From assembly GCF_026196735.1 (NCBI RefSeq), contig NZ_JAPHUF010000014.1, positions 1 to 64,000 of the forward strand: a DNA stretch of 64,000 nt, read 5' to 3'. Of the stretch, positions 1 through 64,000 are shown piece by piece. Within the stretch, counting starts at the first letter, position 1. Every line of letters starts with the position of its first letter. The notes below the pieces were generated by a model. It saw only the letters and a program-made list of their open reading frames with translations. It was not told the origin of the DNA and searched no databases. The position numbers were made by a program, and so were the translations under genes. The stretch comes from Sulfurimonas sp. GTDB taxonomy: Bacteria; Campylobacterota; Campylobacteria; Campylobacterales; Sulfurimonadaceae.

Positions 1-14
1 ACATTTAATGCCAT
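1..14 (-). CDS. 5' end of a divergent gene (partial)
   Basis: On the minus strand an ATG at 14-12 is preceded at the right distance by an AAGGG Shine-Dalgarno sequence (25-21, 6-nt gap), and a TATAAT -10 box lies further upstream at 68-63. Only four codons (Met-Ala-Leu-Asn) fall inside the window, so the product cannot be named. The call rests on the start signals alone. Confidence 0.45.
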
Positions 15-62
15 TGTTTTCCCTTGATAATTTTAAGCTTAAGTACTTAAATAATTTTCGGC

Positions 63-95
63 ATTATACTAGAATAAAGCAAAAACTTTTATAAT
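63..95. promoter_or_regulatory. Back-to-back -10 boxes of divergent promoters
   Basis: A minus-strand TATAAT (68-63) faces the partial gene at the window edge, and a plus-strand TATAAT (90-95) faces the gene starting at 120. As is common in epsilonproteobacteria, no clear -35 box is visible. The plus-strand transcript would start near 102, giving a leader of about 18 nt that contains the AAGGA ribosome binding site. Confidence 0.5.
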
Positions 96-119
96 GTCAT
101 AAAGAAATCAAGGATTATT

Positions 120-740
120 ATGAAAAAATTCAATTTATTTAAAGAAATTATTACCGCAAATACAGATGAACTTAAAAAAGCAATAGATTCTCAAAAGACT
201 TTTGCTATCAATATTTACGGTGAAATTCTAACAGAACCATATAGTGAAGGTGATATTTTAATCTACAGTGGAATTCCAGATAAAGATGTAGAGATTGAAA
301 AAGCTTTTGGTCCAAAATATCAAATTGTCGTTTCAGATGATAGAGTTTTAATCAAAGCATTTTCTAATTGGCAAGAACTTATTGCCATCAACACTCCTCT
401 TGCTAGTTATGATGATACAACAGCTGATGGTGTTGCAGAATTTTCAAACAAAGATTTAGAAGAGATTGGCTGGAATATAACTGAATTCAATGTGACTTAC
501 AGAGAGTTAGTTGAAGTCTTAGAAGAAAAGGCAGACGGAATTATTCTTTGTATAGAGCAAGAAGAACCTTACCAATTTAGTGGCTTTGGTTTTTTAAGCA
601 ACAACGAACAGGCAAAAGATATTTTATTTAAATACTGTCAAGAAATAGTTAAAGACAAACTTGCCAATGATGATGATTTTGAGAAATCTAATCTTGAAGA
701 TGATGAAGAAGAAGCTGCTATTTTTTTTAAAGCTCTATAA
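120..740 (+). CDS. Hypothetical acidic cytoplasmic protein
   Basis: This 206-residue protein matches no family I recognise. It has no signal peptide or membrane segment. It is acidic, and its last 25 residues contain a run rich in Asp and Glu (NLEDDEEEAA) before a hydrophobic AIFFKAL tail. The start is supported by AAGGA at 110-114, six nucleotides before the ATG, and by a TATAAT box at 90-95. It is monocistronic: the gene to its left points away, and the RND pump gene to its right is convergent and ends 38 bp after it. Function unknown. Confidence 0.7.
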   Translation: MKKFNLFKEIITANTDELKKAIDSQKTFAINIYGEILTEPYSEGDILIYSGIPDKDVEIEKAFGPKYQIVVSDDRVLIKAFSNWQELIAINTPLASYDDTTADGVAEFSNKDLEEIGWNITEFNVTYRELVEVLEEKADGIILCIEQEEPYQFSGFGFLSNNEQAKDILFKYCQEIVKDKLANDDDFEKSNLEDDEEEAAIFFKAL

Positions 741-778
741 CTAAAATTTCAAGCTAAAATAACACTCTACATGTCATT

Positions 779-3700
779 TTAGCTATTTTTTCTAAACTTT
801 GAGACAAGAACATAAAAAAGTGGAATAAACACTATAGCCAAGAAAGTAGCTGCTAACATTCCACCCACAACTCCAGTTCCTATAGAATGCCTACTTGCCG
901 CTCCTGCTCCACTACTCAAAGCAAGTGGAATAACTCCTAGTGTGAAAGCAAGTGAAGTCATAATAATCGGGCGCAGACGAATTTTTGCAGCCTCGATAAC
1001 CGCATCATATATCTTCATTCCCTGCTCTTGTTTTTGCATTGCAAACTCTACAATTAAGATTGCATTTTTAGCCGAGAGTCCTGCTAAAACAAGGATACCT
1101 ATCTGAAAATATATATCATTTTCAAGTCCTCTTATGTGATTAGCTACAACCGCACCAAAAACTCCAAACGGTACTGCCAATATAACAGATATTGGCATAA
1201 GCCATCTCTCATACTGAGCAGCTAAAATTAGATACAAAAAGATTATGCCAAATATAAAAGCCATACTTCCTGCACTAGAAATCTGCTTCTCCTGATATGC
1301 CGTTCCAATCCAGCTAATAGTATATCCTTGAGGCAGAACCTCATTTGTGACTTCTTCTATGGCCTTTAGTGCATCTCCAGAGCTGTAACCAAGAGCAGGT
1401 TGACCTGAGACTTTAGCCGCACTAAAGAGGTTAAACCTCTCAACCAAATCAGCACTTACTATCTGTTTTAGCTCTACAAAAGAGCTAATAGGAAGCATCT
1501 CGCCTTTGTTATCTCTGACATATATTTTATTTAAATCATCAGGACTTTTTCTAAACGACTCCTCAGCTTGCATATTTACCATATATGTTCTGCCCATAAG
1601 ATTAAAATCGTTTATATAATAACTTCCAAGTGTTGCATTTAGAGTCTGATAAACATGGTCTAAATCAACCCCTTTAGACTTAACTTTTGCACTATCTACA
1701 ATAACCTTGTATTTTGGTACATTAGTATTTAAAGTACTTCTTACTCCTGCTAATTCCTCTCTCTCATTACCTTTTTTGATAATTTCATTTACATATTTTT
1801 GAAGTTCTTTAATATCACCGCCCGTTCTATCTTGAACATATAGATCAAATCCGCCTGCTATACCCATGCCCCTAATGGGAGGGGGTACAACACCAAAAGA
1901 GAAACCATCACTTGTAGCAGAGAGTTTTTTACCCATTTGCGAAGCTATATATGATGCATGCTGATGCGGTTCTTTTCTCTCATCCCATGGCTGTAATTTT
2001 AAAATTGTAGCTGCCGAATTTGTTCTAAGTGAAAAAGTTACAAAATCTATCCCGGCAAACTGAACTATATTTTTTATACTCTCTTTGTCTTTTGAAGTAA
2101 TATCATAAATCTCAGAAGTCAAAGCATCTGTTCTGCTAAGAGATGAACCTGGAGGATTGTAACTAAATACAAAGACCGTACCTTTGTCTTCAGTAGGAAC
2201 AAGACCTGTCTTTAAAGAATTGAACATGTCATAAGTTATATATATAAGTCCGCCAAAAAGAAGCATACTTAAAAATGCATATCTTATAGTCAGTTTTAAA
2301 GCTTTTGAGTATCCTCTTGTAGCAAATTCAAAAAAATTGTTAAACCATTTGAAAAAGTACTTTGGCTCTTTATGTGTCGGTTTTAACATCAGTGCACAAA
2401 GTGCAGGAGTAAGAGTAAGCGCCACAAGCCCCGATATTGCCAAAGATATAACTATGGTCACGGCAAACTGCCTGTACATCTCACCACTAAGCCCGCCTAA
2501 AAACGCAACGGGAATAAATACCGCCGAGAGAACAAGCACAATTGCAACAAGCGCACCTGAGACCTCTTTCATGGCCACAAATGAAGCTTCCATTGGCGAG
2601 AGTCCTTCTTTTATATGTCTCTCAACATTTTCTATAACAATAATCGCATCATCAACAACTATCCCAATTGCCAACACAAGCCCAAAAAGAGTAAGCAGGT
2701 TAATACTAAAACCTAATATATACATCCCTACAAAAGCACCGATAATTGAAACAGGAACAGCCAAGATAGGTATAAGGGTAGCTCTCCAATTTTGTAAAAA
2801 TAGATATATAATAAGTACAACCAGAATAATTGCTTCTATAAAAGTCTTAATAACCTCGTTTATTGAGAGTTCCACAAATTCCGTAATATCATAAGGTATC
2901 TCATATTCAACATCTTCAACAAAGTTCTCGCTTATTGAAGCAACAGTTTCTCTTATATTTTTTGCAGTCTCAATTGCATTTGCACCGCTTTGCAAAAATA
3001 TTGCCACCGGAACGGCAGGTGAGTTGTTTAGTTTGTTTTTCATTGCGTAGCTTTGAGAACCAAGCTCTATCGTAGCGACATCTTTAAGTTTAAGAGAACT
3101 TCCGTCTTCATTTGCTCTTACAATAATCTCTGAAAACTCCGAAGGGTCGCTAAACCTCTCTTGCGTCTCAAGTGTATAGGTAAACATCTCATTTGCGGAT
3201 ACCGGTTCAGCAGATAGTTTTCCTGCTGCGTATTGTTCGTTTTGCTCTCTTATTGCCAAAACCAAATCATTTACAGTAAGCGAATACTTCTTGAGTTTTA
3301 ACGGGTCAATCCAGACTCTCATCGAGTAATCTTTTGCACCGAAAATTGTTACATCACCCACCCCTTTGACTCTTTTTAAATCATCAACAATATTCATAAG
3401 AGCATAGTTAGAGAGATAAGTCACATCCTTTGTCTGTTTGGGAGAGTATAAGATAACCACTTGAAGCATATCCGGCGATTTCTCAGCAACTCTTACACCT
3501 TGTCTTTGAACCTGCTCGGGAAGTTTTGAGAGTGCGGCTTGAACACGGTTGTTTACATCTATCTTTGCATCATCAGGATTTGTTCCAACTTCAAAAAATA
3601 TACTTATACTAAGAACTCCGTTATCTGCGGAAAGAGAACTCATATAGAGCATATCTTTTGCTCCGTTTATCTCTTGTTCAAGAGGTGCTGCAACTGTTTT

Positions 3701-3877
3701 AGAGATAGTATCGGCACTAGCCCCCGGATAAGAAGTTGAAACAACTATCTGCGGCGGTACTACTCTTGGATACTCTCCAATAGGCAGAGACATCATTGAG
3801 ATAATACCTGCAAGTACGATAATAATAGCAATTACAGATGCAAAAATAGGTCTTTTTATAAAAAAAGCAGAAAACAT
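779..3877 (-). CDS. RND efflux pump, inner-membrane transporter (HAE1/AcrB type)
   Basis: This 1032-residue protein has the size and architecture of AcrB/MexB-type pumps: an N-terminal membrane helix (FFIKRPIFASVIAIIIVLAG), a large periplasmic loop, a block of helices from about residue 335, a second periplasmic loop and C-terminal helices. The proton-relay signature in TM4 is visible as GIVVDDAIIVIENVER, with the paired Asp residues. It would drive drug, bile or solvent efflux using the proton-motive force. It is the third gene of an operon with a channel and an adaptor; its ATG lies 1 nt after the adaptor stop and its GGAAGG ribosome site is inside the adaptor gene. The substrate cannot be read from sequence. 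Confidence 0.93.
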   Translation of the reverse strand: MFSAFFIKRPIFASVIAIIIVLAGIISMMSLPIGEYPRVVPPQIVVSTSYPGASADTISKTVAAPLEQEINGAKDMLYMSSLSADNGVLSISIFFEVGTNPDDAKIDVNNRVQAALSKLPEQVQRQGVRVAEKSPDMLQVVILYSPKQTKDVTYLSNYALMNIVDDLKRVKGVGDVTIFGAKDYSMRVWIDPLKLKKYSLTVNDLVLAIREQNEQYAAGKLSAEPVSANEMFTYTLETQERFSDPSEFSEIIVRANEDGSSLKLKDVATIELGSQSYAMKNKLNNSPAVPVAIFLQSGANAIETAKNIRETVASISENFVEDVEYEIPYDITEFVELSINEVIKTFIEAIILVVLIIYLFLQNWRATLIPILAVPVSIIGAFVGMYILGFSINLLTLFGLVLAIGIVVDDAIIVIENVERHIKEGLSPMEASFVAMKEVSGALVAIVLVLSAVFIPVAFLGGLSGEMYRQFAVTIVISLAISGLVALTLTPALCALMLKPTHKEPKYFFKWFNNFFEFATRGYSKALKLTIRYAFLSMLLFGGLIYITYDMFNSLKTGLVPTEDKGTVFVFSYNPPGSSLSRTDALTSEIYDITSKDKESIKNIVQFAGIDFVTFSLRTNSAATILKLQPWDERKEPHQHASYIASQMGKKLSATSDGFSFGVVPPPIRGMGIAGGFDLYVQDRTGGDIKELQKYVNEIIKKGNEREELAGVRSTLNTNVPKYKVIVDSAKVKSKGVDLDHVYQTLNATLGSYYINDFNLMGRTYMVNMQAEESFRKSPDDLNKIYVRDNKGEMLPISSFVELKQIVSADLVERFNLFSAAKVSGQPALGYSSGDALKAIEEVTNEVLPQGYTISWIGTAYQEKQISSAGSMAFIFGIIFLYLILAAQYERWLMPISVILAVPFGVFGAVVANHIRGLENDIYFQIGILVLAGLSAKNAILIVEFAMQKQEQGMKIYDAVIEAAKIRLRPIIMTSLAFTLGVIPLALSSGAGAASRHSIGTGVVGGMLAATFLAIVFIPLFYVLVSKFRKNS

Positions 3878-3878
3878 A

Positions 3879-4979
3879 TCAATTGCCTTCCATAATAGCT
3901 ACTTTACTCTTTGGTCTTAGTTTTGCTATGTTGCTTACTACAATGCTTTCTCCCTCATTTAAGCCCTTAGAGACTAATGCCAAACCATCTGTTACTTGTA
4001 AAACTTCAACTGCGCGCATAGATATTTCGCCATTTTTAACAACATAAACCATCAACGCTTCAGGAGTTTTTATAAGTGCATTTTGCGGGATTTTTACAAC
4101 ATTTTCATAGCTAAACCCATCCATACTAAGCTCAACATAAGAGCCTACAACCAATTCTTTGTTTTGATTTTTAAAAGTCGCTCTAAGCAAAAGAGTATCT
4201 GTTTTAAGATCTAGTTTTGGAGCTATATAATCAACTATACCGATATATTTTTTTGCACCAAGGTTAATGGTAACTTCTGCACCTGTTTTTATTTGCGCCT
4301 TATATTTTAATATATCAACACTTGGTACGGAAAATTCAGCATATATACTCTCTAAGGAAGTGATAGTAGCAAGATTTGCATTTTGCGCATCAAAGTCAAT
4401 ATAACTTCCCACATCACTATTACTCATTCCAATCATGCCGCTTATAGGAGCTTTAATGGTTGTATAACTATAATTTAGCTCAGCCTTTTGAGCTATCGCC
4501 TTTGCCTTTTGCACCTCAGCCTTTGCGTCATCAAAAGCATATAAAAGCTCATCTCTTTGCTGCTTGCTTATTGCGCTGTTTTTAAATAGATACTTACCTC
4601 TATCCCAATCATTTGCAGCTTTGTTGAAGTTAGCCTCGGCTTTTAAAAATGCTGCTTTTGCTTCATCAAGTGCAGCTTTATACTCATCTTTTTCAAGTTC
4701 GTAAATAATCTCACCCTCTTTTACAAATGCTCCTTCTGTAAAATTCTTTATTTGTAAAATTCCTCTTACTCTAGCAACAATATCCACTTCTTTGAAGGGT
4801 TTTAATACAGCAGAATAACTTTTTGTGAAATCAACTTTTTCATATTTGATTATTTGAACTTTTACCGGCAGTGGCGGCATCTTAGGCATTGTCGACTGAG
4901 TTGAGGCAGCGTTTTTTTCATCACTGCACCCTATAAAAAGTAGTGACATCACTACTAACAATAATGCTAAATTTTTCAT
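3879..4979 (-). CDS. RND efflux periplasmic adaptor lipoprotein (membrane fusion protein)
   Basis: This 366-residue protein begins with a lipoprotein signal peptide (lipobox LFIGC, acylated Cys18). It continues with the beta-barrel/lipoyl/alpha-hairpin/lipoyl layout of AcrA-type adaptors: lipoyl halves around GAFVKEGEIIYELEKDEY and TTIKAPISGMIG enclose an Ala/Lys-rich coiled hairpin at about residues 105-165. It links the inner-membrane pump to the outer-membrane channel. The start ATG directly abuts the stop codon of the upstream channel gene, with AAGGAG nine nucleotides before it, so translation of the two is coupled. Confidence 0.92.
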   Translation of the reverse strand: MKNLALLLVVMSLLFIGCSDEKNAASTQSTMPKMPPLPVKVQIIKYEKVDFTKSYSAVLKPFKEVDIVARVRGILQIKNFTEGAFVKEGEIIYELEKDEYKAALDEAKAAFLKAEANFNKAANDWDRGKYLFKNSAISKQQRDELLYAFDDAKAEVQKAKAIAQKAELNYSYTTIKAPISGMIGMSNSDVGSYIDFDAQNANLATITSLESIYAEFSVPSVDILKYKAQIKTGAEVTINLGAKKYIGIVDYIAPKLDLKTDTLLLRATFKNQNKELVVGSYVELSMDGFSYENVVKIPQNALIKTPEALMVYVVKNGEISMRAVEVLQVTDGLALVSKGLNEGESIVVSNIAKLRPKSKVAIMEGN

Positions 4980-6209
4980 CTATAAAAACTCCTTAATATC
5001 TTTTGCACTGTAATAAATTAACTCTGCTTTTTTAATCTCTAAATTATATAACGCTCTTTCATGATTTCTTGCGGCATCATATTTTTGACTAAGCGCTAAA
5101 AGATATGCGACATTATCAATAGTTCCGTTTTGGTACTTAAATTTGATAAGTTCATATGCAGATGTTGCAGCATCAAGAGCAGCTTTTGTTGCTGCAATTT
5201 TTAGCTTGGCAATCTCTAGTGATTTTTTTGCAAGTCTATAATCAACATCCGCTTTATGCTTTTCATGTTCAATAGTTACTCTTTTACTTAAATACTCTTC
5301 ATATTTGGACTCATAACTTTTAGTAGTTGATCCAAAATCAAAAATATTCCAAGAAGCGTAAATCATAGCAATATTTTGTGTGTCTACTAAAAAATTAGTT
5401 GCCGGTTTATTATCAAAGTAGTAGTCGCTGTAACTTAGCGTACTGTCAAAATAGACTTTGGGCATATTTTCACTTTCTCTACCTTTTGCTTCATATAAAA
5501 GTGCAGCGGCATCATGCTCTAGTGATTTTATATCATGTCTTACACCAACACTACCCTCATCTGCAAGGTTTATTTTTGCACCGCTTTGCAGAGTATCAAC
5601 TTTTTGTGTTGTAAAGTACTCAAGAGCATGAAGAATTTTTTCTCTCTCAAGGTCAATTTCATAAAGCGATACAAGGGCACCTTTGAGTGTCGCATCAATC
5701 TTATCGAGCTCATCTTTTGTCACAGAACCCGACTCATAAAAAAGCTCTAACCTACGAAATTCAGCTTTGAGTTGTTCAATCTCTTGCTGGGTGGCTTGCT
5801 TGTCTGCATTTAATGCCATAAATTCAAAATAGAGCCTTGAAACATCAAGAGAGATGCTGTTTTTTATTGCTTCAACACTCTCTTTACTTGAGTCTATGCC
5901 TGATTTGAGCTGCTTATAAAGGCTTCCTTTTTTACCGCCGTCATAAAGAGTATATTTTAGACTCGCTTGAACTTTTATTGAATTTTCTGCAAGTGATACG
6001 CTCTCTTCATATGCATTTTGATAAGTCGCACCAAGCTCTAATGAAGGCAGATATGAACTCTTAGTGCTTTCATAACCTTTCTCTTTTGCAGTTACGATAT
6101 GCACAGCAGACTCTACAACTCTATTTTTTTGAGACAACTCTATGAGCTCATCAAGCGTGTAAGAGTATAAAAAAACAGGCAGACACAGCAGTGGAAATAA
6201 AAATCTCAC
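4980..6209 (-). CDS. TolC-family outer-membrane efflux channel
   Basis: This 409-residue protein has a short signal peptide (FLFPLLCLPVFLYSYT) followed by two repeats of long helices and strands typical of outer-membrane efflux proteins. The repeats include the Leu/Ala-rich heptads near SKESVEAIKNSISLDVSRLY and AATKAALDAATSAYELIKFK. It is the first gene of the channel-adaptor-pump operon. The start is a GTG at 6209 with AAGGGAG just upstream. The divergent MarR gene and a shared 11-bp inverted repeat at 6257-6284 suggest local repression of this operon. Confidence 0.9.
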   Translation of the reverse strand: MRFLFPLLCLPVFLYSYTLDELIELSQKNRVVESAVHIVTAKEKGYESTKSSYLPSLELGATYQNAYEESVSLAENSIKVQASLKYTLYDGGKKGSLYKQLKSGIDSSKESVEAIKNSISLDVSRLYFEFMALNADKQATQQEIEQLKAEFRRLELFYESGSVTKDELDKIDATLKGALVSLYEIDLEREKILHALEYFTTQKVDTLQSGAKINLADEGSVGVRHDIKSLEHDAAALLYEAKGRESENMPKVYFDSTLSYSDYYFDNKPATNFLVDTQNIAMIYASWNIFDFGSTTKSYESKYEEYLSKRVTIEHEKHKADVDYRLAKKSLEIAKLKIAATKAALDAATSAYELIKFKYQNGTIDNVAYLLALSQKYDAARNHERALYNLEIKKAELIYYSAKDIKEFL

Positions 6210-6256
6210 AAAAGCTCCCTTAATTATTTTAGAACAATAATATCACATTCACTCTT

Positions 6257-6284
6257 AAATATATCTTGCCAGAAAGATATATTT
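6257..6284. promoter_or_regulatory. Perfect inverted repeat, predicted MarR operator
   Basis: The arms AAATATATCTT (6257-6267) and AAGATATATTT (6274-6284) are exact reverse complements around the 6-bp spacer GCCAGA. The site lies between the divergent tolC-type gene and marR, just upstream of the marR -10 box and in the expected -35 region of a minus-strand TATTAT (6242-6237). AT-rich palindromes of this size are typical MarR-family operators. The assignment to this regulator is inferred from position. Confidence 0.7.
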
Positions 6285-6289
6285 TTGGC

Positions 6290-6295
6290 TATAAT
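6290..6295 (+). promoter_or_regulatory. -10 box of marR, leaderless geometry
   Basis: TATAAT ends 6 nt before the marR ATG at 6302. Transcription would therefore begin at or within a nucleotide or two of the start codon, and no Shine-Dalgarno sequence is present. Confidence 0.55.
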
Positions 6296-6301
6296 TCTGC
6301 T

Positions 6302-6802
6302 ATGAAAAAAAACAGAGTACATACAGACCTTATAACGAATTTTTACGACAAAGTCAGTAACGGAGAGTTTCCAGAAGTTTTTTTAATGACTTTTCCAATA
6401 GCTCTCATTCAAAAAACAGTATTTGCTCATGCTGAGAGTTTTTTAAAAGAGAAGTTTGACATGTTAAACTCCGAAGTTGATGTTTTGGCCTCACTCTTTA
6501 CACACGGAAAAATACTCTCTCCAACTCAACTTTATGATTTGACTATATTCTCTTCAGGTGGTATGACAAAGGTCTTAAAAAAACTTGAGGCTAAAGGTTT
6601 TATTTACAGAAAAAAAGATGAAAATGACAAGAGATGTATGCTTGTCTGCCTTACACAAAGCGGAGAAGATATTGTTTTAAAATCACTTAATGAGATTTCA
6701 AAAGAGTGCAGTAAATACTTTGAAGCTTTTAGCGAAGAGGAAAAAAAGCTCTTCGCCTCTTTGTTAAAAAAAGTACTTTTAAATATAAACAGGGTTGATT
6801 AG
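6302..6802 (+). CDS. MarR-family transcriptional regulator
   Basis: This 166-residue protein has the winged-helix layout of MarR regulators: a DNA-recognition segment around LSPTQLYDLTIFSSGGMTKV, then the wing with KLEAKGFIYRKKDENDKR and the C-terminal dimerisation helices. I place the start at ATG 6302 rather than an in-frame TTG 36 nt upstream, because the TTG lies inside the operator palindrome and upstream of the -10 box. Its likely role is to repress the divergent RND efflux operon and itself. The 3' end overlaps the convergent ruvX gene by 4 nt. Confidence 0.88.
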   Translation: MKKNRVHTDLITNFYDKVSNGEFPEVFLMTFPIALIQKTVFAHAESFLKEKFDMLNSEVDVLASLFTHGKILSPTQLYDLTIFSSGGMTKVLKKLEAKGFIYRKKDENDKRCMLVCLTQSGEDIVLKSLNEISKECSKYFEAFSEEEKKLFASLLKKVLLNINRVD

Positions 6803-7200
6803 CTCTTAGAAGATTTTGTTCTTAAAAACCTCTGCAAAATAATCATTGCAGAGATAGAGTCGATTCTGCCGTCACGAAGATGTTTCATCTCGCCTTTTAT
6901 CATAGACTCTGCTTCTTTAGAACTTCCGGCTTCGTCTTGATAAAAAACTTCACCCTCAAAAGAGACAAGATTCATAAAATGTGCTATGCGCCGTTTCATT
7001 TCATCTTCACTGCTTCCACCAAGAGGCACACCGATAACAACTGCATCAATTTCCCACTCTTTTATAACCTTTTTAACTTCATCAGCGGCTTGATTACGAT
7101 TTTTGCGAATTATTGATGGCAGTGGAGTAACAATGTCTTTGTGTGCAGAATATGCTAGACCTATTCTTTTAAGCCCCAAATCAATAGCTATATATTTGAT
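6799..7200 (-). CDS. ruvX: Putative Holliday junction resolvase / pre-16S rRNA nuclease RuvX (YqgF) with AUC start
   Basis: The translation shows the YqgF pattern: KYIAIDLGLKRIGLA at the N terminus, GVPLGGSSEDE in the middle and DEAGSSKEAE and DSISAMIILQRFL at the end. The catalytic Asp of AIDLG lies upstream of the first conventional start codon (TTG at 7179). In this frame the only codons between the preceding in-frame stop and that Asp are GAA AAT AAT ATC AAA TAT ATA GCT ATT. ATC at 7200-7198 has AGGA (7211-7208) seven nucleotides before it and gives the usual family length (133 residues), so I take it as the start. The gene follows mnmE by 1 nt. A sequencing error is the alternative. Confidence 0.8.
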   Translation of the reverse strand: MKYIAIDLGLKRIGLAYSAHKDIVTPLPSIIRKNRNQAADEVKKVIKEWEIDAVVIGVPLGGSSEDEMKRRIAHFMNLVSFEGEVFYQDEAGSSKEAESMIKGEMKHLRDGRIDSISAMIILQRFLRTKSSKS

Positions 7201-7201
7201 A

Positions 7202-8539
7202 TTATTTTCCTAAACAAAAAGAGCCAAACATTTTGTCAAGCATCTCATCATTTTCAAAAGGTCTTGTTATTGAAGCCATTTCTTTTACAGCCTCATTTAG
7301 ATGAAAAGAAAATATCTCCAACTCTTGGTCTTGTAGTGGAAAAAGTGCTTCTTGTATATTTTTAAGTGTATTTTCAACCGCTGATATCTGTCTATGAGAT
7401 ATCAGCATCATCTCATCAGAAGTATTTGTTTTGTTCATAATATTTTCTAGCGCTATTACTAGCTCATCTACGCTGTCTTTAGAGTTTAGCTCCATATCAA
7501 AATTAATATCTACATGTACAAATTTAGGGGCTAAATCAATCTTATTTTTTACATGTAAAACATGTTTATTTTTGGCATGCGATTTTATTAAAGAGATTAT
7601 CTGTTCATCTTCACCATCACATTCACGAGAAGAATCAAAAAGTGCAATAACTATATCACTTTGTTCTATGGCTTCAAGACTTCGCTCTATTCCTATGCGC
7701 TCTATCTCATCACTTGCTTCTCTTATCCCTGCCGTATCCACTATTCGGATTAGATGTGTTCCAATCTTTACCTGCTCTTCTATCGTATCTCTTGTAGTTC
7801 CTGCAATATCACTGACTATAGCACGGTTATAACTAAGTAGTGCATTTAGTAGTGAGCTTTTTCCGACATTTGGTTTTCCGACAATTGCTACTTTAAAACC
7901 TTGCATCAGACCTTCTCTTGCCTTGCTTGCCAACAGAGTTGAATCAAGAGATTTTTTAAGCTCATTTAGTTTTGTCTGGATTTGTAAAACCAAATCCTCT
8001 GGCAAATCCTCTTCAGCATAGTCAATACTGACTTCTGAATATGCGAGTATATGAATTATTTCATCTCTAATTTTCTCTATATACTCTTTGAGTGAGCCTT
8101 TCATTTGAGCTGCTAGAATTTTTGCAGCATCTTCACTTTTTGCTTCGATAAGTTGTGCAATTGCTTCTGCTTCGCTTAAATCAATTCTGCCATTAAAAAA
8201 AGCACGCTTGCTAAATTCACCGGCTGTTGCAAGTCTCGCACCGTGAGCAAGTGTGGCTTTTAAAATGCTCTGAGCAACTATAAAACCACCATGGCACTGT
8301 ATCTCTACAACATCCTCGGCAGTAAAAGAAAAAGGTGCATTAAAGTAAATAACTATAGATTCATCAATCAGTTCATTGCTAAAATTATATATATTGGTTA
8401 AAGTAGCATATCTTGGAGTAAAATCTTTTTTATGAGAGAGTTTTTTTGCTATTTCTAAGGCTCTATCTCCGCTTATACGGATTATTGCGATAGAGCCTAT
8501 GCCATTAGCTGTTGCTATGGCACTGATTGTATGGTTCAT
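7202..8539 (-). CDS. mnmE: tRNA uridine-34 modification GTPase MnmE
   Basis: This 445-residue protein has the MnmE layout: an N-terminal formyl-THF-binding domain (YATLTNIYNF, QCHGGFIVAQSILKATLAHGARLATAGEF), a helical domain interrupted by a G domain, and the C-terminal FCLGK with the catalytic-site Cys. The G domain shows GKPNVGKSSLLNALL (P-loop), DIAGTTRD, DTAGIRE and NKIDL. With MnmG it installs carboxymethylaminomethyl groups on U34 of tRNAs. It sits between jag and ruvX in the conserved rpmH-to-mnmE block and is 4 bp downstream of jag. Confidence 0.96.
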   Translation of the reverse strand: MNHTISAIATANGIGSIAIIRISGDRALEIAKKLSHKKDFTPRYATLTNIYNFSNELIDESIVIYFNAPFSFTAEDVVEIQCHGGFIVAQSILKATLAHGARLATAGEFSKRAFFNGRIDLSEAEAIAQLIEAKSEDAAKILAAQMKGSLKEYIEKIRDEIIHILAYSEVSIDYAEEDLPEDLVLQIQTKLNELKKSLDSTLLASKAREGLMQGFKVAIVGKPNVGKSSLLNALLSYNRAIVSDIAGTTRDTIEEQVKIGTHLIRIVDTAGIREASDEIERIGIERSLEAIEQSDIVIALFDSSRECDGEDEQIISLIKSHAKNKHVLHVKNKIDLAPKFVHVDINFDMELNSKDSVDELVIALENIMNKTNTSDEMMLISHRQISAVENTLKNIQEALFPLQDQELEIFSFHLNEAVKEMASITRPFENDEMLDKMFGSFCLGK

Positions 8540-8542
8540 AGC

Positions 8543-9481
8543 TTAATTATTATAATCATTTATAATGATAAATTTAAGCCCATCACGAGTAGAGCGGATT
8601 GCTACATACTTGTTTGGATACTTGGCGCGAAGTTCCTTAAGTGCTATTTGAACTAAAACACCATCAAGTATTTTAGTCTGTGCTCTTCCGTCTCTATCAA
8701 TATTTTCACAAACACCTACAAGGTACCTTCCTATAGACTCCTCTTGATTTTTCAAGAACTCTGCTATCTCTAAGCGAAGCTGCAATTGATACTTTGTATT
8801 TATCCAGTTAAATATCATGTAAGACAAAGCTTTATATCTATAACCCTCTTTACCTATAAGAAGCGCTGCATCTTCACCTTTAAACTCTACTAAAAGTGTG
8901 TTTTCATCATAGGCATTAACATCAATTTTGTCAATTTCAAAACATGTGTGACTAAAAAGAGTATTTATCTCTTTTTCTATTGTTTTTGCAACTTCTGATG
9001 CTCTCACCGTATCTTGGATTGGCTCTTGTGCTGAATCATCTTCGTCATAATCTGCTGTGAAATTAATATCTGCCATATCATAGTCTTCATCATCTTGAGT
9101 ACTTACAAATGACTCTGGCATGATAGTATCGTTCAAAACATTTAGCTCTGATTTCTTTTTATCTTCTTTAGGTTTCTTTTTTTGTTTTTCTTTCTCTGGT
9201 TTAGCTTTTATCTTTGATGTTGACTCTGTGCCAGACTCTTCTAATCTACTAGCTTTTGTGCCTTTATTAGACTTTGCAGAGGTATCCAAATCTACTTCTG
9301 CTTTATCAGAAACAGTTGGTTTTTTTGCAGCAACTATAATAGCACTCTTTTTGAAAAGTCCTAAAAATCCGCTGCTTGGAGCTTGCACCACCTCTATTGT
9401 CAATTCTGTTACAGAGCACTCTAGTTTAGAAGCAGCATCTTTGTAAGCTTCTTCTAGAGATACCGATACTATCTTAATCAT
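8543..9481 (-). CDS. jag: Jag/KhpB-type RNA-binding protein
   Basis: This 312-residue protein has three parts. Residues 1-50 form the Jag N-terminal domain, ending in SSGFLGLFKKSA. A long charged, low-complexity linker (about 60-150) is first Lys-rich and then Asp/Glu-rich. The C-terminal RNA-binding half has a KH fold with GKEGYRYKALSYMIFNWIN, followed by an R3H-like region (ALKELRAKYPNKYVAIRST). The family binds RNA and, with KhpA, affects cell envelope functions. Its start overlaps the yidC end by 8 nt, as expected for this conserved neighbourhood. Confidence 0.9.
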   Translation of the reverse strand: MIKIVSVSLEEAYKDAASKLECSVTELTIEVVQAPSSGFLGLFKKSAIIVAAKKPTVSDKAEVDLDTSAKSNKGTKASRLEESGTESTSKIKAKPEKEKQKKKPKEDKKKSELNVLNDTIMPESFVSTQDDEDYDMADINFTADYDEDDSAQEPIQDTVRASEVAKTIEKEINTLFSHTCFEIDKIDVNAYDENTLLVEFKGEDAALLIGKEGYRYKALSYMIFNWINTKYQLQLRLEIAEFLKNQEESIGRYLVGVCENIDRDGRAQTKILDGVLVQIALKELRAKYPNKYVAIRSTRDGLKFIIINDYNN

Positions 9482-11174
9482 CTTTTTTTCCAGAAGATTT
9501 TTTTGAATTTTTGCTTTCTGACTTCTCTTGTTCTATCTCTTTATGTTGCATTTTTTTAGCATGGTCACTAACAGCTATCTCTGCATCTTTTGCATTTTTA
9601 AACTGTGCATTTACAATAAATTGTTGTCCTATTGAGAACATGTTATTTATAAACCAGTAAAGTACAAGTCCAGACGGGAATGTCAAGAAGAAGAAAGTAA
9701 AGATAATCGGTAAAAATTTAAACACTTTTTCCTGCATTGGGTCAGTAAAGTTACTTGGTGTAATTTTTTGTTGATAGTACATTGAAGCACCCATTAGAAT
9801 TGGCAATATAAAAGTAGAATCCATTCTTGATAAATCGTCTATCCATAAAGCCCACTCAGCACCTTGAAGTTCAACTGCATTTAAAAGTACACGATAAATC
9901 GCAAAAAATACAGGAATTTGAAGAAGCATCGGCAAACAACCACCAAGAGGATTTGCTCCATTTTTCTTGTATAAATCCATAACTGCGGCGTTCATACGCT
10001 GTGGATCGCCTTTATATTTTGCTTGGACAGCTTTAACTTGCGGCGAAATCTCTTTAAGCCTTTGCATAGAGACCATACCCTTGTATGTCAACGGATAAAG
10101 AACTGCTCTAATCAAAATAGTAAGAGCAATAATAGACCAACCCCAGTTACCAAAGATTCCATGTAGCCATGATAACAGCTGAAACAGAGGTTTAGAAGCA
10201 AAAGTAAACCAACCATATTCTATGGCATTGGTTAAAACAGGGTTAATACTCTTTAGAGTCTTATAGTTTTTTTGACCGAGGTAACCGTTGAAGTCCATAT
10301 TTTGTAGTGCTTCAAAATATATTACCGGATTATTGTCTCTGTCTCTTTCAACTATAATATTTGTGTCTTTAGAAAATCCATACATAATTGATGCAGAGTA
10401 CTGATCAAATGCAGAGATAAGTTCAACACCGCTAAAAGCTTTTCTACCTTCAGCATCGCCATCTTCAATGATAGTTACAAGTTCATCATCAGTATAAACC
10501 ATAGCTCCTGAGACTGTCATCATCTGCTCTGTAATTTGTGGTCTTTGACCTAAATAGATAAAATATCTTTTATCATCAGATAGCGAGACTTTAACATCAT
10601 AATGACCATCAGTATAAAAAGTTATATCTTTTGTAACAGTAAGATTCGATAATTTCTGAGTTAAAGTAACTTTTTTAGGACTATCATCAAGAGAAATTTC
10701 TGAAACATTTGCCGTGTAAGCTACTTTTGTTGCTTCATCATTTAGATTTGTATCTAAAAATCTAATAAACAGCGGTTTTGTACCTGTTGCAGGAATCAAC
10801 TGAGCATGCTGGTCTTCTTTGTCATTGTACTTGGCTTGAAGTAACTCTTTTGAAGATATACGACCGAGTGTATCCATCTTAAGTATAAAATCTTTATTAG
10901 TAACAGTCACTAATGTACTTAAATCATTTGCTGCCATTTTCTCATCTGTTGAGATTTCATGGCCTACTACACTATCAACACTTGAAGCTTGAGGAGTAAC
11001 TGAAGCTTGCACATTTTGTTTAAGCTCTACATTTTGAGTATTTTTTTGTTGTGTCTGTGCCAATTCTGGCTGCTCTGGTGGAAAAATTGCTGTATAAACT
11101 ACGAAAAATACAACTGAAAGTAGCACTGCTACCATTAATCTTTGATTTGGTGTCATTTTGTCTAACACGGTCAC
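9474..11174 (-). CDS. yidC: Membrane protein insertase YidC
   Basis: This 566-residue protein has an N-terminal membrane anchor (LMVAVLLSVVFFVVYTAIFP), a large periplasmic beta domain (about residues 60-330) and the conserved five-helix C-terminal insertase core. The core includes LTILIRAVLYPLTYKGMVSMQRLKE with the conserved hydrophilic-groove Arg, and NPLGGCLPMLLQIPVFFAIYRVL. The tail is Lys-rich. It inserts proteins into the inner membrane alone or with SecYEG. The ATG overlaps the yidD stop by 4 nt. Confidence 0.97.
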   Translation of the reverse strand: MTVLDKMTPNQRLMVAVLLSVVFFVVYTAIFPPEQPELAQTQQKNTQNVELKQNVQASVTPQASSVDSVVGHEISTDEKMAANDLSTLVTVTNKDFILKMDTLGRISSKELLQAKYNDKEDQHAQLIPATGTKPLFIRFLDTNLNDEATKVAYTANVSEISLDDSPKKVTLTQKLSNLTVTKDITFYTDGHYDVKVSLSDDKRYFIYLGQRPQITEQMMTVSGAMVYTDDELVTIIEDGDAEGRKAFSGVELISAFDQYSASIMYGFSKDTNIIVERDRDNNPVIYFEALQNMDFNGYLGQKNYKTLKSINPVLTNAIEYGWFTFASKPLFQLLSWLHGIFGNWGWSIIALTILIRAVLYPLTYKGMVSMQRLKEISPQVKAVQAKYKGDPQRMNAAVMDLYKKNGANPLGGCLPMLLQIPVFFAIYRVLLNAVELQGAEWALWIDDLSRMDSTFILPILMGASMYYQQKITPSNFTDPMQEKVFKFLPIIFTFFFLTFPSGLVLYWFINNMFSIGQQFIVNAQFKNAKDAEIAVSDHAKKMQHKEIEQEKSESKNSKKSSGKKDD

Positions 11175-11497
11175 CCTTTATATGAAAAATTTTTTATAAT
11201 ATAAAAACGGTTTTTTTTATTTGGAACCAACCAATATTTTATAGAATCAACCCCTATTTCTGTGGGCTTTAAAGAGAGTTTGTCAAGTAGTGGATACTCT
11301 ACGCCACCCTCAAATAATTGATTACAACGAAGTATTCTAGTTAAAGTGTGGTAAAAAGCACTTGAAATGGAATTATTTTCGAAATGAATTCTTGCATATT
11401 CACTGCAAGATGGGTAAAATCTGCAACTTCCAAAACCTATAAGGGTAAAAAACTTCTGATAAATCCATAGGATTTTTAGTAAAAACTTTCTAATCAT
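11171..11497 (-). CDS. yidD: Membrane protein insertion efficiency factor YidD
   Basis: This 108-residue protein carries the YidD signature with three conserved Cys: GSCRFYPSCSEYA and RILRCNQLFEGGVEYP. It is thought to assist YidC-dependent insertion. It starts immediately after the rnpA stop codon and overlaps yidC, as in most bacteria. The C terminus runs about 30 residues beyond the conserved core. Confidence 0.93.
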   Translation of the reverse strand: MIRKFLLKILWIYQKFFTLIGFGSCRFYPSCSEYARIHFENNSISSAFYHTLTRILRCNQLFEGGVEYPLLDKLSLKPTEIGVDSIKYWLVPNKKNRFYIIKNFSYKG

Positions 11498-11842
11498 CTA
11501 AGTTTTCTTAAGTGCGTTAGAGCGATTTAAAACTTTTATAAAATCATTTTTTAGTTTTTCATGAGTAATTTCAATAATTGATTGTTTTGCTACAAAAATA
11601 TATGTGCCATCTTTAAGCATTGGAGAAAATTCACGAAAAAGAGCTCTTAGCCTTCGCTTTGCTCTATTTCTTTTTACAGCATTACCAATTTTCTTAGTTG
11701 CTGTAAATCCCACCTTGTGAATGTTGTGAGTGGGAAGAAAAAAAAGTACTACACTGCTAGAGTGAGAGTCTTTTGCTTTTTTATATATATACTGAAACTC
11801 CCGATGTTGTTTCAGCGTGTAAAAATTGCCTAAACAGTCAAT
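11498..11842 (-). CDS. rnpA: Ribonuclease P protein component, apparently with a non-AUG start inside rpmH
   Basis: The conserved core [28 protein letters not shown] is followed by [11 protein letters not shown]. The first conventional start, GTG at 11713, would give only 71 residues and cut off the N-terminal half. The frame stays open upstream and encodes clear family sequence ([16 protein letters not shown], then SSVVLFFLP), back to a TAA at about 11848. The only plausible starts there are ATT at 11842 (AAAGG nine nt upstream; 114 residues, the normal size) and CTG at 11815. I use ATT; it overlaps the rpmH 3' end by 13 nt. The protein assists RNase P RNA in tRNA 5' maturation. Confidence 0.85.
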
Positions 11843-11964
11843 CTTTTACGACCTTTAGCACGACGACGATTAATTATGTTACGACCATTCTTCGTTGCCA
11901 TTCTAGCTCTAAAACCGTGAGTTCTTTTTCTCGGTGTATTATGAGGTTGGTATGTTCTTTTCAT
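11830..11964 (-). CDS. rpmH: 50S ribosomal protein L34
   Basis: This 44-residue, strongly basic protein begins [18 protein letters not shown] and ends [12 protein letters not shown], the textbook L34 sequence. The ATG at 11964 has AAGGA seven nucleotides upstream; an in-frame ATG two codons earlier touches that site and is less likely. It leads the rpmH-rnpA-yidD-yidC-jag-mnmE-ruvX run, which usually lies near dnaA or oriC, although no DnaA box cluster was seen in this window. Confidence 0.97.
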
Positions 11965-12036
11965 AGACATATCCTTCTTTAAAATTAAGTCCGCAATGTT
12001 ACATAAGATTTACTTAAAGAGCGGTTAAGTTTCGTT

Positions 12037-12390
12037 TTACTTACTTAGAAAATCTTTTAATGTCTCTTGATTGGACTGATTAAGAGAGTTTGAAATATCA
12101 AAAAGCTTCTCTATTTCTCCAACATGACAATCTCTACACTCTTGTATCACATCGTGTTCTCTTACATTTGGCTTGTTTATTTTTGACATTGGATGACATC
12201 CAAAACAATCATTTCCGCAGTCAGCCATCTTATTTGGTTCTGCTGAGTGACAATTAATACATGTAAGCATAGGCTTATGTCTTAAATCATCATTGATTGT
12301 AGGAAGAAGCTTAGGGTGACACGACAAGCAGTCACCCGTACATGCAAAAATTGATATTGTAAAAAATGTTATAAATAATATATATTTCAT
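12037..12390 (-). CDS. Small periplasmic tetraheme c-type cytochrome
   Basis: The 117-residue protein has an N-terminal signal peptide (ILFITFFTISIFA) and four heme c attachment motifs: CLSCH, CINCH, CFGCH and CRDCH. Additional His residues (HKPM, HDVI) could serve as distal ligands. It is an electron-transfer protein of the periplasm; its donors and acceptors are not evident from the neighbours (rpmH and clpB). It lies 25 bp downstream of clpB on the same strand and could be read through from it, or have its own promoter. The C-terminal 25 residues are helical and polar. Confidence 0.85.
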   Translation of the reverse strand: MKYILFITFFTISIFACTGDCLSCHPKLLPTINDDLRHKPMLTCINCHSAEPNKMADCGNDCFGCHPMSKINKPNVREHDVIQECRDCHVGEIEKLFDISNSLNQSNQETLKDFLSK

Positions 12391-12415
12391 TTTGAAATTA
12401 TAACCTCTATCTTAT

Positions 12416-14995
12416 TTACGATACTGTTACTTTTATTTCACTATTTTGTACATCAAAATTTACTTTTGAGCCTTCCATTACAGTCCCATCAAGAATTAAC
12501 TCTGCTAGTCTGTCTTCTACTATCTCATACAGAGCACGCTTAAGTGGTCTAGCTCCGTAAACCGGATCAAATCCAGCCTCTGCTATATAAGCTTTAGCAT
12601 CAGCGCTTAAAGTTAACTCTATATCTCTTTGCTCTACTTTTTTAGCAATATCTCTAAAGAAAATATCAACAATGTCAACTATCTGTTCGCGACCAAGTGC
12701 ATTAAAGATTACTATATCATCAAGACGGTTCAAAAACTCAGGTTTAAAGGCTTGTTTTAACTCACCCATAACCATATCTTGGAGCCCCTCAGAATCTTGG
12801 TTATTTATTATCTTATCACTTGCAATATTTGATGTTAAAATAATAATAGTATTTGTAAAATCTACCGTAACACCTTTGTTGTCGGTCAGTCTTCCATCAT
12901 CTAAAACTTGAAGAAGAATATTAAAAACATCTGGATGAGCTTTTTCCACCTCATCAAAAAGTATTACACTATAAGGTTTTCTACGAACTGCTTCTGTAAG
13001 CTGTCCACCCTCTTCGTATCCTACATATCCCGGGGCTGCACCAACTAAACGAGATACTGCGTGTTTTTCCATATACTCACTCATATCTATTCGTATCATC
13101 GCATCTTCAGAATCAAACAGAAATTTAGCCAATGTTTTTGCGGTCTGTGTCTTACCAACACCAGTCGGTCCTAAAAACAGAAAACTGCCGATAGGTGAAT
13201 TAGTCTCAGAAAGTCCGGCTTTGTTTCTCTTGATTGCGCGAGATACCGCATGAGTAGCTTTTGTCTGACCAACTACATCTTTGTTTAACTCCTCTTCAAC
13301 ATTTAAGATTTTATCTTTGTCTGCTTGAAGCATTTTATTAACTGGAATTTTTGTCCATCTAGATATTATAGAAGCTATTGCCTCTTCATCAACAGAATTC
13401 TTTAAAAGTGTTCCGGCACTCTGAAGTTTTGTCCAATTCTCGTTTATTTTTTTCTCTTCTTCCAATAGAGCCGGTATCTCACCATACTCTATCTCTGCAG
13501 CACGGTTAAACTCTGATTTTGTTTTGGCAGTTTGTGCTTCTCTTCTTTTGCTCTCAATATCATTTTTAATACTTGAAATTTTTTCAAAAACTTCTTTTTC
13601 GCTGGCAAAACGAGTCTCTAAATCTCTAACCTCTTCCTCAACATCTGCTAACTCTTTTTTTATCTCTTCAAGCCGCTTAGTATTTGCCGGAGTATCCTCC
13701 ATTTTCAGTGCTTCTTGTTCTACATGTAGCTCTGAACTTTTTCTCTTAGCAGAACTAAGAGCGTTTGGCTCAGATTCTATCTGCATCTTCAGTTCAGCTG
13801 CTGCTTCATCAATGAGGTCAATTGCTTTATCCGGAAGAAATCTATCTGCTATATATCTGTCACTTAATCTTGCTGCTGCAACTAAGGCGCTGTCTGTAAT
13901 AGTTACATTATGATGAGTTTCAAGTCTCTCTTTGATTCCTCTAAGAATTTGAAGAGATTGATTAACCGTAGGCTCATCAAGGTTAATTGGTAAAAACCGT
14001 CTTTGAAGAGCCGCATCTTTTTCAAAGTATTTTCTATACTCTTTAAGTGTTGTTGCACCGATAGTATGAAGCTCCCCTCTTGCTAATGCAGGTTTTAAGA
14101 TATTTGCCGCATCCATGCTACCCTCACTTGCACCTGCTCCTACAATAGTGTGAATCTCATCAATGAAAAGTATAATATTTCCACTCTGCTTTACTTCATC
14201 TATTACAGCTTTTAGTCTGTCTTCAAACTCTCCTCTGTACTTTGCACCTGCAATAAGTGCACTCATATCAAGAGCTATAACCTTTTTATTCTGCAGTGAA
14301 GTAGGAACAGCGTTGTCACTTATTCTTTGTGCAAGACCCTCTACTAGAGCTGTTTTACCAACTCCCGGTTCACCAAGCAGCATAGGATTGTTTTTTGTTT
14401 TTCGAATAAGTATCTGCATCATTCGTGTAATCTCTTCATCTCGTCCAATAACAGGTGAAAGACTGCCCTCTGCTGCTTGTAGTGTTAAATCAATTCCATA
14501 TTTAGCTAAAGACTCCATAGTCTCATCTGAACTTTGAGAATCAATTTTTGCACCGCCACGAGAACTCTCTATATTTTTAGCTAGTTCTGACATGTCAATA
14601 TATTTTTTTAATACTGTAGAGTATGGTTCATTTTTCAAGTTTGCCAATATATATGTATCTACAGCTAAAAAACTATCTCCGTTTTTAGTCATCAACCCTG
14701 CACCGTTTTCCAGTGTCTGAACAAAGTTTTTTGATAGTCTTATGCTATCTTTTGAGACTGTTGAAGATTTTGGCAATTTTTCACTCAAACTCTTAACATC
14801 CAGCTCTATCGCTATCTTGTCAATGTTCATTTTATTGAACATCTGATTTAAAACAGAATTAGAATTTGTTAATAGCGCCCACAAAAAATGTATCGGCTCG
14901 ACCTCTTGGTTTTTGTTGTGTAGTGCCAATGATATAGAAGACTCTATAGCTTCTGTCATGTTATTTGTTAATTTTTCAAAAATATTATTACTCAT
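12416..14995 (-). CDS. clpB: ATP-dependent disaggregase ClpB
   Basis: The 859-residue protein has the full ClpB layout: an N-terminal Clp repeat domain (1-150), AAA1 with Walker [17 protein letters not shown] and Walker [10 protein letters not shown], a coiled-coil M-domain (about 405-520) and AAA2 with [14 protein letters not shown] and [14 protein letters not shown]. It resolubilises aggregated proteins with DnaK. A strong GGAGG ribosome site lies 8 nt before the ATG. The upstream region carries a HAIR-like HspR operator next to a TATAAT box, and a leader that can fold over the ribosome site, so both transcriptional and translational heat control are plausible. Confidence 0.97.
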
Positions 14996-15001
14996 TATTA
15001 T

Positions 15002-15028
15002 CTCCTCCTACAAGGAAGTGAATTCCTT
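15002..15028 (-). promoter_or_regulatory. clpB leader: mutually exclusive hairpins around the ribosome binding site
   Basis: Read on the minus strand, CUUCCU (15018-15013) can pair with AGGAGG (15009-15004) across a 3-nt loop, hiding the Shine-Dalgarno sequence; five pairs are Watson-Crick and one is G-U. The same UUCCUU (15017-15012) can instead pair with an upstream AAGGAA (15028-15023), which frees it. This is the logic of a temperature or conformational switch, but no folding energy was computed. Confidence 0.45.
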
Positions 15029-15092
15029 ACAGTATTCCTCTTACTAAAGCTACTGCTTCGCAGAGAAACTTATTTATTTAATTTACAGTAAT

Positions 15093-15123
15093 ATTATACC
15101 TAGTTGAGTGTATCATTGTCAAG
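15093..15123 (-). promoter_or_regulatory. clpB promoter with HAIR-like HspR site
   Basis: A minus-strand TATAAT (15098-15093) is preceded by GTTGAGT-N7-TGTCAAG (plus-strand 15103-15123), which matches 11 of 14 positions of the HAIR consensus CTTGAGT-N7-ACTCAAG with the exact 7-bp spacing. It covers the -35 region. HspR represses chaperone operons through HAIR in Helicobacter and Campylobacter; no hspR gene is in this window. Confidence 0.6.
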
Positions 15124-15201
15124 TCTTTTTAGTCTCTTGTCTCTAATGCAACTTTTTATTATTTATAATATAATTACATATTAATTTTTTAGGATTATTA
15201 T

Positions 15202-15879
15202 ATGCAAACAATCATAAATACAATAACAAACCGCTCGTCAAAAAGAGCATACTTAGCAAAGCCTGTAGCAAGAGACATTCAAGAGAAAATTTTAAAAGCT
15301 GCACAAATGACTCCAAGTGGAGCAAATATGCAGCCATGGATAACTTACGCTATCAGCGACACAGATGTTTTAAAAAATATCGGTGATGCCATAATTGACA
15401 AAATGAACAGTGGCGTAGAGCATGAGCAGTTTATTCAGTACTATCCTCTAAACTGGGTAGCTCCATATAAAAAACGCCGTTTAGAAACCGGTGTCGGTTT
15501 ATATAAACTTATGGGCGTTGATAGAAAGGACTATGATACCCGCACTAAGATGTGGCACAATAATTTTAGATGGTTTGGCGCTCAAACAGTCTTTTTTATT
15601 TTTACAGACAAGGCAAATATTGATGGTGCACAAGGTGCTTTAATAGACTGCGGTGCATATATGCAGACAATCATGCTTGCCGCACAGGAGTTTGGAGTAG
15701 ATAGTTGCCCACAAGGTTCAACTACAGAATTTGGAAAAGTTGTAGCAGATGTTTTAAATACACCTGAGAATCTAGCGCTTTTGTATAGTGTAGTTTTAGG
15801 ATATGAAGATAAAGATGCTAAGATAAACTCATATAAGCCTGAGCGCGTACCGCTGAGCGAAACGGTTACTTTTATCTAA
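15202..15879 (+). CDS. Nitroreductase-family flavoprotein
   Basis: This 225-residue protein shows the FMN-binding nitroreductase pattern: a TNRSSKRAYLAKPV start with the Arg-rich phosphate-binding loop, MTPSGANMQPW, and GAYMQTIMLAAQEFGVDSCPQGS near the second flavin site. It would be an FMN enzyme reducing nitro compounds or quinones with NAD(P)H; the physiological substrate is not predictable. AGGA lies seven nucleotides before the ATG. It is divergent from clpB and convergent with the PLP enzyme that follows, so it is probably transcribed alone. Confidence 0.88.
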   Translation: MQTIINTITNRSSKRAYLAKPVARDIQEKILKAAQMTPSGANMQPWITYAISDTDVLKNIGDAIIDKMNSGVEHEQFIQYYPLNWVAPYKKRRLETGVGLYKLMGVDRKDYDTRTKMWHNNFRWFGAQTVFFIFTDKANIDGAQGALIDCGAYMQTIMLAAQEFGVDSCPQGSTTEFGKVVADVLNTPENLALLYSVVLGYEDKDAKINSYKPERVPLSETVTFI

Positions 15880-15891
15880 TTATTAGTGAAG

Positions 15892-16752
15892 CTAAGGCTT
15901 TAAGCCTTTTTGCTCATATCTTTTAAGCATACTCTCGTTTCCCGTTACCCCGCCGCTGTGAATATAAATAATCTCTTCATCAGTTTGTTCAAGTAAACAC
16001 TTCCAAAGACCCGGTGCATAAAGCAGATCAAATTCAATTTCACATTCTAAAAGTTTTTTTTGAATTTCTAAAAACTCAAGGTACGGCTTTGCAAAATGAT
16101 ACTTTTTTTCAGGCTTCAAAATAATTAAATTATTTGGAATATCATGAAGCATACTCATCTGCTCCTTTAGATAAGCCACATCTCCAACGCATGGAGTTGT
16201 ATATACTTTGTACTCAGGAAGGGTCAAAGCCAAAAACAGTGCCGTTGTGCCTGTCCCTGAGGGTGTGGCTAAAGATTTGACATGTAAGTTTAAAGCTCTT
16301 ATCTCATCTGCCAAGACTCTCAAGCCCTCTTTTGCCTGTTGAACTGCTCCGCCTTGGTCAATAACAAAAGTCTTTTCGTCCAGATTTAATCTCAAAGAAG
16401 CTATAAAATCTCTATAAAATTCATGCTCAATTTCTACATGTTGCATTCCGAGCTTTATAGAGTGAAAATAATTTCCTATATTTTCATCTTTTTGGTTTTG
16501 ACTTATTGGCTTTGTATAGTAGGTAAATTTCCATTTTTTTGCTTTGCACATTGCAGCAATTGCTAACATGGCATTTGACTGAGTTCCACCGTAAGAGATT
16601 ATTTTACTGAATTTATTTGCGGGTGTTTGTAAAAGAGTGTAAAGTTTTCGGTATTTGTTTCCGGCGAGATATGGATCTATCAGATCATCTCTTTTTACAT
16701 AAAAATCTCTCCCCTCCAAAGTTATTTTAGAGATTGGAGAGTTTATTTGCAT
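15892..16752 (-). CDS. PLP-dependent ACC deaminase / D-cysteine desulfhydrase family protein
   Basis: This 286-residue protein has the family hallmarks: an N-terminal FYVKRDDLIDPYLAGNKYRKL with the PLP-binding Lys, SYGGTQSNAMLAIAAM (substrate pocket), TPSGTGTTALFLAL (phosphate loop), and IYIHSGGVTGNESML at the end. It is slightly shorter than characterised members (about 330 residues), mainly in the middle. Members release ammonia and sulfide or keto-acids from D-cysteine or ACC. The gene lies 5 bp downstream of the parvulin gene, so both may be co-transcribed. The actual substrate is unknown. Confidence 0.82.
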   Translation of the reverse strand: MQINSPISKITLEGRDFYVKRDDLIDPYLAGNKYRKLYTLLQTPANKFSKIISYGGTQSNAMLAIAAMCKAKKWKFTYYTKPISQNQKDENIGNYFHSIKLGMQHVEIEHEFYRDFIASLRLNLDEKTFVIDQGGAVQQAKEGLRVLADEIRALNLHVKSLATPSGTGTTALFLALTLPEYKVYTTPCVGDVAYLKEQMSMLHDIPNNLIILKPEKKYHFAKPYLEFLEIQKKLLECEIEFDLLYAPGLWKCLLEQTDEEIIYIHSGGVTGNESMLKRYEQKGLKP

Positions 16753-16757
16753 AAAAA

Positions 16758-17579
16758 TTATTTGATTGTTGCTTCTTTTTCTAGTTCTTTCATCTTAGCA
16801 ATCATTACTGTTTTTGCTTTTTCAAGTTTTAATCTTTTGTTTATAGTCTCTTTTGCATCTGCAAATGAAACTTGGTTGTTTTTTCTAGCTTCAAGATAAA
16901 TAAGGTGATAACCAAATTGTGTCTGAACAGGAGCTGACACAGTTCCAACTTTCATGCTAAAAGCTTCTTGACTAAATTCAGGAACCATTTCTCTTGGAGA
17001 AAAAGTAGGCAGTTTTCCGCCGTCCATTCCACTAGGTCCGGTAGATTTAGCCTTAGCTAATTCAGCAAATTTATTTACTAAAGCATCGCCCTTTAAACCT
17101 TTTAACTGCTTAGCTAATTCTTTAGCTTCATCTTCAGTTGCAACTAAAATATGGCGAGCATCTGCACTTTTATCATTGAACTCTTCTTTATTGTTGTCGT
17201 AGTATTTTTTCATCTCTTCATTTGAAATAACAATCTTGTCTACTTCTCTTTTTTGCCATACTTGTATTGCTATCTCTTGTTTGATTCTTTGAGAAACTTC
17301 GTCATATCTATCTTTAAAATCTTTTGAATCAAGCACACCTGTTTTTTTAGCATTATCATATACTAACTCTTTTGCAACTAACTGCTCCAACACCTGCTTT
17401 CTAAATTCTGCTTGTTTTTCAACCGGAACTTGATTAAATCTACCTTGAGTTGCCTGCATAAGTTCTCTGTCAACATCTTCTTGAGTAATAGAAGTACCAT
17501 TGACCGTTACAAGAGTTTGTGCTGCTGAAAGAGTAGATAATAGAGCTAACGATGTTACTAGTTTTGTTACTGTGTTCAT
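16758..17579 (-). CDS. Periplasmic peptidyl-prolyl isomerase/chaperone (PEB4/Cbf2-like, SurA type)
   Basis: The 273-residue protein has a signal peptide (LVTSLALLSTLSAAQ), a SurA-N-like helical chaperone region (about 22-130), and a parvulin PpiC domain (ADARHILVATEDEAKELAKQ through FGYHLIYLE). The size and organisation match C. jejuni PEB4, a periplasmic chaperone important for outer-membrane protein assembly and adhesion. It is divergent from nth, with 86 bp between the chosen starts. It may form an operon with the downstream PLP enzyme. Confidence 0.9.
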   Translation of the reverse strand: MNTVTKLVTSLALLSTLSAAQTLVTVNGTSITQEDVDRELMQATQGRFNQVPVEKQAEFRKQVLEQLVAKELVYDNAKKTGVLDSKDFKDRYDEVSQRIKQEIAIQVWQKREVDKIVISNEEMKKYYDNNKEEFNDKSADARHILVATEDEAKELAKQLKGLKGDALVNKFAELAKAKSTGPSGMDGGKLPTFSPREMVPEFSQEAFSMKVGTVSAPVQTQFGYHLIYLEARKNNQVSFADAKETINKRLKLEKAKTVMIAKMKELEKEATIK

Positions 17580-17652
17580 TATAATTCCTTATTTAATTGA
17601 AAAATTTTAGTGATTTTATACTAATGATTATTAAACAGAGTATATTTTCGTA

Positions 17653-17658
17653 TATAAT
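17653..17658 (+). promoter_or_regulatory. -10 box of nth, leaderless geometry
   Basis: TATAAT is followed by 7 nt and then the nth ATG at 17666. No Shine-Dalgarno sequence fits between them. Transcription would start at or next to the ATG. Confidence 0.5.
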
Positions 17659-17665
17659 TCGCCTC

Positions 17666-18307
17666 ATGAAAAAAGCAACAAAAAAAGAAATTCAAGAAAT
17701 TCATCAACTTTTTATCGATAGATACAGTGACGCAGTGACTGAGTTAGAGTACAAAAATCCTTATGAATTGGTTGTAGCAGTTGCACTCTCAGCTCAATGC
17801 ACAGACAAAAGAGTAAACATCTTGACACCTTCGCTTTTTGAGAAATACCCTGACCCGCAATCTTTGGCTAGTGCAGAGTTGGATGATGTAAAAGCACTCA
17901 TAAACAGCTGTTCATTTTTTAACAACAAAGCAAAAAATATAGTCGAAATGGCCAAAAGAGTTGTAGAGTTTTATGATGGCGAAATACCAATGAATGAAAA
18001 AGAACTAGTCACTCTTGCCGGTGTTGGACAAAAAACTGCTAATGTTGTTATGATAGAGTACACCGGTGCAAATCTAATGGCAGTTGATACACATGTATTT
18101 CGTGTTTCACATAGACTTGGTCTTAGTGATGACAAGACAGCCCTTAAAACAGAAGCAACACTTGTTAAAAAATTTAAAAACAACCTTCATGCACTCCATC
18201 AAGGAATGGTTCTTTTTGGCCGCTATATCTGTAAGGCAAAAAATCCTAAATGTGAAGAGTGTTTTTTGACAGAGTATTGCAAAACAAAAGAGAGTTTTAA
18301 AGTCTAG
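17666..18307 (+). CDS. nth: Endonuclease III (DNA glycosylase/AP lyase)
   Basis: The protein has 213 residues from ATG 17666; an in-frame upstream start at 17597 is rejected because it lies before the promoter. Key elements are the helix-hairpin-helix LAGVGQKTANVVM followed by the catalytic Asp in AVDTHVFRVSHRLG, the catalytic Lys in SAQCTDKRVN, and the C-terminal 4Fe-4S cluster CKAKNPKCEECFLTEYC. It removes oxidised pyrimidines in base-excision repair. Its length matches E. coli Nth (211). Confidence 0.96.
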   Translation: MKKATKKEIQEIHQLFIDRYSDAVTELEYKNPYELVVAVALSAQCTDKRVNILTPSLFEKYPDPQSLASAELDDVKALINSCSFFNNKAKNIVEMAKRVVEFYDGEIPMNEKELVTLAGVGQKTANVVMIEYTGANLMAVDTHVFRVSHRLGLSDDKTALKTEATLVKKFKNNLHALHQGMVLFGRYICKAKNPKCEECFLTEYCKTKESFKV

Positions 18308-18343
18308 CTATAAAACTGGATTACTATTTGCTTAATAACTATT

Positions 18344-18562
18344 ATGATTAAATATTTACTACTTATCTCAACACTGCTTTTATTCTCTGGATGTGTAAAT
18401 AAACATGGAATATCTGCAAAATACTACAGCGACTGTAAAGAGTACTACGACATGCAGGGCTACTACCACAAAGATTGTGGCGAGGACGATATTGTTACTT
18501 ATAAGCAAATAGGCAAACTATTTGAAGGCAAAGAGGCAGAACCAGAGGGTAATGTCTGGTAG
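18344..18562 (+). CDS. Small lipoprotein of unknown function
   Basis: This 72-residue protein has a clear lipoprotein signal peptide (LLLISTLLLFSGC, lipobox FSGC). The mature part is short and rich in Tyr, Cys and Asp (KYYSDCKEYYDMQGYYHKDCGEDD). Two Cys besides the lipid Cys could form a disulfide in the periplasm. It follows nth by 36 bp on the same strand. I do not recognise a family. It is a good candidate for a genuine small envelope protein because of the signal sequence. Confidence 0.65.
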   Translation: MIKYLLLISTLLLFSGCVNKHGISAKYYSDCKEYYDMQGYYHKDCGEDDIVTYKQIGKLFEGKEAEPEGNVW

Positions 18563-18638
18563 TGACAACTATTTCCAAATATAAAAGTACAATCAATATA
18601 AATTAAAATTACAAAATAATTTTAGGCAATTTAATGAA

Positions 18639-18656
18639 AATGTACATCTGTACATT
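18639..18656. terminator. Inverted repeat between convergent genes
   Basis: AATGTACA (18639-18646) and TGTACATT (18649-18656) form a perfect 8-bp inverted repeat with a 2-bp centre. It lies between the convergent lipoprotein gene and cmoA. It has no T-run, so it is either a weak bidirectional stop or a protein-binding palindrome. Confidence 0.35.
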
Positions 18657-18688
18657 GAAGTAAATTAACGACAAAATATGAAGTAAGT

Positions 18689-19396
18689 TTATTTTATAGC
18701 TATAAAAGTTGCAAAATTTGCCCAGCGAAAAACTACTTCACAGTGAGAAAATCCACAATTTTTAGCCATTGCTATGTTTTCCTCTTCACTGTATGGAACT
18801 AAAACATTCTCAAGAGCTTCTCTTTTTTGACTTATCTCAAACTCTGAGTATCCCTGCTCTTTTTTAAAATCATAATAACACTCAATCAAGTCTTTATTTA
18901 GTTTGGAGTGGTGGCTTATAACCTTCTCACTAAATATAAAAATACCATCTTTATTAAGAGATAATGCTATTTTTTTTACCAACTCTTCGCGAACAAGAGG
19001 GCGAATAAACTGCAAAGTATAATTACTTACAAAAACATCAGCTTTTTTATAGTCATACTCTAAAATATCAGCATTTTCAAGCTCTACATCAGCTCCAAGT
19101 GCATGACATTTTCTTCTTGCCTGTTCCAACATTGCCTCTGAATTATCAAGTCCCACCAATGTCGCTTTACATTTTAGTTTTTTACTAATATTTATAAGCA
19201 AAGAGGCTGTTGATGAGCCTAAGTCGTACATGATTGAACCATCTTCTAAATGCTTCATGGCAAAAAATTCCGTGATTTTTTGAGATTCTTTGTAAAACGG
19301 TACACTTCTAGACAACATGTCATCAAAAACTGCGGCGACTTCTTCATCAAATTCAAACTGTTTTTTTATCGGTTTTGTAAATATTTTATCGTTCAT
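18689..19396 (-). CDS. cmoA: Carboxy-S-adenosyl-L-methionine synthase CmoA
   Basis: The 235-residue protein matches CmoA along its length. It has [22 protein letters not shown] at the N terminus, the SAM-binding motif [27 protein letters not shown], and VSNYTLQFI. It converts SAM plus prephenate to carboxy-SAM, the donor used by CmoB to modify U34 of tRNA. No cmoB is present in this window. It is divergent from the following membrane protein gene. Confidence 0.92.
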
Positions 19397-19450
19397 AATC
19401 TTATTTTAGCTAAATTCTTATGATACAATTATGAATAAAGGTTGAACAAC

Positions 19451-19795
19451 ATGCAATTTAACACATCGACGATAATGATGATATTTTTTATTCTTCTTCT
19501 TATTGTGAGTATATGGAAGATTTATGCATTTTTGCCAAACAAACCACTTGCAGATGATGACACAACACAAGAATCACAAGACGAACTTATGAACTTAATG
19601 TTAAAAGTTATAAAAGAAAATCACGGCGCAGTAGATGTAAATGAACTGCTAGTAAAAATGGAGACAGATGAAGATTTTAACAGTGAGCGCTTTTGGAGAT
19701 TTAATCTAAATAAATTAAACCAACTCTTAAACAGCTATTACATAAAAAACCCGAATGCTAAAAGCATTTCGGATATTTATCAAGATTTAAAATAA
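19451..19795 (+). CDS. Single-pass membrane protein, unknown function
   Basis: The 114-residue protein has one N-terminal membrane helix (IMMIFFILLLIVSIWKIYAF) and a soluble acidic helical domain (SQDELMNLMLKVIKENHGAVDVNELLVKM). I start it at ATG 19451, with an AGG-type ribosome site, rather than an in-frame TTG three codons earlier. Its last codons overlap a stem-loop that acts as the terminator of the convergent fbaA gene. No family recognised. Confidence 0.65.
   Translation: MQFNTSTIMMIFFILLLIVSIWKIYAFLPNKPLADDDTTQESQDELMNLMLKVIKENHGAVDVNELLVKMETDEDFNSERFWRFNLNKLNQLLNSYYIKNPNAKSISDIYQDLK
19744..19772 (-). terminator. Rho-independent terminator of fbaA inside the convergent gene
   Basis: On the minus strand a stem (CCG-bulge-AATGCT / AGCATT-CGG, 19772-19751) is followed by GTTTTTT (19750-19744). 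It sits 25 bp after the fbaA stop codon and lies entirely within the 3' coding end of the plus-strand membrane-protein gene. This is the clearest intrinsic terminator in the window. Confidence 0.75.
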
Positions 19796-19796
19796 T

Positions 19797-20870
19797 TTAG
19801 TTTTTATCTTTTGCATTTAAGTCAGAGTAAGCTTCTTCTACTCTAGCTATGAGAGTTTCTTGTCCGCTTCTCAGCCATTTTCTAGGGTCGTAATATTTTT
19901 TATTTGGTTTATCCTCGCCTTCTGGATTACCGATTTGTCCTTGAAGATAATCTTTGTGCTTCTCATAGTAATCTCTTACACCAATCCAAGTTGCCCACTG
20001 AGTGTCGGTATCTATATTCATTTTGATAACACCATAGCTTATAGCTTCTTTTATCTCGCTCGGCTGGGAACCTGAACCACCGTGAAATACAAAATTTACC
20101 GGTTTTTCTTTAGTGTTGAATTTTTCTTGAATATATTTTTGAGAGTTGTCTAAAATTTTAGGAGTCAGAGATACATTTCCCGGTTTATAAACACCGTGAA
20201 CATTTCCAAATGATGCTGCAATTGTAAAATGTGGTGAGACTTCATTTAACTCTTTGTATGCAAAAGCTACATCTTCTGGCTGAGTATATAAAAGTGAATT
20301 ATCTATGTTTGTATTATCCACACCATCTTCTTCTCCGCCCGTACAACCAAGCTCTATCTCGATACTCATGCCTATCTTACTAAAGCGTTTCAAATAAGCT
20401 TTACATGTAGCAATATTTTCTTCTAAAGGTTCTTCTGAGAGATCAAGCATATGTGAAGAGTATAGTGCTTTTCCTGTGTGTGCAAAGTGTTTTTCACCGG
20501 CATCTAAAAGTGCATCAATCCAAGGAAGAAGTTTTTTTGCAGCATGGTCAGTATGCAAAATCACGGCTACACCATAAGCTTCTGCCATCATATGAACATG
20601 TTTGGCGCCGGAAATTGCGCCGACTATTGCTGATTTTTCATTTTCGTTGCTTAAGCCTTTGCCTGCATAGTATGAAGCCCCACCATTACTAAACTGGATT
20701 ATTACAGGAGAGTTTACTTTTGCAGCAGCTTCTAAAATAGCATTTATAGAGTCAGTCCCTACAACATTAATAGCGGGAATGGCAAATCCTCTCTCTTTTG
20801 CGTAATCATAAACTTTTTGTACATCCTCACCAAATAGTACACCCGGCTTAACAATATCTAAAATACCCAT
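19797..20870 (-). CDS. fbaA: Fructose-bisphosphate aldolase, class II
   Basis: The protein has 357 residues from ATG 20870 (MGILDIVKPGVLFGEDV), which is where the family starts; the reading frame runs 69 nt further upstream without similarity. Zinc and catalytic motifs include ILHTDHAAKKLLPWIDALL, LDLSEEPLEENI, IEIELGCTGGEEDGVD, GNVHGVY and FHGGSGSQP. It interconverts fructose-1,6-bisphosphate and triose phosphates for glycolysis and gluconeogenesis. It ends at a strong terminator (19744-19772). Confidence 0.96.
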   Translation of the reverse strand: MGILDIVKPGVLFGEDVQKVYDYAKERGFAIPAINVVGTDSINAILEAAAKVNSPVIIQFSNGGASYYAGKGLSNENEKSAIVGAISGAKHVHMMAEAYGVAVILHTDHAAKKLLPWIDALLDAGEKHFAHTGKALYSSHMLDLSEEPLEENIATCKAYLKRFSKIGMSIEIELGCTGGEEDGVDNTNIDNSLLYTQPEDVAFAYKELNEVSPHFTIAASFGNVHGVYKPGNVSLTPKILDNSQKYIQEKFNTKEKPVNFVFHGGSGSQPSEIKEAISYGVIKMNIDTDTQWATWIGVRDYYEKHKDYLQGQIGNPEGEDKPNKKYYDPRKWLRSGQETLIARVEEAYSDLNAKDKN

Positions 20871-20988
20871 ATTCAAACTCTTTATTATAAAATTTATTTG
20901 CCCTATTATATTATAGGGTTCATTTAAACTAACTTTCATACATTACTTTATTATGATAAAATATCAACAAAAATCTTTCGGAGACATT

Positions 20989-21654
20989 ATGAGACTAACT
21001 ATAGACGAGTATTGCAAATATTTTAAGATGTCAAAAGAGATGGTTAACTCAAAAATTAAATCAAAAAAATTAAACTATATTATTGAAAACGGCATCACAT
21101 ATATGATAGTTGCAAAAAGCTCCCTGAACAAATATGAAGGTCCTCAAGAAAAAAAATCTGTACCTCAAGAGCCAAGCCAAGCGCTTAAACCTAGAACAAC
21201 TGTTGCAACAGTTATAGCACTGTATCAAAAAGAAAATAGCTTTCTTAAAAATAAAATAGTTCAACTAGAAGCTAAGATAGATAAGCTGATTGATGACAAA
21301 GAGCAGATGCTTCGTGATGAAAGAGATAAAATTGAAAATCTTTACACTACAAAAGATGAGCAATTAAAAAATATCTTAGAACTTATAAATAATAAAATGA
21401 GACTTGAAAGAGAAGAGTCTACCGTGCATCAAGTAGAGAGTTTTCAACATAGCGATGAAGCAGAGATAAAATACGACACAAGAATAGTGGAGTTAAAAGA
21501 GTACCTCAAATCATTAGGCATAAGTTCTTCTCAAAGAAAAGCCATAAAAAAGCGTTTTTTAGATGTGTATGATAGCGATGTAAGGATTATCAAGCAAAAT
21601 GGAAAACTTTATTTAGATTTTTCAAAATACGATTATAGTGATTTACTTGCTTAA
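20989..21654 (+). CDS. Coiled-coil protein with N-terminal HTH-like region
   Basis: The protein has 221 residues from ATG 20989, chosen because GGAG (20980-20983) lies 5 nt upstream; an ATG 36 nt earlier has no such site and overlaps the promoter-like GATAAAAT. The N terminus (LTIDEYCKYFKMSKEMVNSKIKSKKL) resembles the excisionase/MerR-like helix-turn-helix of site-selecting proteins. A central coiled coil spans about 75-150, and the C terminus is basic (SSQRKAIKKRFLDVYDSDVRI). The end overlaps the following FapA-like gene, suggesting coupled expression. Function unknown. Confidence 0.65.
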   Translation: MRLTIDEYCKYFKMSKEMVNSKIKSKKLNYIIENGITYMIVAKSSLNKYEGPQEKKSVPQEPSQALKPRTTVATVIALYQKENSFLKNKIVQLEAKIDKLIDDKEQMLRDERDKIENLYTTKDEQLKNILELINNKMRLEREESTVHQVESFQHSDEAEIKYDTRIVELKEYLKSLGISSSQRKAIKKRFLDVYDSDVRIIKQNGKLYLDFSKYDYSDLLA

Positions 21655-23314
21655 AGAAAAGATTAAAACCTGGAAGATTGATACTGCGATTGCAAGATTT
21701 GCACAAGAGAACAGACTTGACATATCTGATCTTTCATTTGACTTAGATAGCGTTGTTACTTACATTAAAACAATTGCAGATGATGATTTTGAAATCTATA
21801 CTTCTGATATACATAATTATTTCACTAATCATGAAAAAATGGTTAATGAACATGTAGAACTAAAGCAAATGTATCATATAACTATCAAAGACGCGTCTGA
21901 AGATATCATAAAATTAAAGTACGATATAAAATTATCGCAAAGTAATGCCCATCCAGCTATTATTATTCATCCTGAATCTCAAATTCCATATAAAGAATAT
22001 ACTCCAAAAGAAATATACTTACTCCTGTTAAAAGAGCTAAATAAAATAAAAGCAAAAAACAAAATTTTAGTGAAAATCTTTGATGACAAAATGAAAGAAA
22101 AGCTCAAAATTTTCACTAAACATTTGTATAAAGATAAATTTGTAAAAAAGGTAAAACTTCCGCTATTTAGCGGCATAGAACCAACCGTAACAAAAAACTC
22201 TAAGCTTGTGAGATATTACCTACAAAAAAACACAACAAGTCAAGTCATAGAAGTTGATTCAGGCGAAACATTAGTAAAATATATAAAACCTGTTTTTGGA
22301 AAAAATGGTTTAAATGCTTTTGGCAAACTTATCAAAAATGATATCTTAATAAACAAAGATGATTTACAATGTAATGTAGACAGCAAGACAATTGAAATAA
22401 TTGAAAACCAACATTCAAAGATTTATAAAAGTAAAACAAAAGGTTTTATTCACATAGATGAAAATGATTTTTATATTGACAATAAAATAAAGATGCAGCA
22501 TCTTTCTCGTGTTCAAACTTCGGTAGCCAAAGATGAAACAAACAATATTGAAGTCACAATTTCTCAACACGACACTTCTGTTGACAGTTTAGGTGAAGGA
22601 GTTGAACTTACATCTGAGACCATTCATATAAATGGGCATGTTGGTGCTAAAAGTACTATTAAAGCTGTTACACTAAATATAGATGGAGCGACTCATAAGG
22701 ACTCTATTCAAGAAGCAAAGTTTGCAGAAATAAATAGGCATAAAGGCAAACTAAGATGTCATAATGCAAAAATAAAACTATTAGAAGGCGGTGAAGTTCA
22801 CGCAACTAATGTTGATATTGAAGCTTCCCTTGGCGGAAGCGTATATGCTGAAAATGTAACTGTTGGACTTGTCAAAAGTAATCTTAAGGTTTATGCCTCA
22901 AACTCAATAACCATCAGACATGTTCATGGCGAAGATAATCTTTTCAAAATTAACTACAAAGACATACCTATTTTAAACAGTAGGTATAATTTTATAAACA
23001 AAGAGATTGAAGATTTAAAATATACTCTAGAAGGAGCTATGAAACATACTCCTACTCAAGTGCCAATACTAAAAGAGCAAATAACTAAATTAAAGGTTCA
23101 ACAAAACGAGATAGTAAATACCGTTAAAAGTGCAAAAATCACGATTGAAGAACCTCTAAGAGGGCTAAATACCATCACCTTTACTATTGATGATGAAAAT
23201 GAGCTTACTTTCAAAACTGAAGCTCATATATATAAACCATTTTACTTAGTAGAAACAGATAACTACATTACCCTGCATCCAACAAATAAAAAAATAGCTA
23301 AAGAAGAAGAATAA
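21638..23314 (+). CDS. FapA / DUF342-family polymer-forming protein
   Basis: The 558-residue protein carries the DUF342 (FapA) signature PVFGKNGLNAFGKLI around residues 215-230. It is followed by a long beta-helix-like region with repeating short strands (VELTSETIHINGHVGAKSTIKAV, GSVYAENVTVGLVKSNLKVYA) and a C-terminal coiled coil (about 455-500). The start is uncertain: I use GTG 21638, overlapping the previous gene by 17 nt; TTG 21647 is an alternative. FapA-type proteins are linked with surface or cell-polarity functions in other bacteria; the role here is unknown. Confidence 0.78.
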   Translation: MIYLLKEKIKTWKIDTAIARFAQENRLDISDLSFDLDSVVTYIKTIADDDFEIYTSDIHNYFTNHEKMVNEHVELKQMYHITIKDASEDIIKLKYDIKLSQSNAHPAIIIHPESQIPYKEYTPKEIYLLLLKELNKIKAKNKILVKIFDDKMKEKLKIFTKHLYKDKFVKKVKLPLFSGIEPTVTKNSKLVRYYLQKNTTSQVIEVDSGETLVKYIKPVFGKNGLNAFGKLIKNDILINKDDLQCNVDSKTIEIIENQHSKIYKSKTKGFIHIDENDFYIDNKIKMQHLSRVQTSVAKDETNNIEVTISQHDTSVDSLGEGVELTSETIHINGHVGAKSTIKAVTLNIDGATHKDSIQEAKFAEINRHKGKLRCHNAKIKLLEGGEVHATNVDIEASLGGSVYAENVTVGLVKSNLKVYASNSITIRHVHGEDNLFKINYKDIPILNSRYNFINKEIEDLKYTLEGAMKHTPTQVPILKEQITKLKVQQNEIVNTVKSAKITIEEPLRGLNTITFTIDDENELTFKTEAHIYKPFYLVETDNYITLHPTNKKIAKEEE

Positions 23315-23451
23315 CTTCCACCCACGCTAGAACTTCAATAATTTTATTTTTTTTAACAAACAGCAATAAATTTTTAATTTTTACATAAATCATATACGGA
23401 AAACCGTGTATTTAATATCTTATTAGTATTCTATTATCAATTATATATATG

Positions 23452-23477
23452 TTAATGCAAAATTAATTGCATATTAA
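23452..23477. repeat. Inverted repeat in AT-rich spacer (possible operator)
   Basis: The 230-bp non-coding stretch 23315-23544 is very AT-rich. It contains TTAATGCAA, a 6-bp AATTAA spacer, then TTGCAT and ATTAA. The core ATGCAA/TTGCAT arms are perfect, and the outer arm has a 2-bp insertion. A related half-site, ATGCAAATTAAT, overlaps the start codon of the next gene at 23545. An ACGG-AAAA-CCGT hairpin at 23396-23407 may end the FapA transcript. Nothing else was recognised in this stretch. Confidence 0.4.
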
Positions 23478-23523
23478 TACATATAATTAGTATCTATTTA
23501 TAATTATAATGTATATTTAAGTA

Positions 23524-23538
23524 TATAATCCGTACAAT
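23524..23538 (+). promoter_or_regulatory. -10-like hexamers upstream of the small HTH gene
   Basis: TATAAT (23524-23529) and TACAAT (23533-23538) both precede the ATG at 23545. The second leaves exactly 6 nt, the same geometry as at marR and pgeF. No Shine-Dalgarno sequence is visible. Confidence 0.4.
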
Positions 23539-23544
23539 ACTCGA

Positions 23545-23784
23545 ATGCAAATTAATGATCTGTTTAATATTCTTCATAACTCATTAGAGTCTCAAAATAA
23601 TGGAAAAAAAATATCTTTAAAAGATATGGCTGTTTCACTTGGGATATCTATGCGCACATATCAAGACTGGAAACTAGGACGAGCTAAACCACAAGCCGCT
23701 TCTACTGTCATGAAAATGTTAGGAAGATTGGATGATGATGAGATCATTAGAGCTGTTAGAAAAATCAATAGACTTGAGGATTGA
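23545..23784 (+). CDS. Small helix-turn-helix DNA-binding protein
   Basis: The 79-residue protein has a central HTH segment (ISLKDMAVSLGISMRTYQDW) followed by KLGRAKPQAASTVMKML, a Cro/XRE-like arrangement in which the second helix would read DNA. It starts without a visible ribosome site, close to -10-like hexamers, and its start codon overlaps a half-site of the upstream inverted repeat, suggesting autoregulation. The next gene begins 4 bp after its stop. It could be a phage or plasmid remnant, or a core regulator; neighbours do not decide. Confidence 0.7.
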   Translation: MQINDLFNILHNSLESQNNGKKISLKDMAVSLGISMRTYQDWKLGRAKPQAASTVMKMLGRLDDDEIIRAVRKINRLED

Positions 23785-23788
23785 GTTG

Positions 23789-24022
23789 ATGAGTACATTA
23801 ACAAAACAAGAACGAGATGGTTTAGAGGATGTGTTTTTATCTATACATTCGAGTAATGATAAATACAAAAAAATTAAGGATTTATCATCTTTAATTATAG
23901 CTAACAGGATTAGTAGTGTTCTCTCAAAACTACTAAAGCGTGCAAAATTCGGACTCAAAAAGACAAAATCATCACATTTTTTTAGGTTTATTGATAAAAA
24001 GAAGAAATCTTTAAGCAAATAA
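23789..24022 (+). CDS. Small basic protein, second gene of the HTH pair
   Basis: The 77 residues from ATG 23789 (MSTLTKQERDGLEDVF) start 4 bp after the HTH gene stop, with AGGA in the end of that gene. The C-terminal half is very basic (LLKRAKFGLKKTKSS, then KKKKSLSK), consistent with nucleic-acid contact. An in-frame ATG exists further upstream but lies within the HTH gene. No family recognised; the tight spacing suggests it is co-translated with the HTH protein. Confidence 0.6.
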   Translation: MSTLTKQERDGLEDVFLSIHSSNDKYKKIKDLSSLIIANRISSVLSKLLKRAKFGLKKTKSSHFFRFIDKKKKSLSK

Positions 24023-24120
24023 ACTATAAAGTGTCTTTAGCTGAACTATTTGATTATATGACTTTTTGTTTTACAATCTCAATAGTTTCGGAAAATCTTT
24101 ATAAATTCAAGGGTAGATTT

Positions 24121-24405
24121 ATGAATAAAGCTCAATTCGTTGAACTAGTGCAAGCAAGTGGTAATTACAAAACTAAGGTTGAAGCTGAAGCAGCTATCAA
24201 AGCATTTACAGAGGCTGTTACATCAGCTCTAGTAAAAAAAGAAGATGTGTCTTTAGTTGGATTCGGTGGTTTTTCTGCTACACTTCAAAAAGGTAAAAGT
24301 GGTAAAGTTCCTGGTACTAACAAGACTTATACTACTCAAGATAAGATGGTTCCTAAATTTAAAGCTGGTAAAGGTCTTAAAGACCGCGTTGCTGCTGGTA
24401 AATAA
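24121..24405 (+). CDS. HU/IHF-family nucleoid protein, divergent arm
   Basis: The protein has 94 residues from ATG 24121 (AAGGG just upstream); the frame is open 90 nt earlier but without HU similarity. The body is HU-like: MNKAQFVELVQASG, the helix AEAAIKAFTEAVTSALVKKEDVSLVGFGGF, and the end VPKFKAGKGLKDRVAAGK. The DNA-binding arm differs from standard HU. In place of RxGRNPQTG it reads KSGKVPGTNKTYTT, so the Arg residues are absent while one Pro is kept. It should bend or bind DNA; altered specificity is an inference. Confidence 0.85.
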   Translation: MNKAQFVELVQASGNYKTKVEAEAAIKAFTEAVTSALVKKEDVSLVGFGGFSATLQKGKSGKVPGTNKTYTTQDKMVPKFKAGKGLKDRVAAGK

Positions 24406-24413
24406 GACCTTCA

Positions 24414-24438
24414 ATTTGTCGCATTTTTTGCGACAAAT
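24414..24438. terminator. Perfect 10-bp hairpin after the HU gene
   Basis: ATTTGTCGCA (24414-24423) and TGCGACAAAT (24429-24438) pair perfectly around a TTTTT loop, 8 bp after the HU stop codon. There is no downstream U-tract, so it may stop transcription weakly or protect the 3' end of a highly expressed mRNA. Confidence 0.5.
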
Positions 24439-24569
24439 ACTCTCTACATATAATATAAACTTCTCTATACAGCTTAAGCAATAAAATACAACAAAAAAAA
24501 CATCAAAAACTCTTTTAATTTGAATAAAAATAGATACAATACTGTTATAAATTTTAATTTGGAGACAAA

Positions 24570-25112
24570 ATGAACAAAATCCTACTATCACTGCTACTAT
24601 TGATTTCAGTAAATCTTTGGGCACAAGACAACAATCCACATGTAGTTCTTGAAACTACTCAAGGCAATATAGAGATAGAACTATTTCCAGATATAGCACC
24701 TCTTGCCGTTGAGAACTTTACTACTCACATCAAAAATGGTTACTATGATGGAATTATATTTCATAGAATAATTCAAGGTTTTATGATTCAAGGCGGAGAC
24801 CCTACTGGCACCGGTAGAGGTGGAGAGAGTATCTGGGGTAAAGATTTTAAAGATGAGTACAAAGACAAAGTATTTAACCAAGCCGGAATACTTGCAATGG
24901 CAAACAGAGGTCCGGCTACTAATGGAAGTCAATTTTTCATAACTACTGCTCCAACACCTTGGTTAAATGGAAAGCACACTATTTTCGGAAAAGTTGTACC
25001 ATCATCGATGGATAGTGTTAACAAGCTTGACCGTGTTGCTACTTCAGGAAGAAGAGGTGGAGATAGACCATTGGAAACTCAAAAGATTATAAAAGCATAT
25101 ATAAAAAAATAA
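24570..25112 (+). CDS. Cyclophilin-type peptidyl-prolyl isomerase, exported
   Basis: The 180-residue protein has a signal peptide (ILLSLLLLISVNLWAQ) and a full cyclophilin domain: LETTQGNIEIELF, FHRIIQGFMIQGGDPTGTGRGG with the catalytic Arg, MANRGPATNGSQFFIT and TIFGKVV. It would accelerate prolyl isomerisation of periplasmic proteins, complementing the parvulin encoded at 16758-17579. A TTTGGAG ribosome site precedes the ATG. It is followed by the PiT transporter with its own promoter-like TATAAT. Confidence 0.93.
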   Translation: MNKILLSLLLLISVNLWAQDNNPHVVLETTQGNIEIELFPDIAPLAVENFTTHIKNGYYDGIIFHRIIQGFMIQGGDPTGTGRGGESIWGKDFKDEYKDKVFNQAGILAMANRGPATNGSQFFITTAPTPWLNGKHTIFGKVVPSSMDSVNKLDRVATSGRRGGDRPLETQKIIKAYIKK

Positions 25113-25155
25113 GTTTATAAGGCTATAATTCTGAAGATATCAAGAGGGTTGATTT

Positions 25156-26802
25156 ATGGAAATTGAAACAATTAGGAAACTTGAAAAGCAGGCACTTAAA
25201 AAAAGCGGTACTGACTTTGCAAGACTAGGATTTGCACTATTTTTCATGATAGGTGTTATGACATTTAGCTTAATGAGTAATGGTGGGATTTCTAACAACA
25301 TGTTTTTAGCCGTTGCTGCACTGATTGGTGCATATATGGCGATGAATATTGGTGCAAATGATGTAGCAAATAATGTTGGTCCTGCCGTTGGTTCTAAATC
25401 ATTGACTATGACAACAGCCATTATTATTGCAGCCATATTTGAGGCTGCCGGTGCTATTATTGGCGGTGGTGAAGTTGTTAAAACAATAAAAAAAGGCATT
25501 ATAGACATTTCTGCTTTTGGCGGCAATGTTGATCCATTTATATGGGCGATGATGGCCGCTTTGCTAGCTGCTGCTTTATGGCTTAACTTTGCAACTATGA
25601 TGAGGGCTCCTGTTTCTACCACGCACTCAATAGTTGGTGGTGTTATGGGTGCTGGTATTGCTGCTGCAGGATTTAGTATTGTAAATTGGACCACAATGAG
25701 CAAGATTGCTGCTTCATGGGTCATATCGCCTGTTTTAGGTGGTATTATTGCTGCTGCTTTTCTCTTTGCAATTAAAAAAACTATCATATTTAAAGAAGAC
25801 AAAGTTCAAGCTGCTAAAACTTATGTGCCTATTTTTGTAGCAATAATGTCTTTAGCATTTGTTACTTACTTAACTCTAAAAGGCCTTTCAAAAATATGGC
25901 CACAAGTTGTAGAGACACTAAATATGTTACCTCTAATTTCTATGCAAATCACAGAAAAACCTTCTCTTTCAACTGCTTTAACACTTGGATTGAGTGTAGC
26001 AATTTTTGTTTATATATTAGTAAAAAAAAGAGTAGCGTCAAATACAACTACTCTTGAAAACAATAGAGTATCTATAAATAAAATGTTTACTATACCTCTT
26101 ATATTTTCAGCAGCACTTCTAAGTTTTGCTCATGGTGCAAATGATGTAGCAAATGCCGTTGGTCCATTAGCTGCTATCAATGATGCTATAGTTAATGGCG
26201 GGATATCGTCTAAGGCTTCTATCCCATTATGGGTTATGAGTGTAGGTGCCTTAGGTATTGCCCTTGGTCTTGCTCTATATGGTCCTAAGCTTATCAAAAC
26301 AGTTGGTAGTGAGATAACTGAGCTTGACCAAATAAGAGCCTTCTCTATTGCAATGGCAGCTTCAATCACTGTTATTATAGCTTCTCAACTAGGGCTTCCG
26401 GTCAGTTCAACTCATATAGCAATCGGTGGTGTATTTGGCGTTGGTTTTTTAAGAGAGTGGTTGCACATCCAAGAAGATAAAAATACTATCGAAGAAGACA
26501 GAATTATCATAAAAGATGAGAGAGAAAACAAAAATGCTTACACTGCAGAGCTTAAAACACTAGAAGAAAAAGATGAAAAAAATCCTGAAGATTACTCTAG
26601 GATTGTTGAGCTTTATAAACTTATTGCCAATGAGAAAAAAATCATCAAATCTACAAAAAAAGACATCAAAAGAGCTCAAAAAGTTGAATATGTAAAAAGA
26701 GATGCTATTAAGAAAATTGCGGCTGCTTGGGTAATCACAGTCCCTGCAACCGCAATTTTGGCTGCAGTACTTTTCTTTACGATAAAAGGCATTATGGTTT
26801 AA
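25156..26802 (+). CDS. Inorganic phosphate transporter, PiT family
   Basis: The 548-residue polytopic protein has the duplicated PiT signature: GANDVANNVGPAVGS near residue 67 and GANDVANAVGPLAA near 330, each followed by an APVSTTHSIVGG- or LPVSSTHIAIGG-type motif. It couples phosphate (or metal-phosphate) uptake to the proton or sodium gradient. A charged, Lys/Glu-rich coiled insertion (about 440-520) precedes the final membrane helix. A TATAAT box and AGAGGG ribosome site lie upstream. Confidence 0.92.
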   Translation: MEIETIRKLEKQALKKSGTDFARLGFALFFMIGVMTFSLMSNGGISNNMFLAVAALIGAYMAMNIGANDVANNVGPAVGSKSLTMTTAIIIAAIFEAAGAIIGGGEVVKTIKKGIIDISAFGGNVDPFIWAMMAALLAAALWLNFATMMRAPVSTTHSIVGGVMGAGIAAAGFSIVNWTTMSKIAASWVISPVLGGIIAAAFLFAIKKTIIFKEDKVQAAKTYVPIFVAIMSLAFVTYLTLKGLSKIWPQVVETLNMLPLISMQITEKPSLSTALTLGLSVAIFVYILVKKRVASNTTTLENNRVSINKMFTIPLIFSAALLSFAHGANDVANAVGPLAAINDAIVNGGISSKASIPLWVMSVGALGIALGLALYGPKLIKTVGSEITELDQIRAFSIAMAASITVIIASQLGLPVSSTHIAIGGVFGVGFLREWLHIQEDKNTIEEDRIIIKDERENKNAYTAELKTLEEKDEKNPEDYSRIVELYKLIANEKKIIKSTKKDIKRAQKVEYVKRDAIKKIAAAWVITVPATAILAAVLFFTIKGIMV

Positions 26803-26807
26803 TAACC

Positions 26808-26833
26808 TAGTCATCTCAAATCTGAGATGACTA
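26808..26833. terminator. Hairpin between convergent pit and nosL genes
   Basis: TAGTCATCTCA (26808-26818) and TGAGATGACTA (26823-26833) form a perfect 11-bp stem with an AATC loop. It fills the 35-bp space between two convergent stop codons, as expected for a shared transcription stop, although no T-run follows on either side. Confidence 0.55.
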
Positions 26834-26837
26834 AGAG

Positions 26838-27317
26838 CTACTCAAAATCTTTTTTTACTATTTCCATAGCTTCAAAAAAATTCATTATTTCCCCTCCATT
26901 TTCATTTTTAAACTCTTTTGCATCATTTTCAGAAGAAAAAGCGTACTTGCTTACCCGTGTCATAGTACCGTTGATTTTACTTCCAACCACATAATACGCT
27001 TCTCTAATATCTATAAAGTTAAGATTCTTGGCATCAACCACTTGAGGATCGTCTATACTTGCGCCCTCTCTTAAGTGATCGACTAAACAGTGAAAAGAGC
27101 AATATTGATATGTTTTATTATCGATAGATGCACTATGAGAAGTTTTATAAAACTTAACTAAATCCATTCCACATCTAGGACAAAATTTTTTCTCTTTGCC
27201 ATCTTGTAAAAGAATGGCGTTGTCTTTGCTAACAGATTGAAACATAGTAGATTTTATTTGAGAAGCATTAGCAACCGACAATAGCATTATAAACAACACA
27301 CTTAGTACTTTTAACAT
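26838..27317 (-). CDS. NosL-like copper-binding periplasmic protein
   Basis: The protein has 159 residues from ATG 27317, chosen because AAAGGG lies 6 nt upstream; an ATG 21 nt earlier lacks a site. It has a signal peptide (LKVLSVLFIMLLSVANA). The mature part resembles NosL: FCPRCGMDLVKFYKTSHSA (CxxCGM), QYCSFHCLVDHL and VVGSKINGTMTRVSKYAFSS. NosL proteins bind Cu(I) and help assemble nitrous oxide reductase or related cuproenzymes. No nos genes are in the window, so the target is open. It is divergent from the thioredoxin-like gene. Confidence 0.8.
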   Translation of the reverse strand: MLKVLSVLFIMLLSVANASQIKSTMFQSVSKDNAILLQDGKEKKFCPRCGMDLVKFYKTSHSASIDNKTYQYCSFHCLVDHLREGASIDDPQVVDAKNLNFIDIREAYYVVGSKINGTMTRVSKYAFSSENDAKEFKNENGGEIMNFFEAMEIVKKDFE

Positions 27318-27394
27318 TTTAAACCCTTTGTTTTTCATAATATTACCAATAAATTATTAGTTAAGTGTTAAAATAAATAAAAACTTGGATAACC

Positions 27395-27865
27395 ATGAAA
27401 AACAAGATAAAAAAATATTTAAAAGAGTTTGTTCTTTTTATTGTTGTTATGACAATCTTCGCAAATGCTTTAAGCTTATATAGAAGCTTAGATTTAAACA
27501 AAGAAGCTCTTCCTGCTGAATTCAATGTCATTAAAGATAAACCTGTTCTTGTTCATTTTTGGGCTACATGGTGCCCTGTATGTAAAGTAGAAGCCCCAAA
27601 CATCCAAACAATATCTGAAAATTTTCAAGTGATAACAATTGCTGTAAAATCCTCAGATAATGATGAGATAAATAAGTATTTAAAAGAAAATAACCTAGAT
27701 TTTGAATTTATAAACGATTACGACGGTTCAATAGCTCAAAAATTTGGCATAAGCGTTTATCCAACAACTATAATCTACGATAAAGATAGAAATGTAGTCT
27801 TTAGCGATGTTGGTTATACAAGTACATGGGGATTGTGGTTAAGAATGCTTTGGGCTGGAATGTAA
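27395..27865 (+). CDS. Membrane-anchored thioredoxin-like disulfide oxidoreductase (TlpA/ScsD type)
   Basis: The 156-residue protein has an uncleaved N-terminal membrane helix (FVLFIVVMTIFANALSLY) and a thioredoxin fold facing the periplasm, with active site WATWCPVCKVEAP and cis-Pro segment ISVYPTTIIYD. It would reduce or oxidise periplasmic thiols, for example during cytochrome or metalloprotein maturation. Being divergent from a NosL-like protein with Cys motifs, it could service that protein; this is inference from position. Confidence 0.85.
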   Translation: MKNKIKKYLKEFVLFIVVMTIFANALSLYRSLDLNKEALPAEFNVIKDKPVLVHFWATWCPVCKVEAPNIQTISENFQVITIAVKSSDNDEINKYLKENNLDFEFINDYDGSIAQKFGISVYPTTIIYDKDRNVVFSDVGYTSTWGLWLRMLWAGM

Positions 27866-27936
27866 ATATGTATTTTATTTTGATTCAGTAACTAAGATTT
27901 AGAGAGTAATGTAGTTTCAAGACGCTTAGCAAGGAA

Positions 27937-27982
27937 GCGCACATCTAGTGCGCGACGAGCGTAGCAACGCAGAAAATGCGTT
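27937..27982 (-). repeat. GC-rich double hairpin downstream of the molybdoenzyme gene
   Basis: Two hairpins lie side by side. GCGCAC-ATCTA-GTGCGC occupies 27937-27953 and AACGCA-GAAAA-TGCGTT occupies 27966-27982. G+C is 26 of 46 bases, far above the surroundings. The element is 14 bp beyond the stop codon of the large subunit gene and could end or stabilise that transcript. Its composition also resembles dispersed intergenic repeats, but no second copy is in the window. Confidence 0.5.
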
Positions 27983-27995
27983 ACTATCAAAATCC

Positions 27996-30900
27996 TTACT
28001 TGTTAATTTTAACTGCGTAAGCCTTATCCGATAAAGGCACCCAAGGACGCTTGATATGCTGCGGACGACGAAGTGTAGAATTTTCATCTAGACCACGAGT
28101 AAGCTCATCTCTCCATCCTTCGTAGATTTTAAAGTTATTGTCATAATTAACATAGATATCACCTATTTTATCACCAGCTTGTGCAGGCTCTAAAATAACT
28201 TTTTGGTGCCAACAATGCATACCAGAAATAGGATCCGGATGAGCTGCAGCTACGGCATTTTGCCATGAACCACTCAGTCCATCCCACCAGATATTTTGAC
28301 TATCTTTGTTATAATCAGCAAATCTTTTAGTATTAAACGGTTTGATACCCTCTACATACTTCATTTTACCTTCTTTACCATCCATTTGAAGTTCAGCAGT
28401 CGGAACACCAAAACTATTCAGACCGCTTGTTCCCTCATAATCTTCAATCTTAATTTGTGCACCCTCACGACCAGCATTTTCTGGTGTGTGAGCCATAAAT
28501 TTAGGATCGTTCATATTTCTAGCAACTGGCTGAGAATCAACTTTTCCATCTGTAACACCATTAGGAATTGTTACAGAATTTACAAGTTTCCATCTACCAC
28601 CATGGTGTGAACAAGCAAGAGTACCTGGAAGGACACCCTCAGTCGGTATTGCCATAGCTACAAAGTAACCAGACTCTAAACCAGTAACACTATCTGTAAT
28701 TCTCACACGGATTGCGTCACCGCGCTTAAATCCTTGACGCTTAGCATCCCCAGTTGAAATCCAGATAGGGTCGTGATTTTGTGAAATCTCCATAAGATGC
28801 TTAGAATTTGCAGAACGAGTATGGATATTATACGGCAGACGAAAAACCGTATTTAGTGCATACGAGTTTTTCTCTGTCATAAAAGAGTGATTTACATGCG
28901 ATGTAATATGTACCATCTCTTTTTTCTCTTCTTCGCTTCTTGGATAGATTGGAATAGCATATTCCGGCCATTTCCAATCATCCGCTAGCCATTCACAGAA
29001 GAAGTCAAGTTTCTTGTCTAAAGTTGCGAAACCTTCCATCTTAACACCATCAATTTCAATACCGATAGGTTTTTTCTTACCATGAGACTCTGCAGTCATA
29101 ACACCTGTACGCTTATTGATAGTTACATGTTGTTTATCATATTTATGACCGTGAGAAATATAATTTACACCATCATCTTTAATCTCTTTTTCTTGAGACG
29201 AATAGATATGATTCTCTTCCATCCAAGCACCATGATCTCTCATATACTCGTATACCGGGAACTCAGAATTTCTATATCTATTATCAGATGTAGCAGTTTT
29301 CTTCAAGTTTGGCAAGTTGTCTCCAAACGCCGCGTCATACCACTCTTCAATTGTAACAGGTTTACCAGGATTTTTCTTAGATTCCCACATAGACTTAATA
29401 GTCTTAGTTTTAGCAGCGTCTAAGAATATATCACCCTTTGGATCGATATAGTTAACACACATGTCAAACCAGAACTCATTTTCTTCCCAAACTTCACCAA
29501 GACCAGATTTAATATGAGCTTCAAGTGTAGCGCGGTTAGGGTTGTTAGGTTTCCATCCAGCTTTTTCTAAAGCAACACGCATAACCGGTTGACGGAACGA
29601 TGTCCATCTTGCTGGCATTGTAGCTTCAGAGTGCTGATCGTGTCTTTCACCGGCTAAACCAACAGGTAAAATATAATCAACATACCAGTTTGTCTCAGAC
29701 CATACTGGAGACAAGTTAAATGTAAGTTCCATTTTTGACTCATCTTTAATAGTCTCAATCCATCTGAAACCATCTGGATTGATCCAAACCGGATTATACA
29801 TACGAGGAATCCAAACAGCAACTTTTTCAGCTACTTTTAGACCCTTGTCCTGCCATTTCTTCTGCCATTTTTTATCACTAAGAAGGTGTGGTAATAGATA
29901 TGACATCTCATAAGTTGACAGAGGCCATTCCGGCGGCCATGAAAGCTCATTGTAAACATCGATTTTAGGAATGTTTGAACCTCTTTTACCTTGACCGACA
30001 GTTGAACTTCCACCTTTACCACCAACAGAAATAACATGCCAGTGATGGAAGAATGTACCACCCTCAGGTCCGATAGCTCCACGCATACCTAACATCAAAA
30101 AGCCTGTACGACCTGATGTCCAGCCACCACGGTTACCAGCTGCAGCTGCACGCCAGAAGTATGTAGAAACAGCAGTGTCAGCCCAAATAACCATATCATA
30201 TAATTGCTCTAATTTGTAAGCAGGAACATGAGTTTCTTTAACGGCATAATCAAGTGTATATGGAGAGTAAAGCTCTTTTAGCATATCTAGGTATGATTCA
30301 AAATCATTACCGGTTGGTACTTTAGAGATATAACCTTTTTGTACCATGAAGTTTAGATAATCTCTGTTATCCATCATAACTTCCCAGTTAAACCATTTTT
30401 TAACAAATGCTTTATTTACCTTGTTTTCTGTAAGCATACGCTGTACTAGATAAAGATAGATTGCAGCTTCTGTACCAGGCCATGCAGCAATCCACAAGTC
30501 TGCCATACCAGCTGAGTTAGACATACGAGGGTCCATAACTACTAATTTTGCACCTTTTTGTCTTGCATCAGCAATATGTCCGGCAGCTTGTTGGAAATAG
30601 TGACCGGCATCAGCAGCATGAGATGAGTTAAGGAAGATTAACTTAGCGTTAGCCCAATCCGGAGAACTTCTATCATCATTTGCCCACTGGATAGTTGGAG
30701 TACGACCACCAGATGAACAGATATTTGTATGTGAGTTAAAACAGTCTTGACCTAGAGTGTGCCATACTTTACCAGTAAAGCCATTCTCATTTGGACGGCC
30801 AACATGGAACATACATGATTTTTTAGATAACTCATCGTCACCCTTCATTGCGTCATGCATCTTGTTACCGATTGTAGTCATTGCCTCATCCCAAGTCGTA

Positions 30901-31412
30901 CGAATCCATTTACCTTCACCACGAGCAGAACCTGGAGCTCTTTTAAGTGGGAATGCTATACGATCTGGATCATACATTTGAGATTGTGTTGCGTAACCTT
31001 TAGCACAGTTACGACCACGAGAACCCGGATGAAGTGGGTTACCCATGTACTTTTTAACTGTGAAAGTTTTCTTGTCAATCCAAGCAGTTAAACCACAAGA
31101 AGCCTCACAGTTTGAACATGCAGTAGCAACGATAGCATAATCATTTACTTCGATACCGTCTGGATTAGATTCATTTCTGACACCTTTACGATCGATACCG
31201 CCTCTTTTCCAATCATCTCCATCTAACTCTTTAAAATCATCCCACTGATCCATCGGAGGATAGAATGATAATGAGTCTGGAGTGTTGGTAAACTTACTAT
31301 CACTTACAGATTCTGCAAGTGCATCTGTTGTAAACACGCCTTTTGCAATAGTAGCACCTGCAACAGTAAATGCAGCGCCTTTTAAAAATGTTCTTCTACT
31401 TTGTAAATACAT
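27996..31412 (-). CDS. Molybdopterin oxidoreductase catalytic subunit (CISM family), Tat-exported
   Basis: The 1138-residue protein starts with a twin-arginine signal (QSRRTFLKGAAFTVAGATIAKG). It binds one 4Fe-4S cluster through Cys99, Cys102, Cys106 and Cys136 (ATACSNCEASC and GRNCAKG), with the Lys between cluster and cofactor retained. Cys232 in NICSSGGRTPT is the likely molybdenum ligand. It is longer than typical PsrA/PhsA (about 750) and somewhat longer than SoeA-type sulfite dehydrogenases. It is the last gene of a ferredoxin-NrfD-catalytic operon, probably facing the periplasm and exchanging electrons with quinone. Polysulfide, thiosulfate, tetrathionate and sulfite are candidate substrates; I cannot choose. 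Confidence 0.85.
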   Translation of the reverse strand: MYLQSRRTFLKGAAFTVAGATIAKGVFTTDALAESVSDSKFTNTPDSLSFYPPMDQWDDFKELDGDDWKRGGIDRKGVRNESNPDGIEVNDYAIVATACSNCEASCGLTAWIDKKTFTVKKYMGNPLHPGSRGRNCAKGYATQSQMYDPDRIAFPLKRAPGSARGEGKWIRTTWDEAMTTIGNKMHDAMKGDDELSKKSCMFHVGRPNENGFTGKVWHTLGQDCFNSHTNICSSGGRTPTIQWANDDRSSPDWANAKLIFLNSSHAADAGHYFQQAAGHIADARQKGAKLVVMDPRMSNSAGMADLWIAAWPGTEAAIYLYLVQRMLTENKVNKAFVKKWFNWEVMMDNRDYLNFMVQKGYISKVPTGNDFESYLDMLKELYSPYTLDYAVKETHVPAYKLEQLYDMVIWADTAVSTYFWRAAAAGNRGGWTSGRTGFLMLGMRGAIGPEGGTFFHHWHVISVGGKGGSSTVGQGKRGSNIPKIDVYNELSWPPEWPLSTYEMSYLLPHLLSDKKWQKKWQDKGLKVAEKVAVWIPRMYNPVWINPDGFRWIETIKDESKMELTFNLSPVWSETNWYVDYILPVGLAGERHDQHSEATMPARWTSFRQPVMRVALEKAGWKPNNPNRATLEAHIKSGLGEVWEENEFWFDMCVNYIDPKGDIFLDAAKTKTIKSMWESKKNPGKPVTIEEWYDAAFGDNLPNLKKTATSDNRYRNSEFPVYEYMRDHGAWMEENHIYSSQEKEIKDDGVNYISHGHKYDKQHVTINKRTGVMTAESHGKKKPIGIEIDGVKMEGFATLDKKLDFFCEWLADDWKWPEYAIPIYPRSEEEKKEMVHITSHVNHSFMTEKNSYALNTVFRLPYNIHTRSANSKHLMEISQNHDPIWISTGDAKRQGFKRGDAIRVRITDSVTGLESGYFVAMAIPTEGVLPGTLACSHHGGRWKLVNSVTIPNGVTDGKVDSQPVARNMNDPKFMAHTPENAGREGAQIKIEDYEGTSGLNSFGVPTAELQMDGKEGKMKYVEGIKPFNTKRFADYNKDSQNIWWDGLSGSWQNAVAAAHPDPISGMHCWHQKVILEPAQAGDKIGDIYVNYDNNFKIYEGWRDELTRGLDENSTLRRPQHIKRPWVPLSDKAYAVKINK

Positions 31413-31425
31413 TAATATATTCTCC

Positions 31426-32328
31426 CTAACTCATTGGTAATAATTGTGGAATCATTAGCCATACATGTTTAACTATAGCTAGTCCTACTAACGCCATAAT
31501 AGCTGCTAGTTTTAAAATACTTTCACTTTTACTACTTCTACTTAATAAAATAAGTATCATTGGTAAAATATAAGCTATCCATTGACCTAACCAGAACATA
31601 ACAGTATATGGTCCGTCACCTTTGATGTACTCTAGTATTACTGCAATTTCTTCTGCTTTCATCGGGCCAAATACATACTCTGACATGTAGATGATAAATG
31701 CCATTAATGCACTTAAACCAAGAACTACGCCTAAAGTTTTTTTAGCTTCATCAGAAAGCTTGTTTCCGCCAACTAAAATCATTGTTGCTGAACCAGCAAG
31801 TAAAGCAGCTAAAATCATTTGAGCTGCCTCTGCCGGCATTTGCCATAATTCACGAGCTGTACACTGAGACATAAGTGCTGCTGTATAAAGTGTTACCGGT
31901 ATCGCAAGGATTGTAGTCCATAGTAATACTTTGTCAAAAGTTTCATTGTTTTTCTTGTACGCAAGAAAAGCAAGAAGAACTAGCAGACCTAAGAATGCCG
32001 AAGCCATAAATGAACCCCATGCAATTGCTGATGACCAGCTAGGATAAACAAAAATATGCCACATTCTAAACGGCTGATGTAAGTCTGCAAGTGTAAATAG
32101 TAAGAAAATATTAATAAAAATAAATGCAACTATAGCAGTTGGCAATCTTAAATTCTTTGCTGACTCAGGGTGCATTCTAAGAAGAATAAAGAGCATAAAA
32201 ATAACACCGGTACCGATACTTTTTGCCCACATATTTACTGTAACTAACCAAGGCCAAACTATGCCTGGGATTCCTACATCTAATGTAACCACAGCATTTG
32301 TCGCTGCTAATACTTCATGAACAGCCAT
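31426..32328 (-). CDS. NrfD/PsrC-like quinone-interacting membrane subunit
   Basis: The 300-residue protein is strongly hydrophobic with about eight membrane helices (for example VIFMLFILLRM, IVAFIFINIFLLFTLADL, AYILPMILILLS). It has the HQPFRMWHIFVYP segment conserved after helix 2 in NrfD/PsrC proteins. It anchors the complex and moves electrons and protons between menaquinone and the iron-sulfur subunit. Its ATG shares one base with the stop of the upstream ferredoxin gene (TAATG). The catalytic subunit gene follows 13 bp downstream. Confidence 0.88.
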   Translation of the reverse strand: MAVHEVLAATNAVVTLDVGIPGIVWPWLVTVNMWAKSIGTGVIFMLFILLRMHPESAKNLRLPTAIVAFIFINIFLLFTLADLHQPFRMWHIFVYPSWSSAIAWGSFMASAFLGLLVLLAFLAYKKNNETFDKVLLWTTILAIPVTLYTAALMSQCTARELWQMPAEAAQMILAALLAGSATMILVGGNKLSDEAKKTLGVVLGLSALMAFIIYMSEYVFGPMKAEEIAVILEYIKGDGPYTVMFWLGQWIAYILPMILILLSRSSKSESILKLAAIMALVGLAIVKHVWLMIPQLLPMS

Positions 32329-32966
32329 TAGTGACCTCCTACAGGCATTTTAGATGTCATCTTACCAAATAGATCATGACCTTCAGGACGGAACGATGCA
32401 AGTGGGTTAAGAGAAACATTACCGCCACCAACATAGTAATGGTGAGGATTAGTACCTTTTTCAGGCTTACGAACTTGAACTCCGCCTTGACTATTTTGAA
32501 TATATTTAGAAATATTTGAAGTCGGATCATCTAAGTCGCCAAAAATATTTGCTTGAACAGGACATGCAACAACACAAGCCGGCATCATAGATGAAGCAAC
32601 TCTGTGCGCACAATATGTACATTTATCGGCAGTTTGTGTTTGAGGATCAATATATATAGCTCCATATGGACAAGCCATAACACAACCGGCACAACCAATA
32701 CAACGCTCTTTATCAATATTTACAATACCGTTATCTAAATAGTGAAGTGCGCTTACCGGGCAGATTCTCTCACATGGTGCATTTTCACAATGATTACATC
32801 TAAGTGGAGTAAATGTTCTTTTTGTTTCTGGGAATGTTCCCACATCTACATATTTAACACGAAGTCTCCATGTACTAAGTGGAACTTCATTTTCCACTTT
32901 ACATGCGATTTCGCACCCTTTACATCCCATACACAGATGCAAATCAACTAGGAAGCCTAATTGCAT
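32328..32966 (-). CDS. Four-cluster ferredoxin subunit of the molybdoenzyme complex
   Basis: The protein has 212 residues from ATG 32966 (MQLGFLVDLHLCMGC), with AAGGAG five nt upstream; a longer frame of 10 codons has no ribosome site. Four 4Fe-4S clusters are visible: CMGCKGCEIAC, CNHCENAPCERIC, CIGCAGCVMACP, and CTYC paired with CVVACP. It resembles DmsB/PsrB/NrfC-type electron-transfer subunits. It has no Tat signal itself, so it would be carried out with the catalytic subunit. It is the first gene of the operon. Confidence 0.9.
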   Translation of the reverse strand: MQLGFLVDLHLCMGCKGCEIACKVENEVPLSTWRLRVKYVDVGTFPETKRTFTPLRCNHCENAPCERICPVSALHYLDNGIVNIDKERCIGCAGCVMACPYGAIYIDPQTQTADKCTYCAHRVASSMMPACVVACPVQANIFGDLDDPTSNISKYIQNSQGGVQVRKPEKGTNPHHYYVGGGNVSLNPLASFRPEGHDLFGKMTSKMPVGGH

Positions 32967-33011
32967 ATATTCTCCTTGTGGCCTTATTATTGGCAATTAT
33001 TAAGATTTATT

Positions 33012-33056
33012 ACTATAGTTAATCTTCAAAAAAAAATCTATATTTTAAAAATATAG
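33012..33056 (-). promoter_or_regulatory. Promoter and palindrome upstream of the molybdoenzyme operon
   Basis: A minus-strand TATAGT (33017-33012) could be the -10 box. Upstream, a perfect palindrome CTATATTTT-A-AAAATATAG (33038-33056) overlaps the -35 region, which suits a repressor or activator site. The rest of the 208-bp spacer to hisD is AT-rich, with no gene seen. Confidence 0.4.
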
Positions 33057-33174
33057 GATTTCTTACTACATGAATATTACCTTTATAAACCTTAAAGGAG
33101 TTATAAAAATGTGATAATTTTATAATATTTTTTACAACTGTGAATATTTGAAAAACAGAAAGTCAGATAATACT

Positions 33175-34467
33175 TTAGCTCTTAAGCCTTACCCTAACTG
33201 ACTCTTCATGCGCAGTTAACCCCTCAGTATTTGCTATGAGGGCGCACTCTTGTCCTATCTCGTTTATAGCTTTGGAGCTAAAAGAGATAATAGATGTCTT
33301 TTTCATAAAATTCTCTACTCCAAGTGGAGAGTAAAATTTAGCCGTTCCGCCAGTTGGTAGTGTATGGTTTGGTCCAGCCACATAATCACCAATTGCTTCA
33401 GGTGTATTGTGACCTAGAAAAATTGCTCCTGCATGTTTAATAAACGGAAGTAACTCAAAAGGATTATTTGTAGCAACTTCTAAGTGCTCTGGAGCTATTT
33501 CATTCATCAGCTTTATAGCTTCATCCATATCTTCAGTAACAATTATGGCTCCGCGCTCTTCTATTGATTTTCTCGCAATCTCTTGACGGGGAAGTTTTAA
33601 TAACCAGTTTTCTAGTTCTATTTTAACCTCATCTGCCAACTTTTGTGATGGAGTGATAAGAATTGAGCTTGCCATCTCATCATGTTCTGCTTGAGAGAGC
33701 AAGTCAATAGCTAAGTGAGAAGCATTTGCACTATCATCAGCCAAGATGCCTATCTCACTAGGACCTGCTATCATATCTATATTTACATCACCAAAAACCA
33801 TCTTTTTCGCAGTTGCTACAAAAATATTTCCCGGTCCTGTTATAACATCAACTTTAGGAATAGTCTGGGTTCCATAAGCCATCGCTGCTATCGCAGATGC
33901 ACCGCCAACTTTGTAAACTTGCTCTACTCCACACAGATGACATGCAGCAAGCAGAAGTTCATTTGGCTCATTGTCTGGTGTTGGAGTACAGACTACGATG
34001 TTCTCAACTCCTGCAACCTGAGCAGGTATGACATTCATAAGAAGTGAAGATGGGTAAGCTGCTTTTCCTCCAGGTATATAAAGCCCTGCACTGTCAACAG
34101 CAGTTACTTTTTGACCTAAAATCGTTCCGTTGTCTTCTGTATCAAACCAAGATTTCGGTTTTTGTTTTTCATGATATGCTTTGATTCTATTATAAGAGAG
34201 GTGTAGTGCATCTAATAGTTTTTTGTCAATATTATTATATGCTTTTTGCATAGAGTCAGTAGATATCAATAAGTCTTCATCCGCTTTTGGTGTCCAGTTG
34301 TCAAATTTAGATATATGTTGCTTTAGTGCTACATTTTTATCGGTTCTTATTTCACTTATAATATTTCCAACAATAGCACTTACTGATGCGATATCCATTT
34401 TGCCTCTTTGAAGAAGCTCATCAAACTCAGCTTTAAAGTTAGTGCTTTTTGAATTTGTAAAAATCAT
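33175..34467 (-). CDS. hisD: Histidinol dehydrogenase
   Basis: The 430-residue protein has the HisD signature ITGPGNIFVATAKKMVFGDVNIDMIAGPSE (split by Asp and Gly motifs), LLSQAEHDEMASS with zinc-ligand residues, APEHLEVA, and GPNHTLPTGGTAKFYSPLG with the catalytic His. It performs the last two oxidations from histidinol to histidine. It is the last gene of a membrane protein-aroK-thioredoxin-hisD run with overlapping ends, and its ATG shares a base with the preceding stop. Other his genes are elsewhere, except hisC at 58193-59296. Confidence 0.96.
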   Translation of the reverse strand: MIFTNSKSTNFKAEFDELLQRGKMDIASVSAIVGNIISEIRTDKNVALKQHISKFDNWTPKADEDLLISTDSMQKAYNNIDKKLLDALHLSYNRIKAYHEKQKPKSWFDTEDNGTILGQKVTAVDSAGLYIPGGKAAYPSSLLMNVIPAQVAGVENIVVCTPTPDNEPNELLLAACHLCGVEQVYKVGGASAIAAMAYGTQTIPKVDVITGPGNIFVATAKKMVFGDVNIDMIAGPSEIGILADDSANASHLAIDLLSQAEHDEMASSILITPSQKLADEVKIELENWLLKLPRQEIARKSIEERGAIIVTEDMDEAIKLMNEIAPEHLEVATNNPFELLPFIKHAGAIFLGHNTPEAIGDYVAGPNHTLPTGGTAKFYSPLGVENFMKKTSIISFSSKAINEIGQECALIANTEGLTAHEESVRVRLKS

Positions 34468-34886
34468 TATTTATTTTGTCCTTTAATAAAATCTTCTTTA
34501 ACTATAGATAGTGCTTTTAGAAAATTTTGGGCATCCATTGCACCCATAAGCGGCTGATACATAGGTTCTCCACTTGGTAATAAAAACCATATTGCAGGGG
34601 TTCCTGGTCTCCACATCTCTTTTGGCATATAATCATTGTCATCACTATAAGAGATTATTGAAACAAAGTCGTTGTTTAACTCTTCAATGACTCTTTTGTC
34701 TTTAAATGTAGTCTCTTCGAGTTGAACACAATATCTACATGTATGTCTTGATGAAACAAAAAGAACCGGTTTGTTAACTTTTTTCGCATCTTCTAAGCCA
34801 TTGTTATAATCTTTTGCCCACTTTATACTTGAAGCAGATACATTTACCGCTAATATCAATAATATAGATGTTAAAAATTTAATCAT
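34467..34886 (-). CDS. Periplasmic thioredoxin-like protein
   Basis: The 139-residue protein has a signal peptide (FLTSILLILAVNVSASS) and a thioredoxin fold of the DUF255/SoxW-like type with active-site motif CRYC (SSRHTCRYCVQLEE). The cis-Pro is in RPGTPAIWFLLPSGEPM. It would reduce periplasmic disulfides or thiolated partners. It overlaps aroK by 8 nt and hisD by 1 nt, so the three are co-expressed although functionally unrelated at first sight. Confidence 0.8.
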   Translation of the reverse strand: MIKFLTSILLILAVNVSASSIKWAKDYNNGLEDAKKVNKPVLFVSSRHTCRYCVQLEETTFKDKRVIEELNNDFVSIISYSDDNDYMPKEMWRPGTPAIWFLLPSGEPMYQPLMGAMDAQNFLKALSIVKEDFIKGQNK

Positions 34887-35394
34887 GTTTTTTTACCTTT
34901 TTTAATAATTCTTTAGCACACTCAAGTGCACTCTTATCAGTTACTTCTATCACTATATCAGCTAAAGCCAAATACTCCGGTAATCGCTCGTCATATAACT
35001 CTTTTGCTTTTTTCAAATCACTAAGAAGTGGTCTTTTTTTGAGTTTTTTCACTGCATTAGGGTGAGAATTGATTCGTTTTAGTATTTTATCAAATGGTGA
35101 ATTAAGAAGAACTACCGTACCTATCTCTTTTAAGTTTTTTTGCTTGTAAAAACCGCCACCGGTTGAGATAAGAGTATTTTTAACACTGCTTCCTAACCAC
35201 TTTGAGAGTTTTTTTTCTAAGTCCCTAAAATACTCTTCACCATCCTCGGCAAATATTTTTTTAATGGTCCTGTTTTCCATACTCTCTATAAGGTCATCTG
35301 TATCAACTGCCACACAATCTGAGTGTTTGATAACTTCACGAGCAACACTGCCCTTACCCACACCCATGAAGCCAATCAAAATAATATTCTTCAC
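34879..35394 (-). CDS. aroK: Shikimate kinase
   Basis: The 171-residue protein has the P-loop (LIGFMGVGKGSVAREV; the usual GKS/T reads GKGS), the shikimate-binding DTDDLIE and STGGGFYK motifs, the lid RPLLSDL and the LAD-type end. It phosphorylates shikimate in chorismate synthesis. It starts 4 nt before the end of the upstream membrane protein gene and overlaps the thioredoxin-like gene downstream. Confidence 0.93.
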   Translation of the reverse strand: MKNIILIGFMGVGKGSVAREVIKHSDCVAVDTDDLIESMENRTIKKIFAEDGEEYFRDLEKKLSKWLGSSVKNTLISTGGGFYKQKNLKEIGTVVLLNSPFDKILKRINSHPNAVKKLKKRPLLSDLKKAKELYDERLPEYLALADIVIEVTDKSALECAKELLKKVKKHD

Positions 35395-36695
35395 TCTATA
35401 CCTTCTACTGAAATATTAAAAGCACTCATGTCAAACTCTGGTTTAGTTTTGATAATTTTTCTATATATCAATACCGGTGCTATGACATTGTACTCTAAAA
35501 TCAGCATACTCACAATAAAAGTAATCGCAAAAATCGGCAATATACTCGGTATAAAAAATGAAACTACAAAACCAACTAAAGAGATTAGAAAGAGTATAAA
35601 CTGAGTTTTTGCCAATCTTTTATCTATCATATCGTTCATTGTTGGAATTGACATGTAGCCTTTTGCATTGAGGTGAAACCACACTAAAAACGGCACTATC
35701 TTATAAAGCATTCCAGACATGATAGAGAAGATAAATCCGCCGCCTATTAAAATAGAGACTATTACTATATATCTAGAATCATAATAATCATTAATAGCCC
35801 ATGCGAATGTTCCAAGTGTCATAAATATAGCTGCTGTTCTCCAGTACCAAACTGTTACATCACTTATGGGACGGCGGCGTCTATAGAGTTTTAAAAATAC
35901 TGTTGTAGCAAAAGCCCAAAAGAACAGTGCCACCCATATTTTTGCCACCGTAGAATATGACTCTAAAAATATATTTAAAACCAACCATAAAAGCAAGCCA
36001 AAAGAGATAAGCCAGACAACTTTTTGTTTACAAAACGGTTTAAATCTCGGTGCTACATAAAACATCGGCAGAACATGAAATGATACACCGATAATCAACA
36101 CTCCCGCAAAACCAAAGATAGCCCAAACACTGTGAACATTTGCTAAGAGTACATGTAAAGATGAGAACTTGTCAGTTCCGTATGACGCCAACAGATGCAT
36201 CCCCATCAAAACTATAAGAAACGCAAAAACCAGACTTGTTATCATCGCTCTTACACTAGCCGTTACATGTACGACTTTACTTAGAGCCAAAAGCATAGGA
36301 ACAATCAGAGCTAAAAAGCCAATACCCAGAAATACAGATGAGGCTAAAATAAGCTTAGAGTGATCCTCAAGTAAGCCAAAAATCATAAAAAGAGTGCCAA
36401 AAACTAAAAATATATGTGCTACTTTGGCTACTGTGTCTATCTTAGATATTTTTACTCCGGCTAATACTGGCAACATTTGAGTCAATGCCCCGAGCATTAC
36501 AAAACCCAAAAAACCTATAGTTATGGCATGCGTGATTACAATAGATTCTATTGAGTACCTGCTAATCAACATCTGCGGGTCACATAAAAGAATCAACAGT
36601 CCTGCAATTACTCCAAAAATAGGTGCTGTTAAAAAAAACCTGATTGGTGCTGATATTGGCGGTGCCTGATCAGCCGATAAACCATTTAAATCCAA
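35391..36695 (-). CDS. Polytopic membrane protein with conserved His residues (NnrS/heme-copper-like)
   Basis: The 434-residue protein has about 12 membrane helices. Conserved-looking motifs include ITHAITIGFLGFVMLGALTQ, LLANVHSVWAIFGFAG, GVSFHVLPMFYVAP and VPFLVWFHLNAKGY, each with a His in or near a helix. This pattern resembles NnrS-type or heme-copper-oxidase-like membrane proteins, so heme binding is possible. It lacks the full His set of a terminal oxidase. It heads the aroK-trx-hisD run and lies next to hemerythrin, both hinting at oxygen or nitric-oxide handling; this is inference. Confidence 0.65.
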   Translation of the reverse strand: MDLNGLSADQAPPISAPIRFFLTAPIFGVIAGLLILLCDPQMLISRYSIESIVITHAITIGFLGFVMLGALTQMLPVLAGVKISKIDTVAKVAHIFLVFGTLFMIFGLLEDHSKLILASSVFLGIGFLALIVPMLLALSKVVHVTASVRAMITSLVFAFLIVLMGMHLLASYGTDKFSSLHVLLANVHSVWAIFGFAGVLIIGVSFHVLPMFYVAPRFKPFCKQKVVWLISFGLLLWLVLNIFLESYSTVAKIWVALFFWAFATTVFLKLYRRRRPISDVTVWYWRTAAIFMTLGTFAWAINDYYDSRYIVIVSILIGGGFIFSIMSGMLYKIVPFLVWFHLNAKGYMSIPTMNDMIDKRLAKTQFILFLISLVGFVVSFFIPSILPIFAITFIVSMLILEYNVIAPVLIYRKIIKTKPEFDMSAFNISVEGIE

Positions 36696-36709
36696 GTTGA
36701 AGCCCTGCT

Positions 36710-37150
36710 CTACTCAACTATCATTGATTTCATCATATCTACTATACGGTCAGACTCTGCACTTAGGTGTTGTTGAGCCATAGTGTAAAGCATCTGCTCC
36801 TCTTTCATGTTGTGCTGCTGCATTAAAATCATAAGTGTTTCACTGTTTCCAAAAAATTTGTCTTTATCTTTAGCGTCAATTGCCTCGCCCATCTCTTTAA
36901 TAAGAGCTCTCATCTGAGTATGCTCTTGTCTCATCATGGCAGTTGGACCCTGAGTCATCCCTGTTTTTGTCTCAAATTCTAAAAACATTACGCGTTCTTC
37001 CATTTGAAAATGTCTTTCAGTCTCACCGGCAAACAACTCATAGGCTTCTTTTGCAGTATTGATGTCATTTGCTACTGCATCTTCCATGTTTGCAAACAGT
37101 TCATCACAACGACTGTGGTCTTCACTTAAATATTCTTTTATTGTACTCAT
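36710..37150 (-). CDS. Hemerythrin-domain protein
   Basis: The 146-residue, four-helix protein shows the diiron ligand set of hemerythrin-like (HHE) domains: SEDHSRCDELF, ETERHFQMEERVMF, MRQEHTQMRALIKE and MQQHNMKEEQMLYTM. It is likely a cytoplasmic oxygen- or NO-binding or iron-repair protein. It is transcribed toward the membrane protein gene, 14 bp away. The intergenic region upstream (37151-37343) contains direct repeat A of the accessory island. Confidence 0.88.
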   Translation of the reverse strand: MSTIKEYLSEDHSRCDELFANMEDAVANDINTAKEAYELFAGETERHFQMEERVMFLEFETKTGMTQGPTAMMRQEHTQMRALIKEMGEAIDAKDKDKFFGNSETLMILMQQHNMKEEQMLYTMAQQHLSAESDRIVDMMKSMIVE

Positions 37151-37212
37151 AATTTATACCCTTATTAATAATTGTTGCAATTATATATGAATAATATAAA
37201 TCTTGGATTATT

Positions 37213-37237
37213 ACATGTCAATTATTTTTCTCTCATT
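37213..37237. repeat. Direct repeat A at the left edge of the accessory island
   Basis: The segment begins ACATGTCAATTATTT and ends CTCTCATT (25 bp). It recurs at 40806-40829 in the same orientation with a one-base length difference, and weaker similarity continues for about 20 bp (TATT..AA.ACAG). The two copies bracket the RAYT and Fic genes. Confidence 0.5.
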
Positions 37238-37343
37238 CTAATTATTAACAACAGTTTAAAGAATAAGAAAGTAAACTATTTGTTAAATATAAGTATATTT
37301 TATTAGAGTGGATTGATTTGTAGATATGAGAAGGGGTGACATT

Positions 37344-37724
37344 ATGGAAGAAAAAAGTGGAGATTCAACCCCTGGGGTGTGTTTTTTAGTAAATGCAGGT
37401 GAGGGAACTATAGATGATAACGATGATGAAACAGTTCTACATGTCAATATAACAAGTGTCAATACAGTAGAGGGTGACTTGGATGATAATAATCAACTGA
37501 CATTTATCATTGGAGCTTCAAGAGAGTTAAAAGACACAGAGTCCGTAACACTAAACCTTAACATAAATGATATCTCAACTGATGGTTCTGATTATGGATT
37601 TTTAAGCCAAGACACCATAACCCTAAACTCAACTAACCAATACCAGACAATCACACTTGATGTATTTGGAGATGAAGTTATAGCAAATAATTATCTACAT
37701 GTAGATATGAAAGAGGTGGCGTGA
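37344..37724 (+). pseudogene. 3' fragment of a Calx-beta-type adhesin gene fused to REP copy 1
   Basis: The frame starts at ATG 37344, 7 bp before the REP repeat, with a GGGGTG ribosome-like site. It reads through the repeat (EKSGDSTPGV) into foreign-looking protein sequence: VNAGEGTIDDNDDET, VTLNLNINDISTDGSDYGF and ITLNSTNQYQTITLDVFGDE. This beta-rich, Asp-rich sequence resembles Calx-beta repeats of large secreted adhesins. The fragment is 126 residues long where such proteins are usually far larger, so it is best read as the tail of a truncated gene. Its stop overlaps the next start. Confidence 0.6.
37351..37378 (-). repeat. REP repeat, copy 1 (inverted)
   Basis: This copy is the exact 28-bp reverse complement of copy 2 at 38770-38797. 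Its core, read on the minus strand, is CAGGGGTTGAATCTCCAC followed by a T-run. It contains the small self-complementary CCCCAGGGG. The match stops on both sides of the 28 bp. Confidence 0.85.
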
Positions 37725-38656
37725 TGTTTTTATTATCATACATATTTATAGCTGTAGTTATAATCTATATAGGATTAGCGATTTATCTATATAAGCTAGC
37801 TATAAAATATTTTCCGCATAAAAAATCTATCTCAAAACTTGTACTGGCTTTTTTTATACTGCTTCCTACTTATGACATCATCATTACAAATATTTTAGGA
37901 GGATATTATTGCCTAACTACACCATCGACCTATATAAGTAAAAAAGTAGAGTATCCAGAAAGTATCTATTGGGAAGATAATGTTTATCCAGGATTTAACG
38001 AAGAAGATAGAAAGCTGATGATAAAAAACTATCTTGATGGAGTGCATCTAAAAACAATGGCACTAAATGGAGATGATGAAAAGGTATATGTTTATGTCAG
38101 AGATGTACCAGTTCAAAAGTATAATGAGATAAATACAAAACTGCTGCTCGAAACAAAAAAATATAACCAAATAAACAAGCAATTTACTAAAGAGCTACTT
38201 AAAGAGAATGAAGCTTTATGGCTAGAGCTAAGAGATAAATTTAATGAAGCTAGAAAAATAGTTGATGAGATAGAAAAACAACAAAACTCACTTATAGATA
38301 GTTGCTCTGTAAAAGAGAAAGTCTTTACCAAACAAACAATGCCAAAACTTAACTACACAGTAACTTTTAATGAAGTGAAACTAAACTTTTTTTCAAGAAA
38401 CTTTCTCTATTCAGATGTAACAAAAATAACGGACAACAGCGCAAATGAAGTAATAGCTCAAAATCAAAGGGTTATGAAACTACATTACAACATTATTCCT
38501 GCAATGAGTACTTATTATGATCAAGAATCTATGTGTGGTGATGGTTTATATTTTGAAAGAAATGTAATGCAAATGGGTGGATTATATAGGACGCGTAACC
38601 ATAAAATTTGGTTAAATGAAAAATTATACAAAAAATACATAAAAGGAGAAAAGTAA
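37724..38656 (+). CDS. Membrane protein of unknown function inside the REP-bracketed segment
   Basis: The protein has 310 residues from ATG 37724 (TGATG overlap with the previous frame, GAGGTGG upstream). It has two membrane helices at the N terminus (FLLSYIFIAVVIIYIGLAIYL and LVLAFFILLPTYDIIITNIL). An extracytoplasmic part follows, with a coiled region around 145-190 and Cys at 64, about 193 and about 275. No family recognised. It is the only intact gene between the two inverted REP copies, translation-coupled to an adhesin-like fragment upstream and to a truncated gene downstream. A partner, export or immunity role for a large secreted protein is speculation. Confidence 0.7.
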   Translation: MFLLSYIFIAVVIIYIGLAIYLYKLAIKYFPHKKSISKLVLAFFILLPTYDIIITNILGGYYCLTTPSTYISKKVEYPESIYWEDNVYPGFNEEDRKLMIKNYLDGVHLKTMALNGDDEKVYVYVRDVPVQKYNEINTKLLLETKKYNQINKQFTKELLKENEALWLELRDKFNEARKIVDEIEKQQNSLIDSCSVKEKVFTKQTMPKLNYTVTFNEVKLNFFSRNFLYSDVTKITDNSANEVIAQNQRVMKLHYNIIPAMSTYYDQESMCGDGLYFERNVMQMGGLYRTRNHKIWLNEKLYKKYIKGEK

Positions 38657-38657
38657 A

Positions 38658-38783
38658 ATGGAAGCAAATGCAGATACATTAGTAGTAATGGGGATTATTT
38701 CAGACAAGGTATATGAAAGTTACTACTTTCAAGATGAAGTTAATCAAAATGGAAGTAAGGTAGAAATAGACCCCAGGGGTTGA
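38658..38783 (+). pseudogene. 5' fragment of a gene cut by REP copy 2
   Basis: The frame starts at ATG 38658, one base after the preceding stop, with AAGGAG nine nt upstream, so it has a real start. It encodes 37 native residues (METs at 1 and 11; VVMGIISDKVYESYYF) and then runs into the REP repeat, adding DPRG and a stop. The original product is not recognisable, but the strong start shows that a longer gene was truncated. Confidence 0.55.
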
Positions 38784-38797
38784 ATCTCCACTTTTTT
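38770..38797 (+). repeat. REP repeat, copy 2
   Basis: The 28-bp copy begins ACCCCAGGGGTTGAATC and ends in TTTTTT. It is identical, inverted, to copy 1 and similar to copy 3. It is the left flank of the RAYT gene, 106 bp upstream of its start. It also supplies the stop codon of the truncated frame at 38658. Confidence 0.85.
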
Positions 38798-38903
38798 AAC
38801 ATTTCATTTTGTCATATTTTTATACATCTTCTACAAAATACACTAAACTTAACTCCAATAATAAAATTACACTTTAAATACCCAAGTTGCAAAGAGATTG
38901 ATA

Positions 38904-39677
38904 ATGCCAACAAAACCACGAGTAGACTTTGCCGGATATCATCACACAATCAATAGAGGAGTGAATCGTTGTAATATTTTTAATAATAATGGTGACAAAG
39001 ATACATTTCTAAAAATAATAAATAAAACAGCTACAATACATAAAGTCATTTTACACGATTTTGTTCTCATGGATAATCACTACCACCTTCTTATAGAGAC
39101 ACAAAAAGAAAATCTTTCAACTTTTATGCGCATTATAAATGCAAATTATGCTCAATATTTTAATAAAAGATATCAAAGAAGTGGACATTTATGGCAAGAT
39201 CGATACAAGTCTAAATATATTACTTCTGAAGATTATTTATATACACTTTTAAGATACATAGAAAACAATCCCATTGAAGCAGGACTTTGTGTGAATATAG
39301 GAGATTATCCATATACTTTTGCTTCTTATATATTCAACTCAAAAAAAATCTACCCCTCATTTAATGAATCCATACTATTAAAAGAGTTTGACATAAAAAC
39401 ATTGAGTCAATTTTTAGATAAATCAATTATGGAAGATGAAATAAAGTACCTCAAAGAAAGGCAAAAAGAAAAAATCGAGAAAGTAGAGAATACTCTAAAA
39501 ATTAGCTGTTGTAAACTACTTGAAGAGCACTTTTACTGCACTGAAACAAAGCTAGAAAGAAACTTAGGCATATTAAACGCTTATCTTGATGGATACACTC
39601 AGTCAAATATTGCCATATACTTAAATGTATCAAAATCATTAATATCAAAAGTAATAAAAATGGATATTCAATCTTAA
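38904..39677 (+). CDS. REP-associated tyrosine transposase (RAYT, Y1/HUH family)
   Basis: The protein has 257 residues from ATG 38904 (MPTKPRVDFAGYHHTINRG). It has the HUH metal motif MDNHYHLLIE (His59, His61), the catalytic tyrosine region NYAQYFNKRYQRSGHLWQDRYKS, and RYIENNPIEAGL, all typical of IS200-like RAYTs. The C terminus ends in an HTH-like helix pair (TQSNIAIYLNVSKSLISKVIK). RAYTs nick single-stranded REP hairpins and spread them in genomes. Direct REP copies at 38770 and 39681 flank this gene, with an inverted copy further left, as expected for its substrate. Confidence 0.9.
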   Translation: MPTKPRVDFAGYHHTINRGVNRCNIFNNNGDKDTFLKIINKTATIHKVILHDFVLMDNHYHLLIETQKENLSTFMRIINANYAQYFNKRYQRSGHLWQDRYKSKYITSEDYLYTLLRYIENNPIEAGLCVNIGDYPYTFASYIFNSKKIYPSFNESILLKEFDIKTLSQFLDKSIMEDEIKYLKERQKEKIEKVENTLKISCCKLLEEHFYCTETKLERNLGILNAYLDGYTQSNIAIYLNVSKSLISKVIKMDIQS

Positions 39678-39680
39678 TCT

Positions 39681-39702
39681 CAGGGGTTGAATCTTCACTT
39701 TT
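39681..39702 (+). repeat. REP repeat, copy 3
   Basis: CAGGGGTTGAATCTTCACTT and two further T lie 3 bp beyond the RAYT stop codon. One mismatch (T for C) separates it from copy 2 over 22 bp; the preceding CCC of copy 2 is not kept. It is the right flank of the RAYT gene in the same orientation as copy 2. Confidence 0.8.
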
Positions 39703-39726
39703 AGAGATTACATGTAGAAATTGTTA

Positions 39727-39778
39727 TGCCACTTATGACATACTTAGTTTGACTATTACCTGCCATTTATGGCATAAT
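39727..39778 (+). promoter_or_regulatory. Promoter and twin operators of the HTH-Fic pair
   Basis: Two 15-bp sites, TGCCACTTATGACAT (39727-39741) and TGCCATTTATGGCAT (39761-39775), share 13 positions and are 34 bp apart start to start; the second contains a perfect palindrome TGCCAT-TT-ATGGCA. Between them lies TTGACT (39749-39754), and after 18 bp CATAAT (39773-39778), a good sigma-70-like promoter. Site 2 covers the -10 box, so a bound HTH protein would repress. Confidence 0.65.
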
Positions 39779-39795
39779 ACAGTAAAGGATTTATT

Positions 39796-40176
39796 ATGCT
39801 AAGATCAGAACTCATAAATAAAATCATACAAAGAAAAGAAAAGTTAAACATTACTATTGAAAATATTGCAAAATTGAGTAACCTCGGTATCAGAACTGTA
39901 AACAGATTCTTTGCCGGAGAAGATGTAAAACTAAGCACCATAGAATATATAACAAATTTATTGGGTGTTGATTTTGCCGGTAATGAGACAGTACCTCTAA
40001 AAAAACTACGACAAAACAGAGCAAAAGAAAAAGCAATTTTTATGGCTTCGTTAGTTCAAAGTACTTCGGCTCTTGAGATGCAAGGATTAGAAAAAAATAG
40101 TTTAGAAAAGATGATTCACAAATTTGAAAAAGAGTTTCTAACCGGTTCATATAAAGATAGACTTTGGATTGCATGA
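39796..40176 (+). CDS. HTH antitoxin-like regulator of the Fic gene
   Basis: The 126-residue protein begins with a helix-turn-helix (LNITIENIAKLSNLGIRTVNRFFAG) of the XRE-like type used by many antitoxins. The C-terminal half is Lys-rich and helical, with no recognisable Fic-inhibitory motif. AAGGA lies upstream of the ATG. Its stop overlaps the Fic gene start (ATGA), the typical order for antitoxin then toxin. It probably binds the twin sites at 39727-39775. Confidence 0.75.
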   Translation: MLRSELINKIIQRKEKLNITIENIAKLSNLGIRTVNRFFAGEDVKLSTIEYITNLLGVDFAGNETVPLKKLRQNRAKEKAIFMASLVQSTSALEMQGLEKNSLEKMIHKFEKEFLTGSYKDRLWIA

Positions 40177-40778
40177 TGATTGACAGCACGAAACCTATAG
40201 ATGATGCAACACCACTAGATGATACTTCAGGATTAAAACTATCCTCTTTAAAATCCTACTCATTAGAAGAAATATACATAAAAGAAGCCCAAAACATTGC
40301 AAATGCAACTTTGAAATACTTGTCTGCTAAACCAACTAAAAAAGATGCGCCCTTCAGTTACGAATGGCTGACAACTCTTCATCATGAAATGTTTAGTGAT
40401 GTATGGGAATGGGCAGGTAAATTAAGACATATTGAACTCTCTATTGGCATAAAAGCCTATCTAATCCCTGTTGAGTTAAAAAAACTATCTGATGATATAG
40501 CGTATTGGAATAAAAATAAAACATTTGACACATATGAAACAGCTACTAGAATCCATCATAGAGCAGTACAAATCCATCCTTTTCAAAATGGCAATGGAAG
40601 ATGGTCTAGAATGCTGGCAAATATTTATCTCAGACAAAATGGCTTAATGCCTGTTCGATGGCAAGAGGATTTACTGGCAAAAGAGAACTCTAAAAGAGAT
40701 GATTATATTAAAGCTCTGAAAAAAGCTGATAATGGCGACTATGCAGATTTAATACAGATGCATACTATTACCTATTAA
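40173..40778 (+). CDS. Fic/DOC-family protein, mobile mystery protein B-like
   Basis: The protein has 201 residues from ATG 40173 (or 40176). The N-terminal arrangement (IDDATPLDDTSGLK, then FSYEWLTTLHHEMFSDVWEWAGKLR) resembles the Fic subgroup called mobile mystery protein B. The active-site loop reads HPFQNGNGRWSR: the catalytic His135 is present, but the Mg-binding acidic residue before GNGR is Asn139. Fic enzymes transfer AMP or other groups to target proteins. The change may mean altered chemistry or an inactive protein; some members of this subgroup share it as far as I recall. It is translation-coupled to the HTH gene. Confidence 0.8.
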   Translation: MMIDSTKPIDDATPLDDTSGLKLSSLKSYSLEEIYIKEAQNIANATLKYLSAKPTKKDAPFSYEWLTTLHHEMFSDVWEWAGKLRHIELSIGIKAYLIPVELKKLSDDIAYWNKNKTFDTYETATRIHHRAVQIHPFQNGNGRWSRMLANIYLRQNGLMPVRWQEDLLAKENSKRDDYIKALKKADNGDYADLIQMHTITY

Positions 40779-40805
40779 CGAAACGAAATAGATATAATTT
40801 AGCCA

Positions 40806-40829
40806 ACATGTCAATTATTTCCTCTCATT
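40806..40829. repeat. Direct repeat B at the right edge of the accessory island
   Basis: ACATGTCAATTATTT followed by CCTCTCATT is the second copy of the sequence at 37213-37237, in the same orientation. It ends 21 bp before the ctpA -10 box and 27 bp after the Fic stop codon. Confidence 0.5.
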
Positions 40830-40850
40830 GTTATTTAAACAGCTTTTTAC

Positions 40851-40856
40851 TATAAT
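40851..40856 (+). promoter_or_regulatory. -10 box of ctpA
   Basis: TATAAT lies 39 bp before the ctpA ATG, giving a leader of roughly 34 nt with AGGA six nucleotides before the start codon. No clear -35 box. Confidence 0.5.
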
Positions 40857-40895
40857 ATCTTTTTTAAATACAAACGAATAAATATAGGATAATTA

Positions 40896-42212
40896 ATGAC
40901 AAATAAAAAGTTTATTACTCTTGGTTTTATATCTACCGCAATTACATTGATTTTGATGTTTTCAACGAGTGCATCAGCAAATGCGAAAGAGTCTGATAAA
41001 GAAGAAGCTTCAAGACTAGAAGCACTTGCAAAATTTACAAAAGTTATCAGTATAGTTGAGCAGTACAATGTGGATGAAGTGAGTATCGAAGAGTTGATGG
41101 ACAAAGCACTAGAGGGCATGATGGGCAATCTTGACGCTCACTCTAACTACCTCAAGAAAAAAGATTTTAAAAGTTTAAAAGTACAGACAGACGGCGAGTT
41201 TGGCGGTTTAGGAATCACTGTCGGCATCAAAGACGGTGCTCTTACTGTAATTTCTCCTATTGAAGGAACTCCTGCGGATAAAGCTGGCCTGCAAGCAGGT
41301 GATATCATTCTTAAAATAAATGAAAAATCCACTCTCAACATGACTATTGACGAAGCTGTGTCGATTATGCGTGGTAAAGTTGGAGACCCTATTGATATTA
41401 CTATAGTTAGAGAAGGTGAAGCAAAGCCACTTAAAATAAAAATAGTCAGAGGCATAATCACTATAGAATCGGTATATGCTAAATCAATTGGTAATGATAT
41501 CCAGTACATCAGAGTTACAAGTTTTGACAAAAAAGTTCTTGATGATGTAAGTAAAGCCATCAAAAAACGCAAAAAAACTACTAAAGGGATTGTTCTTGAT
41601 TTGAGAAACAACCCTGGAGGATTACTTGACCAGGCTGTTGGACTTGTTGATTTGTTTGTTGATGAGGGAGATATAGTTTCTCAAAAGGGCAGAAAAAAAG
41701 CTGATGATGAAATATACTCTGCAAAAAGCAGCTCTACAGTAACTAAAGTGCCTTTAGTTGTGTTAGTAAACGGAGGCAGTGCAAGTGCGAGCGAAATTGT
41801 AAGCGGTGCACTTCAAGACCATAAACGCGGTATTATCGTTGGTCAAAATACATTTGGTAAAGGTAGTGTTCAAGTAGTGCTCCCTATACAAGAAGATGAA
41901 GCTATCAAACTTACAATCGCTAGATACTATCTTCCAAGTGGAAGAACTATTCAAGCAGTAGGTGTTAAGCCGGACATAGAAGTACTGCCTGGTGTTGTTC
42001 CGACTAAAACAAATGAGTTTGCTATAAAAGAGGCTGATCTAAAAAAACACTTAGAAGAAGAGTTAGAAAAAGTTGACGGAGTACCAGAAGAGGAAGAAAA
42101 AGAGACTAAAAAAGACTCTAAGTTTATTATAACTCAAGAGATGATGAACAAAGATATTCAACTTAAAATTGGCGTTGATGTTATCAAGGCACTAATTATT
42201 ACAAAAGGATAA
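40896..42212 (+). CDS. ctpA: Carboxyl-terminal processing protease (S41 family)
   Basis: The 438-residue protein has a signal peptide, a PDZ domain (about 95-175; [39 protein letters not shown]) and an S41 protease core with the catalytic Ser in [12 protein letters not shown] and Lys in FGKGSVQ. It cleaves C termini of periplasmic or lipoprotein substrates. The acidic, Lys/Glu-rich C-terminal linker precedes a final helical segment. It is followed 7 bp later by purC and appears to head a long co-directional run down to crcB. Confidence 0.93.
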
Positions 42213-42219
42213 TAAAAAT

Positions 42220-42933
42220 ATGGAAAAAAGAGAACTACTTTACGAAGGTAAAGCTAAAAAACTATTCTTAACAGATGATGAAAACTTAGTTATATCAGAA
42301 TTTAAAGATGATTTAACTGCGTTTAATGGTGAGAAAAAATCTAGTGAAGCTGGCAAAGGCGCACTAAATAATAAAATCTCAACTGAGCTTTTTAAGCTTT
42401 TAGAAGCAAATGGAATCCAGACTCACTTTGTAAAGATGCTAGATGATAACCATATGCTTCACAAAAAAGTTGATGTGATTTTGATAGAAGTTATAGTTCG
42501 TAATATTGCAACTGGCTCTCTTTCTCGTAACCTTGGTATTGAAGATGGAAAAGTTCTTCCTTTTACTTTAGTTGAATTTGACTACAAAGACGATGACTTA
42601 GGTGACCCTAAACTAAATGACCAGCATGCCCTTATCTTAGGACTTGTTGATTATCAAGATGAGTTAGATAAACTTCGCAGAATGGCTAGACAGGTAAATG
42701 ATGTCTTAAAGCCTTACTTTGCAGACAAAGGTCTTAACCTAGTTGATTTTAAACTCGAGTTTGGAAAAGACTCAAATGGAAATATCATCTTAGTTGATGA
42801 GATTAGTCCTGACAACTGCCGTTTTTGGGATATGGAAAGTGGCGAGAAGATGGACAAAGACAGATTTCGTCAAGGTTTAGGTGGCTTAAAAGTAGCATAT
42901 GAAGAAGTTTTAAATAGAATTTTAGGAAAATAA
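42220..42933 (+). CDS. purC: Phosphoribosylaminoimidazole-succinocarboxamide synthase
   Basis: The 237-residue protein shows YEGKAKKLF at the start, [30 protein letters not shown] and [15 protein letters not shown], the classic SAICAR synthase motifs. It ligates aspartate to CAIR in purine synthesis. It is closely followed by purS and purQ, which act at an earlier step of the same pathway. Confidence 0.97.
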
Positions 42934-42936
42934 TTA

Positions 42937-43176
42937 ATGAAAGCAATAGTAAATGTATCTCTAAAAGCAGGTGTATTAGATTCTCAAGGGAAAGCAGTTC
43001 ACCATGCATTAGATTCTTTACACTTCAAAGGTGTAAGCGATGTTCGTGTTGGCAAACAAATAATTTTAAAATTAGACGAGACGGATAAAACAAAAGCAAT
43101 GGCTGAAGTAACAAAAATGTGTGAAGATCTTCTTGCAAATACAGTGATTGAAGATTATGAGATTGAGCTAGTATAA
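42937..43176 (+). CDS. purS: FGAM synthase subunit PurS
   Basis: The 79-residue protein has the PurS pattern MKAIVNVSLKAGVLDSQGKAV and SLHFKGVSDVRVGKQIILKLD. It forms the small bridging subunit of the three-part formylglycinamidine synthase with PurQ and PurL. It begins 4 bp after purC and shares its last base with the purQ start. Confidence 0.95.
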   Translation: MKAIVNVSLKAGVLDSQGKAVHHALDSLHFKGVSDVRVGKQIILKLDETDKTKAMAEVTKMCEDLLANTVIEDYEIELV

Positions 43177-43850
43177 TGAAAATCACTATTTTACAGTTTC
43201 CCGGTACTAACTGTGAGTATGATACTCAACATGCTTTTGAAAAACTAGGGGCACAAACTGAAATTGTATGGCATAAATCAGAATCAATTCCGAGTGACAC
43301 TAACTTGTTAGTAGTTGCTGGAGGTTTCTCTTATGGAGATTATCTTAGAAGTGGTGCTATTGCTAAATTTTCTCCTGTTATGAAAGCCGTAACTGAGTAT
43401 GCTAACAAGGGTGGAAAAGTTTTAGGTATATGTAACGGTTTTCAAGTTTTAACTGAGGCTGGGCTACTTCCTGGCGCATTAATGCGTAATGATGGCCTTC
43501 ACTTTATCTCAAAACATCATCATCTAAAAGTTGTGAACAACGATAATATCTTTTTAGAAAAACTAAACAACAACGATGTTGTAAATATCCCTATTGCTCA
43601 TCACGATGGTAATTACTTTATTGACCAAGACGGACTAAAAGATTTATATGCAAACAATCAAGTTCTTCTAAAATATACAGATGAAAAGGGTGAAGATAAA
43701 AATCCTAACGGCAGTGTCGATTCTATTGCCGGAATCTGTAATAAAGAAAAAAATATTTTTGGTCTGATGCCACACCCTGAGCGAGCAATGGAAAGTATTT
43801 TAGGAAGTGATGACGGTATTAAAATGCTACAAGGTTTTTTAACAGCATAA
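43176..43850 (+). CDS. purQ: FGAM synthase glutaminase subunit PurQ
   Basis: The 224-residue class I glutamine amidotransferase shows FPGTNCEYDTQHAF, VAGGFSYGDYLRSGAIAKF, the nucleophile Cys in LGICNGFQVLTEAGLLPGAL, and the end PHPERAMESILG with the catalytic His and Glu. It supplies ammonia for the FGAM synthase reaction. It overlaps purS and the next gene by one base each. Confidence 0.97.
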   Translation: MKITILQFPGTNCEYDTQHAFEKLGAQTEIVWHKSESIPSDTNLLVVAGGFSYGDYLRSGAIAKFSPVMKAVTEYANKGGKVLGICNGFQVLTEAGLLPGALMRNDGLHFISKHHHLKVVNNDNIFLEKLNNNDVVNIPIAHHDGNYFIDQDGLKDLYANNQVLLKYTDEKGEDKNPNGSVDSIAGICNKEKNIFGLMPHPERAMESILGSDDGIKMLQGFLTA

Positions 43851-44956
43851 TGAGAGGATTACTCTTTGTTTGGTTATTATTTTCAGCGGCTCTTATTGCG
43901 AATGAGACTGCTTCAGTAGAAAACGAACTTAGCAAAGAAGAATTACTCAAGCTGCCAAAAGTTATCTATTTAAACTATGAAGAGACACCATCAAGAGTTT
44001 TAAAGGGTGAAATATTTAAAGTAACCATCAAAGCTCTCACAACTGCAAAATATTTTACAGATATAGTATATGACTTAAATAACTCTTATGGCTTAAAACT
44101 TCTTAGTGACTTTCCTTCACGCGATATTGACCCTAAATATTATTATGAAACTTTTTATTTTTTAACTACTTCAGACAGTGCTAGACTACCGGATTTTACA
44201 GCCAGACTTTTAGACTACAATAACAACCAATACAGAACAACTACTCTAGAGGGCAAAAAACTAAATGTAGTTGCGCTGAACCCAAAAAAAGATTTTTCAA
44301 ACATAGTGGCAGACTCTTTTAATATTGTTGATTATAAGACTACAAGCTATGACTCTACGCATAATATCGTTGTATTTGTAGCTGAGGCACAAAACTGTGA
44401 TATTGCATCTTTTGAGCTAAAAAATGTACATAAGCAAGGCATGGAATCTGTTTCAGAATCATATTTTGACTCCAAAATAACTTACTATGCGGTAATAGAT
44501 AAAAAAATAGAAAACTTTTCTTTTTCTTACTTTAATCTAAAAAAAAATAGATTTTTACTTGTCAACATTCCAATACATGTAGACGACGACAGCGTAACAA
44601 CACAGAGTGATTTGGAACCAAAAAATCAATCTAGAGAACAGCTTAAAATGCAAATTGCAGGTGCTATTGCTACTATCTCATTTTTTATAATTTTATTGCG
44701 AAGAAAATACATATATCTAATTTTTATTCTTATCCCGATTGGGTATATTATTTATATTTGGGCTCCATCAAAAGAGATATGCATTAAACAAAATTCAAAT
44801 ATACACTTACTTCCCGTAGCAAACGGAACAATTTTTGAAACAACTCCAACTAAATACCATTTACAAAAAGAAGGAAGCACAAAGGGTTGGACAAAAATAC
44901 AACTACAAAATAAAAAGGTAGGCTGGGTTAAAAATGAAGATATTTGCTCAAATTAG
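43850..44956 (+). CDS. Membrane-anchored periplasmic protein with C-terminal SH3-like domain
   Basis: The 368-residue protein has a signal sequence (GLLFVWLLFSAALIANE), a beta-rich periplasmic part (about 25-250), two hydrophobic helices (QIAGAIATISFFIILLR and YIYLIFILIPIGYIIYIW) and a bacterial SH3-like tail (SNIHLLPVANGTIFETT, GWTKIQLQNKKVGWVKNEDI). The arrangement recalls BatD-like scaffold proteins, but I do not assign it. It is embedded between purQ and plsC with overlapping ends, so it belongs to the same transcript. Confidence 0.7.
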   Translation: MRGLLFVWLLFSAALIANETASVENELSKEELLKLPKVIYLNYEETPSRVLKGEIFKVTIKALTTAKYFTDIVYDLNNSYGLKLLSDFPSRDIDPKYYYETFYFLTTSDSARLPDFTARLLDYNNNQYRTTTLEGKKLNVVALNPKKDFSNIVADSFNIVDYKTTSYDSTHNIVVFVAEAQNCDIASFELKNVHKQGMESVSESYFDSKITYYAVIDKKIENFSFSYFNLKKNRFLLVNIPIHVDDDSVTTQSDLEPKNQSREQLKMQIAGAIATISFFIILLRRKYIYLIFILIPIGYIIYIWAPSKEICIKQNSNIHLLPVANGTIFETTPTKYHLQKEGSTKGWTKIQLQNKKVGWVKNEDICSN

Positions 44957-45632
44957 TTGGCTATTTGCTACAATAATCATATTTGCTTCTCTTGTACTTA
45001 TGATTTTAACATTCAAGCTTATGCCAAGACCATACAGCAGAAAAATGTCTGCTTGGATTATCAGACTTAGTATATTTCTTAGTGTTGACATCGAGGGAGA
45101 AGAAGATCCGCAAACTCAAATGTTTTTACTAAACCATCAAAGCGATTTAGATATAGCTGTTATGGAAACTATAACAAGCAAAGACCTTGCCTGGGTTGCT
45201 AAAAAAGAACTATTTGACATACCGTTTTTTGGACTTGCTCTTAAACTGCCCCAAGACATAGCTGTTGAGAGAGAAAATAAAACTTCACTTGTAAAACTTT
45301 TAAAAGACGCTAAAAAAGTTATTGATAAAAAAAGAGTTATAACTATGTTTCCAGAAGGTACTCGTTCTACAAAAGGTAAGATGCTGCCTTTTAAAGCCGG
45401 AGCTAAAATGGTTGCAGATAAATATAAACTCCGTGTTCAACCGGTTGTATTGATGCAAACCGCTAAATACTATAATGTTAAAAATTTCTACTATAAACCC
45501 GGTAGAATCAAAGCAATATACTTAGATTCTTTTGTAGCTGACAAAAGTAACGATGAGTGGCTCAATGACTTACGAATTAAAATGCAAAAGGTATATGATG
45601 ATGAGTTGGCAAACAATCCTCGCCATAGGTAG
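44934..45632 (+). CDS. plsC: 1-acyl-sn-glycerol-3-phosphate acyltransferase
   Basis: The 232-residue protein has an N-terminal membrane helix (ISWLFATIIIFASLVLMILTF), the catalytic NHQSDLD (HX4D), AWVAKKELFDIPFFG, and the substrate-binding FPEGTRSTKGK. It makes phosphatidic acid for phospholipid synthesis. The start overlaps the previous gene by 23 nt, and the 3' end overlaps the crcB start. Confidence 0.94.
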   Translation: MKIFAQISWLFATIIIFASLVLMILTFKLMPRPYSRKMSAWIIRLSIFLSVDIEGEEDPQTQMFLLNHQSDLDIAVMETITSKDLAWVAKKELFDIPFFGLALKLPQDIAVERENKTSLVKLLKDAKKVIDKKRVITMFPEGTRSTKGKMLPFKAGAKMVADKYKLRVQPVVLMQTAKYYNVKNFYYKPGRIKAIYLDSFVADKSNDEWLNDLRIKMQKVYDDELANNPRHR

Positions 45633-45987
45633 CGGCGGTTTTATCGGTGCAGTCCTAAGAGCTTATCTTAATGGTTTAATTTCACATAAATTTCCGCATG
45701 ATTTGCCCTATGGAACATTGGGTGTAAATCTAATAGGCAGTTTTTTAATGGGTATTTTAATAGCCTACTTCATGTATACGACACTCTTTTCACTTCAAAT
45801 GAAATTTTTTTTGTCTACAGGGATATTGGGTGCATTAACAACCTACTCTGCTTTTGCGATTGAGAGTTTTTTGCTTTTAGAAAGCGGGAGTATACTTTTG
45901 GCTTTTGCAAATATCTCGTTAAATGCTTTTGGCACGATTATTATGGCTGGCAGCGGTTTTTATGCCACTAAGTTCTTTTTAAAGTAA
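45601..45987 (+). CDS. crcB: Fluoride exporter CrcB/Fluc
   Basis: The 128-residue protein has four membrane helices and the Fluc motifs GGFIGAVLRAYL, PYGTLGVNLIGSFLMG and STGILGALTTYSAFAIE. It exports fluoride as a dual-topology channel. The start is one of three consecutive ATG codons (45595-45603); I use the third because AAGG is then 9 nt upstream. The gene begins 32 bp inside plsC, so there is no room for a fluoride riboswitch. Confidence 0.9.
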   Translation: MSWQTILAIGSGGFIGAVLRAYLNGLISHKFPHDLPYGTLGVNLIGSFLMGILIAYFMYTTLFSLQMKFFLSTGILGALTTYSAFAIESFLLLESGSILLAFANISLNAFGTIIMAGSGFYATKFFLK

Positions 45988-45991
45988 GTAA

Positions 45992-46561
45992 TCAGATTAT
46001 TATAATCTCATCGGCACACCATTTTGCTAAGTCTAAATCGTGTGTTATAAGCAACATCCCCATACTGTCAAGATGCTTCATCAACATACTCATAACCTCT
46101 AATTGAATTACATTGTCAAGGGCAGATGTAGGCTCATCTAACAGTAACAGCTCTGGCTTCATCAGCATTGCTCTAAGTATTGATGCTCGTTGAAGTTGTC
46201 CGCCTGAGAGTTCATGCGGAAGTTTTTTAAGTAGCTCGTAATCTAAATCCAAACTCTTTAAATACAAATTCATCTCATCAAGTGGTGCTACATCAGATAT
46301 TTGATTTAGCAAGCTATAACTTGGATGAAAAGAGCTGTACGGGTCTTGAAATACTTCAGAACAAGAAGCAATTTTTATTGAGCCCAAAAATGGTTTCAAG
46401 TTGCTAAGTATAAGTTCAAAAAGTGTACTTTTGCCGGCTCCGCTTGCTCCTACTATAGCTTTTATCTCACCTTTTTTTAGAGTGATTGAGAAGTCATCAA
46501 AAAGTAAAAAATCTTTTTTATATCCAAAAGATAGGTTTTTTACTTCTAAAATATTACTCAA
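45992..46561 (-). CDS. Orphan ABC transporter ATPase subunit
   Basis: The 189-residue protein is a complete ABC nucleotide-binding domain on a short scale: Walker A GASGAGKSTL, signature LSGGQLQRASILRAML, Walker B LLLLDEPTSALD and H-loop LITHDLDLA. It resembles the second ATPase of peptide/nickel (Dpp/Nik) systems. No membrane or binding-protein subunits lie nearby; its neighbours are crcB and dUTPase. It may be a stand-alone regulator or serve a transporter elsewhere. Confidence 0.82.
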   Translation of the reverse strand: MSNILEVKNLSFGYKKDFLLFDDFSITLKKGEIKAIVGASGAGKSTLFELILSNLKPFLGSIKIASCSEVFQDPYSSFHPSYSLLNQISDVAPLDEMNLYLKSLDLDYELLKKLPHELSGGQLQRASILRAMLMKPELLLLDEPTSALDNVIQLEVMSMLMKHLDSMGMLLITHDLDLAKWCADEIIII

Positions 46562-46571
46562 GTGCTGACTC

Positions 46572-47261
46572 TTATTTATTTAACGCTAAGTATAGTTTAG
46601 AGAGTTCTTTATAAAGATTATCAGGTTTTATATCAGCATTTTCTTCCCAAATTCTTTTCATAACTACATTATCTTCAGTGCCATCCCAAACTTTAATGTA
46701 TGAGCCGTCTTTGTATCCATTGTCCTGGCGAAACTGATTTAAAATATTTTTTCCAACATATAATTTATACAAACTCTCTAAATCCAATCCACTCATAAGA
46801 ACCAATTCAAAGAAATCACTTATCAGTTTCTCAATATTTAATGTTTCTTTAGAGAGGGTGTCAAGCATAATCTCTTCAACTTTTACAATTACAGCATCTT
46901 GGTTTGCAAATATTTCGCTCTTTTTATTTATTTTGTTAAAACTTTGCATTTGAGAGATATCAATAGCTAAATCTTCTATACCGCCTCTTAATGTTTGTGA
47001 ATAATTTTCTATAGCCAAACTCATAACAAAATGCCAAACATCAATAACTTCTATCTGAAGATTTTCCCAATCTGCATCTTGTTCTATATTTTTCCAATGT
47101 TTCCAAGTAAAACTGTCAATCATCTCTGCACATTCCATATATATACATCGTTTCCAGTTAATAGTTTTACCGTTTTTTGTAACACCCTTTGTCCACTCCT
47201 CACCGTTAGTAGCGTCATTAAGAGCATTTTGAAGCTGTAGCATTAATAATATTTTATCCAT
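46572..47261 (-). CDS. dut: All-alpha dimeric dUTPase
   Basis: The 229-residue helical protein carries the metal-binding pattern of the all-alpha NTP pyrophosphohydrolase dUTPases: YMECAEMIDSFTWKHWKN and NLQIEVIDVWHFVMSLA. This form is typical of Campylobacter and unrelated to trimeric dUTPase. It hydrolyses dUTP (and dUDP) to dUMP. The gene lies 10 bp upstream of the ABC ATPase. Confidence 0.88.
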   Translation of the reverse strand: MDKILLMLQLQNALNDATNGEEWTKGVTKNGKTINWKRCIYMECAEMIDSFTWKHWKNIEQDADWENLQIEVIDVWHFVMSLAIENYSQTLRGGIEDLAIDISQMQSFNKINKKSEIFANQDAVIVKVEEIMLDTLSKETLNIEKLISDFFELVLMSGLDLESLYKLYVGKNILNQFRQDNGYKDGSYIKVWDGTEDNVVMKRIWEENADIKPDNLYKELSKLYLALNK

Positions 47262-47345
47262 GACATTCTCTTTTAAAATTAGTTTGTCTATTGTACCAAA
47301 TATGATAAAATACCCTACTTAAAACAAAAAAAACATACGAGTATT

Positions 47346-47519
47346 ATGAAAAGAATTAATTGTAGAATATGTGAGTATTATTTCGTGACATGGGAAAAAA
47401 CTAGACCGCATGGATGTAAAGCATATGGATTTAAATCGCCACAAATACCATCATTATTAGTTTTTCAAAGCAGCGGTAGTGACTGCACGATGTTTAAACC
47501 TAAGAGCGCTGCCAAATAA
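47346..47519 (+). CDS. Small Cys-containing protein
   Basis: The 57-residue protein encoded from ATG 47346 has four Cys: INCRICEYYFVTWEKTRPHGC and SGSDCTMF, with GFKSPQIPSLLVFQ between them. The pattern CxxC...C...C suggests a zinc-binding mini-domain. I recall similar short conserved proteins (YYVTWD..P.GC.A.GFKS) in other bacteria, of unknown function. A GATAAAAT box lies upstream. Its last 20 bases overlap the 3' end of the convergent PNPOx-like gene. Confidence 0.65.
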   Translation: MKRINCRICEYYFVTWEKTRPHGCKAYGFKSPQIPSLLVFQSSGSDCTMFKPKSAAK

Positions 47520-47919
47520 TCTTTTTTCCAAAGCCCAAAGTGTTGTCTGTCATCTTAAAATAATCAACTTTTATAAGCCACAATTTTGGACTCATCAACA
47601 AAGCTTGCGGAAATTTTTTAAAGTACAAGCTCTCCAAGTTCTTTTCATCTAAAACTGAAACTTCTCCTCTAAACTGAACACCCTGAATCTTACCGACCGT
47701 TTTTGTCTCTAAAATTACAGTACCTGCAACAGATGAATTTTTTAGAATATGTTGTATATGTGTAGTATCATCGCTGCTTGCGACAACAAAAGATATTTTT
47801 GATTTATCAAAAGCATAAAAAAGACTACATGAACTAAGTTCATCAGCTGTTGATGTAGCTAAACTAAGCACATGGTGCTTGTTTAAAAAAGTTTCTATTT
47901 TGTCTAAATCACTCTTCAT
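47500..47919 (-). CDS. Pyridoxamine 5'-phosphate oxidase-like flavin-binding protein
   Basis: The 139-residue protein has a split-barrel PNPOx-like fold judged from the N-terminal IETFLNKHHVLSLATST pattern, ISFVVASSDDTTHIQHILKNSSVAGTVI and IQGVQFRGEVSVL. It likely binds FMN, F420 or heme; specificity cannot be predicted. It overlaps the next gene upstream (47909-48145) by 11 nt, so both are co-transcribed. Confidence 0.75.
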   Translation of the reverse strand: MKSDLDKIETFLNKHHVLSLATSTADELSSCSLFYAFDKSKISFVVASSDDTTHIQHILKNSSVAGTVILETKTVGKIQGVQFRGEVSVLDEKNLESLYFKKFPQALLMSPKLWLIKVDYFKMTDNTLGFGKKIIWQRS

Positions 47920-48145
47920 AAAAGTTTTTAAACAGGTGGTTTTCTAAACTGATTGCATCTTTGAAATCTCTTTTTTCAAGCATCATTTTTGCTATGTCAT
48001 CATTGGCCATTGTCTCATACATCTCTGTAGGATTTGTCATATTGTAGTAACTTTTCAAAAAATCTAAAAGTACTTCAAAGTTGTCATCTTTTTTATTACT
48101 GTATTGTTTAAAGATTTTAAATTCATCCCAATTTATATCAATCAC
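47909..48145 (-). CDS. Small hypothetical protein
   Basis: The 78-residue acidic, helical protein (NWDEFKIFKQYS, LLDFLKSYYNMTNPTEM) matches no family I know. It is translated just ahead of the PNPOx-like gene with an 11-nt overlap and lies 30 bp downstream of ovoB. The tight packing supports a real gene. Confidence 0.6.
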   Translation of the reverse strand: MIDINWDEFKIFKQYSNKKDDNFEVLLDFLKSYYNMTNPTEMYETMANDDIAKMMLEKRDFKDAISLENHLFKNFYEE

Positions 48146-48175
48146 TGCTCTTTCCTGTATTTGTTAATGCTTTTT

Positions 48176-49372
48176 TTAATCTTTTAATTTATCTTGATAT
48201 TTTAGCAAAAGTGCTTTGTTTAATCTCTTAATTACTTCCAACATTTTAGCAGTTGAAACTGCAAAATTCAACCTCATAAAACCGCTTCCCTCTCTACCAA
48301 AACTAAGTCCGGCATTTAAACCAAGCTTTGCTTCTTGTACAAAAAATTCTCGTAGCTTTTTATCGCCAAGTCCCATACCTCTGCAGTCCAGCCAGGCCAA
48401 ATATGTAGCTTCAATAGGAGTAACTTTAATAATTTCGGGATATTTTGCACAAACCTCTTCTAGCATATGAAAGTTCTTTAAGAGATGAGTCTTAAGCTCA
48501 TCTACCCACACTTTTGCATTTTTATATGCCGCTTCAAAAGCTACATGTGAAAGAACATTTCCCTGTGCAAAATGAATGCGATTATAAGTCTTTAAAAACT
48601 TCTCTCTTAACTTTTTATTTGGTATTGCTACACTACTCATAGCAAATCCCGCCATATTGAATGTTTTACCGACTCCTATGGCTGTTATAGTAATATTTCT
48701 AGCCTCTTGGCTCAAAGATGCAAAAGGAACATGTACATTTGGTTTATAAACCAAATCAGAATGAATCTCATCACTAAACACTACTATATTGTGCTCTAAG
48801 CAGATTTGTAAAATCTCTTCTAACTCTTCTTTGCTCCAAACTCTTCCAACAGGATTATGAGGAGAGCACAAAAGAAGCAGTTTTGTTTTTTCATCGATTT
48901 TTGATTTTAAATCTTCTATGTCAAAAACATATTTTTTATCCGCATTTTGTTTTAGAGGATTCTTTAAAAGTTCTCTGTCATGCTCTAAGACACTATGAAA
49001 AAATGGCGGGTAAACCGGTGTTTGCACTATAACCTTGTCTCCTACTTCACTAAACGCATCTATGACGGTATTCATACTTGCAACAACAGAGTGAGAGTAA
49101 AGCATATCTTCAAGTGCAAACTCTACATTATGCTCTTTTTTCATCCACTCTATTTGAGCCAAAAATGCACTTTTGGGCACCTCTTCATAACCAACTATAG
49201 GGTGATTCAACCTCTCTTTTACAGCATCTAGGACAAAATCGGGAGTATCTATATCCATATCTGCTACCCACACCGGAAGCACATCATTAGTACCAAACAA
49301 CTCCTCTCTTAGTGTGTACTTTTCTGCATTGGTATCTTTTCTGCATGCCGATTCTGAAAAATCGTAAATCAT
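48176..49372 (-). CDS. ovoB: MalY/PatB-family C-S lyase, probable ovothiol lyase OvoB
   Basis: The 398-residue PLP enzyme of fold type I has MIYDFSESACRKDTNAEKY and VLPVWVADMDIDTP at the N terminus. It also has CSPHNPVGRVWSKEEL, FSDEIHSDLVY, and the Schiff-base Lys in GVGKTFNMAGFA. MalY/PatB enzymes cleave C-S bonds. The ATG overlaps the ovoA stop (ATGA), so the pair is translationally coupled. In established ovothiol synthesis, OvoB cleaves the histidyl-cysteine sulfoxide made by OvoA to 5-thiohistidine. Without that context it would be called cystathionine beta-lyase. A GTG 12 nt upstream is a weaker start. Confidence 0.8.
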   Translation of the reverse strand: MIYDFSESACRKDTNAEKYTLREELFGTNDVLPVWVADMDIDTPDFVLDAVKERLNHPIVGYEEVPKSAFLAQIEWMKKEHNVEFALEDMLYSHSVVASMNTVIDAFSEVGDKVIVQTPVYPPFFHSVLEHDRELLKNPLKQNADKKYVFDIEDLKSKIDEKTKLLLLCSPHNPVGRVWSKEELEEILQICLEHNIVVFSDEIHSDLVYKPNVHVPFASLSQEARNITITAIGVGKTFNMAGFAMSSVAIPNKKLREKFLKTYNRIHFAQGNVLSHVAFEAAYKNAKVWVDELKTHLLKNFHMLEEVCAKYPEIIKVTPIEATYLAWLDCRGMGLGDKKLREFFVQEAKLGLNAGLSFGREGSGFMRLNFAVSTAKMLEVIKRLNKALLLKYQDKLKD

Positions 49373-51468
49373 TTTTTCTTCCACACGCTAACCTCAGATA
49401 TAGTATGTTGGTATTTTCTCTTTGTCTCTTTAATAACAAACTCCAAATCTTGTACATGTAACAACTCAAACTTATTGCTTAGAATATTTTTCAAAGTATC
49501 CAATGTTTTAACTTCTTTGCCGTTTTCATCTATGTATCCGCCTAGCCATAACTCTTTTTTAGTAGAACTTTCCTGCCATGTATACGGTGAAGTTAAAATA
49601 AGCACTCCATCCTCATTCAGCCTCTCATCAACAGTATCTAAAAATAGTCTAGGATTATATAGTCTATCGATAAGATTGGTTGCTATAACCAAGTCATAAG
49701 AGTTAAAATTCGGCTTCAAATTACAGGCATCTCCCTGCCAAAAAGAGACTTTATCTTTTTGGTTTTCATATCCAAGTTTTTCTATAGTCACTTTTTTATT
49801 TGTGAAGAGTTCACCCTCCTCATAGGTATGAAAAGCTACATATCCCTCGTTTTTTAACTTCGAGCCAACTTGAACAAATCTAACTGAAAAATCAATTCCT
49901 TCAACCTCATCAAAAGTTTTTGCCAACTCAAATGTAGCTCGTCCCGTTGCACAGCCTAAGTCAAGTGCTTTTTTTGTGTTTTGCGTGAATTTAGCCGCTA
50001 TTTTTGCACAAGCTATTGCAAAATTTTCAACTCCAAAGTTTTCATCCCCATACTGAAACTCACAGTACTGAGAAACAAGTTCATCGCTCTCATATATGTC
50101 TAGGTTTTTTTCTACATGTGAATCTGAAATCACATAACGAAAGCCTGCATTTTGGAAAAAATGTTTTCTAAAAGCATACCGTGAATGTTTCATAATCAAG
50201 TTTCCGCTGCTTGCCCATGATGAGCCCAAAATAAGCGCATGCTTATCATCAAAAGTCGGTGTGGAGAAGTCATCATAGGCAGGATGAACTTCAAAACCTT
50301 TAAAACCAAAGATAGGCGTTCTGCTCCACTGCCAAACATTACCGACTACATCATAGATACCGTTGAAGCTAAACTCATTTACAGGACATGAACTAGCAAA
50401 ATGATAAAAGTTAAGGTTTGCCCTGCTCTCATGAAATGCCGGCACATCTTCGAGCCCTGAGTAGTTATAGATAGCTCTGTATTCAGCTTCGCTAGGGAGC
50501 ATATAGGTTTTGCCGTCTTTTTGACCCTTAAACCTACAAAAAGCTTCAGCCTCAAGTGCATTTACATCAACGGGCCAATCTTGCGGCATTTCTATTAGTT
50601 TACTCAAAGTTCTGTATTTATATATGCCATCTTGTAAAACCCAAAAGCTTGGATGTTTGGCACCGCTTATCTCTAAAAATTTAAGCCCCTCTTCATCCCA
50701 ATACTCTTGCTTCTCATAGCCCCCATCTTTTACAAACTCCATAAACTCACCATTGCTGACTAAAAACTTAGAGACTTTGAACTCATTCACACTCTCTTCA
50801 TATTTTCCGTACTCATTGTCCCAGCCATAAAGATTATGCTCTTTTGTTTTGCCAAGTTCTATATGCTCTGCTTCAATACTAAGCATCTCATTTTTAGGTG
50901 CATCTCCCCAGTGTTGACAGGGACAAAATAAATCCACTTCCTTTACATACTCTAGTGGCATTTGACGATGTAAAACCAATGATGTTTCTATATGAATTCT
51001 CTCATGCTCTATGCCCATAAGTATAATCCACATGTCAGAATCATCAGTAATTGGCAGAGTCATAGGCAGAGTTGTTATTAAATCATCGACTAAGTCTTGT
51101 ACTTTTTTTCTATACTCTCGTACATCCTGCACTTTTGGCCATTTATAATGTGTATCATTCAAATCATCCCATGCCATCTCATCTACGCCAACAGCAAATA
51201 TCGACTCATACTCTGGATTTATTCTATCTTTGATAATTTTCATATTTATTAGTTTATTTATAAAAAAAGTAGCCGTGTGTCCAAAATAAAATATCATTGG
51301 ATGTCTAGTAATTTCTGACTGTTTATAAAAAACATCATCACTCTTTAAAACATCAAAAACTGATTCAAAAAGTTCATATGTATTATGAAAGTACTCTCTA
51401 ATCTCTTCTCGTTTTGTTTGTATGTCACTTCCGTCAAGCGTTACAGGATATAAACTAAATTTACTCAA
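49369..51468 (-). CDS. ovoA: 5-histidylcysteine sulfoxide synthase / mercaptohistidine methyltransferase OvoA
   Basis: The 699-residue protein has the three OvoA domains. A DinB-like iron-binding region carries His64 (FGHTATF), His155 and His159 (EHERIHIETS). A formylglycine-generating-enzyme-like domain spans about 190-465 (YMLPSEAEYRAIYNYSG, DVVGNVWQWSR). A C-terminal SAM methyltransferase has ALDLGCATGRATFELAKTF. It joins cysteine and histidine with oxygen, then methylates the thiohistidine product, leading to ovothiol A. It starts with TTG 51468 and AAGG seven nt upstream. The coupled OvoB-like lyase completes the pathway. Confidence 0.9.
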   Translation of the reverse strand: MSKFSLYPVTLDGSDIQTKREEIREYFHNTYELFESVFDVLKSDDVFYKQSEITRHPMIFYFGHTATFFINKLINMKIIKDRINPEYESIFAVGVDEMAWDDLNDTHYKWPKVQDVREYRKKVQDLVDDLITTLPMTLPITDDSDMWIILMGIEHERIHIETSLVLHRQMPLEYVKEVDLFCPCQHWGDAPKNEMLSIEAEHIELGKTKEHNLYGWDNEYGKYEESVNEFKVSKFLVSNGEFMEFVKDGGYEKQEYWDEEGLKFLEISGAKHPSFWVLQDGIYKYRTLSKLIEMPQDWPVDVNALEAEAFCRFKGQKDGKTYMLPSEAEYRAIYNYSGLEDVPAFHESRANLNFYHFASSCPVNEFSFNGIYDVVGNVWQWSRTPIFGFKGFEVHPAYDDFSTPTFDDKHALILGSSWASSGNLIMKHSRYAFRKHFFQNAGFRYVISDSHVEKNLDIYESDELVSQYCEFQYGDENFGVENFAIACAKIAAKFTQNTKKALDLGCATGRATFELAKTFDEVEGIDFSVRFVQVGSKLKNEGYVAFHTYEEGELFTNKKVTIEKLGYENQKDKVSFWQGDACNLKPNFNSYDLVIATNLIDRLYNPRLFLDTVDERLNEDGVLILTSPYTWQESSTKKELWLGGYIDENGKEVKTLDTLKNILSNKFELLHVQDLEFVIKETKRKYQHTISEVSVWKKK

Positions 51469-51489
51469 AAAATTACCTTTTTATTTTGT

Positions 51490-51502
51490 TATAATCATTA
51501 TA
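51490..51502. promoter_or_regulatory. Symmetric divergent promoter of ovoA and pgeF
   Basis: TATAATCATTATA is a perfect 13-bp palindrome made of two facing -10 boxes: plus-strand TATAAT 51490-51495 for pgeF and minus-strand TATAAT 51502-51497 for ovoA. The plus-strand start would fall on the pgeF ATG (51502); the ovoA transcript would have a leader of about 20 nt with its ribosome site. Only 33 bp separate the start codons. Confidence 0.6.
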
Positions 51503-52227
51503 TGAAATTTTATCATAGTAATCTATTAAACAATTTTGCAAATATAACATCTGTCTTTACAACAAGAGTTAGTGGCAACTTAGCTTTTCATGTAAATGAT
51601 GACAAAAAGCATGTAGCGTCAAACCATGAGCTTTTGGCAAAAGAATTGGCTTATGACAAAAATTCTCTTATTCATATGAAGCAGATTCACTCTGATATTG
51701 TACATGTAGTTGATAAAAACGACAATTTTTACAATCCTGCTACTTGCGATGCTCTTATTACTAACAAAGCTAACACTCCTCTTATGGTTATGGTTGCAGA
51801 CTGCTCACCGATACTCTTTTATGATGATAAGCAAAAAGTTATAGCAGTTGCTCATGCAGGACGCCAAGGTGCATTTAAAAATATAGTTAAAAATGTAATT
51901 GGTTCTTTTATAAATGATTTTCATAGTAAAGCACAAAATATACATGTCAGTGTAGGCGCGAGCATTGGAAGTTGCTGTTATGAAGTCGGGCCTGAGATTT
52001 ATGAACAAGCAAAAGAGTTAGCTTTAGAATATGCTATGCAAAAAAAAGATAATAGTTTTTATCTTGATATCTCTATAATCATAGAGACTCAACTTTTGAC
52101 ATGTGGAGTTAAAAAAGAAAATATTGAGTTTTGTAATGAATGCACATGTTGCAATAGTGATAAATACTATTCATACAGAGCAGATGCAAAGAGTGGAAGA
52201 TTTGCAGGAATACTTGCAATCAAGTAG
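51502..52227 (+). CDS. pgeF: Peptidoglycan editing factor / laccase-domain protein
   Basis: The 241-residue protein has the YfiH (DUF152) pattern: TTRVSGNLAFHVNDD, MKQIHSDIVHVV, MVMVADCSPILFYDD with the metal Cys, AVAHAGRQGAFKNIVKNVI with the metal His, and GSCCYEVGPEI. Family members act on misincorporated muropeptides or on purine nucleosides. Its ATG lies 6 nt after a TATAAT, indicating a leaderless mRNA. Confidence 0.9.
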   Translation: MKFYHSNLLNNFANITSVFTTRVSGNLAFHVNDDKKHVASNHELLAKELAYDKNSLIHMKQIHSDIVHVVDKNDNFYNPATCDALITNKANTPLMVMVADCSPILFYDDKQKVIAVAHAGRQGAFKNIVKNVIGSFINDFHSKAQNIHVSVGASIGSCCYEVGPEIYEQAKELALEYAMQKKDNSFYLDISIIIETQLLTCGVKKENIEFCNECTCCNSDKYYSYRADAKSGRFAGILAIK

Positions 52228-52277
52228 GTGTTTAATATTTTATGTTAAGTTAGTTTATTAAAACTAAAAGGAAAAAA

Positions 52278-52694
52278 ATGTTAAAAAATTTATTTGCACT
52301 AATGGTGATTAGCTTACTGACAATGAGTTCTCTACACGCTGCCGGCCAGGGAACACCGTTTCTAATCACAGGTAAGATGCCCCACTATACAGGAATAATT
52401 AAAGCTAATTGGGAAGATACTAGACTAAACTTGACTCAAGAACAAAAAACAAAACTTGTAGAAGTTCGTAAAAACACTTTAAATGTTGTTTTTGCAGTTA
52501 AGAAAAAACTTGCACCACTAGAACAAGAAGTTGCTCTTAAGATTTTATCTGGAAGCACACCAAAAGAGTTATCAACTCTCGTAAATAAAATAGCAAAGTA
52601 CAAAATAGAAGCTACGACTGCTCACTTGCAATGCATATATGATACTCAAGAAATACTGTCTAAAGAGCAATTAGACTTATTAGGCGAGCTATAA
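52278..52694 (+). CDS. Periplasmic Spy/CpxP-like small protein
   Basis: The 138-residue protein has a signal peptide (LFALMVISLLTMSSLHAAG) and a helical mature domain with LNLTQEQKTKLVEVRKN and LSKEQLDLLGEL, the LTxEQ repeats found in Spy/CpxP-like or metal-sensing periplasmic proteins. Exact role unknown. AAAAGGA precedes the ATG. A hairpin follows the stop codon. Confidence 0.65.
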   Translation: MLKNLFALMVISLLTMSSLHAAGQGTPFLITGKMPHYTGIIKANWEDTRLNLTQEQKTKLVEVRKNTLNVVFAVKKKLAPLEQEVALKILSGSTPKELSTLVNKIAKYKIEATTAHLQCIYDTQEILSKEQLDLLGEL

Positions 52695-52695
52695 C

Positions 52696-52719
52696 TATAG
52701 AGGCCTAAAGGCTTCTATA
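52696..52719. terminator. Hairpin between convergent genes
   Basis: TATAGAGGCCT (52696-52706) pairs with AGGCTTCTATA (52709-52719) with one G-T pair and an AA loop. It begins 2 bp after the Spy-like gene and includes the dxs stop codon. It may terminate either gene, although no long T-run follows. Confidence 0.5.
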
Positions 52720-54550
52720 TTAACTCTTCAACTCTCTTAGCCAACTGCTCGGGAAGTAACCCCAAAGACTCTTCAACAAGCTTTGTATTTCCGTGAGTTA
52801 TAAACTTGTCTTCATACTCAAAACTCTCAACTTCTACATGTAGAATCTTGTTAGTAGCTAAAAATTCTAAAATTGCAGAACCGACTCCACCCATTTTAGA
52901 GCTATCAGAAAATATAAACCATTTTTTATGTTTAGTTGATAAATCTTTTAACATCTCTTCATCTAACGGTTTTACAAACCTAAGGTCTAAGATACTAACT
53001 TCTTCTTTCATAAGTTGAGCTGTTTCATAAGCTCGTCCAACACCATTTCCGTAACCTATAAAAAGTATATCAGATGCGTTTGAGCGAAGCAGTTGTGACT
53101 TAGAGAGCTCAAAAGGAAGTGACTCAGGCAATGTTGTCTCAGTAAACGAACCTCTCGGATAACGCAAAGAACACGGATGTTGATACTCAGCAGCAAATGC
53201 CATCGCCTGATGAAATGATTTCTCATCTCTTGGAGCAAAAAGAGTCATGTTTGGTATCGCTCGCAGAAAACTGATATCAAAAACTCCTTGATGAGTCTCT
53301 CCGTCTTCACCAACAATTCCCGCTCTATCAAGTGCAAAGACAACCGGCAAGTCCATTAGACATGTATCATGTATAACTTGATCATAACCGCGTTGCAAAA
53401 ATGTAGAGTAAATTGTACAAAACGGTTTAAATCCCTCTTTAGCCAGAGCCGACATTGAAGTTACAGCATGCTGCTCGGCAATTGCCACATCCCAAAATCT
53501 ATTTGGATAAGTTTCCATCAATTCATTTAGTCCAGTTCCGCTAGGCATTGCAGCTGTTGCACCAACAATTTTTTCATTTTGCTTTGCTAGATGAAGAAGT
53601 GCTTCTGTATATATTTGAGTGGCACTTTTGCCAGAGCTTTTTTTAGATGAATTTCCGCTATCTATATCAAACGGACCAACTCCATGCCACTTCTCTTCTT
53701 GACCCTCTGCAATATCATAGCCCTTACCTTTTACAGTTTGGCAATGAACTATTACAGGTTTTTTTAAACCCTTGGCTCTTTGCAATATCTCAACCAATGA
53801 ATTTAAATCATGCCCGTCAATAGGACCGATATAGTCAATTCCCATCTCTTCAAACATAATACCCGGTGTAATAAGCTTAAGAGACTCTTCGACTTTTTTA
53901 GCCATATAGTGAGCTCCCTCACCAAAATTATCAACAAAGTTTTCTGTTTGCTTTTTAAACTTTTGATAAAATGGAGAGGCCATTGCAGAGCTTAACATTC
54001 TGCTAACTGCTCCTATTGGCTTGGCTATGCTCATCTCATTGTCATTAAGTATTATGACCATTGGGTATTTTCTATCCCCTAGCTCATTGAGTGCTTCATA
54101 AACCATACCGGCTGTCATCGAACCATCACCAATCATAATAATCGGAACTCTAGAGTCTTGTTCACCTTTTAGGGCTATGGCTTTGGCAGCGCCGACACCC
54201 AGTGATATAGATGTAGAACTGTGTCCTGCAACAAAATAATCATCTTCGCTCTCACTTGGCTTTGTATACCCACAAATACCATTGAACTGTCGCAGAGTAT
54301 CAAACTCTTCCCATCTGCCGGTTAATAGTTTATGAGCATAAGACTGGTGAGAAACATCAAAAATAAATGGGTCTTTTTTTGAATCAAACACTTTATGCAT
54401 TGCGACTATTAACTCAGTTGCTCCAAGTGTTGAGCTTAAATGTCCACCATTTTTACTTACAACTCTTAAAATTTCTGCTCTTATATCTTGACAAAGAGCA
54501 TTCAACTCTATCAAGTTCATTTCTTTTATATTTTTTTGTTTTAAATTCAT
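52715..54550 (-). CDS. dxs: 1-deoxy-D-xylulose-5-phosphate synthase
   Basis: The 611-residue thiamine-diphosphate enzyme has FDVSHQSYAHKLLTGR, AGHSSTSISLGVGAAKA, GDGSMTAGMVYEALNELG (ThDP motif), ATAAMPSGTGLNELMETYP, DVAIAEQHAVTSMSALAKEG and GETHQGVFDISFLRAIPN. It makes DXP for isoprenoid, thiamine and pyridoxal synthesis. It follows fliH by 10 bp, an order I recall in C. jejuni too. Confidence 0.97.
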   Translation of the reverse strand: MNLKQKNIKEMNLIELNALCQDIRAEILRVVSKNGGHLSSTLGATELIVAMHKVFDSKKDPFIFDVSHQSYAHKLLTGRWEEFDTLRQFNGICGYTKPSESEDDYFVAGHSSTSISLGVGAAKAIALKGEQDSRVPIIMIGDGSMTAGMVYEALNELGDRKYPMVIILNDNEMSIAKPIGAVSRMLSSAMASPFYQKFKKQTENFVDNFGEGAHYMAKKVEESLKLITPGIMFEEMGIDYIGPIDGHDLNSLVEILQRAKGLKKPVIVHCQTVKGKGYDIAEGQEEKWHGVGPFDIDSGNSSKKSSGKSATQIYTEALLHLAKQNEKIVGATAAMPSGTGLNELMETYPNRFWDVAIAEQHAVTSMSALAKEGFKPFCTIYSTFLQRGYDQVIHDTCLMDLPVVFALDRAGIVGEDGETHQGVFDISFLRAIPNMTLFAPRDEKSFHQAMAFAAEYQHPCSLRYPRGSFTETTLPESLPFELSKSQLLRSNASDILFIGYGNGVGRAYETAQLMKEEVSILDLRFVKPLDEEMLKDLSTKHKKWFIFSDSSKMGGVGSAILEFLATNKILHVEVESFEYEDKFITHGNTKLVEESLGLLPEQLAKRVEELI

Positions 54551-54559
54551 TAATTTATC

Positions 54560-55351
54560 TTACTCACTTAAAGCGGCTCTTTTAACTCTCTCAAATCTTT
54601 TTGAAATTTCTGCATCAATATTGCCTGCATCACTAATAGCTATAACTCCGCCCTTACTGACAGCGCTATCTGAAATAACTTCTACATGTTCTAAAGATCC
54701 AACTTTTTCAGATACTACACCGTGATCTTTTGGATTTACTTTCAAAGTTACTTTTGAGGCATTTTGTAACTCTTTGATTAACTCACTTGATAGCAGGGTT
54801 GCTATTTCGGTAGAATTTTCATTAAGTTCAACATTAACAACCTCTTTTGCAATATCTAAAGCTGCCGTTATTAACTCTTTTTTTATACCTTCTAAAGCAC
54901 TACTAAACTCTTTGGCACTATTTTCCAAGGTCGTTACGGAAGTAGAAAATTGATTTAAACCATCTGCTAAATTTGCTTCATGCTCTTTTAGAGCTTTTGC
55001 TTTGCCAGCTTCAACGCCCTCTGCAAAAGAGACCTCTTTGACTTCGGCTAATTCTTTAGTATGCTCTTCACTCATTGTCTCTAACTTCATCTGAAGTTTT
55101 ATAAAATTTGATGTCATTTCATCAGTTTTTTTCAACAATGACTCAATTAAAGCATCTTTTGAACTTTGACTCATTTCGCTTGCATCAATATTTAGCTCTT
55201 CATCTGAAGATTGTTCATCCTTTGTATTATCAACTAAAACAGACTCGAAAATCTTATTATTAGAATCTTCGGAGTCATTAGTGAGAGATTTGAAAACATA
55301 TTTATTTACATTTCTCTCTTCTTTGTCAGATCTATATATTATATTAGACAT
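54560..55351 (-). CDS. fliH: Flagellar export apparatus protein FliH
   Basis: The 263-residue protein has an acidic N-terminal region, a central coiled coil (FIKLQMKLETMSEEHTKELAE, then GVEAGKAKALKEHEANLADGL) and a C-terminal domain (LDIAKEVVNVELNENSTEI, LKVNPKDHGVV) like the FliH/YscL peripheral stalk. It regulates the FliI ATPase in flagellar export. Sequence is divergent, but its position directly after fliG is decisive; its start is 1 bp after the fliG stop. Confidence 0.87.
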   Translation of the reverse strand: MSNIIYRSDKEERNVNKYVFKSLTNDSEDSNNKIFESVLVDNTKDEQSSDEELNIDASEMSQSSKDALIESLLKKTDEMTSNFIKLQMKLETMSEEHTKELAEVKEVSFAEGVEAGKAKALKEHEANLADGLNQFSTSVTTLENSAKEFSSALEGIKKELITAALDIAKEVVNVELNENSTEIATLLSSELIKELQNASKVTLKVNPKDHGVVSEKVGSLEHVEVISDSAVSKGGVIAISDAGNIDAEISKRFERVKRAALSE

Positions 55352-55352
55352 T

Positions 55353-56381
55353 CTACTCTACCATCTCTTCAGTTGAAGAACCTAAGACAATAGTTCCAGC
55401 CTCAGCAAGACCGTTAACAACTTCGACAATTCTTCTTTGAGCACCTTCAACATCTTTCATTTTAACAGCTCCCATGAACTGCATCTCTTCTTCAAATGCT
55501 TCTCTTGCTCTCTCACTCATTGCTGAATAGAATTTTTCTTTTAGCTCTTCAGGTGCACTTTTCATTGCAAGCATTAGATCAGGTTTTTCTACTGCTTTTA
55601 AAACTTCAGTAATTGCATTTTTATCTAAATTTACTATGTCTTCAAAAGTAAACATCATCTCTTTAATTAGAGTAGACATCTCTTCATCTCTCTCTTCAAT
55701 TTTAGCCAATGTATCTTTTGAAGCCTTTGCTCCAAGACGGTTAAAGATATCAGCAACCGCCCTTGGACCACCAACTTCAACTTTGTAAGAAGCGAGGGAT
55801 TCAAGTTTAGACTCAAGCACTGCTGAAACTCTTTTGATAACCGATGGTGAAATATCTCCAAGTTTTGCCATTCTCATAGACACTTCGCTTCTCAAGTCAT
55901 CTGGAAAATACTGTATAGTATCGGCTGCTTCTGTAGCATCCATATGTGCCAATATAAGAGCAATTGTTTGAGGATGTTCTGTAACAATAAAGTCTGAAAG
56001 CTGTTGAGGCTTGATTTTTGAAAGATACGCAAAATTTTGAGTCTCTTGCATACTTTTTGAAAGTTTATCCAAAACTATTTTTGCCTCTTCTGGACCAAGC
56101 GTTCTATAAAGAAGCTCTCTTGCGTACTCCATACCGCCAGAAGTGATAAACTGACCAGATTGAAATATGGCATGGAACTCTTCAAGTATTGCAGACGCTA
56201 TGGCTTTATCTACAGTTTTGTTGCCTGCTATAAATTTTGATATTGCTGTTATTGATTCAACATTCATTGTACTAAATAAAGCAGCCGTTGACTCTTCGCC
56301 TAATTGCATTAAAAGAATAGCTATCTTCTCAGCTATAGACATCTCATCATAGACCGCTTGTTGTCCTGGACTTAAATTCAT
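55353..56381 (-). CDS. fliG: Flagellar motor switch protein FliG
   Basis: The 342-residue protein shows the FliG domains: the N-terminal EKIAILLMQLGEESTAALFSTM, the middle domain (LIVTEHPQTIALILAHM in the form FIVTEHPQTIALILAHMDA) and the C-terminal charged torque helix (MKSAPEELKEKFYSAMSERAREAFEEEM). It connects the MS ring to the stator. The gene is between fliF and fliH in the usual order. Confidence 0.96.
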   Translation of the reverse strand: MNLSPGQQAVYDEMSIAEKIAILLMQLGEESTAALFSTMNVESITAISKFIAGNKTVDKAIASAILEEFHAIFQSGQFITSGGMEYARELLYRTLGPEEAKIVLDKLSKSMQETQNFAYLSKIKPQQLSDFIVTEHPQTIALILAHMDATEAADTIQYFPDDLRSEVSMRMAKLGDISPSVIKRVSAVLESKLESLASYKVEVGGPRAVADIFNRLGAKASKDTLAKIEERDEEMSTLIKEMMFTFEDIVNLDKNAITEVLKAVEKPDLMLAMKSAPEELKEKFYSAMSERAREAFEEEMQFMGAVKMKDVEGAQRRIVEVVNGLAEAGTIVLGSSTEEMVE

Positions 56382-56396
56382 ACTTTTTACCGTCCC

Positions 56397-58097
56397 TTAC
56401 TTCGTCATAACTTCAGCTTCTTCACTAAGAAGAGCTTGAAGTACCATCGCAATTTCTTCAGGTGTATCAGCTGTCATGCCTTTTACTTTCTCTAGAAGAA
56501 CTTCATATTTCAGTTCATCCTCGCTAAAACCTTCTCCTACACCTAGTTGCTCTTCAACTTTTTTACGCATACTCTGAACTTTTTCTACCAAGTCTTCATC
56601 TTCATCATTATCTAAATCGAGGTAAGGCTTGGCCGTTTCTTCTTCCTCTTTAGAAATTTCAAGCATTTTTTCTGCAAACGGAGAGATGATTTTTTTATAA
56701 ACGATAAGTAATAATAAAAGTACAAACAGGTATTTAAACAGCCCAGAAAAAGGTGCTAAGTATGTTTGAGAAAAACTTATAGCCTTGTTTACTTGTTGCA
56801 CACTAGGATCAGTACTAGCTCTTTTAAACTGTAAGTTTTTAACAGTTATCTGATCACCTCTAGTTTCATCAATTCCAATTGAACGACTAACCAAAGATGT
56901 AAGAGCCTGCAAGTCACTCTCACTTAATGCTTCATACTCTAGTTCTTCTGTTGCCTCACCAGATTCATCGAGCTTATAATTATACTTTCCATCAACTATA
57001 ACAGCAGCAGTAACTCTTGTTATACGAGCAAACTGAGACTTTGTTGTTGATATGGTTTTTCCAACTTCATAATTTGTAGTACCTGTATTTTTCTCATATT
57101 TTTCACTTGTTTTATTCCCATTAAGTCCTTGAACCGGACCTATGTTACTGACAGTTCCTGGGACACCACCAACTTCTGCAGGCGAGGCACCTTCTCTTTT
57201 TTCTTCACTTACCTGCTCACTTCTTACAACATTTTCTGGATCAAATGTTTCAGATGTAGAACTCTTAATGGAAAAATCAAACTCTATTGTTACCTGAGCT
57301 ACAACTTTTTTTTCACCACCGACAAAAGGAGATATAACTTCTATAATCTTTTTCTGTTTTTTCTTCTCTTCTTTTGTTTTAAACTTTTGCTGATTTGCTG
57401 AGAGTTCGCCCATTTGAGCCATCTCGTCCTCATCACCCAATGTTTCACCGTCACTGTCTATGAGCATGACATTTGCTGAAGTAAGCTTTGGAACAGCAGC
57501 TGAAACAAGATTTTTTATTCCTCGAATCTGTCTAGAAGAGAGTCTGCTTCCTTCGACTATTTGGACCATTACAGAAGCCGTAGGGTCAATTTGCTTAGAC
57601 ACAAAAAGTGTGTCTTTTGGCAAAGCTAAACTAACACTTGCTGATTCAATAGGTGCTAATGCATTAATTGTACGAGAGAGTTCACCTTCAAGAGCACGAA
57701 GATATTTAACATTTTGATCAAATGCTGTAGCCCCAAACTCTTGAGTATCAAAAAGTTCAAAACCAACTCCACTATTTTTTGGAATACCAAGTGCAGCAAT
57801 AGCTATTCGCTCTTTATAAACAACATTTTTTGGGACTTTTATTACATTATTGTCAAGTATTTTATATGGGATATTATCTTTTTCTAGTTGTTCAACAACC
57901 TTGGCAGCATCTTCTGAAGTCAATGAATCAAAAAGAACTTCATACTTAGAATTTACATCTTTGTTGGCTGTATAGATAACTAAAAAAATCAAAAAAGCAA
58001 TAATTCCAATCACAGCCGAAGCAATAATTGCTTTTTGTTGTTGTGTTAGCTTAGAGTAAAGAACAACTAACTGTGAAAAAAGTACTTTAAAATCCAT
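56397..58097 (-). CDS. fliF: Flagellar MS-ring protein FliF
   Basis: The protein has 566 residues from ATG 58097 (MDFKVLFSQLVVLYSKL); an in-frame ATG 33 nt upstream is less likely. It has a first membrane helix (AIIASAVIGIIAFLIFLVIY), ring-building domains (EGELSRTINALAPIESASVSLALPKD is the classic stretch), a second helix (FKYLFVLLLLLIVYK) and a C-terminal FliG-binding tail. The gene leads the flagellar trio fliF-fliG-fliH and is separated from hisC by 95 bp with two hairpins. Confidence 0.95.
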   Translation of the reverse strand: MDFKVLFSQLVVLYSKLTQQQKAIIASAVIGIIAFLIFLVIYTANKDVNSKYEVLFDSLTSEDAAKVVEQLEKDNIPYKILDNNVIKVPKNVVYKERIAIAALGIPKNSGVGFELFDTQEFGATAFDQNVKYLRALEGELSRTINALAPIESASVSLALPKDTLFVSKQIDPTASVMVQIVEGSRLSSRQIRGIKNLVSAAVPKLTSANVMLIDSDGETLGDEDEMAQMGELSANQQKFKTKEEKKKQKKIIEVISPFVGGEKKVVAQVTIEFDFSIKSSTSETFDPENVVRSEQVSEEKREGASPAEVGGVPGTVSNIGPVQGLNGNKTSEKYEKNTGTTNYEVGKTISTTKSQFARITRVTAAVIVDGKYNYKLDESGEATEELEYEALSESDLQALTSLVSRSIGIDETRGDQITVKNLQFKRASTDPSVQQVNKAISFSQTYLAPFSGLFKYLFVLLLLLIVYKKIISPFAEKMLEISKEEEETAKPYLDLDNDEDEDLVEKVQSMRKKVEEQLGVGEGFSEDELKYEVLLEKVKGMTADTPEEIAMVLQALLSEEAEVMTK

Positions 58098-58117
58098 CAA
58101 CTTCCCATTATTTAAAC

Positions 58118-58143
58118 GATATATGAGCAAAAGCCCATATATC
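58118..58143. terminator. Hairpin upstream of fliF
   Basis: GATATATG-A-GC, loop AAAA, GC-C-CATATATC forms a 10-bp stem with one mismatch, just before fliF. It may end incoming hisC transcription or act in the fliF leader. Confidence 0.4.
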
Positions 58144-58168
58144 TTCGCTAGCCGCTATGGCACTAAAG

Positions 58169-58186
58169 CTATCTCTTAAGAGATAG
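58169..58186. terminator. Palindrome after hisC
   Basis: CTATCTCTTAAGAGATAG is a perfect 18-bp palindrome 6 bp after the hisC stop codon. It could fold as a hairpin in the transcript or bind a protein; no T-run follows on the minus strand. Confidence 0.4.
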
Positions 58187-58192
58187 TAAAAA

Positions 58193-59296
58193 TTATAAAA
58201 ACTGTGTCATTAACTTAAAAAAATGACTATTTTGCTCTTTAGTGCCTACGGTAACTCTAATTGCGTTCATTCCATAACCACTTAAATCTCTAACTATCAT
58301 CCCTTTTTGTAAAAGCAGGTTTGATATTTTTGTAGAATTCTGGTTAGAATTAAGACATAAAGTAACAAAATTTGTATAGCTGTTAATTATATCTATTTTT
58401 TGCTTGTTTGCAAACTCTTCATAGCGTTTCATCTCTTCAAAGTTCAGAGTTATACTTTTTTTCACAAACTCTTCATCACTTAGAGCAACTGTTGCAGCTT
58501 CAAGAGATAATGTTGTTATATTAAAAGGAGGTCTCAGTTTGTAAAGCTCTTTTATGATTTTCTCATCTGCAATACCGTACCCAACTCTCATGCCGCCTAA
58601 CCCGTAAGCTTTTGAAAAAGTACCAAGATATATCACATTTGAGTTTTGCTCTATCAGCTCTTTTACAACTATATTCTTAGAAGCTTCCTTTGCTTTTGCA
58701 TATTCCATATAAGCGCCATCAACAACAACTAAAGTATCATTATCAATCTTTTTTACAAAATCAAATAGCTCTTTAGAGTCTATTGCATCGCCAGTCGGAT
58801 TGTTAGGAGTACAAAGAAAAATAATTTCAGGTTTTTGTTCTTTATATATTTCATAAAACTCACCCAAGTCATGCTCTTGTGAAGCCGTTCTTATAACCTC
58901 TGCTCCAACATGCTTAGCATATATTTCATACATAGCGAAAGTCACGCTGTTCATCAAGATTTTAGAATTTGAATCTGCCTTAGCATGAATTAGAAACTCT
59001 ATTACCTGATCACTTCCCGAGCCAATAATCACATTTTCATTCCCAACATCAAATCTTGCGCTAAGAGCATCTTTTAATTTAATCATCGAATCATCAGGAT
59101 AGAGCGCCATTTTTGGTATGATAGCACTTACGGCATCTTGAACTTTTTGTGAACATCCATAAGGATTCTCATTTGAAGCAAGTTTTATAATATCTTTTGG
59201 CTCAATACCAAACTCGCGTACTACCAACTCAATCGGTTTACCGGCCTCATAAGTTTTAATATTATCTAGTTTTTTGTTAAATTTCACTATCTTCAC
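58193..59296 (-). CDS. hisC: Histidinol-phosphate aminotransferase
   Basis: The 367-residue PLP aminotransferase has [54 protein letters not shown], the Schiff-base Lys in [19 protein letters not shown] and a final Arg-containing [17 protein letters not shown]. It transaminates imidazole-acetol phosphate in histidine synthesis and may also serve aromatic amino acids, as its overlap (20 nt) with pheA suggests. Confidence 0.95.
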
Positions 59297-60380
59297 CTTT
59301 TACATAACTGCCTAGCCAAGTCACTTCTCCCTCATGCTTTGAGAGTACATTTTGAATTCTGTCTTCATCTATATGTCCATAGAAATCTATAAAAAACCAA
59401 TAACCAAATCCGCCATCCTCTTTCGATGGACGAGACTCAATTTTAGATAGATTTATATTTTTTTCATCAAAATCTTGTAAAAAATGCACCAAAGAACCAG
59501 GCTCCACTGCATCTTTTAGTCTTACCAATATAGAAGTTTTATCGTCTTTGCTGATGGCGTTTTTAAAATCACTCAATATGACAAATCTAGTTTGACTTCC
59601 AATATCATCTTCAATATCATCAAACATAGTTGGAACACCATAAAGTTTTGCTGCAATATGAGAGCAGATAGCTGCAGCATTTTCATCTTGGGCTGCAAGT
59701 ATCGCCGCTTTTGCCGTTGATTCTACGGGAATCTGCTCAACATTCTCAAAGCCATGTTCTGACAAGAACTCTCGACATTGACCAAAGCCTTTGTCTTTTG
59801 AGTAAATTTTCTTAATATTTTCAAGTTTTCTTGCTTTTGTTGCAAACGACATGTGGATTGGCATATAAAGCTCAGCTACGATTTTTACAGAACTTTTTGC
59901 AAGCAAGTCCAGTGTTTCGCCAACAATTCCGTCTCTTGAATTTTCAATAGGAACAACACCAAACTTTGCTCTTTTTGCTTCTAAAGTTTTAAATACAGCG
60001 TGTATAGAACCTAAAGACAGATAGTCACTCATGGCTCCAAAACGACTCTCTGCCGCTTGATGGGTAAAACTTCCCTCAGGCCCTAGATATGCGATTCTCT
60101 CTGGAAGTTCTAAGTTTCTAGACACTGCAAATATTTCTAAAAATATAGCTTCTATTGCACTCTCGTTGAGAAGTCCATCATTTTTTGCGCTACGCTTTTG
60201 CAATCTCTTAATGATTGCTTTTTCTCTCTCTGGTCTGTAAATAGCTCCGCCGGTATCGTTCTTTATCTCACCAACACGCTCAACAACTTTCATTCTTTTG
60301 TTTAAAAGATCTAATATTTCATTGTCAATAGTGTCAATTTCGACTCTACATTCATCTAAAGTCTGCATATTATTCTCCAT
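59277..60380 (-). CDS. pheA: Bifunctional chorismate mutase / prephenate dehydratase
   Basis: The 367-residue protein has an N-terminal chorismate mutase ([23 protein letters not shown]), then the dehydratase domain ([49 protein letters not shown]) and a C-terminal ACT domain with [24 protein letters not shown], which binds Phe for feedback control. It makes phenylpyruvate from chorismate. Its start shares a base with the stop of the HAD gene and its end overlaps hisC. Confidence 0.97.
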
Positions 60381-61159
60381 TACATCCCTTTGTCTATTAT
60401 TTCTTGCATATCTGCATAAATATAGTCCGGTCTTAATTTTGGTTCTAAAAATGGAATTATCTCTTCTTGTGTTTTGTATTTTCCGCTCGTAACAAACACT
60501 GTCTTCATTCCCATTTCCTTTGCTCCGCCCAAGTCACCCTTAACATCATCACTTATGATTGTTATATCCTTAAACTCTGCAGATTTTTTTTGCTTTTGTA
60601 GCATTTTTAAAGCCTCTTTATAAAAAGAAACACTAGGTTTTCCAACAACATCATAAGAGACTGATGTAGCAAACTCAAGAAGTTTTAAAATTGCCCCAAC
60701 ACCCGGATATCTCTTGTTATTTTTAGCATATATCGATGTCTCATGCATACCCACTAAAGATGCGCCGCTTAATAAAAAATCTATCATCTGCGCATACTCA
60801 TTTGCACAAAAGTCTTCTTTTATCGCTACTAAAACTGTTTTTGGCTTTTCATAATCTAGTTTGTAACCCATACTTACCAAAGTTTTTAAAAACTCCGGTG
60901 CTCCATAAGCTGCAACTGCCTCTTTTTCTACACGGGATTCCAAAAGCATCAAAGGGTCAAGATATGATGAAAATTCAAAATTAAAACCGATAGATTTTAA
61001 ATACATGTAAAAATCTATCGAAGCTTTTTTAGTGTTATTTGTAATAACCATGTATGGAATATTTTTCTCATTTAGCATATTGATAAACTCTATACTTCCG
61101 CGTATTGGAGATTTATCTGTATCACTAATCAAAGTCCCTTGAACATCTATGAAATACAA
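60380..61159 (-). CDS. HAD-superfamily hydrolase, NagD-like, with altered active site
   Basis: The 259-residue protein starts at TTG 61159 (AAGGA upstream). It has VITNNTKK (motif II), VGKPSVSFYKEALKML (motif III Lys) and SDDVKGDLGGAKEMGMKTVFVTSGKY (motif IV) of the NagD-type HAD family. Motif I reads DVQGT: the nucleophile Asp5 is kept, but the acid/base Asp is replaced by Gln7. The phosphatase may be slow or modified. It lies between lysA and pheA, the order I recall from C. jejuni. Confidence 0.85.
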   Translation of the reverse strand: MYFIDVQGTLISDTDKSPIRGSIEFINMLNEKNIPYMVITNNTKKASIDFYMYLKSIGFNFEFSSYLDPLMLLESRVEKEAVAAYGAPEFLKTLVSMGYKLDYEKPKTVLVAIKEDFCANEYAQMIDFLLSGASLVGMHETSIYAKNNKRYPGVGAILKLLEFATSVSYDVVGKPSVSFYKEALKMLQKQKKSAEFKDITIISDDVKGDLGGAKEMGMKTVFVTSGKYKTQEEIIPFLEPKLRPDYIYADMQEIIDKGM

Positions 61160-61161
61160 AT

Positions 61162-61242
61162 CTATCCTTTTATCTCATACAATATGAACTCGTCCATATT
61201 ATATTCAGTCACTAAAGCTTTGTCTTTGGCAAGATTTATCAT
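61162..61242 (-). CDS. Possible 26-residue leader peptide between lysA and the HAD gene
   Basis: A short frame begins ATG 61242 (AGGTG five nt upstream, 5 bp after the lysA stop region) and ends TAG at 61164-61162. It encodes MINLAKDKALVTEYNMDEFI and a short tail, and its stop lies within the ribosome site (AAGGA) of the HAD gene. Coupling of translation is possible. With 26 codons this may be chance. Confidence 0.3.
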   Translation of the reverse strand: MINLAKDKALVTEYNMDEFILYEIKG

Positions 61243-61250
61243 TGTGACAC

Positions 61251-62459
61251 CTAAACCAAAAACTCTTTTTCTAAAGCGATTAAATCATCAAAAGTTTCTC
61301 TCTTGCGAATCAGTCTAGCTTCACCGTTTTTCAATGCAACTTCAGCACTTCTTCCTCTTGTGTTGTAATTGCTTCCCATACCAAAACCATATGCTCCCGC
61401 GCTATGAATCACGAGCAGATCATTATGCGCTAACTCAGGCAATGGATAATCCTTTGCAAAAAAGTCACCGCTTTCACAAACCGGACCGACAATATCAGCC
61501 TTAGTCTTATCAGACTTGCTGTCTGTAATTGCTTCTATCTTATGATATGCACTATAGAGTGCCGGACGAAGAAGATCATTCATAGCACCGTCAACAACAA
61601 CAAATCTTTTAGAGCCATTTTGTTTTTCATATAAGACTTTAGTCAAAAAATATCCTGCATTTGCAGTTAAAAATCTACCAGGCTCACAGATAACTGTTAA
61701 ATCAAGACCCTTAAGCGTACTTAGTACAGCTTGAGCATAATCATAAGGGTTGATAGTAACTTCATTATCGTATTTGACTCCTAATCCACCACCAATATCA
61801 AAGAACTTTAGCTCTATCTTAATTTTCTCAAGAGAACGAACCAAGTCAGCTACAATCTCAGCAGATTCATAGATCGGCTTAAGTTCTGTAAGTTGAGAAC
61901 CAATGTGAAAATGGATTCCAACAGGGTCTAGGTGTTCAGAGTTGTTTGCTTTTATGTACATTCTTTTTGCAGTATCAATTTCAACACCGAATTTATTATC
62001 ATGAAGACCTGTAGAGATATACGGGTGAGTTTGAGGATCTATATTGGGATTTACTCTGATGCTTATTCTGCATATAGTATTTAACTCTTTAGCTATAAGC
62101 TCTACGCGACCTAGTTCAGCTTCACTCTCAACATTGATATAAAGTATGTCTTTTTCTATTGCTTCACGAATCTCATCATCACTTTTTCCAACACCTGAAA
62201 AAATGATTTTATAAGATGGAATTCCTGCTAAAAATGCACGACGGACTTCTCCTATGGAAACACAGTCTGCACCGCTGCCTAAGTCTGAAAAATGTTTAAT
62301 TACACTGAGGTTAGAGTTTGATTTCACAGCAAAAGCCATAATCGACTTTCTGCCCTTAAAGGCTGCTTTTAACTCTTCGTATTGCTTAGTCATATAGTCT
62401 AAATCATATATATAAAGTGGTGTCTTATACTCGGATGCGAGTTCTTTAAAGTTTATCAT
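61251..62459 (-). CDS. lysA: Diaminopimelate decarboxylase
   Basis: The 402-residue protein has the PLP-binding Lys in SIMAFAVKSNSNLSVI, the GADCVSIGEVRRA and GVGKSDDEI motifs, HFHIGSQLTEL, DIGGGLGVKY, ICEPGRFLTANAG and GPVCESGDFFAKD with the catalytic Cys. It forms lysine from meso-diaminopimelate. It is the first gene of the lysA-HAD-pheA-hisC set. Confidence 0.97.
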   Translation of the reverse strand: MINFKELASEYKTPLYIYDLDYMTKQYEELKAAFKGRKSIMAFAVKSNSNLSVIKHFSDLGSGADCVSIGEVRRAFLAGIPSYKIIFSGVGKSDDEIREAIEKDILYINVESEAELGRVELIAKELNTICRISIRVNPNIDPQTHPYISTGLHDNKFGVEIDTAKRMYIKANNSEHLDPVGIHFHIGSQLTELKPIYESAEIVADLVRSLEKIKIELKFFDIGGGLGVKYDNEVTINPYDYAQAVLSTLKGLDLTVICEPGRFLTANAGYFLTKVLYEKQNGSKRFVVVDGAMNDLLRPALYSAYHKIEAITDSKSDKTKADIVGPVCESGDFFAKDYPLPELAHNDLLVIHSAGAYGFGMGSNYNTRGRSAEVALKNGEARLIRKRETFDDLIALEKEFLV

Positions 62460-62526
62460 AAAAGTTCCAAATATTTTTTAGGACATTTTATCTAAAAAGT
62501 ACTTATAATTTTGTTATAGTGTCTAC

Positions 62527-63615
62527 TCAGGTGGTTAAACGGTACTTTCTCCACTGCCTAAGAGCTATTAAAAAGAGAATTATTGCAGGAAGAATAATAC
62601 CAACTTCACTAGAAATTGTCTTATTATTTGACAATTCAACTAATGCAAACAAAACTGCCCAAATCATCAAAGAAGAGAGAATTGCTCCAAAACTAAATAG
62701 TGATACATTTAAAAATCTTACACTCATTGGAACAAAAAAGAAAATTATAACAACCAACGATGGCACAAAAAATGGATAAATAAATATCTTATAAATAGCA
62801 CTTTTAATTACATCCGTATTGATATTTTGAGAATCTAAAAGCATATAAGCATCAATAGCATCTTTAATAGTAAAATTTACTTTACCTTCATAAACTTGAT
62901 CTAGCATTTTTGGGCGGAAGCCATTAAGTATTTGCAAATTATTCATTTGCGTTACATTTATTCCTAAAGATTTAAAATTAATATCATCAGGTTTTTCGAT
63001 TATATCGGCCTGTTTTATATGCCAAAACTCATCCCTATAACTGGCTTTTGAGGCCACTAAAACTTCTTTTAATGAATTGTTTTTAAGACTAAACACTCTA
63101 ATATCTTCAGCTCTCTCTTGGAGAGGCAGCATCTTTGAAATATATACAAATTTGTCTTCATGGGTAAAAAACAGATCTCTTGTCGGACTCAAGTACTCTG
63201 CATTATTACTAATATTGTTTGCAAATTCATTGGCTCTTGCAAAATTTGAAATAGAGTGCATGGAGATAAAAGCAATAATTACAATAGTAGAAACAACAAC
63301 AAAAGGTTTTAATATATCGACTCGTGAATACCCAAGAGAGTAAAAAGAGACTAATGCATTTGAGCGGATTAATAGTATTTTAGTTGAAATCATTGCGAAT
63401 ATAAGAGATAGCGGCAATAGTAAATCTATGGCATAAAAAGCTTTATATACTATATAAATAAGAAGCAGGTTTGCAGATAGATTATTTAATTTTTCCGCAC
63501 TGCCCATATAGTCAAATCCGACTAAAAACATAACTAGTGCAAATAAAATAATTGCAAAATATTTGATGTAATGCAAAGAGATATATTGAAAAGCTAACAC
63601 ATTTATCCTTCTCAT
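62527..63615 (-). CDS. LptF/LptG-family permease
   Basis: The protein has 362 residues from ATG 63615 (MRRINVLAFQYISLHYI); a GTG at 63600 with AAGGA five nt upstream is a real alternative. It has three N-terminal helices (YFAIILFALVMFLVGFDYM and others), a periplasmic jellyroll-like middle (about 120-265) and three C-terminal helices ending IGIILPAIILFLIALRQWRKY. It belongs to the LPS-export permeases of the YjgP/YjgQ (LptF/G) family. Which paralogue it is cannot be decided. It lies next to pth and lysA. Confidence 0.88.
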   Translation of the reverse strand: MRRINVLAFQYISLHYIKYFAIILFALVMFLVGFDYMGSAEKLNNLSANLLLIYIVYKAFYAIDLLLPLSLIFAMISTKILLIRSNALVSFYSLGYSRVDILKPFVVVSTIVIIAFISMHSISNFARANEFANNISNNAEYLSPTRDLFFTHEDKFVYISKMLPLQERAEDIRVFSLKNNSLKEVLVASKASYRDEFWHIKQADIIEKPDDINFKSLGINVTQMNNLQILNGFRPKMLDQVYEGKVNFTIKDAIDAYMLLDSQNINTDVIKSAIYKIFIYPFFVPSLVVIIFFFVPMSVRFLNVSLFSFGAILSSLMIWAVLFALVELSNNKTISSEVGIILPAIILFLIALRQWRKYRLTT

Positions 63616-63716
63616 ATCATCTGAACCTGTGTTTGCACTCTTTTGGAGAAAGTCCAGTTTATATTCAGTCACGCCGTCTTCGCCAGGTGGCGAGAAATTT
63701 ATTTTATAGTTTAGTG

Positions 63717-64000
63717 TTATTTTAGCTGAAATTTTTTAATTGTATATTTAGAACTAACATCTTCTAGTGAATTTTGCAATAAACCCTCAACTGCATCACA
63801 TGCAAAAGATATCCAATCAGCTAAGTGTTCTTTCTCTTTTTCATTAAAAGGGCTTAAAACATAAGATGAAACTTCGCCTTTGTGTTCAGGTTTACCAATA
63901 CCCATTCTAATTCTCACATACTCTTTTGATATTTTCTCATCTGTAGACTTTAACCCATTATGTCCGCCATGACCACCACCTTTTTTAAAGCGCAGGGTGC
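63717..64000 (-). CDS. pth: Peptidyl-tRNA hydrolase (C-terminal part)
   Basis: The gene enters from the right window edge. The visible 94 residues include LRFKKGGGHGGHNGLKS (substrate-contact motif with conserved Asn) and RIRMGIGKPEHKGEVSSYVLSPF, diagnostic of Pth. It releases tRNA from peptidyl-tRNAs. A GTG at 63917 is internal and not the start. Its end is 101 bp before the permease gene. Confidence 0.93.
   Translation of the reverse strand, partial: TLRFKKGGGHGGHNGLKSTDEKISKEYVRIRMGIGKPEHKGEVSSYVLSPFNEKEKEHLADWISFACDAVEGLLQNSLEDVSSKYTIKKFQLK

What the first reader, a model, noticed from the sequence alone, without database searches (positions are those of the whole stretch)
37351..38797. 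Perfect 28-bp inverted REP pair encloses a 1.39 kb segment with a gene fragment against each repeat
The repeats at 37351-37378 and 38770-38797 are exact reverse complements over 28 bp, and the match ends abruptly at both ends. Inside are a 3' fragment of a Calx-beta-like adhesin (left), an intact membrane-protein gene, and a 5' fragment of another gene (right) that joins the repeat after 37 codons. A plain REP insertion would leave the same gene on both sides. Here each fragment lies against a different repeat and nothing continues it outside, as if the block had been moved as a composite between two REPs. A RAYT acting on REP pairs to carry passenger DNA would be a new type of cargo element.
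Basis: partly seen in the sequence, partly recalled or inferred. Interest (0 to 1): 0.75.

Follow-up and report, generated by a model that had tools for sequence, protein, structure and literature searches.

The report
Orphan immunity gene boxed by transposase-end repeats
A gene that probably protects a Sulfurimonas bacterium from a neighbour's toxin, with a broken toxin-gene stub on each side, sits between two mirror-image end repeats of an adjacent single-strand transposase; the same layout recurs in other species, which suggests (but does not prove) that this transposase family's end repeats help to move genes.

Summary
The two 28-bp repeats are exact inverted copies, and the genome holds only three copies, all within 2.4 kb. 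They are the terminal repeats of the RAYT transposase gene beside them: in related species the same gene is flanked by inverted versions of this repeat. The enclosed block is an orphan toxin-immunity module: 3' tail of one secreted toxin/adhesin, an intact membrane protein, 5' head of the next toxin. Four relatives carry intact toxin-immunity-toxin arrays. About fifteen relatives have the two flanking genes as direct neighbours, so the block is an insertion, not a resident array with REPs added. The same layout recurs at other loci in other species (G069, G021; one-sided in G004), and similar modules in G079 and G081 are bounded by a second repeat family. Repeat pairs facing each other with their GGGG sides enclosed cargo without RAYT in 12 of 12 cases; pairs facing with GTGG enclosed RAYT or its remnant in 17 of 17. 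Whether the block moved as one RAYT-driven unit is not shown; deletion between repeats around a selected immunity gene is the main rival. New variant of a known kind (REPtron/REPIN-like) with gene-sized cargo.

The parts
37351..37378 (+). Repeat 1: solo RAYT right-end-type repeat (GTGG outward, GGGG towards the cargo)
37379..37724 (+). 3' tail of a secreted RTX/Calx-beta-type toxin or adhesin gene (ends ..HVDMKEVA*), toxin A stub
   Evidence: no Pfam hit
37713..37726 (+). GAGGTGGCGTGATG: conserved junction of toxin stop / ribosome-binding site / immunity start
37721..38656 (+). Intact 311-aa membrane protein, immunity-like by position in intact arrays of relatives
   Evidence: model with N-terminal helices, pLDDT 73
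38658..38769 (+). First 37 codons of the next toxin-type gene (toxin B stub), running into repeat 2
38770..38797 (-). Repeat 2: left end of the RAYT element, exact inverted copy of repeat 1
38904..39677 (+). RAYT, Y1 HUH transposase (Y1_Tnp; REP-associated tyrosine transposase, 79.9 bits against a cut-off of 80)
39660..39673 (+). Degenerate right end of the RAYT element (ATGGATATTCAATC)
39677..39698 (-). Repeat 3: diverged third copy, left-end orientation

Best explanation
The block is an orphan toxin-immunity module from a polymorphic toxin array (tail of toxin A, intact immunity-like membrane gene, head of toxin B), bounded by the ends of an IS-like RAYT element. Repeat 2 is the left end of the RAYT gene next to it; repeat 1 is a solo right end. 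Proposed working: the RAYT cuts single-stranded DNA at repeats lying in one orientation, so DNA between an upstream right end and the RAYT element can be carried along and inserted elsewhere; selection keeps copies whose passenger is useful, here an immunity gene, and the toxin stubs are by-products of the cut. Shown: module identity by layout, the repeats as RAYT ends, recurrence in other species, absence of the block from the ancestral locus. Inferred: the cutting and carrying step, movement as a unit, the immunity function.
For: RAYTs of relatives are flanked by inverted versions of this repeat. Same layout right end - toxin tail - immunity-like gene - toxin head - left end in G069 and G021 at other loci with other immunity-like genes; G004 has the right-hand half. 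Other cargo in the same layout: AhpC in G038, a 318-aa protein in G060, PhoD in G026, whose homologue in G062 stands without repeats. GGGG-inward pairs 12/12 without RAYT, GTGG-inward pairs 17/17 with RAYT or remnant. Hemerythrin and ctpA adjacent in about 15 relatives. In G069 nothing but repeat/RAYT-bounded DNA lies between rpoN and lpxH. The element spreads: near-identical ~190-bp deleted copies. G038 and G052 share a right end plus about 17 bp and then differ.
Against: No identical block at two loci and no clean with/without pair. Two complete neighbouring elements give GGGG-inward pairs anyway, and loci were chosen for carrying repeats. Several units (G021, G026, G065) lack a neighbouring RAYT. 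Modules in G079 and G081 are bounded by an unrelated repeat family, so one RAYT cannot explain all. The window RAYT's own right end is degenerate.
Confidence: 0.48

Rival explanations
1. Erosion with selection: a longer toxin-immunity segment arrived here by ordinary horizontal transfer; RAYT elements and repeats landed in the useless toxin genes, and deletions between repeats removed the outer parts, leaving the immunity gene between the two innermost repeats.
For: In all orphan modules found the intact gene is the immunity-like one and both toxins are stubs. Modules are bounded by two unrelated repeat families. G058 shows deletions at the same locus. REP-REP deletion is known from a cited case in Neisseria (reference list seen).
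Against: No toxin remnants outside the repeats in G000 or G069; complete, unrelated cargo genes occur in the same layout; needs two independent deletions ending at repeats in each case.
Confidence: 0.37
2. Coincidence of accessory DNA: RAYT elements insert independently on both sides of accessory genes because such regions tolerate insertions; the cargo was never moved by them.
For: Insertion islands are shared with other mobile genes (HTH-Fic, toxin-antitoxin pairs). Single-strand transposases insert with strand bias, which would give same-orientation neighbours.
Against: With 3-20 repeats per genome, repeats touching both edges of a module by chance have a probability of about 1e-7 or less; insertion into a gene should leave its other half outside, which is not seen.
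Confidence: 0.1
3. Cargo inserted into a pre-existing short repeat pair (REPIN-like) at this locus.
For: At the same locus G058 has a 10-bp perfect hairpin whose right arm matches repeat 3 plus its flank (18 of 21 bases; 2 of 2000 random windows score as well). Short GGGG-inward pairs of 105 and 126 bp exist.
Against: The left arm aligns ambiguously; gene fragments stop right at the repeats; G058 may itself be a deletion product.
Confidence: 0.05

Closest known systems
REPtron: RAYT/TnpA-REP gene flanked by inverted REPs (Nunvar 2010 PMC2817692; Corneloup 2021 PMC8266576; Quentin 2018 PMC6006769)
   Same: Y1 HUH transposase gene flanked by inverted repeats with a GT(A/G)G foot
   Different: Multi-copy, IS-like spread with deleted copies, low repeat number, weak hairpins, and gene-sized cargo next to it; published REPtrons are said not to transpose as a unit
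REPIN / BIME / HH dimer (Bertels and Rainey 2011 PMC3116915; Di Nocera 2013 PMC3733652)
   Same: Two repeats in inverted orientation with the GTRG foot outward
   Different: The spacer is 0.4-2 kb with genes instead of about 20-110 bp
Orphan immunity modules of polymorphic toxin and T6SS loci (PMC3482391; PMC5361080)
   Same: Immunity-like gene kept with toxin tail/head fragments, separated from its toxin
   Different: Ends coincide with transposase-end repeats, away from any toxin array
Composite (or IS26-type pseudo-compound) transposon (own knowledge)
   Same: Cargo between two element copies or ends, often in direct orientation
   Different: A single-strand HUH enzyme, for which no such composite was found in the papers searched

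Membership tests
RAYT / REPtron | Y1 transposase of the REP-associated type | tested here: met
   Pfam Y1_Tnp E 7e-17; NCBIfam REP_Tyr_transpos 79.9 bits, 0.1 below cut-off; HYH motif invariant in ten relatives
RAYT / REPtron | gene flanked by two inverted repeats | tested here: met
   clear in relatives; in the window the left end is intact and the right end degenerate
REP | GT(A/G)G foot | tested here: met
   GTGG in all main subtypes
REP | stable imperfect palindrome | tested here: not met
   folds no better than shuffles; about -2 kcal/mol
REP | high copy number in the host genome | tested here: not met
   3 copies in this genome; about 0-20 per relative
REPIN | inverted pair, foot outward | tested here: met
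   repeats 1 and 2; 12 such pairs in fetched loci
REPIN | short conserved spacer (about 20-110 bp) | tested here: not met
   spacer 1.39 kb here, 0.1-2.5 kb elsewhere
Orphan polymorphic toxin-immunity module | layout toxin tail - immunity - toxin head as in intact arrays | tested here: met
Orphan polymorphic toxin-immunity module | the protein neutralises a cognate toxin | not testable with these tools
   position only; no family or fold match
Composite transposon | block moves as one unit between loci | tested here: inconclusive
   ancestral locus lacks the block but no second copy was found; G038 and G052 differ behind a shared right end

The most novel reading that the evidence does not exclude
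In Sulfurimonas an IS-like RAYT family moves gene-sized passengers held between a right-end and a left-end repeat, and this route spreads orphan immunity genes (and defence genes) between species: a single-strand HUH transposase acting as a cassette shuttle for interbacterial competition.
Probability: 0.4. Interest if true: 0.8.

Novelty: new variant of a known kind. Interest (0 to 1): 0.6.

Why it matters
RAYTs are described as domesticated transposases that scatter short palindromes, without evidence that they move themselves or genes. Here a RAYT family has spread as an element and its ends repeatedly bracket complete or cut accessory genes, above all orphan immunity modules. If movement is confirmed, this gives a mechanism for how immunity genes travel without their toxins, and a natural system in which to test RAYT transposition.

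Tried and rejected
The 37-codon right fragment as a query: the hits are chance matches to FixH-like and MnmG proteins. Integron attC reading of the repeats: dropped because the repeats match RAYT ends. MAG-6 duplications as proof of co-mobilisation: dropped because the shared upstream flank is a truncated integrase-like gene and may be one platform in strain variants. G058 as a clean empty site: only suggestive. Fold search of the immunity-like protein: nothing with E below 0.001. RAYT against solved structures: one weak hit only. Direct orientation of neighbouring elements as proof of a composite: not used, since lagging-strand insertion bias would give it too.

Full report
Setting. The window lies in a Sulfurimonas-type genome (2.19 Mb, 25 contigs); the named records that carry relatives of its RAYT are mostly Sulfurimonas and Sulfurospirillum MAGs.

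Observation. The 28-bp repeats are exact inverted copies and the pair extends to 34 nt at 94%. A third copy (3 mismatches in 22 nt) lies at 39677-39698, directly after the stop codon of a RAYT gene at 38904-39677. The genome has no other copies. Chance is excluded for the window.

What the repeats are. In relatives (L058-L061) the RAYT gene is flanked by inverted repeats of the form TACACCCCTGTGATTGAATATCCACTTTT ... AAAAGTGGATATTCAATCACAGGGGTGTA. Subtypes differ (GTGGAGATTCAACCCCTGGGG, GTGGATATTCAATCACAGGGG, GTGGAGATTCATTCACAGGGG) but foot and layout are the same. So repeat 2 is the left end of the RAYT element, repeat 1 is a solo right end, and the cargo lies between their GGGG sides, outside both elements. 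The hairpins are weak and copy number is low, so I call them RAYT ends, REP-like, and do not file them as REPs.

What the cargo is. Relatives G113, G116, G039 and G129 carry intact arrays: RTX-type protein, small membrane protein or lipoprotein gene, next toxin-type protein (Lipase_3 or abhydrolase with RTX repeats in G113 and G116; DUF6973 with RTX-related domains in G129). The junction GAGGTGGCGT(N)ATG between toxin tail and small gene is shared by the window, G004, G021, G069, G113 and G129. The window block is thus toxin tail, intact immunity-like gene, toxin head. The function is inferred from position; no database family or fold matches.

Recurrence. G069 (rpoN-lpxH): deleted RAYT element, right end, toxin tail, membrane gene, 12-codon toxin head, left end, RAYT, right end; between the two housekeeping genes there is only this plus short repeat debris. 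G021 (after sbcC): right end, RTX tail, lipoprotein, roughly 80-codon toxin head, left end; 152 bp at its junction are 92% identical to the intact G129 array. G004: same order, right-hand repeat only. G079 and G081: modules bounded by a second repeat family. Other cargo in the same layout: AhpC/TSA in G038, a 318-aa protein in G060, PhoD in G026; the PhoD homologue of G062 stands without repeats beside another gene.

Orientation. Among neighbouring repeats 20-3000 bp apart, GTGG-inward pairs enclosed RAYT or a remnant in 17 of 17 cases and GGGG-inward pairs enclosed no RAYT in 12 of 12; 15 were in the same orientation. Two complete neighbouring elements would also give GGGG-inward pairs, and the loci were chosen because they carry repeats, so this supports the identification of ends more than it proves movement. 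The element does spread: four nearly identical deleted copies of about 190 bp in one MAG, and several RAYT ends with different right flanks in G049.

Locus history. In about fifteen relatives hemerythrin and ctpA are direct neighbours, so in G000 the cargo, the RAYT and an HTH-Fic pair are insertions. The sister G058 has at the same place a short hairpin that may be an emptied repeat pair, a decayed Fic gene and a different member of the immunity-like family: the locus is a hot spot. G038 and G052 share ileS, a deleted RAYT, its right end and about 17 further bases, then differ, as if the DNA behind a right end were exchangeable.

Mechanism. Published RAYTs cut single-stranded REP in one orientation and not the inverted copy (PMC8266576), and Nunvar and co-workers proposed that two same-orientation REPs with an inverted one between them form a circularising module (PMC2817692). 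The layout right end, cargo, left end, RAYT, right end is such a module with genes inside. That step is inferred. The rival, deletion between repeats around a selected immunity gene, explains the toxin stubs and the second repeat family, but less well the complete unrelated cargo and the lack of remnants outside.

Verdict. Real and not chance; new variant of a known kind; unit movement unproven. No paper found in the library describes gene cargo between RAYT ends; most subscription papers are not in that library.

Noticed in passing
window 39796-40778: HTH-Fic gene pair (mobile mystery protein B 168.6 bits, weak mystery A) next to repeat 3; the pair sits at other loci in many relatives and is decayed in G058.
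   Followed up: partly
L045 (G058) 3247-3975: Same hemerythrin-ctpA locus in a sister species carries a different member of the immunity-like membrane protein family, without toxin stubs.
   Followed up: partly
L048 (G081) both sides of the gene at 4209-4865; L047 (G079): A second, 83-bp double-hairpin repeat family (CTCGCTCCCATGCTCCAGCATGGGAG..TTCCCATCGGGGACGATGGGAACGAG) bounds orphan toxin-immunity modules, as direct copies in G081.
   Followed up: partly
L320 4118-4470 and 10710-11520; L315 9701-10491: An integron-integrase-like gene fragment is cut at the left end of a ~190-bp deleted RAYT element, in near-identical copies within one MAG.
   Followed up: partly
L175 151-1170; L315 2900-5812; L169 221-5041: Defence-type genes (TIR-TM, bSEFIR, a 1606-aa double helicase) lie against or between RAYT ends; the bSEFIR gene runs into the repeat.
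   Followed up: no
L176, L266, L288, L293 (downstream of ileS): The 3' side of ileS looks like a hot spot for repeat-bounded inserts in four species.
   Followed up: partly
window, 15 sites, e.g. 37696 and 39709: The palindrome TACATGTA is over-represented: 15 in the window against 1.3 expected.
   Followed up: no
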